Assembly (NCBI GenBank): GCA_013425335.1
Contig: JACCLG010000025.1
Coordinates: 1 to 39,608 of the forward strand
Reading direction: 5' to 3'
DNA length: 39,608 bases
DNA from: Microcaldota archaeon
Lineage (GTDB): Archaea; Micrarchaeota; Micrarchaeia; Burarchaeales; Fermentimicrarchaeaceae
Shown here: in pieces, positions 1 to 39,608 of the stretch
How positions within the stretch are numbered: the first letter of the stretch is position 1
Layout: every line of letters begins with the position of its first letter
Notes under the pieces: model-generated
Database searches by the model: none
What the model was told of the DNA's origin: nothing
What the model saw: only the letters and a program-made list of their open reading frames with translations
Translations under genes and position numbers: made by a program

Positions 1-327
1 GAAGTGCTGGGCCATTTCCCTGTTTTCTTTTGATGAAGTCCTATGGAATATGTCCATGGTGAAGCCGAGCTTCTCAAACTCGCTCTTGTCTCTGTCATGG
101 TAATACTTCACAAACTCCTCAGGCTCCTTTTTCTCCTTCTCGGCAGCTGCAACTATGGGTGTGCCATGCTCATCGCTGGCGCAGATGTAAACAGCATCAT
201 TTCCGGCAAGCTTTTGGTATCGTGCATAGATGTCCGCAGGGAGATATGTGCTTCTGATGTGCCCTAGGTGCAATGGCCCATTCGCATATGGCAGTGCAGC
301 AGTTATTGTTATTCTTATTTCAATCAC
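1..327 (-). CDS. metG: Methionyl-tRNA synthetase, N-terminal part (runs off window)
   Basis: Class I aminoacyl-tRNA synthetase that charges tRNA-Met for initiation and elongation. The 109 visible codons read ITAALPYANGPLHLGHIRS, which contains the HIGH-type ATP-binding signature (HLGH), followed by ADIYARYQKLAG and ICASDEHGTPI, all typical of the MetRS Rossmann core. I chose a GTG start at 327 because it places the ALPYANG motif about ten residues from the N terminus, as in other MetRS proteins, and because a TATA-like element (355-364) lies about 30 nt upstream. The KMSKS loop, zinc knuckle and anticodon domain are outside the window. It is divergent from mcm. The identification is secure; the GTG start is inferred. 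Confidence 0.93.
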   Translation of the reverse strand, partial: MIEIRITITAALPYANGPLHLGHIRSTYLPADIYARYQKLAGNDAVYICASDEHGTPIVAAAEKEKKEPEEFVKYYHDRDKSEFEKLGFTMDIFHRTSSKENREMAQHF

Positions 328-352
328 CCAGTGGAAAGTTACCCCTTCCTCA

Positions 353-366
353 CCTATTTAAACCCA
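353..366 (-). promoter_or_regulatory. TATA-like promoter for metG
   Basis: On the minus strand this reads GGTTTAAATAGG, a good archaeal TATA box, about 28-35 nt before the proposed GTG start of metG. The metG leader would therefore be very short. Confidence 0.5.
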
Positions 367-408
367 TCCAGATAAGGGATAGGTCAGCAAAAGATATTTA
401 TGCACTAC

Positions 409-441
409 GGTATAAAATAGCAATACTCTTTTTTAGGAGGG
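409..441 (+). promoter_or_regulatory. TATA box and ribosome binding site for mcm
   Basis: TATAAAAT at 411-418 lies about 32 nt before the mcm ATG. AGGAGGG at 435-441 is a strong Shine-Dalgarno sequence with about 8 nt spacing, which fixes the ATG at 450. A second AT-rich stretch (AGATATTTAT, about 392-401) is an alternative TATA. Confidence 0.55.
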
Positions 442-449
442 AGAGGTGA

Positions 450-2525
450 ATGGCCGAGGACATAACCCTCATAGTTGACGAGTTCGAAAGGTTCTTTGAT
501 ACTTTCTGTAAGGAGGAAGTTGAGAAGCTTCTTGACAGGTACCCAGAGAGGAGGAGCTTGGAAGTCAGCTACACTGAGCTGAGCAGATACAGCAGTAAGA
601 TTGCAGACAACCTGCTGAACAAGCCTGATTTATTCATAAAGGCGGCTGAGAATGCTCTGAAAGGGATGGCGATGTCATCCCAGTACGATGTGCCTTTCGA
701 GCCGCATGTGCGCTTCTTTGATTTGCCTGAGCAGAGCAGGCCCATGATTCAGGATATTGGCGCAGACCACGTTGGTAAGCTCATATGCATTGACGGCCTG
801 ATAACGAGGAGGACTGAGATAAGGCCGAAAGTTAAGATGATGGTGCTGAGATGCCCGTACTGCGAGAATATTGAGAAAATTCTTATTGAGAAGAATACCG
901 TAATACCCGAAACATGCTCCAACTGCAAGAGGAAGGGTTTGCAGCACGATGAGGAGGAGTCAAAATTCGTCAACCTGCAAAAAGCCGAAGCTCAGGAGCC
1001 TCTGGAGATGACGAGAGGAGGCGCTCCAGCAAGCCACGTTGAAGTGTGGATGGAGGACGATTTGGTCAATACTATCAGCCCTGGGCAGAGGGTTGAGGTA
1101 ACTGGTGTTTTGAGGATAAGGCCTTTTAGTGAGAGCAGGGGGCAGGCTTCTAGAACTGTTTATTCCAAATTCCTTGACACAGTGCATCTTAAGAGGGTTG
1201 AGAAGGAGTTTGAAGAGGTTGACATCAACAAGGAAGACGAGAAGACGATACTTGAGCTCTCGAAGAATTCCAATCTGTACCAGAAAGTTATAGGCTCAAT
1301 TGCACCTTCCATATATGGGCATGACGAGGTGAAGGAGGCGCTTGCACTCCAACTTTTCGGGGGGACTCCCAACAAGATGCTCTCCGACGGGGGCCACATA
1401 AGGAGTGATATACATGTGCTTCTCATAGGTGACCCGGGCGTTTCAAAAACGAGAATGCTGCAGTACATAACGAACCTTGCTCCCAAGAGTATATACGTGA
1501 GCGGTAAGGCGGTGACATCTGCAGGTCTCACGGCAACTGCGGAGAAGGATGAGCTAGGTGACGGCGGATGGACCCTGAAGGCGGGGGCGCTTGTCCTTGC
1601 ATCTGGTGGTCTTGCGGGCATAGATGAGTTTGACAAGATTAAGCATGAAGAATTAGCAGCAATGCATGAGGTGATGGAATCACAATCGGTGAGTGTGGCG
1701 AAGGCGGGCATAGTCGCAAGGTTCAAGGCAAAGACGTCCATACTTGCTGCAGCAAACCCGAAGTTCGGGAGATTCGACCCTATGGGGTATCCTGCTGACC
1801 AGTTTGACATTCCTCCCACAATACTTTCAAGGTTTGATTTGATATTCCCAATGAAGGACATACTTGATGAGGAGAAGGATAGGAAGCTTGCGAGCTTCAT
1901 ACTGGACCAGCACACAATTGCTGGAAAGAGGGCTGAGAAAACCATAAGCGAGGAGGAGGAGATAAGGCCGCCCATAGAGGCCGACTTGCTGAGGAAGTAC
2001 ATCGCATATGCAAGGAGGAGGGTTGTGCCTGTTCTGACTCAAGAGGCAAGCGATAAGATAGGGGAGTACTATGTTGAGCTGAGGAGAGTTGGTGCGACAC
2101 AGGGGGCTGTTCCGATAACTCCAAGGTATATTGAGGGCATGGTGAGGCTTGCAGAGGCAAGCGCAAAAATGAGGCTGAGCAACAGGGTGGAGCTGTCAGA
2201 CGCTGAGAGGGCTATAAAGCTCATGGACTTCATGCTCAAATCCATAACAATGGACAAAGGGCTTGGCAGGATGGACATAGATATAATAACAACCGGCCAG
2301 CCAAAATCAAAAGCGGACAGGATTAGGAACATAATTGACATAGTGAAGGAGCTTGAAAAAGAATATGATTTAGTTGAGGTTGAGAGAGTCGTTGAAGAGG
2401 CTAAGAAGTACGGGCTGGATGAGGCAACCACAAGGAAGATGATTGACGAGATGCTGAGGAAGACTGGGGAGCTGTATGAGCCAAGGCACGGGCATGTGAA
2501 GGTTGTGAGGCCAAAGGTGGAGTAG
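450..2525 (+). CDS. mcm: Replicative helicase MCM
   Basis: Hexameric 3'-5' AAA+ helicase that unwinds DNA at the replication fork. The 691-aa length is normal for a single archaeal MCM. The N-terminal domain carries a C4 zinc site (C135, C138, C156, C159) within an OB-fold. The AAA+ module has a Walker A variant GDPGVSKT (about 326-333), the MCM-type Walker B IDEFDK (about 392-397), sensor 1 AAANPKFGRFD and the arginine-finger motif LSRFD. A C-terminal winged-helix region follows (last 80 or so residues, rich in RNIIDIVKELE-type helices). No intein is visible. The gene is followed after two bases by the presenilin-like gene, so the two are probably co-transcribed. Confidence 0.98.
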   Translation: MAEDITLIVDEFERFFDTFCKEEVEKLLDRYPERRSLEVSYTELSRYSSKIADNLLNKPDLFIKAAENALKGMAMSSQYDVPFEPHVRFFDLPEQSRPMIQDIGADHVGKLICIDGLITRRTEIRPKVKMMVLRCPYCENIEKILIEKNTVIPETCSNCKRKGLQHDEEESKFVNLQKAEAQEPLEMTRGGAPASHVEVWMEDDLVNTISPGQRVEVTGVLRIRPFSESRGQASRTVYSKFLDTVHLKRVEKEFEEVDINKEDEKTILELSKNSNLYQKVIGSIAPSIYGHDEVKEALALQLFGGTPNKMLSDGGHIRSDIHVLLIGDPGVSKTRMLQYITNLAPKSIYVSGKAVTSAGLTATAEKDELGDGGWTLKAGALVLASGGLAGIDEFDKIKHEELAAMHEVMESQSVSVAKAGIVARFKAKTSILAAANPKFGRFDPMGYPADQFDIPPTILSRFDLIFPMKDILDEEKDRKLASFILDQHTIAGKRAEKTISEEEEIRPPIEADLLRKYIAYARRRVVPVLTQEASDKIGEYYVELRRVGATQGAVPITPRYIEGMVRLAEASAKMRLSNRVELSDAERAIKLMDFMLKSITMDKGLGRMDIDIITTGQPKSKADRIRNIIDIVKELEKEYDLVEVERVVEEAKKYGLDEATTRKMIDEMLRKTGELYEPRHGHVKVVRPKVE

Positions 2526-2527
2526 AA

Positions 2528-3376
2528 ATGAATCACATAGCAAGGATAGTTGCGATGTTCCTCATCGCCCAGCTCATCGGTCTGTTTGTAGGAGTTCAGA
2601 TGGTGGGGAATAAGGAGATTTACAGCACATTTAATGTAACCCCAAACCAGCAGCCTGAGGATGTGGGAAACTCAGTGCTTTTTATCCTCTACGTGCTTGC
2701 AGTTGCCGTCATAGTGGTTGTTATCATAAGGTATTTCAGGTGGGCCTCATTTCTCCTTAGGGCGCTTGAGCTCCTGACGATATTTGTAACATCGTCAATT
2801 GTTTTTGGGGTGTCCCTTGCGTATTTCAACATTCCCAATGCGTTTGAGATGAGCATTGTTCTTTCCATGCTGCTGGTCGTACTCAAATTCCTCTACCCGA
2901 AGATAAAGAATGTCACTGCAATAATCTCAAGCTCGGGAGTCGGAGCGCTGTTCGGCTTCTCATTCGGCATCGTCCCCACATTGCTTTTCGTAATTCTGAT
3001 TTCTCTCTACGACTTCATATCTGTCTTCATAACAAAGCATATGGTGTACATGGCGAAGGAGATGAGCAAGATGGATTTGTCCTTCTCAGTTTCAAGCAGG
3101 GAGAAGAGGTATGTGAGGGAAAAAGGCAAGAGGAAGGAGGAGGAGTTCTCGGTTGAGCTGGGGAGCGGCGATATTGCAATACCGCTCATGCTGGCGGTTT
3201 CTACATACAGCAGCTTCACCCTTGTTGATTCGCTGGCAGTTGTGCTCGGCTCAACAATAGGCTTGGTGATTGTGCTCTACTATGTGACAAGGAAGAGGAT
3301 TTTCCTGCCTGCCCTGCCGCCGCTGTGCTTCTGCGGTGTTCTCTTCCTCGCTGTTTCGAGGGTGCTACTGCACTAG
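2528..3376 (+). CDS. Presenilin/signal-peptide-peptidase-like intramembrane aspartyl protease (A22)
   Basis: Multi-pass membrane protease of the GxGD type, expected to cleave transmembrane segments of membrane proteins or signal-peptide remnants. The 282-aa protein has about nine hydrophobic segments. It shows the three family signatures in order: YD (Y161-D162) in one helix, GSGD (212-215, catalytic D215) in the next, and PALP (261-264) near the C terminus. A basic, charged cytoplasmic loop (about 188-208, REKRYVREKGKRKEEE) separates the two catalytic helices. The gene starts 2 nt after the mcm stop. Its substrates cannot be deduced from the sequence. Confidence 0.9.
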   Translation: MNHIARIVAMFLIAQLIGLFVGVQMVGNKEIYSTFNVTPNQQPEDVGNSVLFILYVLAVAVIVVVIIRYFRWASFLLRALELLTIFVTSSIVFGVSLAYFNIPNAFEMSIVLSMLLVVLKFLYPKIKNVTAIISSSGVGALFGFSFGIVPTLLFVILISLYDFISVFITKHMVYMAKEMSKMDLSFSVSSREKRYVREKGKRKEEEFSVELGSGDIAIPLMLAVSTYSSFTLVDSLAVVLGSTIGLVIVLYYVTRKRIFLPALPPLCFCGVLFLAVSRVLLH

Positions 3377-3409
3377 TTTATAAATTATGATTCGCATATA
3401 GGTGATGCT

Positions 3410-3814
3410 ATGGAATATGATGCGCTCCTTGACAGAGCATATTCATCCCTGCCCGAGAAAGCCGGCAGCGGCGCAAGGTTCGAGATGCCGGTAGTGGAGA
3501 GCTTCATACAGGGCAATAAAACTATAATAAAGAACTTTGACGAAATCTGCGCCAGGCTGAGAAGGACTCCTGCCGGGATAATGAAGTTCCTCTCAAGGGA
3601 GCTTGCCATTCCGATGAGCAAGGAGGGCGCAGGGCTGGTGCTGCAGGGGAAGTTCTATGACAGGTTGCTCAATGAAAAGCTAAAGAAGTATGTTGCTGCA
3701 TACGTTATATGCAAGGAGTGCAAGAAAGCAGATACAAAGATAGTTGAGGTTGAGAGAGGAGTGAAGACAATAGTCTGCGAGGCGTGCGGAGCCAGGTCTC
3801 CGCTGAGGGTTTGA
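3410..3814 (+). CDS. eif2b: Translation initiation factor aIF2 subunit beta
   Basis: Beta subunit of the archaeal aIF2 heterotrimer, which delivers Met-tRNAi to the small ribosomal subunit. The 134-aa protein has the aIF2-beta alpha/beta core (TIIKNFDEICARLRR, about 38-52, then MKFLSREL) and a C-terminal zinc ribbon with ligands C101, C104, C123 and C126 (CKEC...CEAC). Full length for the archaeal family, without the eukaryotic N-terminal lysine blocks. The aIF1A gene starts 1 nt after its stop, so these are translationally linked initiation-factor genes. An AT-rich TATA-like element (about 3377-3390) precedes it. Confidence 0.96.
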   Translation: MEYDALLDRAYSSLPEKAGSGARFEMPVVESFIQGNKTIIKNFDEICARLRRTPAGIMKFLSRELAIPMSKEGAGLVLQGKFYDRLLNEKLKKYVAAYVICKECKKADTKIVEVERGVKTIVCEACGARSPLRV

Positions 3815-3815
3815 T

Positions 3816-4106
3816 ATGCCTGATGAAGCTGAACCGTTTGCAAGGGTAAGGCTACCAAGGAAGGGAGAGGTGCTGGGCGTCGTTATAAGCATGATGGGTG
3901 GGAGCAGGATGCTTGTTGACTGCATAGACGGGAAGGAGAGGTTAGTGAGGATACCTGGGAAGATAAAGAGGACCATATGGGTGAAGTCTGGGGATGTTGT
4001 TCTTGTGAAACCCTGGGAGATTGAGGCTGATAAGAAAGCCGATTTAGTTTGGAGGTACACCAGACTGCAGGCCGACTGGCTCAGGAGAGAAGGACATTTG
4101 AAGTGA
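3816..4106 (+). CDS. eif1a: Translation initiation factor aIF1A
   Basis: OB-fold initiation factor (S1/IF1 class) that binds the A-site region of the small subunit during start-codon selection. The 96-aa protein has the family landmarks: EVLGVVISMMGGSRMLVDCIDGKERLVRIPGK (two strands of the barrel), then IWVKSGDVVLVKPWEI and a C-terminal helix (ADLVWRYTRLQADWLRREG). Length is normal for archaeal aIF1A. It sits between aIF2-beta and rio1, with 1-nt and 4-nt gaps. This order (aIF1A then RIO kinase) recurs in many archaeal genomes. Confidence 0.96.
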   Translation: MPDEAEPFARVRLPRKGEVLGVVISMMGGSRMLVDCIDGKERLVRIPGKIKRTIWVKSGDVVLVKPWEIEADKKADLVWRYTRLQADWLRREGHLK

Positions 4107-4110
4107 GGGA

Positions 4111-4878
4111 ATGGCAAGGAAGCTCTCAACAAGGAAGAAACCTGACAGGGAGGACAAGCAGCTCAAGGAAAGGAAGAAGATTGAGTCTGATGTTTTTGAC
4201 AGATATTCAATGCTCATTCTGGGGAGTTTTTTGAATAGAAAAGTACTCAAGAGCGTAGATTACCCAATAGCGAGCGGAAAGGAGGCATTTGTTTTCCGCG
4301 CAACTGCAGGAGAGAATTTTGACATGGGTGAAGGTTACATTGCGGTGAAAATTTACAAGATTGAGACGAGCGATTTTACGAGGATGCAGAGCTATATAAC
4401 CGGGGACCCGCGCTTCACTGGGGTGAAGAGGAATAAGAAGGATCTGGTCTATGCCTGGACGAGGAAGGAGTTCAGGAACCTGCAGATATGCGCGGATGCC
4501 GGGGTGCCTGCCCCCGAGCCATATCTTTTCAAGAATAATGTGCTGCTCATGCAGTTCCTGGGGGAGGAGGGCATACCTGATTCACCGCTTGTTGATATAG
4601 GAAGCGACAACCCTGAGAAAGACTGCGAGACCCTGCTGGGCTATATAAAGAAGCTGTATGAGAAGGAGTTTGTGCATGCTGATGTGAGCCAGTTCAATGT
4701 GCTCATGCACGGGGATGTTCCTTACCTCATAGACTGCGGGCAGGGGGTCCTGCTGGACCATCCGAAGGCAGATGAGTTTCTCAGGAGGGATGTGGAGAAT
4801 GTGCTGAAATACTTCAGAAAGTATGGGATTGAGAAGGATGCTGAGGAAGTTCTGAAGTGGGTGAAGGGCTCTCCGTAA
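4111..4878 (+). CDS. rio1: RIO-type atypical serine kinase, Rio1 class
   Basis: Atypical kinase/ATPase involved in late small-subunit maturation in the cytoplasm. The 255-aa protein has SGKEAFVFRAT (P-loop equivalent, about 55-65), the ATP-binding lysine K80 (IAVKIYKIE), the catalytic loop HADVSQFNVL (D191, N196) and the metal-binding LIDCGQGV (D208). The STGDPRF-like stretch YITGDPRFTGV (about 95-105) and the Q-G-V after D208 favour Rio1 over Rio2, as does the absence of the Rio2 N-terminal winged helix. The start ATG is 4 nt after aIF1A. The gene ends the first part of a ribosome/topoisomerase cluster that resumes at 6380. Confidence 0.95.
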   Translation: MARKLSTRKKPDREDKQLKERKKIESDVFDRYSMLILGSFLNRKVLKSVDYPIASGKEAFVFRATAGENFDMGEGYIAVKIYKIETSDFTRMQSYITGDPRFTGVKRNKKDLVYAWTRKEFRNLQICADAGVPAPEPYLFKNNVLLMQFLGEEGIPDSPLVDIGSDNPEKDCETLLGYIKKLYEKEFVHADVSQFNVLMHGDVPYLIDCGQGVLLDHPKADEFLRRDVENVLKYFRKYGIEKDAEEVLKWVKGSP

Positions 4879-4936
4879 GCCATTATACTTAATTATTTAT
4901 AAACTTCAATTGAGCAAATTTAACTGGTGGTAGCTT

Positions 4937-5605
4937 ATGGTGCACTTGCAGAAGAGTATAGAAGAACATTACGGAAAGGATGTTGCTGGATTGTTTGAGG
5001 ATATTAAAAATGCTCATACTGAAAGGCAGATTAGTGAGGTTTGGAATGAATTTATTAAGAAAAATTGGAGGGATAAAGAATTTCATAGTAAAATAGGAAG
5101 CATCACGGATCTTATTTCTAGGGAGGCGAGTGTACCAACATTGAATTATGCTGTACCGGAGCTGGCAAGAATTCTGAGTAAACTTAACGTGGATTTAAGA
5201 AATGATATACGAGAGGGAAGAAATAAGCCAGGGATGGAGAAGATGACCGCTGACGGTTTTGAGGAAAAGTCTATAAAGGATGGCAAAGGCCAACCAAAGG
5301 ATGGAGAGGAATTTGCGAAAGAAAAACTTTTGAATAAAGAAGGTAATGCGAGTAGAAGGATTGAGGTTAATGACGCTCTGCTGGACTTGAGGCATGGTGG
5401 ACTCACTCCAGATAATACTGCTGCGGTCATGAGAAATCTTGCTTATAACTACATTGTAGCTGGAAATACTGGTGTAGCTAAGGACGAGGCAATAAGGCTG
5501 GAAGAGCTGATGAGAACGATTAACTTCAGCCTTGCTAGCGAATACAGGGAACTCCGAGGAAAGCTGGAAAGCCAGAAAAGTTTCAGGAACGCAAATCTCC
5601 GTTAA
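4937..5605 (+). CDS. Hypothetical charged helical protein, orphan
   Basis: I do not recognise this 222-aa protein. It has no signal peptide, membrane segment or obvious catalytic motif. It looks mostly helical, with a highly charged, low-complexity middle (about 95-140, rich in K, E, G and D, probably disordered) separating two helical parts; the C-terminal part (NDALLDLRHGGLTPDNTAAVMRNLAYNYIVAGN...) could form a small helical repeat. Its own TATA-like element (ATTATTTATAAAC, about 4893-4905) precedes it, and GGTGG lies just before the ATG. The DNA is visibly more AT-rich and uses codons such as AAT, ATT and GAA much more than its neighbours, which suggests recent acquisition. It interrupts a cluster that is usually contiguous in archaea. 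Confidence 0.75.
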   Translation: MVHLQKSIEEHYGKDVAGLFEDIKNAHTERQISEVWNEFIKKNWRDKEFHSKIGSITDLISREASVPTLNYAVPELARILSKLNVDLRNDIREGRNKPGMEKMTADGFEEKSIKDGKGQPKDGEEFAKEKLLNKEGNASRRIEVNDALLDLRHGGLTPDNTAAVMRNLAYNYIVAGNTGVAKDEAIRLEELMRTINFSLASEYRELRGKLESQKSFRNANLR

Positions 5606-5608
5606 TGT

Positions 5609-6244
5609 TTATTTATAACCGAATTCACCGATAAGCGGTACGAACACAACAGGCATGAGGCTGGATGTCTCTTCCCCAAACCTTGTTTTCACAACAAGCT
5701 CCAAGTCCTGGAATATTCTTGAGCCCACGGGTATGATGAGCTTTCCCCTATCTTTCAGCTGGTCCAAGAGAGGCTGCGGAATGGAGGGGGATGCAGCAGT
5801 GACAATTATCCTGTCATAGGGAGCCTCTTGAGCATGGCCTTTTGTTCCGTCACCCTCAATGAACTTGATATTTGCATAGCCAAGCTTCGCAACATTTGCT
5901 TTTGCAAGCTCTATAAGTTCTGGAATTCTCTCAACGGTATATACAGCTCCCGAGCTGCCTGTAAGCTCCGCGAGGATTGCAGCCTGGTAGCCGCTTCCTG
6001 AGCCTATCTCCAGTATTTTCATTCCATCCTGCACATCGAGGGATTTGCTCATGAATGCAACGATGCTCGGTGCCGATATGGTCTGCCCCAGCCCTATGGG
6101 GAGAGGGGTGTCAGCATATGCGCTTTTCGCATATTCGGCAGGGACAAACAGCTCCCTGGGCACTCTCTCCATTGCCTTTGCAACCCGGTCATCTGCATAG
6201 CCCTGCCCGTAAAGAAGCTGGATCATATCTTCGTTTCCACCCAT
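5609..6244 (-). CDS. pcm: Protein-L-isoaspartate O-methyltransferase
   Basis: SAM-dependent enzyme that methylates L-isoaspartyl residues in damaged proteins to start their repair. The 211-aa length is normal. It has the PCMT landmarks: RVPRELFVP (about 28-36), the substrate loop PLPIGLGQTISAP (about 48-60), SAM motif I LEIGSGSGYQAAIL (about 78-91), the acidic TVERIPEL, motif II GDGTKG and YDRIIVTAA. A TATA-like ATTAAT (about 6267-6273) lies about 25 nt before the ATG, so the message is probably leaderless. It is on the opposite strand to the surrounding translation/topoisomerase genes and ends 3 nt from the orphan at 4937-5605. Confidence 0.96.
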   Translation of the reverse strand: MGGNEDMIQLLYGQGYADDRVAKAMERVPRELFVPAEYAKSAYADTPLPIGLGQTISAPSIVAFMSKSLDVQDGMKILEIGSGSGYQAAILAELTGSSGAVYTVERIPELIELAKANVAKLGYANIKFIEGDGTKGHAQEAPYDRIIVTAASPSIPQPLLDQLKDRGKLIIPVGSRIFQDLELVVKTRFGEETSSLMPVVFVPLIGEFGYK

Positions 6245-6339
6245 ACTATGCTTGTGGAAGAGGGTGGATTAATAGCTTTCCCCAGGAGGCTGAAAACTGC
6301 CCTTTGCAGCAGATTTACCGACGTAAAACAGAAGAGAAG

Positions 6340-6352
6340 TTTTTTATATTCT
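6340..6352 (+). promoter_or_regulatory. TATA box upstream of the Dim2-like gene; decides its start
   Basis: TTTTTTATATT at 6340-6350 is a strong TATA box. Transcription starting about 25 nt downstream would begin near 6370, downstream of the first in-frame ATG (6248) and just before the ATG at 6380. This argues against the 44-residue longer reading. Confidence 0.5.
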
Positions 6353-6379
6353 CTCATTCAAATGCTATTAGTGAGAGCA

Positions 6380-6898
6380 ATGCAGGTAGTGAAAATTCCC
6401 AGCGAGCGAGTGCCAGTGATGATAGGCAAGAACGGTGAGGTGAAGAGGGAAATTCAGAGAAAAGGCAGGGTAAAAATCAACGCGGACGAGGAGGGAGAGG
6501 TGGAGATAAGCAGTGAGAGCAGCATAGACGAGTGGAGGACTACCGAGGTTGTCAAGGCAATAGGGAGGGGCTTCAACCCTGACAAGGCATTCAAGCTGTT
6601 CGGAGATGAGGTATACCTGAAAATAATTGATTTGAAGCAGGTATTCCGCAGCGACAAGGACATAACCAGATACAAGGGAAGGGTGATAGGCCAAGCTGGG
6701 AAGGCGAAGAGGGTGATTGAGGCGACCAGCGGAGCAGATTTGTGCGTATACGGCAACACCATAAGCATGATTGGCGGGCTGGATGAGCTGGGCCTTGCCG
6801 AGAGTGCGGTGAACAAGCTGCTTGAAGGGGCAAGCCACGCCAAGGTTTACTCCATGCTTGAGAGGGGAAGGAGAAGGATGAAGGAGAGGGGAATTTAG
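6380..6898 (+). CDS. KH-domain rRNA-processing protein, Dim2/Pno1-like
   Basis: RNA-binding protein with two KH modules, homologous to the Dim2/Pno1 factor that binds the 3' end of small-subunit rRNA and works with the Nob1 endonuclease and Rio1. From the ATG at 6380 the protein is 172 aa. It begins MQVVKIPSERVPVMIGKNG (KH1 with GKNG loop) and has a second KH with RVIGQAGKAKRVIE and its GQAG loop, ending in a basic tail (RGRRRMKERGI). An upstream in-frame ATG (6248) would add 44 residues that look like non-coding sequence and would lie upstream of the TATA box, so I reject it; a GTG at 6371 is also possible. Next gene top6B starts 11 nt later. Confidence 0.9.
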   Translation: MQVVKIPSERVPVMIGKNGEVKREIQRKGRVKINADEEGEVEISSESSIDEWRTTEVVKAIGRGFNPDKAFKLFGDEVYLKIIDLKQVFRSDKDITRYKGRVIGQAGKAKRVIEATSGADLCVYGNTISMIGGLDELGLAESAVNKLLEGASHAKVYSMLERGRRRMKERGI

Positions 6899-6909
6899 GG
6901 GGAGAGATA

Positions 6910-8556
6910 ATGGAAGATGAGAAAGAAATAGAAAATGAAGTGAATGGAAGCGAGATTTTCAAAGAGTTCAGGGAGTATTCCGTTGTTGAGTTCTTCAAGA
7001 AGAACAGGCAGATGCTGGGCTTCGCAGGGAAGGTGAGGTCGCTCACGACTATTGTCCACGAGTATACAACAAATAGTTTAGACGCTTGTGAGGAGGCTCA
7101 CATACTCCCGGAGATGATGATTAAGGTTGAAGACTTGCCTGACGGGCACGTGAAGGTGACAATTCAGGACAACGGGCCGGGCATACCCCAGAGCCACTTG
7201 GGAAAAGCTATGGGAATGATGCTGGCTGGCACAAAGTTCCACAGATACATGCAGCAGAGGGGGCAGCAGGGGATAGGTGGCGCGGGATGCACGCTGTTCT
7301 CTCAGATAACAACTGGAAAAGCGACGAAGATGAGGTCTGGCTTGGGCGACGGGAAAGTGTACGAGTGCGAGATGAAGATTGATGTGAAGAATAATCAACC
7401 TCTCATAACAAATCAGAGTGAGTTCATGGGCAACTTCCGCGGCTTGAGGGTTGAGGCGGAGTTCGCCGAAGTGAAGTATGACAAGAGCGAGCATGGTGTC
7501 TATGAATACCTGAAGAGGACTGCCATGGCGAACCCGCATGCTCAGATTACATTAATAGAACCAACCGGTGAGAAGCATGTGTTCCAGAGGGTTTCCGACA
7601 AGATTCCAGAGAAGCCTACCGAGATACAGCCGCATCCGCTTGGGGTAACGACAGGCGACTTGATTGACATTGCGCACAGGACGGATTCGAGAAAGCTCTC
7701 ATCTTTCTTGAGCAACACTTTCTCAAGGATGAGCTCCGCAAAGGTTGAGGAGCTTGCAAAGCTCGTTCCAACGGTGAATTTTGAGAAATCGCCTAAAGAT
7801 TTGAAGTGGCCGGAGGCAGAGGCAATAGTGAATTCGGTAAAGACATTGAAGTGGATAGCGCCTCCGACAGATGCGCTGAGGCCGATAGGCTCGGACCAGA
7901 TAGACAAGGCGCTGAAGAACATACTTGCACCGGAGTTTGTGTCGGTGAGCGAGAGGAAGCCCAAGGTGTTCAGGGGGGGAATTCCCTTCATGGTGGAGGC
8001 GGCAATAGCATACGGCGGAAACTCCGGGAGGGCAAAGGCTGATGAGAGCAAGGGAGGGGACATAATAAGATACGCGAACAGGGTGCCGCTCATGTTTGAC
8101 GGGGGCTCATGCGCAATAACCGAGGCTGTGAAGAATATTGACTGGAAGAGGTATGACATAAAGGATTTTGACAATGCACCAGTGAGCGTTTTCACGAACT
8201 TTGTTTCGGTTCATGTTCCTTACACGGGAACTGGAAAGCAGGCGATAACCATGGAGGACGAGATAGTTGAGGAGATAAGGTATGCAATAATGGAGGTTGC
8301 AAGGGACCTGCAGGTCTACCTGCGCGGGAAAGTAAGGGAGATGGACAAAGAAACAAAGAAGAAGATAATCATGAGGTATGTCAAGGAACTCTCAATGGAT
8401 TTGGCTGATTTGGCAGGCGAGGGGGCTCCTGCTGATATCGAGAAGAAGCTTGCAAACTTGGTTGAGAACAAGTATGAGAAGATTGAAGGTGATGCTGAGG
8501 AGGCTGGAAAAGTTGAAGGGGTAAAGGAGGATGAGGAAAATGAAAAAGAAGAGTGA
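6910..8556 (+). CDS. top6B: DNA topoisomerase VI subunit B
   Basis: ATPase subunit of the type IIB topoisomerase that relaxes and decatenates DNA. The 548-aa protein has the GHKL ATP site: N-box EYTTNSLDA (N55), DNGPGIP (D87-P93) and the glycine lid RGQQGIGGAG (about 117-126). A central H2TH-type region (about 225-300) and the transducer domain follow, the latter including the conserved VNRVPLMFD-type strand, here YANRVPLMFDGGSCAITEAV. The C terminus is an acidic tail (about the last 25 residues). It overlaps the top6A start by 17 nt, the usual linked arrangement. Confidence 0.97.
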   Translation: MEDEKEIENEVNGSEIFKEFREYSVVEFFKKNRQMLGFAGKVRSLTTIVHEYTTNSLDACEEAHILPEMMIKVEDLPDGHVKVTIQDNGPGIPQSHLGKAMGMMLAGTKFHRYMQQRGQQGIGGAGCTLFSQITTGKATKMRSGLGDGKVYECEMKIDVKNNQPLITNQSEFMGNFRGLRVEAEFAEVKYDKSEHGVYEYLKRTAMANPHAQITLIEPTGEKHVFQRVSDKIPEKPTEIQPHPLGVTTGDLIDIAHRTDSRKLSSFLSNTFSRMSSAKVEELAKLVPTVNFEKSPKDLKWPEAEAIVNSVKTLKWIAPPTDALRPIGSDQIDKALKNILAPEFVSVSERKPKVFRGGIPFMVEAAIAYGGNSGRAKADESKGGDIIRYANRVPLMFDGGSCAITEAVKNIDWKRYDIKDFDNAPVSVFTNFVSVHVPYTGTGKQAITMEDEIVEEIRYAIMEVARDLQVYLRGKVREMDKETKKKIIMRYVKELSMDLADLAGEGAPADIEKKLANLVENKYEKIEGDAEEAGKVEGVKEDEENEKEE

Positions 8557-9649
8557 TGAGTCGGAGGTTCTGAAAAAGCTCGAGGGGCTTGGGAGAGGTA
8601 TGCTTAGAGAAATAGATGTTGGCGAGGCGCCGACTTTCGAGTGCCTGCTCAGGAGCAGGGGGAATATATTGTTTGATGAGAATGCAGGCTACATAAAGCT
8701 TGGCGACAAGAGGGAGATGAGAACTTTCCTCAATGTGGGGCAGGCCAAGAAGTTCATGCAGACTGTCGCTGTTGCATCAAAATGCAAGAAATTCCTGAAG
8801 GAGAACTCTCACACGAGCATAAGAGGCCTTTTCTACCAGCTAAAATTCACACTTGGAGATAGCGTTGATGAGGATTTGTTCTCAGAGCAGAGCGAGAGCA
8901 ACCCGCTTGTGGAGGACTTAGAGGTTGCCCTTGATATTAAGAGGGAGGATTTGAACCTCAACACGGACAGGAAGGGGGTTGTTGCTGGAAATTTGGTGCT
9001 CAGGGACAAGTTCGGAGGCGCAACCGATGAGATAGACTGCTCCAAACAGGGAAGAAGCGGTTGGATGATTCCCAGCGATGTGGATAATGGTATGGATTTC
9101 GTGAGCGTTGATGCGGAGTATGTGCTTGTAGTTGAGAAGGATGCACTCTGGCAGAGGCTTAATGAGGACAAGTTCTGGAAGAAGGAGAATTGTATACTCA
9201 TAACGCCAAAGGGGCAGTCATCAAGGGGATGCAGGAGGCTCATAAGGAGGCTGGCGGACAAGAAGCTGCCCGTATACTGCTTCACGGACTGTGATGCCTG
9301 GGGCTGGTACATCTACTGGACAATAAAGACTGGAAGTATGAACCTAGCCTACCTCGGCAGTGACATTGCAACTCCCGAGGCGAGGTTCATCGGGGTGACA
9401 ATGAAGGACATAATAGATTACGACTTTCTAAGCAAGCTGACTGTAAAGACAAAAGATGTCGATTTGAAGAGGGCTGAGGAGATGCTCACCTACCCATGGA
9501 TAACTGCCCACAAGGAGTGGGTGGAGGAGCTCAAGACTGTTCTGGCGACAAAGAAGAAGATTGAGCAAGATGCATTGCAGGGACCTAGGTTATCCTTTGT
9601 TGGGGAGTATGTGCGGGAGAAGATTGAGAATAAGAAGTTCCTTCCGTAG
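8540..9649 (+). CDS. top6A: DNA topoisomerase VI subunit A (Spo11 homologue)
   Basis: Catalytic DNA-cleaving subunit of Top6. From the ATG at 8540 it is 369 aa. The winged-helix (CAP-like) domain holds the active-site tyrosine in SIRGLFYQLKF (Y99), matching the Rxx[YF]Y motif of the Spo11/Top6A family. The Toprim domain shows the metal-binding VVEKDALWQRL glutamate and FTDCDAWGWYI (DxD). I prefer ATG 8540 over ATG 8531 because GGAGG at 8526-8530 is directly adjacent to 8531 but 9 nt from 8540. The gene lies inside the end of top6B by 17 nt, implying translational coupling. Confidence 0.96.
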   Translation: MKKKSDESEVLKKLEGLGRGMLREIDVGEAPTFECLLRSRGNILFDENAGYIKLGDKREMRTFLNVGQAKKFMQTVAVASKCKKFLKENSHTSIRGLFYQLKFTLGDSVDEDLFSEQSESNPLVEDLEVALDIKREDLNLNTDRKGVVAGNLVLRDKFGGATDEIDCSKQGRSGWMIPSDVDNGMDFVSVDAEYVLVVEKDALWQRLNEDKFWKKENCILITPKGQSSRGCRRLIRRLADKKLPVYCFTDCDAWGWYIYWTIKTGSMNLAYLGSDIATPEARFIGVTMKDIIDYDFLSKLTVKTKDVDLKRAEEMLTYPWITAHKEWVEELKTVLATKKKIEQDALQGPRLSFVGEYVREKIENKKFLP

Positions 9650-9650
9650 G

Positions 9651-9661
9651 TTTAAATATTC
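9651..9661 (+). promoter_or_regulatory. TATA box of the tRNA-Asn gene
   Basis: TTTAAATATTC immediately after the top6A stop codon, centred about 28 nt before the first base of tRNA-Asn. Confidence 0.6.
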
Positions 9662-9683
9662 TTAATTCATAATTCTAACTCAC

Positions 9684-9756
9684 GCCCCGATAGCTCAGTT
9701 GGTAGAGCGACTGGCTGTTAACCAGTAGGTCGTCGGTTCAAGTCCGACTCGGGGCG
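9684..9756 (+). tRNA. tRNA-Asn (GTT)
   Basis: A 73-nt cloverleaf. The acceptor stem GCCCCGA pairs perfectly with TCGGGGC; the D arm is GCTCAGTTGGTAGAGC; the anticodon stem ACTGG/CCAGT encloses CTGTTAA (anticodon GTT, Asn); the T arm is GTCGG-TTCAAGT-CCGAC; the discriminator is G. CCA is not encoded. There is no intron in the anticodon loop. Confidence 0.97.
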
Positions 9757-9819
9757 CTCCTATGCTTGGATAAGCTGCCTCGCGAAGTTCTTTTTAATCT
9801 TTATATGCAAAAATAACTC

Positions 9820-10119
9820 ATGGAGTGCGAATACTGCCACAAAGTCTCGGATGAGCTGCCCTACAAATGCAAGTTCTGCGGAGGCACATTCTGCTCTGAC
9901 CACAGGCTTCCCGAGAACCACGAGTGCCTGGGTCTGGAGAAGTTCAAGGACGCGAAGCACGAGGAGTTCAGGGGCGGCGTCGTAAAAGCGGCAAAGGATT
10001 ATGATGCAAAGGTGAAGGCGTATGCAGGCGGAGGGATGGACACTAGAAAGCTGGCCCTTTACATTGTCATACTGATAATAATTGCGTTTATTGCTTATTA
10101 TATACTGAAACATGTGTGA
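9820..10119 (+). CDS. AN1-type zinc-finger protein with C-terminal membrane anchor
   Basis: A 99-aa protein. The first 36 residues form an AN1-type zinc finger with ligands C3, C6, C17, C20, C25, H28, H34 and C36 (CEYC...CKFCGGTFCSDHRLPENHEC). The linker is charged, and residues about 77-96 (LALYIVILIIIAFIAYYIL) form a single transmembrane helix, so the finger faces the cytoplasm from a tail anchor. AN1 fingers in eukaryotes act in stress and ubiquitin/proteasome-linked processes; tail-anchored versions are widespread in archaea but their role is unknown. A TATA-like TTTATATG (9800-9807) lies about 15-20 nt before the ATG, so the message is probably leaderless. Confidence 0.9.
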   Translation: MECEYCHKVSDELPYKCKFCGGTFCSDHRLPENHECLGLEKFKDAKHEEFRGGVVKAAKDYDAKVKAYAGGGMDTRKLALYIVILIIIAFIAYYILKHV

Positions 10120-10165
10120 GTGAATAGGAATATAAAGTCAAAATGCCAAAAAATAAGCTGATAGA

Positions 10166-11002
10166 ATGGCCAGGCAGAAAAAAGAGAAGGTTGACAGGGA
10201 TTTCAGCTACCAGGATATTATAGATAGGCTAGGGGAGAATGAAGACGTGAGCTTTGAGAGGATTGGCGACACGATAATAATGAAGAGGGAGGAGCCTGAG
10301 GAAATCAGGATTCAGGAGGAGGTCTCCCAAGCTACTGAATATGAAACAGGCCCTGTGCCTGAAAATGTCAGAGCCAACCTTGAGGATGCCGAGAAAAAGC
10401 TGTTTCTTGTAAAGAAGGAGATAGAGAAAAAGAGGGTAAGGCACATCTCGGGAAAGGATGCCAAGGAGCTTGATGAAGCCTTCTCAAGGCTTGAGAGGAG
10501 GCTTGATTCGGTTGATAGGGAGTTCAGGAGCCTGCGGATGGAATTCGGCTACCTGAAGGGGATTACCCTGGAGAAGCTGCAGCTTGCAGGTGAGGAGCCT
10601 GTCGCTGAGAAAGAGTACCCAAAAGTGCAGCAGGTTGCTGTCAGCGAGTCTGGCAGACAGGTGCAGCTTGCGCATGAGGAGATTCCTGAGATAAAGTTCG
10701 AGGAGAGAAAGAATGGAAGCAGGCTGGGCTTCCTGACAAGCACCATTTCAAACATATACAACTCATTCTTCCTCGGTGCTGGAGATGAGAGGGATGCCTA
10801 CAGGGAGTTTCAGAAAAAGCTTTTCCTTCTTGTTAGAACGCAGCCCAGAAGCCTGGATGACATTTCTTATGGAACAGGGGAGAGCAAGGCGGACTGCTTC
10901 ATATGGCTGACCCGCATGGTTGACGAGGGCCTGCTTGAGGAGACACAGCAGGGCGCAGAGGGAAGGCGCGTTTACAGGATTGTATGGGAAAAAATTGCCT
11001 AG
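10166..11002 (+). CDS. Coiled-coil protein with C-terminal winged-helix-like domain
   Basis: A 278-aa soluble protein that I cannot assign to a named family. The N-terminal 60 residues are highly charged. Residues about 65-130 are strongly helical with heptad character (NLEDAEKKLFLVKKEIEKK, AFSRLERRLDSVDREFRSL) and probably form a coiled coil. A variable linker follows (about 135-200). The last 70 or so residues (YREFQKKLFLLVRTQPRSLDDISYGTGESKADCFIWLTRMVDEGLLEE) look like a winged helix-turn-helix: helix, turn, recognition helix, then a VYRIVWE wing strand. It has its own TATA box (AATATAAAG, 10129-10137) about 28 nt before the ATG. It ends 4 nt into the convergent enolase gene. Confidence 0.8.
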   Translation: MARQKKEKVDRDFSYQDIIDRLGENEDVSFERIGDTIIMKREEPEEIRIQEEVSQATEYETGPVPENVRANLEDAEKKLFLVKKEIEKKRVRHISGKDAKELDEAFSRLERRLDSVDREFRSLRMEFGYLKGITLEKLQLAGEEPVAEKEYPKVQQVAVSESGRQVQLAHEEIPEIKFEERKNGSRLGFLTSTISNIYNSFFLGAGDERDAYREFQKKLFLLVRTQPRSLDDISYGTGESKADCFIWLTRMVDEGLLEETQQGAEGRRVYRIVWEKIA

Positions 11003-12204
11003 AGCCACTTGCCTATACTTTCCCCAATCCTGACTATTTCGTTGAACTTGGCGTTTCTCTCACCGCCAACTACGTTCGTTTTCAGCATCTTGCAGTCAAA
11101 TGCAACAGCAACGTGCGAGATGGAGCTGTCGCAGGTTTCCCCAGAGCGGTGCGATGCTATGCACGCATACCCATTCTCCTTCGCATAGTTCACAGTCTCG
11201 GCAACCTGAGTAAGAGTTCCAATCTGGTTTGGCTTTATTATCAGGGAGTTGCAGGCATGCATCTTCACGCCCGTCTCAAGCCGGCTCTTGTTGGTGACAA
11301 ACAAATCGTCGCCGCAGATGAGGCATTTTCCAGCCTTTGCAGTCAGCTCTGCAAAACCCTCAAAGTCATCCTCATGCACTCCATCCTCTACATAACTAAG
11401 CTTGAATTTTTTTATGAGTTCCAGAACGAAGTCAATCTGCTCCCCCCTGTCCAGCTTCCTTTCATCCACATTGTAAACATACTTGTCATTCTCAAAAAGC
11501 GAGCTTGCAGCCAAATCCAGCCCAATATCCACTTTTAAACCGGTTTCTGAGCTTGCCTCCCGGCATGCTTCGGAGAGCATCTCCAGAGCCTCCTCACTCT
11601 TCAGCTTCACGACCCAGCCGGATTCGTCATCCCTGCCAAGAGTGACGCCTCTTTTCTTCAGCTTCTCCTTTATCTTCTTGTGGACAGACACGTTCGCCTG
11701 CAAAGCAGGGTACAGATTCTTGGCGTTGCTTGGGAAAACCAGGAATTCCTGTATGTCGCAGGAGTTCACAGCGTGTTTTCCTCCGCCTATAATCTTGCTC
11801 AGCGGAAGCGGGAACCACCTTCCCTTCCCGAGAATCTCAAAGAGCTGCTTGCCCTGAAGGTTTGCGGACGCCTTTGCACATGCAATTGAGACTGCAATTG
11901 CGGCATTGCCCCCGAAGTTTGAGAAGTTGTCAGTCCCGTCCGCTTCTCGCAGCAGAGAGTCTATTTTCTTCTGCTCCCTTACATCCACTCCAATCAGTTT
12001 TGGTATCACATTTGATTTTGCAAATTTTATTGATGCATCAACACTGCCAGGATATGAAACTGCCTCAAACTTTCCTACTGATGCGCCGCTAGGAGCGGAA
12101 GTCCTGCCAAGGAATGAATCCCCGTGTATCTCGCACTCGAAGGAGAAATCGCCTCTTGAATCCAAAATCTTCCTGACTTTTATCTGCTTTATCTCAGGTT
12201 TCAT
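10999..12204 (-). CDS. eno: Enolase (phosphopyruvate hydratase), short divergent form
   Basis: Interconverts 2-phosphoglycerate and phosphoenolpyruvate in glycolysis/gluconeogenesis. The 401-aa form is shorter than the usual 410-430. Catalytic and metal residues are all identifiable: H144 (GGGKHAVN), E153 (DIQEF), E194 (DDESGW), metal ligands D230, E273 and the GDD at 299-300, K324 (IIKPNQIGT), H352 (SHRSGET) and K375. Several normally near-invariant positions differ: DSRGDF instead of DSRGN, VEDG instead of [IV]EDP, and GETCD instead of GETED. The ATG at 12204 has GAGGTGA 5 nt upstream and overlaps the NAC stop codon in an ATGA, so it is coupled to NAC; the 17-residue upstream extension is rejected. 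Probably active, but the divergence is notable. Confidence 0.92.
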   Translation of the reverse strand: MKPEIKQIKVRKILDSRGDFSFECEIHGDSFLGRTSAPSGASVGKFEAVSYPGSVDASIKFAKSNVIPKLIGVDVREQKKIDSLLREADGTDNFSNFGGNAAIAVSIACAKASANLQGKQLFEILGKGRWFPLPLSKIIGGGKHAVNSCDIQEFLVFPSNAKNLYPALQANVSVHKKIKEKLKKRGVTLGRDDESGWVVKLKSEEALEMLSEACREASSETGLKVDIGLDLAASSLFENDKYVYNVDERKLDRGEQIDFVLELIKKFKLSYVEDGVHEDDFEGFAELTAKAGKCLICGDDLFVTNKSRLETGVKMHACNSLIIKPNQIGTLTQVAETVNYAKENGYACIASHRSGETCDSSISHVAVAFDCKMLKTNVVGGERNAKFNEIVRIGESIGKWL

Positions 12205-12533
12205 TCTTTCACCTCTTGAAGCTTCATTATGGCTTCTGCAATATCGCCTTTGCATTCGCTGAGAGCCTGCTCAGCTTTTTCCCTTGATGCTGCAGTCTTC
12301 TCCATGACGAGCTTCACATCATCTTCTTTTGTGAGAGGCTTCTCTTCAACCTTCCCGGAAATCTGGAAGCTGTTCTCCCCCTTCATTGATATCTGGATTA
12401 TCTGGGGCTCGCTTATTATTATCTGGCTGCCCTCCTTCTCTATGACAACCCTAGAGGCCTTTATCTCTTCACTCTTCATGCCCATCTGTTCCATCATCCT
12501 CTGCATCTGCTTTGGGTTTATTCCCTGGAGCAC
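12201..12533 (-). CDS. nac: Nascent polypeptide-associated complex protein
   Basis: Homodimeric archaeal NAC, a ribosome-associated chaperone near the exit tunnel. The 110-aa protein has the N-terminal MQRMMEQMGMKSEEI helix, the NAC beta-barrel core (ASRVVIEKEGSQIIISEPQIIQISMKGENSFQISGKVEE, about 26-64) and a C-terminal UBA domain (DVKLVMEKTAASREKAEQALSECKGDIAEAIMKLQE). The start is GTG at 12533, with GGTGAT just upstream. A TATA box (TTTATAAAA on the minus strand, about 12566-12574) lies about 35 nt before it, giving NAC and enolase a promoter separate from the upstream S3Ae gene. Confidence 0.96.
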   Translation of the reverse strand: MLQGINPKQMQRMMEQMGMKSEEIKASRVVIEKEGSQIIISEPQIIQISMKGENSFQISGKVEEKPLTKEDDVKLVMEKTAASREKAEQALSECKGDIAEAIMKLQEVKE

Positions 12534-12564
12534 ATCATCACCACTAGCTGATATTTCATTTGTG

Positions 12565-12577
12565 CATTTTATAAACT
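12565..12577 (-). promoter_or_regulatory. TATA box for the nac-eno operon
   Basis: On the minus strand this reads AGTTTATAAAATG, about 32-40 nt before the GTG start of nac, in the gap between rps3ae and nac. Confidence 0.5.
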
Positions 12578-12611
12578 ATACTCTAGTTTGCCAGAAAAAG
12601 CTTGTATGCAA

Positions 12612-13190
12612 CTAGGCAAACTTCTCGGAAATCTCTGTCTTCCTCACTTCAATCCTCTTCACAGGGCACAGCTTCTTCAGCCTGTTGAAAAGGATTGCCG
12701 AGAACTTGCCGAAGATTATCTCCTGGGCGAGCTGTGGGAACTCCATCTCCTTGACCCTTGCGGCCACTTCATCCCTTGTGGCATTCCTAAGGGCGGTCTT
12801 CACCGGGGAGCTCACCCTCCTTGCCGTGAATATGGATATCTTCATCCTCAGCTTCACCCCGTCTTTGCTCTCCACGTCAACAACTTCATTCACTAGACTT
12901 CTCCTTCTCCTCACGAGGGTTCGGAGATAGCCGGCGGACATCTCGTGGCCTATGAACTTTGTGTAAGCAGTCTTTCCCTTCACTTCGTGGATTCTCAGAT
13001 GCAGGTTGACATAGGACTGGCTGATATCCCCGGTTAATTCAGCAAGGCTCACCTTCACAATCCTGTTCATGAGATGAGCATCTTCTGTAGCCGGTATCTG
13101 TCCAACTTCCCTGTTTTCAAACATCTGCGGCGCAAGCACGGTGTACCATGTCTTTGCCTTCCACGTATCAACAATCTTTTCCTTTGCCAT
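12612..13190 (-). CDS. rps3ae: 30S ribosomal protein S3Ae (eS1)
   Basis: Archaeal/eukaryotic small-subunit protein eS1, located near the mRNA exit and platform. The 192-aa protein begins MAKEKIVDTWKAKTWYTVLAP and carries the family's GQIPATEDAHLMNR, IHEVKGKTAYTKFIGHEM and the arginine cluster LRTLVRRRRSLVNEVVDV. The C-terminal tract KKLCPVKRIEVRKTEI is also typical. Full length. It lies 4 nt downstream of S15; the S15-S3Ae neighbourhood is a common archaeal arrangement. Confidence 0.97.
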   Translation of the reverse strand: MAKEKIVDTWKAKTWYTVLAPQMFENREVGQIPATEDAHLMNRIVKVSLAELTGDISQSYVNLHLRIHEVKGKTAYTKFIGHEMSAGYLRTLVRRRRSLVNEVVDVESKDGVKLRMKISIFTARRVSSPVKTALRNATRDEVAARVKEMEFPQLAQEIIFGKFSAILFNRLKKLCPVKRIEVRKTEISEKFA

Positions 13191-13194
13191 CTAC

Positions 13195-13650
13195 TTACCT
13201 CACAAGCAGAGCCGCCTGCTCAGGCTCATATTTCCATTTCTTGGGTAGCGTCCCGATCTTCCTGTAGTATTTAGTAAGCCTCTTTATCTTTGATTCAACA
13301 TGAATGAGCTTTGTAGTGTTCAGCCCGTCACCCTTGTGCGTCCTGAGGTGCTTCCTCATGTTCACTGCCTTCTTTATCAGGTTGAGCAGGTCATCAGGGT
13401 AGGCAGGAGCAAGCCCCTGTGCCTCAAGTATTTTACTTAGTGACTTTCCTGTAAGCGATTCAATGCTCGGCACCCCATACTGGTCTCTGAGCCTCTGTCC
13501 AATAAGAGCGGACTGCATGCCCTCCTTATGCAGCTTGACTATAAGAGCTTCCACCTCCTGGGAGCTCATTTCAACCCACTCTGGAACGACTTTCACAGCT
13601 GGCTTTTTCGAGCCTGATCTCCCCTTTTTCCTTGAATGCATCCTCGCCAT
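13195..13650 (-). CDS. rps15: 30S ribosomal protein S15 (uS15)
   Basis: Small-subunit protein of the archaeal/eukaryotic S15 type, with the extra N-terminal domain. From the ATG at 13650 it is 151 aa. It begins MARMHSRKKGRSGSKKP, then WVEMSSQEVEALIVKLHKEG and the conserved IGQRLRDQYGVPSIESLTG; the rRNA-binding C-terminal half includes NMRKHLRTHKGDGLNTTKL and KIKRLTKYYRKIG. The longer reading from 13710 adds 20 residues that overlap the ITPase gene and is not found in S15 proteins; GATGAGGT lies just before 13650. It starts 5 nt after the ITPase stop. Confidence 0.97.
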   Translation of the reverse strand: MARMHSRKKGRSGSKKPAVKVVPEWVEMSSQEVEALIVKLHKEGMQSALIGQRLRDQYGVPSIESLTGKSLSKILEAQGLAPAYPDDLLNLIKKAVNMRKHLRTHKGDGLNTTKLIHVESKIKRLTKYYRKIGTLPKKWKYEPEQAALLVR

Positions 13651-13655
13651 AAACC

Positions 13656-14198
13656 TCATCTCCCAATCCATTCCGCAAGTTTCCTCAGCGAATTTCTCCT
13701 GTGCGAACACAGAAACTTTACCTTCTCATCCTCTCCGAATGTTTTATCCGAGCCTGCCGGGATGAATATGGGGTCGTAGCCGAACCCCTTTCCCCTCAGC
13801 TCGAGGGATATATGCCCGTCAACCTTCCCAGTTAGGACTTTTTCCCTTCCCCCATCCCATGCGGCAATTGCCGACAGGAAGTATGCATCCCTGCTCTGCT
13901 TCTCTCTGAGAAGCTCCAGTATGCCCCCGTTTCCAATCTTCTTGAAAACCCAGGAGGAGAGCGTCCCTGGAAATCCATTGAGAGCGTTGATGAACAGGCC
14001 CGAATCCTCAACGAAGAAAGGCTTGTTCACCTTCCTGCGAAGGAGCCTCAGGCATGTGAGGGCAATCTCCTCGCAGCTCTCAGATCTAATTTCTTCGCAG
14101 TTTACATCTTTGCGCCCTATAATTACGTTATATTCTTTTAAAATCCTTTCGGCTTCCCTGAACTTGTGGGTGTTGCCTGTCACGAAAGTTAACTTCAT
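13656..14198 (-). CDS. XTP/dITP diphosphatase (RdgB/HAM1 family)
   Basis: Hydrolyses non-canonical purine nucleoside triphosphates (ITP, dITP, XTP) to monophosphates, keeping them out of nucleic acids. The 180-aa length is normal. Family motifs: TGNTHKFREAE (about 6-16, phosphate-binding), FFVEDSGLFINALNGFPG (about 61-78, with the catalytic/metal acidic residues), GKGFGYDPIFIP (about 136-147) and SHRRNSLRKLAEW (about 165-177). It lies 5 nt after valS and 5 nt before the S15 start, in a tightly packed minus-strand translation operon. Confidence 0.95.
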   Translation of the reverse strand: MKLTFVTGNTHKFREAERILKEYNVIIGRKDVNCEEIRSESCEEIALTCLRLLRRKVNKPFFVEDSGLFINALNGFPGTLSSWVFKKIGNGGILELLREKQSRDAYFLSAIAAWDGGREKVLTGKVDGHISLELRGKGFGYDPIFIPAGSDKTFGEDEKVKFLCSHRRNSLRKLAEWIGR

Positions 14199-14203
14199 TG
14201 AAC

Positions 14204-16576
14204 CTACCTTTTTACCGAGACTGAGAATTCCCCTTTTGAGACTTCTATTTTTTTAACCCTTCCCGCGGCCTCAAGCTCCTCCTTCACAGGCTCGAGCTGA
14301 TCCGGCTTCTCCACCTTTATCTCCACTGACGAAAGTTCTGTGTTCAGCGAGAGTTTCTGGCTCATCTTGAACTTCCTTATTTCGCTAAGAATTTTGTTGA
14401 GCAGAACAGCGCTTTCCTCACTCTGGTTGTCTATTGCTTTCTCATTCACCTTGGGCCATCCTTCTGTATGTATGCTCTCATCCTTTGAGAAGAGCTGCTG
14501 GTACAGTTCATCCGTGGTATACGGCGCAAACGGCGCCAGAAGCTTCAGCGATGTGAGCAGAACCGTCCTGAGGGTGTACTGGGCTGCCTTCCTGCTCTCT
14601 GCCCCGTACTTGTCGCTCTGGTAGAGCCTGTGCTTCACCTCTTCAAGGTAATAATCGCAGAAGTCGTGCCAGAAGAACTCTGCCAGGGAGGTTATCACGG
14701 AGTAGAAGTCGTAATTCTCAAACGAGCTTGTGCAGCCCTCCACAAGCTTGTTCAGCCTGCTCAATATCCACCTGTCGGTTGTTCTGAGCCTCATCTTTTC
14801 CTTCTCGTCGAACTCCTTCAGGGAAGTTTCTATGAACTTTGACGCGTTCCAAAGCTTGTTCAGGAATGAACGGGCATAGTTCACATCCTTCCAGTAGAAT
14901 ACATTGTCCTTCCCAGTGCTGCCGGAAAGGGCAGCCCACATCCTGAGCGAATCCACGGAGGATTTTGCAATGACGTCCTTTGCCTCCACATAGTTGCCAA
15001 GGGACTTGCTCATTTTTTTCCCATCAGAGCCGCACACCATCCCGTTTATCAAAACATCCGTGAAGCACGGCTTCTCAGTTAGCATGAGGCAGCGGTATAT
15101 TGTGTAGAAAGCCCATGTCCTTATTATGTCAGTGCCCTGCGGCCTCAGTGAGGAAGGATAAAGCATCGTGAACTTCTTCTCATCGTCAGGCCAGCCCGCT
15201 ATGACAAGCGGGGTGATGCTGGAATCAACCCAGCCGTCGCATATGCTGCTCTCCCCTATGAGCCTGCCCTCGCATTTCGGGCAGTTTTCTACTGGAGGCT
15301 TGTCCTTTGTCGGGTCTACGGGCAGATTGGAGTAGCCGGGAGCCACTACGCAGTCGCAGTTCTCGCAATACCAGAACGGGATGGGAATGCCGAAAATCCT
15401 CTGCCTTGAGAAGCACCAGTCCCACTCCAAACCGCTTGTCCAGTCCATGAGAAGCTGAAGCGTGTGGGGCGGCACCCAGCGCATCTCCGAGGCAGTTTTT
15501 ATTACCTCTTCCTCATGCCCTTTGAGCTTCATGAACCACTGCGCGGACTGCAGGAATTCCACAGGCTTCTTGCATCTGTCGTGTATCTTCACCATCTGCT
15601 TGAGCTTCTCCTTCTTGCTGACAAGCTTCAGCGAGCCAAGCTCCTCAAGTATCTTTTCTCTCGCCTGCTCAGACTTCAAGCCGGTGAATCTGCCTGCATT
15701 GAGCAGCCTGCCCCTCGCATCCATTGCCTCAATTACGGGAAGGCTGTGCCTGTATGCCCACACCACATCCTGCTTGTCTCCAAATGTGCACACCATGACT
15801 ATTCCAGTCCCGAAGCTTGGGTCTACCTCCGCATCGGGGAGTATTTTCACCTCCCTGTTGAAAAGAGGCACAACTGCAGTTTTGCCGTGCAGCTTCTTGT
15901 AGCGCTCATCCTCTGGGTTCACGAGCACGGCGACGCATGCATGCAGCAATTCAGGTCGGGTTGTTGCGATGACTAGGGGCTTGCCCTCGCATGAGAAGCT
16001 TACGTAGTTCAGGGTCGTCTCCCTCTCAACCTCGTCTGTCTCCGCCTTTGCAATTGCGCTCTCGCAGCATGTGCACCATAACACAGGATGCTTGGCGCGG
16101 TAGACAAGCCCCTTCTCAAACATCTTCAGTATGGAGTACTGCACCTTCCTGTGGTACTCCTTATCAATTGTGTAGTATTCCTTGCTCCAGTCTATTGAGA
16201 AGCCCATCTCCCTCATCTGGGGCTTCATTGTGCCTATGACCTCCCTGGTCCATTCCAAGCATTTTTCCTTGAACTGCTCCCTGGGAAGCCTGCCGTATTT
16301 CTTCTCAACCTTCACCTCTGTTGGGAAGCCGTGGCAGTCCCATCCCTGCGGGAAGAGCACGTTGTAGCCGCACATCCTCTTGTACCTTGCGGCAAAATCC
16401 ATGTAGCACCAGTTCAACGTATTCCCTATGTGGAACTCCCCTGTAGGGAAGGGGGGAGGAGTGTCGATCACAAACACCTTCCTCTTGCTCTTCTCATCAA
16501 ATTCATGAAGCTTGAGCTCCTCCCATCTCTTCCTGAGCTTTTCCTCAAACTTGTTTGGCGAGTATTCCTCAAGCAT
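14204..16576 (-). CDS. valS: Valyl-tRNA synthetase
   Basis: Class Ia synthetase that charges tRNA-Val and edits misactivated threonine. From the ATG at 16576 it is 790 aa, a little short for the family. It shows PPPFPTGEFHIGNTL (HIGH motif), the ValRS-typical FPQGWDCHGFPTEVKVEK, the CP1 editing domain with VIATTRPELLHACVAVLVNPED, a zinc-ribbon-like CENCDCVVAPG...CPKCEGRL insertion, GTDIIRTWAFY, and the KMSKSLGN loop. The anticodon-binding domain and a short C-terminal region complete it. The reading from 16615 would overlap the MBL gene; the ATG at 16576 follows the MBL stop by 4 nt and is preferred. Confidence 0.95.
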   Translation of the reverse strand: MLEEYSPNKFEEKLRKRWEELKLHEFDEKSKRKVFVIDTPPPFPTGEFHIGNTLNWCYMDFAARYKRMCGYNVLFPQGWDCHGFPTEVKVEKKYGRLPREQFKEKCLEWTREVIGTMKPQMREMGFSIDWSKEYYTIDKEYHRKVQYSILKMFEKGLVYRAKHPVLWCTCCESAIAKAETDEVERETTLNYVSFSCEGKPLVIATTRPELLHACVAVLVNPEDERYKKLHGKTAVVPLFNREVKILPDAEVDPSFGTGIVMVCTFGDKQDVVWAYRHSLPVIEAMDARGRLLNAGRFTGLKSEQAREKILEELGSLKLVSKKEKLKQMVKIHDRCKKPVEFLQSAQWFMKLKGHEEEVIKTASEMRWVPPHTLQLLMDWTSGLEWDWCFSRQRIFGIPIPFWYCENCDCVVAPGYSNLPVDPTKDKPPVENCPKCEGRLIGESSICDGWVDSSITPLVIAGWPDDEKKFTMLYPSSLRPQGTDIIRTWAFYTIYRCLMLTEKPCFTDVLINGMVCGSDGKKMSKSLGNYVEAKDVIAKSSVDSLRMWAALSGSTGKDNVFYWKDVNYARSFLNKLWNASKFIETSLKEFDEKEKMRLRTTDRWILSRLNKLVEGCTSSFENYDFYSVITSLAEFFWHDFCDYYLEEVKHRLYQSDKYGAESRKAAQYTLRTVLLTSLKLLAPFAPYTTDELYQQLFSKDESIHTEGWPKVNEKAIDNQSEESAVLLNKILSEIRKFKMSQKLSLNTELSSVEIKVEKPDQLEPVKEELEAAGRVKKIEVSKGEFSVSVKR

Positions 16577-16580
16577 GCCA

Positions 16581-17369
16581 TCACTCAAAATCAACAAGGC
16601 TTTTTCCTTCCTCAACCCTCACTACCATCCCATCCTTTGCCGCAATTGTCTCCACGCCGCTTTCTTTCTGTATGAGCCTCGCCTCTGCCTCTGGGCCTGC
16701 GCGCAGCATTCCCATGCCGAAATGCTGTATTATCGCTTTCTTTGGCTTTGCTTCTTTTAAAACTCTTATGCTCAGCTCTGAGTCCAGATGACCCGGGTAG
16801 GGTGAGCCCGCAGGCCTCATGTTGTTCATTATGAGGCAGTCGCACCGTGAGAAAACCCTGCCAAGCTCAGGAATGTATTCTGTGTCCCCTGTGTAGCCGA
16901 TGGTTTTTCCTCTTGAAGAGAGCTTGAAGCCCACTCCTGAATCGTCATCATGCTTCGTTGGTGTTGCTTCAATGCTGACTCCTTTTATTGAAAGCTTGTC
17001 TCCTGCCTTGACGACAACTCTCTTCTCAACAAGCTTCTGGTGGTACGCCGAAACGACCCTGTCGAACCTCTCATTCCCCTCAAGGGAAGAGCTGCTGCCT
17101 ATGAGCATTCCCCTCTTGCTTTTACCTCCATTGGTCATTGCCTCTATGATGAGGTTGGCATCGTTTGAGTGGTCTATGTGCGCGTGGGAGATGGCAACCG
17201 CGTCAAGCTTCTGCAGGTTCTGCTTCAGCTCCAAACTGCGTATGAGCGCGCCTGGGCCCGGGTCGAAGTATATGTTGGCATCTCCTTTAACTATGAAGCC
17301 CCCTGTTGCACGGAGCTGCTTTATTATGACGAATCTCGCGCCTCCGGTTCCGCAGAATATTATCTCCAA
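16581..17369 (-). CDS. MBL-fold metallo-hydrolase
   Basis: A 262-aa metallo-beta-lactamase-fold enzyme. The metal-binding signature is SHAHIDHSND (HxHxDH, about 61-66), followed by the further motif residues IEATPTKHDDDSG, the bridging aspartate in TIGYTGDTEYI, and a late histidine in GHLDSE or IIQHFG. The layout (GTGGARF near the N terminus, IYFDPGPGAL) resembles the COG1234/RNase Z-like and related hydrolase branch, but it lacks the clear RNase Z exosite arm, so the substrate is undetermined. The start is TTG at 17369, in frame with no earlier start before the promoter region shared with the divergent homocysteine operon. Next gene valS starts 4 nt after its stop. Confidence 0.85.
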   Translation of the reverse strand: MEIIFCGTGGARFVIIKQLRATGGFIVKGDANIYFDPGPGALIRSLELKQNLQKLDAVAISHAHIDHSNDANLIIEAMTNGGKSKRGMLIGSSSSLEGNERFDRVVSAYHQKLVEKRVVVKAGDKLSIKGVSIEATPTKHDDDSGVGFKLSSRGKTIGYTGDTEYIPELGRVFSRCDCLIMNNMRPAGSPYPGHLDSELSIRVLKEAKPKKAIIQHFGMGMLRAGPEAEARLIQKESGVETIAAKDGMVVRVEEGKSLVDFE

Positions 17370-17420
17370 GCCATCGCCTTTACCATGCTGAAAAAATCAG
17401 CCTATTTTTTGAGGGAGGAA

Positions 17421-17432
17421 GGTTTAATAAAG
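17421..17432 (+). promoter_or_regulatory. TATA box of the homocysteine operon
   Basis: GGTTTAATAAAG lies about 30-40 nt before the ATG at 17462. It serves the three-gene operon that runs to 20079. No repeated operator is visible around it. Confidence 0.5.
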
Positions 17433-17461
17433 CTTATTTGACGAAATATAATTGATGTTCT

Positions 17462-18955
17462 ATGCCTGATGTTCGCACAATTGAGGATATAAACAAGAAG
17501 ATAAAGAGCGGAGATGTCGTGGTGGTCACAGCTCTTGAGATGAAAGACATCGTTGCCGAGAAAGGCCCTGAGAAGGCAGCTAAGGAAGTTGACGTTGTCA
17601 CAACAGGCACATTCGGCATGACAACAAGCTCGGGCGTATTCATAAACTTCGGCCACTCAGACCCGCAGATAAGGATGGGTGGGGGGGAGGTTCTGCTCAA
17701 CGACGTGCCGACATACGCTGGGCTGGGCTCTGTGGATGTTTACATAGGCACATCACAGTCATCCAAGGTTCACAAGCTTGAGTACGGAGGGGGGCACGTT
17801 ATAGAGGACCTTGTGAATGAGAGGCCAGTAGACCTCAAGGCATACGGCAGCGCCACACACTGCCATCCGACAAGGGAGGTAATTACCACAGTTACGTTGC
17901 ATGATTTGAACCAGGCAATAATGGTGAACCCAAGGTCGTTCTACCAGAGGTACAGCGCCGCTACAAACTCCTCTGACAGGATGATTTACACATATTTAGG
18001 TGCGCTGCTCCCCAACTGTGGGAATGTGACATACTCATCGGCAGGCTCCATAAGCCCGCTCTACAATGACCCTGCATACGAGACAATGGGGGTTGGGATG
18101 AGGATATTCCTTGGCGGAGGAAAGGGGTATATTATTGGGGAGGGAACGCAGCACAACCCGAAGATGGCTTCAGGCTCGCTCATGGTGAAGGGCGATTTGA
18201 AGAAGATGAAGCCCAGATATGTCAGAGGTGCTTCAATAACGAACTACGGACCTGCCCTCTTCATAGGGGGAGGGGTGCCCATACCTGTCTTGAATGCTGG
18301 AATTGCAAAGAACTGCGGGATAACCGACAAGGAGATAAAGGCAACAATATATGACTACTACATAGCAACAAGAGTTAAGCCGGTTGTGAAGAGGACGACG
18401 TACCAAGAGCTCAAGTCAGGCAAGGTAATCATAGGCGACAGGGAGGTGAAGTGCTCGGGCCTGTCAAGCATAAACATGGCAATGGAGATTTGCGAAAAGC
18501 TCAAGGAGATGATTGAGAAGGGCGAGTTCTTCCTCACGGCTCCTGTTGAGAGGGTAAGCACGGAAACAGTTATGAAGCCGATGAAGCGGCTTTACACAAA
18601 GGCGTTGGATGTGATGTCGCCCGCAGTAACCTGCAGCCATGAGGACAGTTTGAAGGATGCGGAGAAGCTCATGCTTGACAGGAAAACTGATTATCTGGTT
18701 GCGGTTGACAAGCAGAAGCACCTGCTTGGGGTTCTTACCTCCTGGGATGTGGCCAAATCCCTGGTGACGGGAGGGAACAAGGTGAAGGATGTCATGAAAT
18801 CAAAGGGAATCATAACAAGCAGGAAGGATGAGCCGGTTGAGGTTAGCGCTAAAAAGCTGGAGCAGTACAGGGCGAGGGGGCTGCCGGTTGTGGATGAGGA
18901 CGGAAGGGTACTCGGCGTCGTGAAAATGGAGGATATCAAACGCAAGGTGAAATGA
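17462..18955 (+). CDS. Homocysteine biosynthesis protein (COG1900/DUF39) with C-terminal CBS pair
   Basis: The 497-aa protein consists of a DUF39 domain (about 1-365) and two CBS motifs (about 378-497: DVMSPAVTCSHEDSL..., VKDVMKSKGIITSRKDEP...). In methanogens such as Methanosarcina acetivorans (MA1821), DUF39 proteins together with a NIL-ferredoxin and a UPF0280 protein are implicated in making homocysteine from aspartate semialdehyde; MJ0100, with the same DUF39-CBS layout, binds SAM/MTA in its CBS pair. Family landmarks are present: VVTTGTFG, NFGHSDP, GGGHVIEDL, NPRSFYQRYSAATN, EGTQHNPK. One conserved cysteine is present (C134 in ATHCHPTRE). The site after TTGTFG where I expect the other conserved cysteine reads MTTSSG, with threonine at about 55. 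The stop overlaps the start of the ferredoxin gene. Confidence 0.92.
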   Translation: MPDVRTIEDINKKIKSGDVVVVTALEMKDIVAEKGPEKAAKEVDVVTTGTFGMTTSSGVFINFGHSDPQIRMGGGEVLLNDVPTYAGLGSVDVYIGTSQSSKVHKLEYGGGHVIEDLVNERPVDLKAYGSATHCHPTREVITTVTLHDLNQAIMVNPRSFYQRYSAATNSSDRMIYTYLGALLPNCGNVTYSSAGSISPLYNDPAYETMGVGMRIFLGGGKGYIIGEGTQHNPKMASGSLMVKGDLKKMKPRYVRGASITNYGPALFIGGGVPIPVLNAGIAKNCGITDKEIKATIYDYYIATRVKPVVKRTTYQELKSGKVIIGDREVKCSGLSSINMAMEICEKLKEMIEKGEFFLTAPVERVSTETVMKPMKRLYTKALDVMSPAVTCSHEDSLKDAEKLMLDRKTDYLVAVDKQKHLLGVLTSWDVAKSLVTGGNKVKDVMKSKGIITSRKDEPVEVSAKKLEQYRARGLPVVDEDGRVLGVVKMEDIKRKVK

Positions 18956-19356
18956 TGGGCAAGAGGATTATCGTGGTGTTCCCAAGCAGGGAGTACAGGG
19001 ATTCAATACTGCAGGAGGCTGTCCTAAAAAGCGGGACTATTTTCAACACTCTCAAGGTGGAGACTACTCCGACTCATGTGAAAATCATGGGAGAGATAAA
19101 GGCAAATGAGGAGAAGTCCCAGGAGTTCATCAGGATACTCAAGAGGATGAGCGGAGCTGTGAAGGAGCTCGGCGCCATTATGAAGTTCGACCCAGAAAAA
19201 TGCGTTGCCTGCGGACTGTGTGTATCACTCTGCCCTACAAAGGCGATAATATCCAACAGGGATTTCTCTATCAGATACGACTTTGATGAATGCATACTGT
19301 GCATGAACTGCGTGAACAACTGCCCAGTGAATGCTGTGAGCTACCTGGGTGACTAG
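18952..19356 (+). CDS. NIL-domain 2x[4Fe-4S] ferredoxin, homocysteine pathway
   Basis: A 134-aa protein. Residues about 1-77 resemble a NIL/ACT-like ligand-binding fold (KRIIVVFPSREYRDSILQEAV..., VKIMGEIKANEEKSQEFI). The C-terminal ferredoxin has two full cluster motifs: C84-x2-C87-x2-C90-x3-C94-P and C114-x2-C117-x2-C120-x3-C124-P. This matches the MA1822-type partner of DUF39 proteins, thought to supply electrons for sulfur transfer in homocysteine formation. The ATG at 18952 overlaps the preceding stop (ATGA); a second ATG follows immediately (18955), so the exact start is ambiguous by one residue. The UPF0280 gene follows with no gap. Confidence 0.92.
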   Translation: MMGKRIIVVFPSREYRDSILQEAVLKSGTIFNTLKVETTPTHVKIMGEIKANEEKSQEFIRILKRMSGAVKELGAIMKFDPEKCVACGLCVSLCPTKAIISNRDFSIRYDFDECILCMNCVNNCPVNAVSYLGD

Positions 19357-20079
19357 TTGATTGGGAGGAAGCTGGTTTTTAGGGAGTCAAAGATATTTCT
19401 CAAAATAGAGAGTGAAGGATTCTTTGATATTGCCCATTCATCCCTCCTGAAGAATAGGGCGGAGCTGGAGGAGTACATCGGGCTGCATCCATTCTTCAAG
19501 AGCACGCTGGAGCCGCTGGAAGTTGAGAGGGATGCCCCGTGGGTTGTGAAGCTGATGGCAGAGGCTGCAGAAAAAACCGGGGTAGGGCCAATGGCTGCTG
19601 TTGCCGGCGCTCTTGCGGATTTGATGCTTGAGGACGTTGTTGGGGAAGGATGCAGGTACGCGATAATTGAGAATGGCGGGGACATAGCAATGCAGGTTGA
19701 CAGAGTTGCAAAGGTTGTTGTTTATGCAGGCTCCTCCCCATTTTCAGGAAAGATTGGGTTTGATGTTATGCCTGAGGATACGCCTATGGGAGTGTGCACA
19801 AGCTCAGGGACTGTGGGGCATGCAATATCTTTCGGCAATGCGGATGCAGCAGTCGCATTTGCCGACTCTGCTGCGCTTGCGGATGCGGCTGCAACTGCAT
19901 TGGGTAATGCAGTGAAGGGCGAGGAGGATGTGAAAAGTGCTGCTGAGCTTGCAAAGAAGCTCTCCATAAGGGGCGCGGTTGTGATAAAGGGGGAAAGCAT
20001 TGCGGCGTGGGGGAGAATCCCGAAGATTGTGAAAAGCAGGGGTTTGCCGGAATACTTTTATAAGGAGTTTTTTGAATAA
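19357..20079 (+). CDS. UPF0280 (COG2122, ApbE-like) protein, homocysteine pathway
   Basis: A 240-aa protein of the UPF0280/COG2122 family, structurally related to the flavin transferase ApbE and represented by M. acetivorans MA1715, which is genetically linked to protein-thiol homocysteine synthesis. Recognisable stretches: TGVGPMAAVAGALADLM (about 75-91), AIIENGGDIAM (about 107-117), GVCTSSGTVGHAISFGNADAAV (about 147-168) and a helical ADSAALADAAATALGNAV. The start is a TTG directly after the ferredoxin stop (TAG TTG), so translation is probably coupled. Tight packing with the two preceding genes supports one functional unit. The tRNA-His promoter lies inside its last codons. Confidence 0.92.
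   Translation: MIGRKLVFRESKIFLKIESEGFFDIAHSSLLKNRAELEEYIGLHPFFKSTLEPLEVERDAPWVVKLMAEAAEKTGVGPMAAVAGALADLMLEDVVGEGCRYAIIENGGDIAMQVDRVAKVVVYAGSSPFSGKIGFDVMPEDTPMGVCTSSGTVGHAISFGNADAAVAFADSAALADAAATALGNAVKGEEDVKSAAELAKKLSIRGAVVIKGESIAAWGRIPKIVKSRGLPEYFYKEFFE
20053..20064 (+). promoter_or_regulatory. TATA box of tRNA-His, inside the preceding gene
   Basis: ACTTTTATAAGG lies within the last codons of the UPF0280 gene, centred about 28-30 nt before tRNA-His. Confidence 0.5.
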
Positions 20080-20088
20080 TATATGCAT

Positions 20089-20160
20089 GGCTGCGGTAGT
20101 CTAATGGCATGACGGCGGGCTGTGGACCCGCAGGAGGGGGTCCGATTCTCCCCCGCGGCC
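20089..20160 (+). tRNA. tRNA-His (GTG)
   Basis: The acceptor stem GCTGCGG (20090-20096) pairs with CCGCGGC (20153-20159) with one G-T pair. The anticodon stem GCGGG/CCCGC encloses CTGTGGA (anticodon GTG, His). The T arm GGGGG-TCCGATT-CTCCC has one G-T pair. G at 20089 can serve as the encoded G-1 opposite C73 (20160), the tRNA-His identity pair found in archaeal genes. CCA is not encoded and there is no intron. Confidence 0.95.
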
Positions 20161-20249
20161 CTTATTTCTAATAAAAATTGGATATTTGATAGAAGAGATA
20201 AGAATCAATCGTAAAGGAGCATTGTCTTTTCTAGCATTCTCTGTTGAAA

Positions 20250-22145
20250 CTACTTCAGCCTGATGGCATCAAGGTTCATGGGCGAGCGTGTCTCAAGGCG
20301 CATTATCTTATTTATTGATTTTGCCAGGTCATCGCATTTGCTTTCATCGCCGTGAAGAGTGAATACCCTTTCGGGGCTGGGCCTGAGGTTCCTCACGAAG
20401 TTGAGAAGCTGGTGCCTGTCGCTGTGTCCTGAGAACCCGTCAACTGTTTCAACCCTCATGTTGACTTTCACCGTCTCAATCATTCCTTTTTCCCCAAGCA
20501 CGGGTATCTCCTTCATCCCGTTCTGTATCTTCCTTCCGAGCGACAGGGAGCTCTGGTAACCGACAAATAGGAGCAGGTTGTTCGGGTTGTCCGCCATCAT
20601 CTTGAAATAATCAACAGAAGGCCCTCCGCTCATCATGCCCGAGGGAGCAAGTACAACACATGGGTCTCCCTCAACTATGTCCTTTCTATTGTTCTTCACA
20701 GACTCAAATATCTTGGATTCGAAGGGGCTCTTGTTTGAGAGCACCCTTCTCTGCACATTCTGTCTTAGGTATTCCGGATAAACCGTATGAATTGCAGATG
20801 CTTCCAGAATCATACCGTCTATGTATATGGGGCATTCGAATGAGGAGCCCATGTTCTGTGCATATTCCTCCATGACAAGCATTATCTCTTGGGACCTTCC
20901 CACCGAGAAGACGGGTATGAGCACCTTGCCCTTGTTCTGCACTGTCTGGTGTATGAGCTCGTTCATCCTTCTCTCGGCATCCTGCCTCTGGGGCATGATG
21001 TCATCCCTCCCTCCGTAGGTGCTCTCCATGAAGAGGGTTTCAACCCTGGGGAAGGTGGTGGTTGCCTGGTCAAAAAGCCTTGTGAAGCCGTATTTTATGT
21101 CTCCTGTGAAGATGAGGTTGTGCAACCCGTCCCCTATGTGCAAATGTATCATTGAGCTGCCCAGTATGTGCCCTGCATTGTGGAATGTGAGCTTTATCTC
21201 AGGAGTTATGTCCGTCACTTCATTATATTCGCGGGCGACGCACATATTGAGCATCTTCCTTACATCCTTCTCTGCATAGGGCGGAGTAAGGCCGTTTTTC
21301 TGCAGGACATTGATGTAATCGAACTGCAGCATCACCATGAGATCCCTTGTAGGCGGGGTGCAGTAGATTGGACCGTCATAGCCATATGCAACCAGATAAG
21401 GAAGGAAGCCCGAGTGGTCAAGGTGCGCATGGGTCACTATAACCGCATCGAGCTCATCCAAAGCAAGATTCATTGCATTCAGGTAGGGGTAAGCCCTGCT
21501 CGCCTCGCTTGTCTCGGCATTGACCCCGCAGTCCAGCAGTATCTTGTCGTTTGAAGTCTGCAGAAGCAGGCATGTCCTGCCCACCTCCTTGAACCCTCCG
21601 AGGGCGGTAACCTTGACCCAGTCGCTTTTCTGCGGCACGGCCGATATCTTCTTTCCAAGCCCTGCAAGGAACTTCTTCCTGAAGTCGGATTCCTTGAAAA
21701 GTGAGGAACGTATCCCCTTTATTGTATCGGAAGGCATTGTTGGGGTTCTTAATATCTTCGGAGCCCACCCAGTCTGGAGTATTATCGCCTTGAGGGTGGA
21801 GCCGCCCTTTCCTATGACCAAGCCAGGCTTCAATGAATCTATGATAACCTCGCAGAAGTCAGGAGAGAACTTTATGTCTGTCACGCCCGCCTCCTGGGGA
21901 ATTATCGCCTGAATCTTCTTGAGGGCTTCATCTGGAGGGGAAAGGTGGGATGAATCGCTTCTGACCAGAACCCTCTTCCTAAGGGCGCCTGCTATCTTTT
22001 TTATGAGGTTCGGGTCAGAGTAGAAGGCCTCTAGGTTATCCAGGTAAATCGCTATGTCGGGACCCTCATACTCTGTTTTTGTTATGGAGCACCCGCTGGG
22101 TAATATTGGCTCTAACTTCTTTTGTATATCGTTATTACTGTTCAA
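20250..22145 (-). CDS. fttA: aCPSF1/FttA beta-CASP ribonuclease, transcription termination factor
   Basis: Archaeal CPSF73 homologue, shown in other archaea to cleave RNA and terminate transcription (FttA). The 631-aa protein has the full family layout: N-terminal KH region with GLVIGKGGSTLK (about 108-119), MBL domain with HAHLDH (239-244), NAGHILGSSM and the GDIKYG motif, then the beta-CASP domain with MESTYGGRDD, VFSVGRSQE, APSGMMSGGPS, and GFSGHSDRHQL plus the final TLHGD histidine motif. The start is a TTG at 22145 with AAGGCGG upstream; no in-frame ATG precedes the conserved region. Proteasome beta is upstream on the same strand, 58 nt away. Confidence 0.96.
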   Translation of the reverse strand: MNSNNDIQKKLEPILPSGCSITKTEYEGPDIAIYLDNLEAFYSDPNLIKKIAGALRKRVLVRSDSSHLSPPDEALKKIQAIIPQEAGVTDIKFSPDFCEVIIDSLKPGLVIGKGGSTLKAIILQTGWAPKILRTPTMPSDTIKGIRSSLFKESDFRKKFLAGLGKKISAVPQKSDWVKVTALGGFKEVGRTCLLLQTSNDKILLDCGVNAETSEASRAYPYLNAMNLALDELDAVIVTHAHLDHSGFLPYLVAYGYDGPIYCTPPTRDLMVMLQFDYINVLQKNGLTPPYAEKDVRKMLNMCVAREYNEVTDITPEIKLTFHNAGHILGSSMIHLHIGDGLHNLIFTGDIKYGFTRLFDQATTTFPRVETLFMESTYGGRDDIMPQRQDAERRMNELIHQTVQNKGKVLIPVFSVGRSQEIMLVMEEYAQNMGSSFECPIYIDGMILEASAIHTVYPEYLRQNVQRRVLSNKSPFESKIFESVKNNRKDIVEGDPCVVLAPSGMMSGGPSVDYFKMMADNPNNLLLFVGYQSSLSLGRKIQNGMKEIPVLGEKGMIETVKVNMRVETVDGFSGHSDRHQLLNFVRNLRPSPERVFTLHGDESKCDDLAKSINKIMRLETRSPMNLDAIRLK

Positions 22146-22203
22146 AAAACCGCCTTAATTATGCTTCTTCAAAGACTGGAATAGAAAAATCAAATTTGAC
22201 CAC

Positions 22204-22830
22204 TCATGCTCTTGTTTCTAGAATCTTCTTTATTGAATCCTTATCAAATCTCTTGAATTCCCCTGGGGTTATGGTGACCAAGTCCATACCGTCACCAGTT
22301 CCAGCATCCCTCTTCATGGCAACCGAGAGCGCCTTTAAGGCAACCCTGAGGTTGTCCTTTATGCTCCCATCTTCCTTGTAAGAATCCTCCAGCAGGCCGT
22401 AGGCAACAGGGGAGCCGCTGCCTGTTGAGACAAACTTCTCCTCGGTCACTCCCCCTACCGGGTCAAGATTGAAGATTCTTGACTTGTCATCAACACCGCC
22501 AACAAGAATCTGGACAAGGAACGGGGCGAATTTGTACTGGGAGAGCACGTTCGACAGCAGAGTCGTTGCCGCGCCGACGCTCATTGACTTTGCGTAGTTC
22601 ATCTTGTAGAGCTGCGCCTCGAATTTCATGTACCTCACAAGCGCCTGGGCGTCGCCAACTCCACCTGCAACAGTGAGTCCCAGCGTGTCATCTATCTGGA
22701 ATATCTTGTCAACATCTCTGTTTGCAATAAAATAGCCCATTGTGGCCCTTTTATCTGCAGCAAAGATTACCCCATCGTTGCAGACTAAACCTATTGTTGT
22801 TGTACCTTTTAATGTTTTAGCTTCTTCCAT
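22204..22830 (-). CDS. psmB: Proteasome subunit beta
   Basis: Catalytic subunit of the archaeal 20S proteasome. From the ATG at 22830 the precursor is 208 aa. The propeptide is only MEEAKTLKG; autocleavage at G|TTTIG exposes the catalytic threonine (T10). Other active-site residues are recognisable: the aspartate in FAADKRATMG, the lysine in RDVDKIFQI, and the SGSGSP-type turn (STGSGSPVAYG). DAGTGDGMDLVTIT is the usual C-terminal signature. I prefer the ATG at 22830, because GGTG lies 6 nt upstream, over a GTG three codons earlier. The alpha subunit is not in this window. Confidence 0.96.
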   Translation of the reverse strand: MEEAKTLKGTTTIGLVCNDGVIFAADKRATMGYFIANRDVDKIFQIDDTLGLTVAGGVGDAQALVRYMKFEAQLYKMNYAKSMSVGAATTLLSNVLSQYKFAPFLVQILVGGVDDKSRIFNLDPVGGVTEEKFVSTGSGSPVAYGLLEDSYKEDGSIKDNLRVALKALSVAMKRDAGTGDGMDLVTITPGEFKRFDKDSIKKILETRA

Positions 22831-22885
22831 ACTATACACCTAGTGGTCGCAGAAAAAGCGTGTGATTATTACTGCATACATATTT

Positions 22886-23572
22886 TTAAGCCTTCTGCTC
22901 CAAGGCGTATTCCTCCACTATGTTGAGCTTCTTCACTTCCCTCATCAAATCCAGCAGGGAATTGACGAAGCTGGACTTTGCCACAATAAAATCCACGTCC
23001 TTCTTCACTGAAGGCGGGAATACAACCTGCAGAATGTCCCCCTCAAGCTTGAAGCTCTCCGCCTTGAGGTTGAAGCTGTCAATTACTGCTTGGATTCTGG
23101 AGTTGGTCTCCGTGAGCTTTTCCTCAACCTTCACTTCGTATACAATCCTCTCGCCTGCGAGGGGGTGGTTCAGGTCCACCATCACCCTGCCGCCGCTCAC
23201 GCTTTTGACAAGCCCCTTCCTGCCGTCCAAATCGAGCAACATGCCGGGGAACGGGTCCAGCTCCCTCTTCTTGAATTCCGAGAGAGGTAGTATCCTGACA
23301 AGGTTCGGGTCCCTTATCCCGAATGCATTCTCGGGAGTCAGCTCAACCGACTTCTGCTCCCCAACACCCATGTTCTTCAGCGCATCCTCAAGGCCTTTCA
23401 CTACGTGGCCCTTGCCGAGCACAACCAGCACCGGGGCATAGTTCCTGCCCTCCTCGGTTATGCCGGCCTCCTTTGCCTTCTCTGCGCTGGTGGTGTCAAA
23501 GACCTTTCCTGCGGCTACTGTCCTTCCAGTATAGCTTATCTTTATGAAGTCGCCATCCTTGAGCTTGTCCAT
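22886..23572 (-). CDS. FKBP-type peptidyl-prolyl isomerase (SlyD-like, long archaeal form)
   Basis: Cytosolic prolyl isomerase and chaperone. From the ATG at 23572 it is 228 aa. The FKBP core is DGDFIKISYTGRTVAAGKVFDTT (about 5-27), VLVVLGKGHVVKGLEDALKNMGVGE and DLNHPLAGERIVYEVKV; the IF chaperone insert (about 80-135, PENAFGIRDPNLVRIL...) sits between them. An extra C-terminal domain of about 80 residues (TNSRIQAVIDSFNLKAESFKLEGD...) resembles the long archaeal FKBPs. GGAGG lies about 8 nt before 23572. A longer reading would add 69 residues and overlap the divergent surface-protein gene; I reject it. Confidence 0.94.
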   Translation of the reverse strand: MDKLKDGDFIKISYTGRTVAAGKVFDTTSAEKAKEAGITEEGRNYAPVLVVLGKGHVVKGLEDALKNMGVGEQKSVELTPENAFGIRDPNLVRILPLSEFKKRELDPFPGMLLDLDGRKGLVKSVSGGRVMVDLNHPLAGERIVYEVKVEEKLTETNSRIQAVIDSFNLKAESFKLEGDILQVVFPPSVKKDVDFIVAKSSFVNSLLDLMREVKKLNIVEEYALEQKA

Positions 23573-23618
23573 ACAAAAACCTCCAGTAATTAATATCTTG
23601 CTGTTTAAATCATTATTT

Positions 23619-24815
23619 ATGGAGAGGGATACTTTAATAAAAGTAGGTGCGCTAATCACGGTGATTTTCTTCACGATGGAGTTATTCACAATGCGCTCTG
23701 CCGTCACAAGCTCGCCCGCGCAAAGTAACCAGACCAGCAATGAGACGCCGGTGTACGGCGCCGGAGTGGCCAATGCCACACTCCTGTCGTACTTGAACTA
23801 CGTCAGCCTGTTCAAGCAGGGAGCGGACCTATCCCGCAATGCCTCAATTGCAAACCTCAGCAACATGGACGGTGTCGGGTTCATCAACAACCAGAGCGGG
23901 GCAGTGACCCTGGTGCTGAATAACGGTGCAAATGTAACCCGGATAGCCCAAGAGGTGAAGGAGAGATTCCCGGATATTAACGTCACGGCGAGCGCCCTGT
24001 TCTCCATACCATCTGAAGTTGAATTCACCACCCAGCTGGGCAAGAGGAATGTAAGCATATCTTTCCTGCTCCAGATTCAGACTGAGCCGGACATTGATGT
24101 TGGGGACAACGTCACCGTATCGCTTGCCGGGATTCTGTACGGGGACCAGTTTTCAGAGAGCCCTACTGCAAGAATAATCCCGACTGAAAATGACGTGGTC
24201 ACCCACGCAACGGTGAGCGGTGTCGGAGATGAGTATTATGCAGTCGTTGCGCTTCCTTGGGAAAGGAGATATGTTAACACTACAATGATTGAAGGGGAGT
24301 TTCCAGCTACAATGGTGAATGTGAGCATCATCAACTACACGCCAAAATCATATGTTGCTGTCAAGGATCTTAGCTCGGCAAGCAATGACACGGTAAATAA
24401 AATCGGAAACCTGAGCTATGTCGAAGAAGTCAACGGCGATGTGGTGTATGTAAGGGATGACATGAACAACTCTGAGAAGCTGACGGCTGATTTAAAAGGC
24501 ATCCTTGGAAACAACACAACCATTGACTACCCTGTTTCCACAATGCCCGTCATATTCTCTTCCGCAAATGTGAGCAGTGATGACATCCTTAAACCGACAG
24601 GGGGCAAGCTTAATCTTTACAGGACAATGTTCCTTAAGCTCGGGGATACTGTAGCATTTGCCGGCGCCGATTATAATGTTCCCAGCAACACCACATTCAC
24701 TGCATTGCTTCTCAACAGCTCGTATTCCGTTGGGAAGAATGTCACTGTTGAAATTGGGATGAGGACTATAGGCAAGAGGATTGTCTCGCTGGAGCTGAAG
24801 AACATCCTGAGGTGA
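23619..24815 (+). CDS. Membrane-anchored, sequon-rich surface protein, unknown function
   Basis: A 398-aa protein with one N-terminal hydrophobic helix (about 7-23, IKVGALITVIFFTMELF) and a long extracytoplasmic region. It carries about 20 N-X-S/T sequons, a density typical of archaeal surface glycoproteins modified by an AglB-type oligosaccharyltransferase. There is no cysteine in the part I inspected and no recognised enzyme motif; the sequence looks beta-rich. The ATG at 23619 is chosen over 23544 because the longer form would overlap the divergent FKBP start and lacks a signal-like N terminus. The last sense codon (AGG) and the TGA stop are formed partly or wholly by the end of an inserted IS element (24811 onward), so the native C terminus may have been different. 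Confidence 0.8.
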   Translation: MERDTLIKVGALITVIFFTMELFTMRSAVTSSPAQSNQTSNETPVYGAGVANATLLSYLNYVSLFKQGADLSRNASIANLSNMDGVGFINNQSGAVTLVLNNGANVTRIAQEVKERFPDINVTASALFSIPSEVEFTTQLGKRNVSISFLLQIQTEPDIDVGDNVTVSLAGILYGDQFSESPTARIIPTENDVVTHATVSGVGDEYYAVVALPWERRYVNTTMIEGEFPATMVNVSIINYTPKSYVAVKDLSSASNDTVNKIGNLSYVEEVNGDVVYVRDDMNNSEKLTADLKGILGNNTTIDYPVSTMPVIFSSANVSSDDILKPTGGKLNLYRTMFLKLGDTVAFAGADYNVPSNTTFTALLLNSSYSVGKNVTVEIGMRTIGKRIVSLELKNILR

Positions 24816-25974
24816 CATGCTCCCACCCCTGAAGGGTGCGGGCTTCCTGCTTCATTGACGTTGCTACTGCAACATCTCTCTCCATTAAGGAATTGCAGGC
24901 GTTACTTCCCGAGTGCCCCTCGGTAGCTCTTATGAGTATATTGCGTGCAGCATTGATGTCCCTGTCCATGCTCAATCCGCAGAAAGGGCAGTTATGCATC
25001 CTTTCCGTAAGGTCTTTTCTGACAATCTGGTGGCAGCTGCTGCACTCCTGAGTCGTATTCTTAGGGTCTACAAACACCACCGTGCATCCAGCTCCTTCCG
25101 CCTTGTATGCAAGCATGTTTGCAAACATACTCCATCCCGCATCGTTGATTTGCTTCCCGTAATCCTGCTCTGACATCTTCTGTGAGGCAAGCCTTTCTGA
25201 TGCTATGAAGGAATAATCATTCACCAGATGTGTTGATGTTTTATGAAGGAAGTCCTTTCTTGTGTCTGCTACTTTCTCGTGAAGCCTTGCAATCCTTACC
25301 TTTGCTCTCTTCCTGCTTTTGCTCCCTTTCTTTTTCTTTGAGAACTTCCTCTGGATGAAGGCAAGTCTATCCTCATGCTTCATGAGATGTCTTGGATTGC
25401 CTATCTTCAGACTGTTTGATAATGTTGCAAATGTCTTCAGCCCCAAGTCAATTCCAACTGCTTCTCCCTTGTTCTGCTTTGGGATTTCTTTGGGTGTATC
25501 AACGCAGAAAACAGCAAACCACTTCCCTGATGCCTCCCTTTTCAGAGTCAGAGTTTTGATTTTTCCTTTTATCTCTCTGTGCCTCTTTATTGCAATCTCT
25601 CCAAAAGGAGTTACTTTAAGTTTCTTGTCAAGCCAGAAACCAGTCTCATACTGCGGGTAATGCAAGCTCTTCATTCTTTCAATTGATTTGAAGCGCGGGA
25701 AACCGCATTCCACTCCTTTCTTCCTCAGCTTGAAAACCCTCATCACTGCATTATAAACCCTGTGTGCTACCTCCTGCTGTGTTTGAGAATAGAGGCCATA
25801 ATCTTTCACAATGAGCTGCAGGGTGTTCCTGGTCGGGAAGTAGCCAAAATCCCTGTAAGTCTGCTTGCTGTGCTCAAGCATCTCATTCCAGAGGTTCTTT
25901 GCCAGCCAGAGGTGCTGCCTCATCTGTTCCTCCTGCTTCTTTGATGGATATATTCTGAATTTGTAGGCTCGCAT
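24766..25974 (-). CDS. tnpB: TnpB (IS200/IS605-type RNA-guided nuclease), copy 1, with stop-loss extension
   Basis: TnpB is the transposon-encoded RuvC-type nuclease that uses a guide RNA made from the element's right end; it is the ancestor of Cas12. The 402-aa protein has the catalytic residues: D176 (GIDLGLKTFATLS), E260 (IASERL) and D337/D339 (DRDINAARNIL), plus the zinc ribbon C311, C314, C329, C332. It begins MRAYKFRIYPSKKQ, as is typical. Compared with copy 2 its natural stop has become CAG, so translation continues about 20 residues through the element end (24811) into antisense host sequence, to a stop at 24766. A TATA box (TTTATAAA, 26001-26008) lies about 28 nt upstream of the ATG. 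No tnpA is nearby. Confidence 0.95.
   Translation of the reverse strand: MRAYKFRIYPSKKQEEQMRQHLWLAKNLWNEMLEHSKQTYRDFGYFPTRNTLQLIVKDYGLYSQTQQEVAHRVYNAVMRVFKLRKKGVECGFPRFKSIERMKSLHYPQYETGFWLDKKLKVTPFGEIAIKRHREIKGKIKTLTLKREASGKWFAVFCVDTPKEIPKQNKGEAVGIDLGLKTFATLSNSLKIGNPRHLMKHEDRLAFIQRKFSKKKKGSKSRKRAKVRIARLHEKVADTRKDFLHKTSTHLVNDYSFIASERLASQKMSEQDYGKQINDAGWSMFANMLAYKAEGAGCTVVFVDPKNTTQECSSCHQIVRKDLTERMHNCPFCGLSMDRDINAARNILIRATEGHSGSNACNSLMERDVAVATSMKQEARTLQGWEHVTSGCSSAPARQSSCL
24781..24870 (-). ncRNA. Predicted right-end guide RNA (omegaRNA/reRNA) of IS copy 1
   Basis: By analogy with characterised IS200/IS605 systems, the RNA overlaps the 3' end of tnpB, folds the right-end hairpin (about 24822-24842) and continues into host DNA, where the first 16-20 nt act as guide. 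The predicted guide on the minus strand is TCAGGATGTTCTTCAGCTCC (24810 to 24791), complementary to the end of the surface-protein gene. Boundaries are inferred, not observed; the 5' end in particular is unknown. Confidence 0.4.
24822..24842 (-). repeat. Right-end hairpin of IS copy 1
   Basis: On the minus strand: CCCGC/GTGGG (one G-T pair), one unpaired A, inner stem CCCT/AGGG and a 2-nt loop, followed by AGCATGTCACC to the element end. Its architecture matches the left-end hairpin. Confidence 0.78.
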
Positions 25975-25998
25975 AGACGTTATTTACTTCTGTTTTTC

Positions 25999-26010
25999 CC
26001 TTTATAAACC
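25999..26010 (-). promoter_or_regulatory. TATA box of tnpB copy 1
   Basis: On the minus strand GAGGTTTATAAAG (about 25999-26011) lies about 28-35 nt upstream of the tnpB ATG (25974). The same sequence precedes copy 2 (31250-31260). Confidence 0.55.
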
Positions 26011-26097
26011 TCTGGGAGGGGTAACTTTCCAGTGAAAAGCCGGTATAGGGAGAAGTTGCATCCGCTGGAAAATTCTGAGTTTATGCGCTCGCTCTCA

Positions 26098-26124
26098 TCC
26101 CACCGCTAAAGCGTGTGGGATTTC
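26098..26124 (-). repeat. Left-end hairpin of IS copy 1
   Basis: On the minus strand: 7-bp outer stem ATCCCAC/GTGGGAT, one unpaired A, 4-bp inner stem CGCT/AGCG and a 2-nt loop. Copy 2 has the same architecture with CTCT/AGAG in the inner stem, a compensatory change. An imperfect hairpin with an unpaired base is the feature recognised by HUH TnpA enzymes of the IS200/IS605 family. Confidence 0.8.
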
Positions 26125-26170
26125 CCGCTCACCTTGTTAAGCTTAAATTCAGCGCCTGCCCATCTAATCT

Positions 26171-26683
26171 GTGCGAACCGGTTTCAGGGAGCACATCCTG
26201 GCAGGGGCATTGCTTTTCATAACAATACTGGCGCTGCTGCCAATTCCTGTTGGGGTTGAGCTGCTGCTGGCTGGTGCACTTTTCATCGCAGGGGGCGTCA
26301 TGCCCGACTTGGACAGCAGCTCGTCAAAGCTAAGGAGATTCGCCAGGATTTTGGCCCTTGCGGCAGTAATCTCTGCATTGTTCTTTGCATACCCATTGCT
26401 GTCCGGGGGCTGCAGCGCTGTTGCAGGAAGCGCATGCGTCTACATGCCGCTGGCATTGGCTTTTCTGGCTGTAGGGGTGGTATACGTGCTTGATTCGCTT
26501 GTTCCAAAGCACAGGGGGGTCATGCACAGCTTCTCTGCCGCTCTGGTGTACGGAGCCGGGGTATTTCTTCTGACTCTGTATATTGGGGTGGGAAGCAGCT
26601 TTATACTCGGGGCCTGGGCTTTTGGCGGGTACCTCTCCCATATTCTTGTTGACTTCATAGGGGATGCAATTCCTTTTAAATAG
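26171..26683 (+). CDS. DUF457/YdjM-type membrane-bound metal-dependent hydrolase
   Basis: A 170-aa integral membrane protein with about five hydrophobic helices. It matches the LexA-binding, inner-membrane-associated YdjM/DUF457 family, with putative metal ligands placed as expected: H8 (REHILAG), D46 and D48 (GGVMPDLDSSSSK), H114 and H119 (KHRGVMHS), H157 and D161 (YLSHILVDF). Substrate and role are unknown. The start is GTG at 26171, with a TATA-like CTTAAATTC (about 26141-26149) about 25 nt upstream, so the message is probably leaderless; this promoter lies only about 10 nt outside the IS boundary. Confidence 0.85.
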   Translation: MRTGFREHILAGALLFITILALLPIPVGVELLLAGALFIAGGVMPDLDSSSSKLRRFARILALAAVISALFFAYPLLSGGCSAVAGSACVYMPLALAFLAVGVVYVLDSLVPKHRGVMHSFSAALVYGAGVFLLTLYIGVGSSFILGAWAFGGYLSHILVDFIGDAIPFK

Positions 26684-26686
26684 GGG

Positions 26687-26791
26687 ATGAGCAATAATAT
26701 TGGCGATGACGATACCGTCCCAGAGGGATACAATATGACCGACGGAGTAGCTTCGGAGCCACTTTTGAGTAATGGCATATGTTATTTCTGA
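26687..26791 (+). CDS. Possible 34-aa small protein
   Basis: A short open frame starting ATG 26687, 3 nt after the DUF457 stop codon and with GGGG immediately upstream. The product starts MSNNIGDDDTVPEGYNM and ends GICYF. It is acidic with no recognised motif. Position directly behind the DUF457 gene is the only support; it may be non-coding. Confidence 0.22.
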   Translation: MSNNIGDDDTVPEGYNMTDGVASEPLLSNGICYF

Positions 26792-26816
26792 ATTAGATTA
26801 AGCCTGCTCCGACTTC

Positions 26817-26936
26817 TCAATCCTCTTCTTCCTCTGTTTCCGCATCCTCCTCATCGTGCTCTTTCTCTTCCTCATCCTCCCCAGTCTCGTCGTTTTGTTC
26901 GGTTCTGAGGATACCACAGATTATAATTTGCTCCAT
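26817..26936 (-). CDS. Small acidic protein, 39 aa
   Basis: A short open frame from ATG 26936 to the TGA at 26817. The product begins MEQIIICGILRTEQND and continues in a highly acidic tail of mostly E and D (about 21 of the last 25 residues are E, D or similar). GGTGAC lies just before the ATG and an AT-rich TATA-like sequence (CTTAATATAC, about 26972-26981) about 40 nt upstream. It is downstream of the small gene at 26992-27267. No family is recognised; low complexity makes the coding call uncertain. Confidence 0.4.
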   Translation of the reverse strand: MEQIIICGILRTEQNDETGEDEEEKEHDEEDAETEEEED

Positions 26937-26991
26937 AATCGTCACCGGTCAGTAATTGGTATCCAAATGTATATTAAGCTTGTTTTGGCTT

Positions 26992-27267
26992 CTAATCAAG
27001 CTTGAAGTAATACGACTTGTCCTTGAGGTTGTACCTGCATTTGAGCTTGCCGGATTTGACAAGGGAGTCAAACAGCTTGAAGCACAGCACGGAGAATTTT
27101 GACTTGCCGCTTCCAATGATTGCGAGGAACTGCTCCCCCGTGTCTGTGATGAGGTATTTCTTCCCGCTGACCTGGCGTATGATACCAAGCGCCTCAAAAA
27201 ACCCCAGCCCGTCATTGAACTCATCCTCAGTCAGCTTGTACGCCTTGAGGGGGGAGTCGTCTTCCAT
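26992..27267 (-). CDS. Small hypothetical protein, winged-helix-like
   Basis: A 91-aa soluble protein without cysteine clusters except two single cysteines. The arrangement (YKLTEDEFNDGLGFFEALGIIRQVSGKKYLITDTGEQFLAIIG) looks like a compact helix-helix-wing module: a helix ending in ALGII, a beta hairpin RQVSGKKYLITDTGE and a further helix. A second similar beta hairpin lies at the C terminus (KCRYNLKDKSYYFKLD). I do not recognise the family; a DNA-binding or adaptor role is a guess. It is followed by the acidic 39-aa frame on the same strand. Confidence 0.7.
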   Translation of the reverse strand: MEDDSPLKAYKLTEDEFNDGLGFFEALGIIRQVSGKKYLITDTGEQFLAIIGSGKSKFSVLCFKLFDSLVKSGKLKCRYNLKDKSYYFKLD

Positions 27268-27295
27268 AATCTATTCATGAGGTTGTTTAAATTAA

Positions 27296-27547
27296 TTACT
27301 TGTTTACACCGTAATCGAACTCGCTGAAGAATCCGTAGAGCACGACAAAAATGCTCACAATCATAATCAGCTGAAAAATCACTATGTCGTTCTGGTATGT
27401 TTGCGAATTCATGCACAGGTAGCAAGGGTTCAGGTCGTTTACTGGGTTTGGAGTTGTGCAGCCGCAGACGAAGTCGTAGGCCCTGCTTGCCAGTATGAAA
27501 CCTATGAAGAAAAGAATAAAACCGGCAATTGCAACTTGGTACTTCAT
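27296..27547 (-). CDS. Small two-helix membrane protein with cysteine motifs
   Basis: From the ATG at 27547 this is 83 aa, with two transmembrane helices (about 5-22, VAIAGFILFFIGFILASR, and about 54-73, IVIFQLIMIVSIFVVLYGFF). The loop between them contains CGC and CYLC (FVCGCTTPNPVNDLNPCYLCMNS), suggesting a disulfide-linked or metal-binding extracellular loop. The in-frame ATG at 27634 would add 29 residues that overlap the EamA gene; the TATA-like TATTAAAG (about 27570-27578) lies about 25 nt before 27547 and favours the shorter form. Function unknown. Confidence 0.65.
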   Translation of the reverse strand: MKYQVAIAGFILFFIGFILASRAYDFVCGCTTPNPVNDLNPCYLCMNSQTYQNDIVIFQLIMIVSIFVVLYGFFSEFDYGVNK

Positions 27548-27572
27548 GAGGGGTATATTTGTCAGGCCCGCT

Positions 27573-28469
27573 TTAATACTTTTCTGAGCCTTCCTTTGTG
27601 GAGTAATAGACTCCTGCAAATATGAGCACAGCACCTAGTGCGGAGTACGGCGCAAGACGCTCGCCCAGGAATATGTATGAGAGGAGTATTGAGGAGAGCG
27701 GCACGAGATAGATGAAGATGGCAGCCTCGGAGGCGTCAATTCTCTCAAGCGAGTAGGACCATGCAAAATAGCCGAAAACTGTGCATGTGACGGCAAGGTA
27801 GAAAAGCCAGCCGGCATCATAGAGGGAGAGGGAGAGAAGCTTGGGGGCTGTTGGGGTGAGGAATGCCACAGGAAGCAGGAGCAGGGTGCCGAAGATGGAT
27901 GCATACACCACCAGAAAAATAGCGGAATGACTCCCAACTGCTTTCTTGCTCATCACAGTATAGACCGCCCAGCAGCACGTGCTCAGCAATGAGAGAATTG
28001 AGCCGGTGATGTCGCTCATTTTCGTCCCGAAGTTCATATCGCCGTTCGTTATTACTAGAAAAGCCCCGAGGAATGCTATGAGGATTGCTGCCACCTTTTT
28101 GAAGTCTATCTTCTCCCTGAGGAAGAAGGATGAGAGCAGCAGGGTGACAGTGGGGTTGAAAGTTGTCATGAGGGATGCATTTATTGCGGTTGTGAGGTTG
28201 ACTCCGGAATACTGCAGGATGTAGAGCAGTGCAACTCCGAAAATTCCAAGAAGGATGAGCATGCCTACATCTTTTCCCTCCAGCCGCTCTCCTTTCACGT
28301 GCAGCCAGAGAGCAACCGGGATGAACATCACTGAGACAAGCAGGAACCTGCCCGTTGCTATGAGAATTGGGTCCAGATCAGCCGTGAGTGATTTGACAAC
28401 TATCCAGGAGCTCCCCCAGAATAAGGCTGTGAGAGCGAGCAGGAGGTATAGGAATAATTTTCGCACCAT
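27573..28469 (-). CDS. EamA/DMT-superfamily transporter
   Basis: A 298-aa inner-membrane permease with about ten transmembrane helices in two EamA repeats. The first repeat begins LALTALFWGSSWIVVKSL (about 10-27); the second begins SLLSTCCWAVYTVMSKKAVG (about 153). EKIDFKKVAAILIAFLGAFLVITNG and EAAIFIYLVPLSSILLSYIFLGERL are typical of the family. DMT members export or import amino acids and other metabolites; the substrate cannot be inferred. I chose ATG 28469 rather than the in-frame ATG at 28499 because a TATA-like TTTTAAAC (about 28486-28493) would otherwise lie downstream of the start. Confidence 0.92.
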   Translation of the reverse strand: MVRKLFLYLLLALTALFWGSSWIVVKSLTADLDPILIATGRFLLVSVMFIPVALWLHVKGERLEGKDVGMLILLGIFGVALLYILQYSGVNLTTAINASLMTTFNPTVTLLLSSFFLREKIDFKKVAAILIAFLGAFLVITNGDMNFGTKMSDITGSILSLLSTCCWAVYTVMSKKAVGSHSAIFLVVYASIFGTLLLLPVAFLTPTAPKLLSLSLYDAGWLFYLAVTCTVFGYFAWSYSLERIDASEAAIFIYLVPLSSILLSYIFLGERLAPYSALGAVLIFAGVYYSTKEGSEKY

Positions 28470-28495
28470 CTGATTTTGCGTGAAAAGTTTAAAAC

Positions 28496-28777
28496 TCAAC
28501 CGTATGTTATGTAGAATGACTTGAACTCCCCGGTGAAATCCCCCCAGGAGTGCTCAATCTTGTCAATCCTGGAGCCTTCTGAACCTTTCCCGCACCAGGC
28601 GAGCAGGGCTTCAAGCTGCTCCCTTTCGCCCTCAGCAAGAATTTCCACCGAGCCGTCCCTCCTGTTCTTCACCCAGCCGGTTAAACCAAGATTGGAGGCC
28701 TTCTCCTCGGTGCTGGAGCGAAAGAAAACTCCCTGCACAATTCCATAAACTTCAATATGCAGCCGAGCCTTAGCCAT
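28496..28777 (-). CDS. acyP: Acylphosphatase
   Basis: Hydrolyses acyl-phosphates such as 1,3-bisphosphoglycerate and carbamoyl phosphate. The 93-aa length matches the family. The signature is complete: VYGIVQGVFFRSSTEEKASNLGLTGWVKNRRDGSVEI, with the phosphate-binding arginine in VFFRS and the catalytic asparagine in VKNRRDGSV. The ATG at 28777 starts MAKARLHIEVYG; five extra residues from 28792 are unlikely because TATA-like AATACATAAAT (about 28790-28800) lies there. Confidence 0.95.
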   Translation of the reverse strand: MAKARLHIEVYGIVQGVFFRSSTEEKASNLGLTGWVKNRRDGSVEILAEGEREQLEALLAWCGKGSEGSRIDKIEHSWGDFTGEFKSFYITYG

Positions 28778-28872
28778 ACTTTCATATTGCATTTATGTAT
28801 TTTTAATTCTGTCAGTTCCTCCGTAATATGCTTTATATTTCTTTCCTGAGAAGTCTATTCGGGGGGGTTGTT

Positions 28873-29916
28873 ATGAAGGGCGAGATGAAGGCAGTTATGA
28901 AAAAGAAGCCAGGTCCTGGAGCGGAGCTGGTGACCGTTCCCATACCTAAGATAGGCCCGAGAGATATTCTTGTGAAAATCAAGGCGACCTCAATCTGCGG
29001 GACAGATTCTCACATATACGAGTGGAATGCATGGGCGCAGAGGAGGATAAAGCCGCCTAGGATAATGGGGCATGAGTTCGGCGGGGAGGTTGTTGAAGTT
29101 GGGAAAGATGTCACGTTTGTTTCTCTTGGGGACCACGTCTCTGCTGAGACTCACATAGTTGACAACAAATGCTTCCAGTGCAGGACTGGCCAAGCCCACG
29201 TTTGCCAGAACATGAAGATACTGGGAGTTGACACAGACGGCTGTTTTGCGGAGTATGTCGCGATTCCAGAAGAAAATGCCTGGGTGAACGACAAGAGCCT
29301 GCCTCCTGAAATAGCCGCAATACAGGAGCCGTTTGGCAATGCGGTTCACACTGTTTTCTCAGAAGGTGTAGAAGGAAAGACTGTTGCAATTTTCGGTCTA
29401 GGTCCTATAGGAATATGCGCGGTTGCCATATGCAAAGCAGCCGGGGCAGCACACATATTTGGCGTAGGGAGGAAGAATGAGTACAGATTGAACCTTGCTA
29501 AGAAGATGGGTGCCGACACGATAATCAAGTCAAACGAGCAGGATGCAGTGAAAATCATAAAGGAGGCAACTGGCGGCTATGGGGTTGATGTGGCGCTTGA
29601 GATGGCAGGAAGCCAGGAGGCAATAAACCAGTCGCTGAAGGTGCTCAAGCCAGGCGGTAGGATGTCCGCGCTGGGCCTGCCTGAGGGGGATATAACACTG
29701 AATTGGGCTGATGACATTATATTCAAGGCTGTGAGGATATACGGCATAACAGGCAGGAGGATGTACGGGACATGGTATACCACTGCAGGTTTGCTGAAGT
29801 CTGGCAGGGTGAATGTGGAGCCGATAATAACGCACAAGTTCAAGCTTGAGGAGTATGACAAGGGAATGCAGCTGATGCGCGAAGGAAAATGCGGCAAGGT
29901 TGTTCTATATCCATAG
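28873..29916 (+). CDS. tdh: L-threonine 3-dehydrogenase
   Basis: NAD-dependent medium-chain zinc dehydrogenase that oxidises L-threonine to 2-amino-3-ketobutyrate. The 347-aa length equals that of archaeal Tdh. Catalytic zinc ligand C42 (ICGTDSHIYEWNAW), H67 and E68 (MGHEFGG), and the Rossmann motif FGLGPIG (about 174-180) are present. The structural zinc lobe has C100, C103 and C111, but position 97, a cysteine in the Pyrococcus enzyme, is D97 here. The ATG at 28873 follows GGGGGGG (28861-28867); the earlier ATG at 28828 overlaps the TATA region. Kbl follows 11 nt downstream, together degrading threonine to glycine and acetyl-CoA. Confidence 0.95.
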   Translation: MKGEMKAVMKKKPGPGAELVTVPIPKIGPRDILVKIKATSICGTDSHIYEWNAWAQRRIKPPRIMGHEFGGEVVEVGKDVTFVSLGDHVSAETHIVDNKCFQCRTGQAHVCQNMKILGVDTDGCFAEYVAIPEENAWVNDKSLPPEIAAIQEPFGNAVHTVFSEGVEGKTVAIFGLGPIGICAVAICKAAGAAHIFGVGRKNEYRLNLAKKMGADTIIKSNEQDAVKIIKEATGGYGVDVALEMAGSQEAINQSLKVLKPGGRMSALGLPEGDITLNWADDIIFKAVRIYGITGRRMYGTWYTTAGLLKSGRVNVEPIITHKFKLEEYDKGMQLMREGKCGKVVLYP

Positions 29917-29927
29917 GGGGTGTATAC

Positions 29928-31103
29928 ATGGGAAGCAGGCTTGGTTTCATATCTGCAGAAATTAATGACATGAAGCAGAAGGGGCTTTTCAAAGTTCCGC
30001 CGATTCTTGGAGGGCCTCAGGGAGCGAGGGCAGTTGTCAATGGCAAGGAGGTCATAAATCTATCTTCAAACAGCTACCTGCAGCTCACGACAAACAAGAA
30101 AATGAAGAAAGCTGCAATTGAGGCGCTGAGAAAATACGGGGTTGGAACAGGGGCTGTGAGGCAGATTATAGGCACAATGAGCATACATGAGGAGCTTGAG
30201 AAGAAGGTTGCAGCATACAAAGGAGCCGAGGCAGTCCTGATGTTTTCCTCGGGAGTTGCTGCAAACAGCGGGACGATTCCCACACTTGTGGGGGAAGGGG
30301 ATTTGATAGTAAGCGATGAGTTGAACCACGGCAGTATAATCGACGGGTGCAGGCTCACAAAGGCTGAGAGGAAGATATACCCGCATTTGAACATGGAGGA
30401 GCTTGAGAGAATACTCAAGGAGAGCAAGCACAGGAGGAAGCTCATAATAACAGACGGAGTGTTCAGCATGGACGGAGATATTGCTCCCATGGACAAGATA
30501 GTTGAGCTGGCTGAGAAGTACGATGCGATAACATATGTTGATGACGCCCACGGCGAGGGTGTTCTGGGAAAGAACGGCAGGGGGATTGTTGACCACTTCA
30601 ACCTGCATGGGAGAGTGGATGTGGAGATGGGGACATTCTCAAAAGCATTCGGCTGCATGGGAGGCTACGTTGCAGGGACGGAGGATTTGAGGAGCTACCT
30701 CATACAGAGGGCGAGGTCATTCCTGTTCAGCACTTCGCACCCTCCAGCGACTGTGGCTGCAATAAGCGCTGCAATAGATGTTGTCCTTGAGCAGCCCAAG
30801 CTGTTTGACAGGCTGTGGGGCAATGCAAATTACTTCAGGAAGAAGCTTAAGAGGCTAGGCTTCAACACAGGGAACAGCCAGACGCCCATAATACCCGTGA
30901 TGACTGGGGAGAGCGCAGTTGCGCAGCAGCTTTCCAACAAGCTCTTTGAGAAGGGAGTGTATGTCAACCCGATTGTGTACCCGATGGTTGCAATGGACAA
31001 GGCCAGAGTCAGAAACATAGTGACTGCAGGGCACAAGAGGAAGGACTTGAATGCCGCGCTTGCAGCATATGAAGAAGTGGGCAAGGAGCTCAAACTGATA
31101 TAG
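29928..31103 (+). CDS. kbl: Glycine C-acetyltransferase (2-amino-3-ketobutyrate CoA ligase)
   Basis: PLP enzyme of the alpha-oxoamine synthase family that splits 2-amino-3-ketobutyrate with CoA into glycine and acetyl-CoA. From the ATG at 29928 it is 391 aa. Features: NLSSNSYLQL (about 44-53), GTGAVRQIIGTMSIHEELE (about 73-91), SDELNHGSIIDG (about 129-140), the aspartate/histidine pair in YVDDAHGEGVLG and the PLP lysine K239 in GTFSKAFGCMGGY. GGGGGTG lies just before the ATG. Immediate neighbour of tdh, which makes its unstable substrate. KBL is the best call, though 8-amino-7-oxononanoate synthase is a related alternative that the tdh context argues against. Confidence 0.94.
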   Translation: MGSRLGFISAEINDMKQKGLFKVPPILGGPQGARAVVNGKEVINLSSNSYLQLTTNKKMKKAAIEALRKYGVGTGAVRQIIGTMSIHEELEKKVAAYKGAEAVLMFSSGVAANSGTIPTLVGEGDLIVSDELNHGSIIDGCRLTKAERKIYPHLNMEELERILKESKHRRKLIITDGVFSMDGDIAPMDKIVELAEKYDAITYVDDAHGEGVLGKNGRGIVDHFNLHGRVDVEMGTFSKAFGCMGGYVAGTEDLRSYLIQRARSFLFSTSHPPATVAAISAAIDVVLEQPKLFDRLWGNANYFRKKLKRLGFNTGNSQTPIIPVMTGESAVAQQLSNKLFEKGVYVNPIVYPMVAMDKARVRNIVTAGHKRKDLNAALAAYEEVGKELKLI

Positions 31104-31138
31104 GCTTCAAAAAGGTATTTATCAATTGTGAGCGGGAA

Positions 31139-31163
31139 ATCCCACACTCTTCAGAGGTGGGAT
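31139..31163 (+). repeat. Left-end hairpin of IS copy 2
   Basis: Outer stem ATCCCAC (31139-31145) with GTGGGAT (31157-31163), unpaired A at 31146, inner stem CTCT (31147-31150) with AGAG (31153-31156), loop TC. The inner stem differs from copy 1 on both sides, preserving pairing. Confidence 0.82.
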
Positions 31164-31169
31164 GAGAGC

Positions 31170-31252
31170 GAACGTATAAACTCAGAATTTTCCAGCGGAT
31201 GCAACTTCTCTCTATACAGGCTTTTCACTGGAAAGCTACCCCCCTCCCAGAG
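31170..31252 (+). repeat. Conserved non-coding segment between left-end hairpin and tnpB promoter
   Basis: About 80 nt almost identical between the two IS copies, with no start codon or open frame. It contains an inverted pair TTTCCAG/CTGGAAA (about 31187-31193 and 31228-31234) about 34 nt apart. It ends with a C-rich stretch and GAGGTTTATAA. Function unknown: TnpA-binding site, tnpB regulator or RNA are possible. Confidence 0.6.
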
Positions 31253-31260
31253 GTTTATAA
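31250..31260 (+). promoter_or_regulatory. TATA box of tnpB copy 2
   Basis: GAGGTTTATAA, centred about 30 nt before the ATG at 31288, so the message is probably leaderless. Same as in copy 1. Confidence 0.55.
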
Positions 31261-31287
31261 GGAGAGAAATCAACGTAAATAACGTCT

Positions 31288-32442
31288 ATGCGAGCCTACA
31301 AATTCAGGATACATCCTTCCAAGAAGCAGGAAAAGGAAATGCAGAGTCACCTGTGGTTATCAAAAGAATTGTGGAATGAGATGCTTGCTTTTACAAAGGA
31401 GATTTACAACAACTACCAGAAATTCCCAACTAAAAAGACATTAAGAGAGTTGGTTAAAAATAGCGGCTTGTTTTCACAAGTAGGGCAGGAACTTGTTGAC
31501 AGATTGGTTGACTCCCTACATAGAAAAATAGAGATGAAGAAAAACGGGGAGAAGGGAGGTTTCCCGCGCTTCAAATCAATTGACAGGATGAAATCTCTGC
31601 ATTACCCGCAGTATGAATGTGGATTTTGGTTGGATAAAAAACTCAAAGTAACTCCTTTTGGAGAGATTGCAATAAAGAGGCACAGAGAGATAAAAGGCAG
31701 AATCAAAACTCTGATTGTGAAGAGGGAATCCTCAGGAAAGTGGTTTGCCGTTTTTACTGCTGAAGAAGAGAGATTACTGCCAAAAGAAAATAAAGGAGGA
31801 GTAGTTGGAATTGACTTGGGGCTGAAGACATTTGCAACCTTATCAAACAATCTGAAGATAGGCAACCCGAGGCATCTCATGAAGCATGAGGACAGGCTTG
31901 CCTTCATCCAAAGGAAGTTCTCAAGGAAGAAGAAAGGAAGCAAAAGCAGGAAGAGAGCAAAGATAAGGATTGCAAGGCTTCACGAGAGAGTAGCAGACAC
32001 AAGAAAGGACTTCCTTCATAAAACATCAACACAACTTCTCAATGATTATTCCCTCATTGCATTGGAGAAACTTGCATCAAAAGAAATGGCTGAACAGAAT
32101 TACGGCAAGCAGATAAATGATGCAGGATGGAATATGTTTGCAAACTTCCTTGCATACAAGGCGGAAGGGGCTGGATGCAGGGTGGTGTTTGTAGACCCAA
32201 GGAATACTTCAAAGATGTGCAGCAGGTGCGGAAACATCAGAAATGACCTGACGCTCTGGGACAGAGCATATAACTGTCCTGAATGTGGACTGTCAACAGA
32301 CAGGGATTTAAATGCTGCGCGTAACATACTTACAAAAGCTACCCCTGGGCAAGGGGGAAGTAACGCCTGCAATTCCTTATTGCATGAGGAGAGAGATGTT
32401 GCAGTAGCAACGTCTATGAAGCAGGAAGCCCACACTCTTTAG
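31288..32442 (+). CDS. tnpB: TnpB (IS200/IS605-type RNA-guided nuclease), copy 2
   Basis: A 384-aa nuclease with an intact RuvC triad: D176 (GIDLGLKTFATLS), E260 (IALEKLAS) and D338/D340 (DRDLNAARNIL), and zinc ribbon C311, C314, C330, C333. The N terminus MRAYKFRIHPSKKQEKEM and HLWLSKELWNEML helix are standard TnpB/OrfB features. Residues about 90-155 and 170-260 are nearly identical to copy 1, while about 20-88 (the REC/WED side) and the zinc ribbon diverge more. Its stop TAG lies within the right-end hairpin (CTCTTTAGGGG), so the guide RNA scaffold and the C-terminal codons overlap. Confidence 0.96.
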   Translation: MRAYKFRIHPSKKQEKEMQSHLWLSKELWNEMLAFTKEIYNNYQKFPTKKTLRELVKNSGLFSQVGQELVDRLVDSLHRKIEMKKNGEKGGFPRFKSIDRMKSLHYPQYECGFWLDKKLKVTPFGEIAIKRHREIKGRIKTLIVKRESSGKWFAVFTAEEERLLPKENKGGVVGIDLGLKTFATLSNNLKIGNPRHLMKHEDRLAFIQRKFSRKKKGSKSRKRAKIRIARLHERVADTRKDFLHKTSTQLLNDYSLIALEKLASKEMAEQNYGKQINDAGWNMFANFLAYKAEGAGCRVVFVDPRNTSKMCSRCGNIRNDLTLWDRAYNCPECGLSTDRDLNAARNILTKATPGQGGSNACNSLLHEERDVAVATSMKQEAHTL

Positions 32443-32480
32443 GGGTGGGAGCATGTCACCATATACTATGTCTGTTTGAA
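32390..32480 (+). ncRNA. Predicted right-end guide RNA (omegaRNA/reRNA) of IS copy 2
   Basis: Predicted by analogy with known TnpB systems. It overlaps the tnpB 3' end, includes the right-end hairpin (about 32429-32449) and runs past the element end. The predicted guide is ATATACTATGTCTGTTTGAA (32461-32480), which is the promoter/leader of the downstream TPR-AAA gene. The 5' end is not determined. Confidence 0.4.
32429..32449 (+). repeat. Right-end hairpin of IS copy 2
   Basis: Outer stem CCCAC/GTGGG, one unpaired A, inner stem CTCT/AGGG (one G-T pair) and a TT loop. It includes the tnpB stop codon. It matches copy 1, where the stem is CCCGC/GTGGG with CCCT/AGGG. Confidence 0.78.
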
Positions 32481-32489
32481 GGGGTAGCC

Positions 32490-33917
32490 ATGGATGAAGA
32501 TGAGGGGGAATACAGCGAGGCGAATGCAGAGAGCTATTACAAGACAGGCAACGAGTACTACGAGAAGGGCAACTTCGACCTTGCTGTTGAGTATTACAAC
32601 AAGGCAATAGAAGCAGACCCTATGTTTGACAAGGCATATTACAACAGAGGCTTGGCATACGCCTGCAAGGAAGAATATGACAAAGCAATTGAGGATATAA
32701 ACAAGATGATTGAGCTCAAGCCGAATTTTGCTGAAGCTTACTACATCCTCGGCTTGGCTTATGAGTACAAGAACATGCCTGATGATGCAATAAAGAACTA
32801 TAACAAGGCGCTGGAGCTTAACCCTGACTTCAAGGACGCTCAAAACAGGCTGGAGCTTGCAAAGAGCAAGAAAGAAAAGGCAAAGGAGGTTACAACAACT
32901 GAGCCGGGCACTCTTGCAAAGATAGAGTTCCTTGAGAAGCCAAAGACGAATTTCAACGATGTTGCCGGGATGGCGTACGCCAAAGAGACGATAAACGAGC
33001 AGATTGTCTACCCGTTCAAGAACCCGGCGCTTGCAAAGAAATATGGGAAGATGGCAGGCGGAGGGATAATGTTCTACGGCCCTCCGGGATGCGGCAAGAC
33101 GTTCATGGCAAAGGCAACGGCGGGACAGTGCGATGTGAATTTCATCCACGCCAGAATAAACGAGATAGTGGACATGTATGCAGGCAACACGGAGAAGAAC
33201 CTGCACAGGGTGTTTGAGACTGCAAGGAAGAATTCTCCCGCAGTCGTTTTCTTTGATGAGATGGAGGCGATGGGAGGGAAGAGGGAAGGGCAGGATATGC
33301 AGGGCTTCCAGAAAATGGCAATAAACCAGTTCCTTGCAGAGATGGACGGGCTGGAGAGCACCACTGAGAATATACTCGTCATAGGAGCTACAAACGCCCC
33401 CTGGGATGTAGACCCTGCCCTCAAGAGGTCAGGCAGGTTCGGCAAGACGATATATGTGGGGCTGCCTGACAAGAAATCTAGGGAAGCGCTGTTCAAGCTA
33501 TACTGCAAGAACAGACCTGTGAAGGGGATATGGCGGGGGAGGCTTGCAAGGATGACTGAGGGGTATTCCAGCGCTGATGTAAAGCAGCTCTGCGATGATG
33601 CTGCAACAATACCCTGGAAGGAGGCCTACGTGGGGAAGAAGGAAAGGTCCATTGTCATGGGCGACTTCATAAGGGCAATAAGGAATAGGAAATCAACCCT
33701 GCCGGAGTGGTTCGGCACTGTCAGAAAGCAGCTTGTGGGGAAGAAGGAGAAGGTTGTGCAGGATGGGAAGGAGCACTGGGTGGAGCATGAGAGCAAGCTC
33801 TCGCCAGAGGAGAAGCAGCTCTACAAGGATTTGATAAAAGACGTGAAGCAGTACACGGAGTGGAGGTACAAGATTCCAAGGATGATTAAGATTGGGTTCT
33901 CGAAATGGATCTTTTGA
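32490..33917 (+). CDS. TPR-AAA ATPase fusion protein
   Basis: A 475-aa protein fusing three consecutive 34-residue TPR repeats (about 14-115: YYKTGNEYYEKGNFDLAVEYY, AYYNRGLAYACKEEYDKAIEDI, AYYILGLAYEYKNMPDDAIKNY) to one AAA domain of the p97/Vps4/katanin class. Walker A GPPGCGKT (197-204), Walker B VVFFDEMEA (D256, E257), sensor 1 IGATNAPWD, arginine-finger region LKRSGRFGKT, and pore loop EIVDMYAGNTEKN. An unassigned C-terminal region of about 100 residues follows. The TPRs probably bring partner proteins to the ATPase. The ATG at 32490 follows GAAGGGG; TATA-like ATATACTA (32461-32468) abuts the IS end. Function unknown. Confidence 0.92.
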   Translation: MDEDEGEYSEANAESYYKTGNEYYEKGNFDLAVEYYNKAIEADPMFDKAYYNRGLAYACKEEYDKAIEDINKMIELKPNFAEAYYILGLAYEYKNMPDDAIKNYNKALELNPDFKDAQNRLELAKSKKEKAKEVTTTEPGTLAKIEFLEKPKTNFNDVAGMAYAKETINEQIVYPFKNPALAKKYGKMAGGGIMFYGPPGCGKTFMAKATAGQCDVNFIHARINEIVDMYAGNTEKNLHRVFETARKNSPAVVFFDEMEAMGGKREGQDMQGFQKMAINQFLAEMDGLESTTENILVIGATNAPWDVDPALKRSGRFGKTIYVGLPDKKSREALFKLYCKNRPVKGIWRGRLARMTEGYSSADVKQLCDDAATIPWKEAYVGKKERSIVMGDFIRAIRNRKSTLPEWFGTVRKQLVGKKEKVVQDGKEHWVEHESKLSPEEKQLYKDLIKDVKQYTEWRYKIPRMIKIGFSKWIF

Positions 33918-33982
33918 TTGCGCCAGTTTAACCTCATTTTTTAAGCTTTGCACTCCCTAGTCTATGGGGGTGTCCTGAGCAT

Positions 33983-34963
33983 ATGGCAGACGGGATTTTG
34001 CAGATTTTGAAGCATGCTTTCAAGAGAGTTACAAAGAGCGGTATCATCAGGACAGATAGGGGGCCTCTTGCGAGAATAGAGGTATACCTTGCGCCATATG
34101 TAGAAGTGATAAGGGGCGAGCTCACAGCTTCCGAGTGGACAGTGCTTGTGGCTCTTTCAAGCATTGCGGGTTTCATTGCGCTTCTGCTCCCTGTCTATGC
34201 CATCACTTCCTCTCCTTCCCTCACGCTCGTCTTTTCCTTGCTTGGAGCGTTATTCATCGGTTATGTCGTTGTGACCATCCCGACAATGCTAGCCTTCATG
34301 AAGGTTGAGAGCCTTGAGAGGGCGATGCCGCTCTTCCTCTCGCATCTCACAGCCGTTTATTCGGATAGGAAGAACATGAGGGATGCCCTGCTCAGCATGA
34401 TGCCAATGGACTACGGCCAGCTGTCAGTTGAACTCAGGGAGTCCATCTCGAACTTTGAGGTGAGCGGCAACCCGAAGACTTCATTCAGGAGGCTGAGGGA
34501 AACAATAGACAGCAGGAGCGTAAACAGGGCTTTTGACCTCATCATCAAATCCATAGACAGCGGCATAGATGTGTCGGAATCTCTCAGCATGCTTGTCAAC
34601 AACATCACATCAGACCTGGATGCGGAGGCAGAGAAGAACAGCAGGATAGGCCTGTCGACATGGATGATTCTACTCTCATCATCGTTCTTCTACCCGCTCT
34701 TCGCAGGGATGGGGTATAACATCACGCTCCTGCTGGAGGGGCTGATGGGCACGCATCTCTATTCCGCAATAGACAAACAGTTCCTGCTCTTCAGCCTGCT
34801 GGTTTACATGCTGCTGGCAAATGCGCTTGACGCAATGTTCATAGGGCAGGTGAGGTATGGCTCGGTGAGGAGAGGTTTGATAATTGTTTTCCCCCTAATG
34901 TTACTCATAGCAGTTGTTGTGTTCACGGCTTCCATGAAACTGGCTGGAGCCTTTGTGGGGTGA
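33983..34963 (+). CDS. Type II secretion/type IV pilus platform protein (T2SF/TadC/ArlJ-like)
   Basis: A 326-aa membrane protein with a T2SF domain. It has an N-terminal soluble stretch, a hydrophobic pair (about 52-75 and 83-105), the cytoplasmic T2SF four-helix module (about 110-215: LERAMPLFLSHLTAVYSDRKNMRDALLSM..., FEVSGNPKTSFRRLRETIDSRSVNRAFDLIIKSIDSGIDVSESL) and a C-terminal set of three helices (about 225-320). This is the platform component that couples an ATPase to pilin assembly. The adjacent minus-strand cluster encodes pilin-like proteins, which supports the role. No secretion ATPase is in the window. A possible TATA (TTTTTTAAGC, about 33935-33944) precedes it. Confidence 0.88.
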   Translation: MADGILQILKHAFKRVTKSGIIRTDRGPLARIEVYLAPYVEVIRGELTASEWTVLVALSSIAGFIALLLPVYAITSSPSLTLVFSLLGALFIGYVVVTIPTMLAFMKVESLERAMPLFLSHLTAVYSDRKNMRDALLSMMPMDYGQLSVELRESISNFEVSGNPKTSFRRLRETIDSRSVNRAFDLIIKSIDSGIDVSESLSMLVNNITSDLDAEAEKNSRIGLSTWMILLSSSFFYPLFAGMGYNITLLLEGLMGTHLYSAIDKQFLLFSLLVYMLLANALDAMFIGQVRYGSVRRGLIIVFPLMLLIAVVVFTASMKLAGAFVG

Positions 34964-34967
34964 TGGT

Positions 34968-35246
34968 GTGGCTTGTATATCGGTTGAACTTGCAATTGCG
35001 ATTCTGCTCTTCGCAGGAGCCGTAATACTCTTCAGGGAGTACCAGAACAGGAGGAACGTCAAGCTGCTTGGTGGCGAGAGCGATGAGCTCAGGAACTCCA
35101 TCTACGCCCTGCAGACAGAAGAAAAGAACTTCAGGGAGAAGGATTTCAGGAAGCTGCTGGCTGATTTCAACAGGCTGAAGGACAAGCTGGATGAGTATGA
35201 GAGCGAGAACGTGAAATTGAAGAAGCTACTTGAGAAGAAAAAATGA
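34968..35246 (+). CDS. Small membrane-anchored coiled-coil protein
   Basis: From the GTG at 34968 this is 92 aa: an N-terminal transmembrane helix (about 6-23, VELAIAILLFAGAVILFREY) and a charged C-terminal coiled coil (about 45-92, EEKNFREKDFRKLLADFNRLKDKLDEYESENVKLKKLLEKKK). The stop of the platform gene is at 34961-34963 and GGTGATG lies just before the GTG, so they are probably co-transcribed. An earlier TTG (34953) is possible. It could be an accessory of the pilus assembly platform, but no family is recognised. It converges with the next gene, overlapping it by 21 nt. Confidence 0.65.
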   Translation: MACISVELAIAILLFAGAVILFREYQNRRNVKLLGGESDELRNSIYALQTEEKNFREKDFRKLLADFNRLKDKLDEYESENVKLKKLLEKKK

Positions 35247-35573
35247 GGTGCTCATCCCAGTGGACGGGTCGGTTATAGTTGCCTCTACGGGATATTTTTG
35301 CATGTCTATACGTACCCTCAAGCCATATCTGCTTGAGAGTTCGCCCTCAACTGTATTCGCCCACCTGTCCCTGTTCCTCTCATCAACTCCTTTGTAGCTT
35401 TTGGTGAGCACATTCCTTGCAATGGTCATCCTGTCGGAGCGTATCTCCGCAGCAACCATGGAGTAGTATTCCTTGCTTGCAACGCGCGGTGAGCTTGAGC
35501 CAAGCAGGAGCACGAAGCCTAGCATGAACACGGAAAGCATAAGCAAGCCGCCAAACCCTTTTCTCATGTCCAT
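35226..35573 (-). CDS. Pilin-like secreted/membrane protein, variant N terminus
   Basis: A 115-aa protein with a basic start and a hydrophobic helix (MDMRKGFGGLLMLSVFMLGFVLLL, about 1-25) followed by an extracytoplasmic domain of about 85 residues ending TGMSTSFFLLK. The KGF-type hydrophobic N terminus resembles a type IV pilin, but the class III QxSxE box is absent. Its ATG at 35573 overlaps the preceding gene by 10 nt, so it is part of the pilin cluster transcription unit and its last gene. Probably a minor pilin; function inferred from context. Confidence 0.7.
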   Translation of the reverse strand: MDMRKGFGGLLMLSVFMLGFVLLLGSSSPRVASKEYYSMVAAEIRSDRMTIARNVLTKSYKGVDERNRDRWANTVEGELSSRYGLRVRIDMQKYPVEATITDPSTGMSTSFFLLK

Positions 35574-36001
35574 AGGCTCACCCTCACAAGCCTGTTTTCG
35601 GCACCCCCCTTCAATGGGATGAGGAGGAGGAACTGCTCCCTGCGTGTCAGTTGGGAGCTGCTTATTTCGACAGAGAACGGACTGGAGCCCTCCACTTCAA
35701 CATCAATCCTGCCGACTCCGGCAATTCTTCCATAATTGTAGATCCTTCCGCGCAGGTAGTTCATCTCGCTCAAGGAGAGGTAGCCCTTTACTTCAAGCCC
35801 CTTCTGGATTGTCCCGTATATCGTCTGGTCGTCATAGAATGCATTCACCATATCGTAGCCAGCCCTTTCCAAGACCAGCTCCCCGGTGGGATGCCTGTTC
35901 TGCGGCCAGACTGCAAAAAGCATGTAGGACAGTATTATTGCGAGGAAAAGTGAGAGGACGCCGTCAAGAACCATTACCTGCGCCTTCCCGAACCTAGGCA
36001 T
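35564..36001 (-). CDS. Pilin-like protein with degenerate class III signal
   Basis: A 145-aa protein beginning MPRFGKAQVMVLDGVLSLFLAIILSYMLF: basic N-region, AQ followed by an acidic residue (D13) and a hydrophobic helix (about 9-30). This looks like a class III signal in which the QxSxE box has degenerated to QVMVLD. The ectodomain (about 35-145) includes DVEVEGSSPFSVEISSSQLTRREQFLLLIPLKG. Neighbouring starts and stops overlap (8-10 nt), so it is co-transcribed with the canonical pilins. Probably a minor pilin. Confidence 0.75.
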   Translation of the reverse strand: MPRFGKAQVMVLDGVLSLFLAIILSYMLFAVWPQNRHPTGELVLERAGYDMVNAFYDDQTIYGTIQKGLEVKGYLSLSEMNYLRGRIYNYGRIAGVGRIDVEVEGSSPFSVEISSSQLTRREQFLLLIPLKGGAENRLVRVSLWT

Positions 36002-37292
36002 AGGTTACCACCAGCTTGTAGTGGAAGGTCCCCTCTATCAGCCCGAATGAAAGCGTATTGTCCCCTCCCTTCATGTACTGGGATATGTCCGTGACAGTAC
36101 CTGCCGATACGGAGTTGCCGTTCACCATTATGCCGGTCACCTCACCCACATCTGCCGTCTCGGCTGCCGGAGCGTAGTATTTTATCGTGAGCAAAACATC
36201 TCCAGATGCAATATGAGAGGCATAGTTGGTGAGGGGATTTTGCGGAGCAGGGCTGTAAGAGGGCGCTATGGAGAGCGCTATGGTGTTTACTCCGTGCACT
36301 ATGCTGCTGGGCCCTATGGGGGGCGACATGCCATTCACGAACACGCTGGCGATTCCGATGACATTTTTTGTGACATAGCTCGCGTCGATCACAAAGCTGT
36401 TGCTTGGAATCTCCACAGTGCCTTGCTGAGAGAATAGGTTGGACGAGTACACTCCATTAGAGTTACAAAAGCCTCCATTTCCGCCGCCCTGCGAGCTGCA
36501 GTCCCAATAATCAATTTGAGAATAATGATAGGATGCCTGCGCCCCTGAAGTCTTATCTTCATACTTATGCGGATCCGTTATCTCAAGGACTGCGAAGTAT
36601 ATGACGGCATCCTGCGGGAGGGAGAAAATCTCTGAGTATACAGTATCTTTCTTTGCGACCACGTCCTTGTCTATGTTGAAGGTCTTCACAATGCCGCTCG
36701 AAGGCGGGCTGATAGCCAGAACAGTGAAGTTTGTCTGGAACAGCACGGGCTGGCTCGTGTTCGGATTTATTAATGTATTGCCGTTGTCATCCTGGGCCAC
36801 TGCACTCACGTTGTAGACTCCCGCGTTTTGGGGGATGAAGGTTGCCGTGAGGGTGTGCGATGCAATTATTGTGACATTGTCCTCCTCTGAGGGAGAGAGC
36901 GGAGTCTGGTTCCCTGAAGAGTTCACAATCCATATGAGAAGTCTCGGAACCTTCATTGGGTCAGCATAATTGTTCCATGCGGTGAGCTGTATGACGGCAG
37001 GCTGGTTGACTAAGTAGGGCTCGTTCTTTGTAAGCTCAAGCGAAACCAGGCTGGCATCTGTATAATTCCCAAAGCCTCCCGACACAGGATAGAAGCCTGT
37101 CCCGAAAGTCTCATTGCTGAGGTAGGTGAGCAGCGAGCTTGATGCATTCCCAACTCCGCTTTGCGCTGCTGAATATGCGCCCTGCTGCATCTTCATTATC
37201 TCCGAAAGGCTCATCACCCCTGCCAGCACAACAAGCACAACGGCAGAGAGTATGAGAAGGAATTCAATCGAAGTCTGAGCTCTCACGGCCAC
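35994..37292 (-). CDS. Large class III signal-peptide protein (pilin-like adhesin)
   Basis: A 432-aa protein with canonical class III signal: MAVRA|QTSIEFLLILSAVVLVVLAGVM, where QTSIEF is the QxSxE box expected to be cut by EppA just before Q. The hydrophobic helix is followed by a large, beta-rich, sequon-bearing extracellular region with SSGNQT, NVTI, NVSAVAQDDNGNT and a terminal HYKLVVTYA. Much bigger than a normal pilin, it is likely a tip adhesin or minor pilin with binding domains. Residues about 105-190 look like an Ig-like (CARDB-type) fold. It overlaps its neighbours by 8 and 10 nt. Confidence 0.82.
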   Translation of the reverse strand: MAVRAQTSIEFLLILSAVVLVVLAGVMSLSEIMKMQQGAYSAAQSGVGNASSSLLTYLSNETFGTGFYPVSGGFGNYTDASLVSLELTKNEPYLVNQPAVIQLTAWNNYADPMKVPRLLIWIVNSSGNQTPLSPSEEDNVTIIASHTLTATFIPQNAGVYNVSAVAQDDNGNTLINPNTSQPVLFQTNFTVLAISPPSSGIVKTFNIDKDVVAKKDTVYSEIFSLPQDAVIYFAVLEITDPHKYEDKTSGAQASYHYSQIDYWDCSSQGGGNGGFCNSNGVYSSNLFSQQGTVEIPSNSFVIDASYVTKNVIGIASVFVNGMSPPIGPSSIVHGVNTIALSIAPSYSPAPQNPLTNYASHIASGDVLLTIKYYAPAAETADVGEVTGIMVNGNSVSAGTVTDISQYMKGGDNTLSFGLIEGTFHYKLVVTYA

Positions 37293-37648
37293 ACCCTCAC
37301 CTCCATCTGAGAAGGCTGCCCATTCACGGAAACCAGCCTCCTTACAGAATAAACGTTAACATTGTCCGGCGCATACCCGCCGAAATGCGCACCGCTTACC
37401 GTCACCTCAACCTTGTCCCTGATGGTTGAATTGAGCTTTTGCAAATCCACGTTGCCTTTTAAGTCGACATATTTTTTTACTATTAAATCTGCAATGTTGT
37501 CGGCAACAAGGTACATTCTCTCATCTGCAATGTCCGAGTCTGTCCTTTTGTTCAGCATGAAAAATGACGTGAAGAGAAGTATCACTGCCAGAAAAGTCAT
37601 GAGCAGCGAAAGCGACTCCTCTGCGAAAATTATCTGACCTCTCCTCAT
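37283..37648 (-). CDS. Pilin-like protein, variant class III signal
   Basis: A 121-aa protein beginning MRRGQIIFAEESLSLLMTFLAVILLFTSFFML: basic start, Q5, acidic residues in AEE and a hydrophobic helix (about 14-34). The spacing differs from the QxSxE box, so it is a variant class III or type IV-like prepilin. The ectodomain is about 85 residues (ERMYLVADNIADLIVKKYVDLKG...). It overlaps the next gene's start by 10 nt and the previous gene's end by 4 nt. Probably a minor pilin of the same pilus. Confidence 0.75.
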   Translation of the reverse strand: MRRGQIIFAEESLSLLMTFLAVILLFTSFFMLNKRTDSDIADERMYLVADNIADLIVKKYVDLKGNVDLQKLNSTIRDKVEVTVSGAHFGGYAPDNVNVYSVRRLVSVNGQPSQMEVRVWP

Positions 37649-38073
37649 GCGCTCTCCTCCATTTTCAGAAGCTTCCCCCCTTCGGTCTGCTGAATTGATA
37701 CATTCAGCTCGTCAAGAGGCAGGCTTGCGGCAATGCTCACTGGAGGGTACCCATCTGGAGCAACCACAACCCAGTTGGAGTGGAAACTCACGTTGTAATC
37801 AACCTGCTTTGAGAAGCTCACGCTTCCTATTCTGCTTGGAAGTAGCAGCGAGATGGAGCAGCCCCTTCCGCTGCAGAGGTTCCTGTGCATCAGGTCTGCG
37901 GAGTTGGCTATCCTCTGTGCTAGCATGAGCGAAGCTGTGCCTATCTGCCTGTCCTCCTCGCTGCTTCGGATATGCATTGCGAATATGAGGGAGGCGAGGA
38001 AAAGCAGGAGGACTGCTGAAATGGCTGCGTAGAACTCTATGGATACCTGCGCCCTAGTGAATGAATTCGACAA
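37645..38073 (-). CDS. Class III signal-peptide pilin
   Basis: A 142-aa protein beginning MSNSFTRA|QVSIEFYAAISAVLLLFLASLIFAM: a canonical QxSxE box (QVSIEF) before a hydrophobic helix, with a basic leader. The ectodomain contains a CSGRGC motif (about residues 68-73), probably a disulfide loop, then LPSRIGSVSFSKQVDYNVSFHSNW. It is expected to be cleaved by EppA-type prepilin peptidase. It overlaps the upstream gene by 20 nt and the downstream gene by 4 nt. Confidence 0.85.
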   Translation of the reverse strand: MSNSFTRAQVSIEFYAAISAVLLLFLASLIFAMHIRSSEEDRQIGTASLMLAQRIANSADLMHRNLCSGRGCSISLLLPSRIGSVSFSKQVDYNVSFHSNWVVVAPDGYPPVSIAASLPLDELNVSIQQTEGGKLLKMEESA

Positions 38074-38470
38074 TTACCTCACCTGCTTTTCTGCAGTACA
38101 TCCTCGCGACATGCCTGCCCTTCGAGAGGGTGAAATTGCTTGGGAAAATTGACATCTTGTAGGGGGTCAACCTGCTGAAGTTCATCCCCCTGAACGTGAA
38201 TGAGGAGAGATAGCTCCCTCCGGTAAGCTGGCTCTGATGGTAGGCCGTGAGGTCTTCCGGTATGTCCAGCGAGACTATCCTCTGCGAGCCCTCGTTCAGC
38301 ATGTCAGCATTCCCGTAAATTGACTGGAGCAAATCCGCAAACCTTGCTGTTGAGATGGAGGGACTTATGCTGCCTATGCTGCTGCGCATTGAATAGAGGG
38401 TGAAAACGAGCAGAGTCACGCCTACCGCTGATACCAGAAGGAATTCTGCGCTTGTTTGTCCCCTCAACAT
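38054..38470 (-). CDS. Class III signal-peptide pilin
   Basis: From the ATG at 38470 this is 138 aa: MLRG|QTSAEFLLVSAVGVTLLVFTLYSM carries the QxSxE box and hydrophobic helix. The longer reading from 38521 adds 17 residues that overlap the preceding gene and is atypical of short class III leaders. The ectodomain has SSFTFRGMNFSRLTPYKMSIFPSNFTLSKGRH and a C-terminal CRKAGEVIVEFIH. It overlaps the downstream gene's start by 20 nt. Confidence 0.82.
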   Translation of the reverse strand: MLRGQTSAEFLLVSAVGVTLLVFTLYSMRSSIGSISPSISTARFADLLQSIYGNADMLNEGSQRIVSLDIPEDLTAYHQSQLTGGSYLSSFTFRGMNFSRLTPYKMSIFPSNFTLSKGRHVARMYCRKAGEVIVEFIH

Positions 38471-38474
38471 GGAA

Positions 38475-38711
38475 TCATGAATTTGTTTGATTAGTTTGGT
38501 TAATTGAATTTCTTGTCTCATTCATTATTGCGCTTATCGCTTGTGTCGGTGATTGGCTCTGGTTATTTACGGTCACATTGCCCTGGGTGCTTGCCCGGAG
38601 TTCATTCATTGTCAGGAAGAGGCTTATCAGCAAAAGTACGATCACTGAGATTATCAGCAGGTATTCTATGGTAGTTTGTGCTTTTATCATCTGAGGGTGC
38701 GTTAGGTTCAT
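38475..38711 (-). CDS. Short class III signal-peptide protein (major-pilin-like)
   Basis: A 78-aa protein: MNLTHPQMIKA|QTTIEYLLIISVIVLLLISLFL has a class III-type box (QTTIEY, threonine at the serine position) and a hydrophobic helix. The rest is a short, N/Q/T/S-rich tail (NVTVNNQSQSPTQAISAIMNETRNSINQTNQTNS) with several sequons. First gene of the pilin cluster; GGTGG precedes the ATG and TATA-like sequences lie at about 38744-38752. It may be the main structural subunit or a short minor one. Confidence 0.82.
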   Translation of the reverse strand: MNLTHPQMIKAQTTIEYLLIISVIVLLLISLFLTMNELRASTQGNVTVNNQSQSPTQAISAIMNETRNSINQTNQTNS

Positions 38712-38743
38712 AGTTCCACCTTCCCTATATATTATGGGAGAAG

Positions 38744-38754
38744 GATATTTAAAA
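38744..38754 (-). promoter_or_regulatory. Candidate promoter of the pilin cluster
   Basis: On the minus strand TATTTTAAATATCC (about 38743-38756) lies about 35-40 nt before the ATG at 38711; a second AT-rich stretch (ATAATATATAGG, about 38724-38735) is closer. Which is used cannot be decided by eye. Confidence 0.4.
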
Positions 38755-38760
38755 TATATC

Positions 38761-39465
38761 TTATAGCTTGGTGTATTTCTCCTTCATCTCCTTCATTTTG
38801 CCGCAGGAGAACTCGCCTTCCGGGCATACCCCAGCCTGCACGCAGGAAGGGCCTGCCTTCTCAAATATGACCGGGGCAACTCTCTTGCATTCCTTCGCCA
38901 TCAGCTCGGCAAGCTCCCTTATCTCCCATTGAGCCCTGTCACAGCAACGGAGGGAGAAGAAGTGGAGAAGTTCTCTGCCGTTCATTGTTATGGTGATTGT
39001 GGCCTTTGTGGCATTGGGTAGGATGTACCTCGCATCCTCAACAGGTATCCCGAGTGAAATCAGCTCGTTGTAGCTCTTCTGTATGTCCGCCAAAGCAGTT
39101 TTGAACAGCTTCAGAGATTTTTCATTCCCTTTTACAGTATGAGGTATTACGAAAGAGTCCTCCCCGCTCACTTTAACATACCTCTGGCTCTGCTGGGTGA
39201 AGGAGGCAAGTCGGTGCCTCACCAGTTCGTGGGTCAGCGCCCTGGAAACTCCGGAAACGCTGAACGTGAATGAGACATGCTCGGTTACTGATGCATGACC
39301 TGATTTGATTATCTCCTTGAGCAGCTTCAGAGCCTTTTCCTTTCCATCTGGAGAGTTGGCCTTTTCAAGCAGTTCTGCAGGGGACAGGCTGCTTCTCGAA
39401 GTCCTTGCAGCAGCTGCGCATACCAAATCCGGGTTGGGCGTGTGGGCTATTAGTTTTACTTCCAT
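38761..39465 (-). CDS. thyX: FAD-dependent thymidylate synthase ThyX
   Basis: Makes dTMP from dUMP using methylene-tetrahydrofolate (or archaeal equivalent) and FAD, distinct from ThyA. The 234-aa protein has the ThyX motif RHRLASFTQQSQRY (residues 83-96, RHRxxSxxxxSxRY), GHASVTEHVSFTF (about 56-68) and VSRALTHELVRHR. DARYILPNATKATITITMNGRELLHFFSLRCCDRAQWEIRELA is typical of the C-terminal half. There are extra cysteines near the C terminus (CVQAGVCPEGEFSCGKM). The ATG at 39465 is preceded by GGGAGG. Confidence 0.97.
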   Translation of the reverse strand: MEVKLIAHTPNPDLVCAAAARTSRSSLSPAELLEKANSPDGKEKALKLLKEIIKSGHASVTEHVSFTFSVSGVSRALTHELVRHRLASFTQQSQRYVKVSGEDSFVIPHTVKGNEKSLKLFKTALADIQKSYNELISLGIPVEDARYILPNATKATITITMNGRELLHFFSLRCCDRAQWEIRELAELMAKECKRVAPVIFEKAGPSCVQAGVCPEGEFSCGKMKEMKEKYTKL

Positions 39466-39499
39466 GAAAAAAACCTCCCAATAATGTTTAAAGAAGAAG

Positions 39500-39509
39500 A
39501 TATAAAAAT
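39500..39509 (+). promoter_or_regulatory. TATA box of tRNA-Leu
   Basis: ATATAAAAAT at 39500-39509, about 28 nt before the tRNA start at 39534. Confidence 0.6.
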
Positions 39510-39533
39510 GTTACAAGGAGCAATTTAAACCAC

Positions 39534-39608
39534 GCGGGGGTGTCTGAGCCTGGTCAAAGGAGCAGGGCTTAGGACCCTGTGCGCTTAGGCGCTTCGTGGG
39601 TTCAAATC
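39534..39608 (+). tRNA. tRNA-Leu (TAG), truncated by window end
   Basis: Begins GCGGGGG TGTCTGAGCCTGG (acceptor and D arm). The anticodon stem CAGGG/CCCTG encloses CTTAGGA (anticodon TAG). A long variable arm (about 39584-39597, GCGCTTAGGCGC) marks a class II tRNA, and the T arm is cut off after GGGTTCAAATC. The 3' acceptor strand is beyond the window. Confidence 0.9.

What the first reader, a model, noticed from the sequence alone, without database searches (positions are those of the whole stretch)
24811..26132. Paired IS200/IS605-type end hairpins with covarying stems and a conserved unpaired A, in two oppositely oriented copies
Aligning the ends of the elements at 24811-26132 and 31128-32460 shows the same architecture at both left and right ends: outer stem ending in CCCAC/GTGGG, one unpaired A, a 4-bp inner stem and a 2-nt loop. 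The inner stems differ between copies on both sides (left ends CGCT/AGCG versus CTCT/AGAG), so pairing is preserved by compensatory change. This points to selection on structure, as expected for HUH transposase recognition, although neither element encodes TnpA.
Basis: partly seen in the sequence, partly recalled or inferred. Interest (0 to 1): 0.7.

Follow-up and report, generated by a model that had tools for sequence, protein, structure and literature searches.

The report
TnpA-less archaeal transposon ends, plus solo hairpins
The two elements are ordinary-looking jumping genes of a tiny archaeon whose DNA hairpin ends still obey the base-pairing code of the IS200/IS605 transposase, although no gene for that transposase was found in any of the eight genomes of their family that were searched, and dozens of copies have shrunk to a single 50-letter hairpin.

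Summary
The window lies in a Fermentimicrarchaeum-like micrarchaeon. Both elements are tnpB-only and end in subterminal hairpins with one bulged purine. Across 30 distinct left-end hairpins, pairing is kept through compensatory changes. Corrections: the bulge is A or G; the inner stem is 3 bp with a 4-nt loop; the right-end hairpin is looser; true boundaries are 24812-26136 (-) and 31123-32459 (+).

The ends follow the IS608 guide/cleavage code. Left targets pair with left guides (TTAA/AAAT, TTAG/AAAC, TTAC/AAAG; 39 of 54 loci complementary at base 4, 22 expected) and right sites with right guides (TCAC/GAAG; elsewhere TCAG/GAAC). No Y1 TnpA was found in the genome, genus (one closed genome) or family, but complete tnpA-tnpB elements with the same ends, and TnpB up to 57% identical, occur in other Micrarchaeota. 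So these are trans-mobilised, non-autonomous IS605-group elements.

Unexpected: at least 36 solo copies in the genus (left flank + one hairpin + right flank, about 50 nt), also seen in tnpA-bearing relatives. They are most likely collapse products of LE-RE hairpin recombination, like solo LTRs. New variant of a known kind.

The parts
24812..26136 (-). Element copy 1, tnpB-only IS605-group element (1325 nt), inserted 3' of TTAA
26137..26140 (-). Left cleavage/target site C_L = TTAA flanking copy 1
   Evidence: sequence; alignment of LE/solo copies
26120..26123 (-). Left guide G_L = AAAT, complementary to TTAA under the IS608 code
26099..26119 (-). Left-end hairpin CCCAC-A-CGC-TTTA-GCG-GTGGG
24822..24842 (-). 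Right-end hairpin CCCGC-A-CCC-TTCA-GGG-GTGGG
24843..24846 (-). Right guide G_R = GAAG
24812..24815 (-). Right cleavage site C_R = TCAC (complementary to GAAG)
24766..25974 (-). tnpB of copy 1 (402 codons as an open frame; reads through the right end into flanking DNA), OrfB_IS605 + TNB zinc domain
31123..32459 (+). Element copy 2, tnpB-only IS605-group element (1337 nt), inserted 3' of TTAT
31119..31122 (+). Left flank TTAT of copy 2 (4th base not complementary to guide AAAT: an exception)
31137..31140 (+). Left guide G_L = AAAT
31141..31161 (+). Left-end hairpin CCCAC-A-CTC-TTCA-GAG-GTGGG
31288..32442 (+). tnpB of copy 2 (384 aa); its stop codon lies in the right-end hairpin loop
32425..32428 (+). 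Right guide G_R = GAAG
32429..32449 (+). Right-end hairpin CCCAC-A-CTC-TTTA-GGG-GTGGG (weak fold)
32456..32459 (+). Right cleavage site C_R = TCAC

Best explanation
The hairpins are the TnpA recognition ends of a micrarchaeal IS605-group element. Single-stranded top-strand DNA folds at both ends; a dimeric Y1 (HUH) TnpA binds the two hairpins; the tetranucleotide just 5' of each hairpin pairs with the cleavage site (AAAN with TTAN on the left, GAAG with TCAC on the right); the element leaves as an ssDNA circle and inserts 3' of another TTAN. The copies in this genus carry only tnpB, so they must have been moved in trans by a TnpA that is now lost or supplied from outside. TnpB/omegaRNA would keep copies in place. 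The solo copies arise mainly when recombination or replication slippage between the two direct-repeat hairpins deletes everything between them, leaving left flank + one hairpin + right flank. Shown here: hairpins with covariation, guide/cleavage complementarity, two clean empty sites, absence of a detectable Y1 TnpA in the family, complete relatives with tnpA and the same ends, multiple solo junction types. Inferred: TnpA binding, ssDNA intermediates, trans supply, TnpB retention, and the collapse route of solos (that step about 0.6).
For: Covariation in left ends. Guide/target base 4 complementary at 39 of 54 loci against 22.4 expected, 0 of 20000 shuffles; after collapsing to one per distinct spacer 36 of 47 against 21.3. 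Right ends: GAAG with TCAC (12) and GAAC with TCAG (6) in Micrarchaeota outside the genus. Published code TTAC/AAAG and TCAA/GAAT in IS608 (PMC5934647). Empty sites CTGA|CTATTT and TTTAG|TAAAC. Complete element in L207: LE (TTAA, AAAT), tnpA with HUH and Tyr, tnpB 56% identical, RE (GAAG, TCAC); L084/L216 likewise has LE + tnpA + tnpB, 57%. Two 191-nt MITEs 97.4% identical at different places of the closed genome, implying comparatively recent movement. Solos: inner stems of left type, right type and mixed, and junctions outside the hairpin in G025.
Against: Y1_Tnp was not found in any of 8 family genomes, so the mover is unidentified. 15 of 54 loci break base-4 complementarity, copy 2 of the window among them. 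Right-end hairpins fold weakly. No site was found that holds a full element in one species and a solo in another at the identical position, so collapse is not directly seen. Nothing here tests biochemistry.
Confidence: 0.86

Rival explanations
1. The hairpins are conserved for RNA function (the right end lies at the 3' end of the omegaRNA scaffold, the left end near the tnpB promoter), not for transposase recognition.
For: The right-end hairpin directly follows the conserved omegaRNA core and overlaps the end of tnpB.
Against: The left-end hairpin lies upstream of the tnpB promoter block and covaries best; guide/target and guide/right-site complementarity is a property of DNA cleavage; solos lack omegaRNA and tnpB yet keep the hairpin.
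Confidence: 0.06
2. Solo hairpins are themselves mobile units, like bacterial REPs, moved by a TnpA as single-hairpin elements, rather than scars of collapsed elements.
For: Solos outnumber full elements in G000 and G002; identical 53-nt solos occur at different loci of different species (G000:C51:225, G001:484045); both cleavage sites flank one hairpin; presence/absence at orthologous sites.
Against: Solos keep only the left guide (AAAN), which does not match their right site TCAC, so canonical excision is not predicted; solos show several junction types, as expected of repeated independent deletions. Identical solos are also expected if left and right ends are conserved.
Confidence: 0.25
3. 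The elements are dead relics; the covariation and guide match only record activity before the family lost TnpA.
For: No TnpA in 8 family genomes; full copies within G000 are at most about 86% identical; some guides mismatch their targets.
Against: Two 97.4% identical MITEs in the closed G001 genome; insertions absent at orthologous sites of sister species. It is compatible with the main explanation except for timing.
Confidence: 0.35
4. The resemblance between left ends is plain recent common descent or gene conversion, and the compensatory change is chance.
For: With two window copies there is only one compensatory pair.
Against: Three or more Watson-Crick types at inner pairs over 30 distinct hairpins, far above shuffles and slid registers; the same architecture in other families of the phylum.
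Confidence: 0.01

Closest known systems
IS608 (Helicobacter pylori) and ISDra2, IS200/IS605 family, IS605 group
   Same: Subterminal hairpins with an unpaired base, guide tetranucleotide 5' of each hairpin, cleavage sites matching the guides by the same code, insertion 3' of a short target without duplication, tnpB (PMC5934647, PMC8612924).
   Different: No tnpA in the element or in the searched genomes of the family; target fourth base varies (TTAA/TTAG/TTAC) together with the guide; the bulged base is A or G, where IS608 has T (the latter from memory).
tnpB-only IS200/IS605 elements (IS1341 group; from memory)
   Same: One gene, tnpB, between IS605-type ends.
   Different: Here end structure, guide code, target and complete tnpA-bearing relatives with the same ends could be assigned.
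PATEs/MITEs of IS200/IS605
   Same: The 177-279-nt copies with both ends and no intact gene are of this kind; a 271-nt PATE-like sequence is described in Halanaerobium (PMC7290912).
   Different: The solos have a single hairpin carrying the outer flanks of both ends, which goes beyond a PATE with two ends.
REP sequences moved by TnpA_REP/RAYT (bacteria)
   Same: Short dispersed, mostly extragenic single hairpins with a guide-like motif related to IS200/IS605 (PMC8266576).
   Different: No RAYT or other Y1 protein in these genomes; the hairpins are clearly derived from IS605 ends; copy number per genome is low (3-14 in the genomes that have them).

Membership tests
IS200/IS605 insertion sequence family | Y1 (HUH) transposase TnpA encoded by the element | tested here: not met
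   Only tnpB in each element; no PF01797 match in own genome, genus or family and none with a 16-sequence micrarchaeal TnpA profile at E<=10. Hence 'non-autonomous derivative', not a complete member.
IS200/IS605 insertion sequence family | Subterminal imperfect hairpins at both ends | tested here: met
   Left ends strongly; right ends present but weak and variable.
IS200/IS605 insertion sequence family | Guide tetranucleotide 5' of each hairpin complementary to its cleavage site | tested here: met
   Left 39/54 against 22.4 expected; right GAAG/TCAC and GAAC/TCAG.
IS200/IS605 insertion sequence family | Insertion 3' of a specific short target, no target duplication, no terminal inverted repeats | tested here: met
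   Two empty sites and TTAN left of nearly all copies. Both empty sites concern solos, not full elements.
IS200/IS605 insertion sequence family | ssDNA excision and circle formation by TnpA | not testable with these tools
   Needs biochemistry.
TnpB (RNA-guided nuclease) | OrfB_IS605 + Cas12f1-like TNB domains | tested here: met
   PF01385, PF07282, PF12323; NF040570 (301 and 283 bits); TnpB chains 8bf8/8h1j at 1.4e-40. Cleavage not tested.
REP/RAYT system | TnpA_REP (Y1 family) in the same genome | tested here: not met
   No PF01797 match in 8 family genomes.
REP/RAYT system | Short dispersed extragenic hairpins | tested here: met
   28 of 36 solos lie outside ORFs of 70 aa or more although 91.5% of the stretches is open frame.

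The most novel reading that the evidence does not exclude
The ~50-nt solo hairpins are a self-standing mobile family in archaea (a REP-like system derived from IS605 ends) that is moved in genomes lacking any known Y1 transposase, implying an unrecognised transposase or supply of TnpA from neighbouring cells.
Probability: 0.15. Interest if true: 0.75.

Novelty: new variant of a known kind. Interest (0 to 1): 0.45.

Why it matters
The family gives a natural experiment on the DNA-guide code of IS200/IS605: target and guide change together (TTAA/AAAT, TTAG/AAAC, TTAC/AAAG; TCAC/GAAG, TCAG/GAAC), so a code worked out on two bacterial elements can be read from archaeal genomes. It also shows tnpB elements persisting and having moved where no TnpA is found in the whole sampled family, and a frequent end state, a single hairpin, that would be missed by annotation and could be mistaken for a terminator or regulatory repeat.

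Tried and rejected
Rfam has no match in 24001-33500. Reading the opposite-orientation copies at orthologous intergenic sites as inversion of one insertion: alignments show separate insertions a few to tens of nt apart, so the idea was dropped. G003:C34 solo against G004:C60 element was first taken as solo and full element at one site; the alignment shows G004 has the empty TTTAG site and its own element farther downstream. Solos as terminators: no downstream T-run and no fixed orientation to genes. A 4-bp inner stem with 2-nt loop: the folded minimum is 3 bp and 4 nt. Literature searches found no description of these ends or of single-hairpin derivatives in Micrarchaeota in the held open-access library; one search used unusual terms and its zero says little.

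Full report
What was checked. Each element holds one gene, tnpB (PF01385, PF07282, PF12323; NF040570), 73% identical between copies. The genome (1.0 Mb, 55 contigs) holds five near-complete tnpB copies, deleted copies and many end fragments. Relatives place it with Ca. Fermentimicrarchaeum limneticum: G001 has the length of CP058998.1 (1,178,830 bp, closed), and G002 contigs match the Sv368 assembly.

Structure. A covariance model of eleven solo copies found 114 end or solo hits in five genomes of the genus. Left-end hairpins have the form CCCAC-R-NNN-TTYA-NNN-GTGGG. On 30 distinct left-end hairpins, 25 from the genus and 5 from outside it, 93.8% of pair cells are standard pairs; the three inner pairs change on both sides (UA, CG, GC; CG, AU, UA; CG, UG, UA), 22 cells against 7.4 in shuffles, none of 500 shuffles reaching it, and slid registers lose pairing. 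Shuffles do not remove relatedness, but the number of pair types and the occurrence in other families argue against a single inherited change. Solo hairpins are similar. The bulged base is A in 29 and G in 7 of 36 left ends. Right ends vary: about half have another length or register, and the two in the window fold no better than shuffles.

Guide code. IS608 has C_L TTAC with G_L AAAG and C_R TCAA with G_R GAAT (PMC5934647). By that pattern base 4 of guide and site are complementary and guide bases 1-2 pair with site bases 2-1. Here the four bases 5' of the left hairpin are AAAN, and TTAN precedes the element. TTAA goes with AAAT (17), TTAG with AAAC (19), TTAC with AAAG (3): 39 of 54 loci are complementary, 22.4 expected by shuffling, 0 of 20000 shuffles as high. 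Collapsing to one case per distinct spacer, with relatives from other genera added, gives 36 of 47 against 21.3. Exceptions exist (7 TTAA/AAAC, 4 TTAG/AAAT, and copy 2 of the window with TTAT/AAAT). On the right, GAAG precedes the hairpin and the element ends TCAC; in one group of other Micrarchaeota GAAC goes with TCAG (12 and 6 cases read by eye, tallied). The association is a test that could have failed and did not.

Boundaries. The empty site in G000:C12 (TCTC-CTGA|CTATTT) against the G002:C8:29915 solo, and TTTAG|TAAAC in G004:C60 against the G003:C34:6329 solo, show insertion after TTAN with no duplication. In the first, the resident base pattern differs (CTGA versus TTAA), so the target is inferred there.

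Where is TnpA. PF01797 gave no match in the own genome, the genus or any of 8 family genomes, while 109 of 295 sampled phylum genomes have it. A profile of 16 micrarchaeal TnpAs found nothing in the family even at E<=10. The search is not proof of absence in incomplete genomes, but one genome is closed and another is estimated 100% complete. Elsewhere in the class the same ends flank tnpA: L207 carries LE (TTAA/AAAT), tnpA, tnpB (56% identical) and RE (GAAG/TCAC) in order; L084/L216 has LE, tnpA and a 57% identical tnpB; L206 and L214 have LE + tnpA. Their TnpAs form a subgroup 65-72% identical, with HUH and the C-terminal Tyr. These are the best cognate candidates.

Solo hairpins. Solos consist of TTAN + left spacer + left guide + one hairpin + AGCATGTCAC. 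Of 37 hits classed as solo (G000 13, G002 14, G001 7, G003 3, G004 0), one weak G002 hit (16.5 bits) is doubtful; one degenerate hit classed as RE (G003:C9:104652) and one as LE (G000:C49:14639) look like further solos by eye. Most lie outside genes: 28 of 36 do not overlap an ORF of 70 aa or more although 91.5% of the stretches is open frame (binomial about 2e-23); several genes end at a stop codon supplied by TTAA/TTAG or by the GTGA of the right end. The inner stem is of left type in about 11, of right type in about 11 and mixed in 4 (read); in G025, junctions lie 3' of the hairpin (GGGATGATGTCAC, GGGATGGATGTCAC). Repeated independent deletions between the LE and RE hairpins explain this. 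The solo keeps the left guide only, which does not match TCAC, so canonical excision is not expected. No site with a full element in one species and a solo at the same position in another was found, so the collapse route is inferred (about 0.6). Solos also occur in the tnpA-bearing genomes G025 and G300.

Timing. Two 191-nt MITEs in the closed genome are 97.4% identical at different loci, so movement continued after much of the divergence of the full copies (at most about 86% identical within G000). Whether it continues now cannot be told.

Verdict. The solo hairpins are the less expected part.

Noticed in passing
G000 C38:19755, C38:6799, C5:7591 (L010-L012); G001 L228, L229, L231, L232; G002 L240; G004 L245: About 215-nt cassettes with the tnpB promoter block (TTCACTGGAAAGTTACCCC + TATA box) directly followed by the omegaRNA core and, in most, an altered right end (CTACACGCCATGAAACAGGGGCTGAAA..GTGTGAGGATGTCAC), without tnpB: candidate stand-alone omegaRNA genes, some perhaps orthologous between species.
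   Followed up: partly
24812-24815 and many solos: Element ends supply stop codons: TGA from GTGA of the right end closes the upstream gene at 24815, and TTAA/TTAG left flanks or GTGA close genes beside several solos.
   Followed up: partly
L134 C4:4381 / L159 C29:7207; L162 C40:38665 / L190 C4:5749; L138 / L161; L121 / L173: The same orthologous intergenic gap has been hit in different species by separate insertions in opposite orientation, a few to tens of nt apart.
   Followed up: partly
L128 (G000:C7:42215) and L171 (G002:C7:22796): A shared solo with the adjoining 113 nt of left flank 100% identical while the right flank overall is 82% identical; both contigs end there. Recent exchange or an assembly/binning effect.
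   Followed up: no
L214 1338-1402, L265 (G039:C11:22897): Left ends of tnpA-bearing elements with an extra nested hairpin inside the stem (CCCTCTTTAGAGGGTTCCCTTTAGGGG), which may be a precursor or variant end type.
   Followed up: no
32435-32442 and 24766-24830: tnpB of copy 2 stops inside the right-end hairpin loop (CTT TAG); in copy 1 the frame has lost that stop and reads through the right end into flanking DNA.
   Followed up: no
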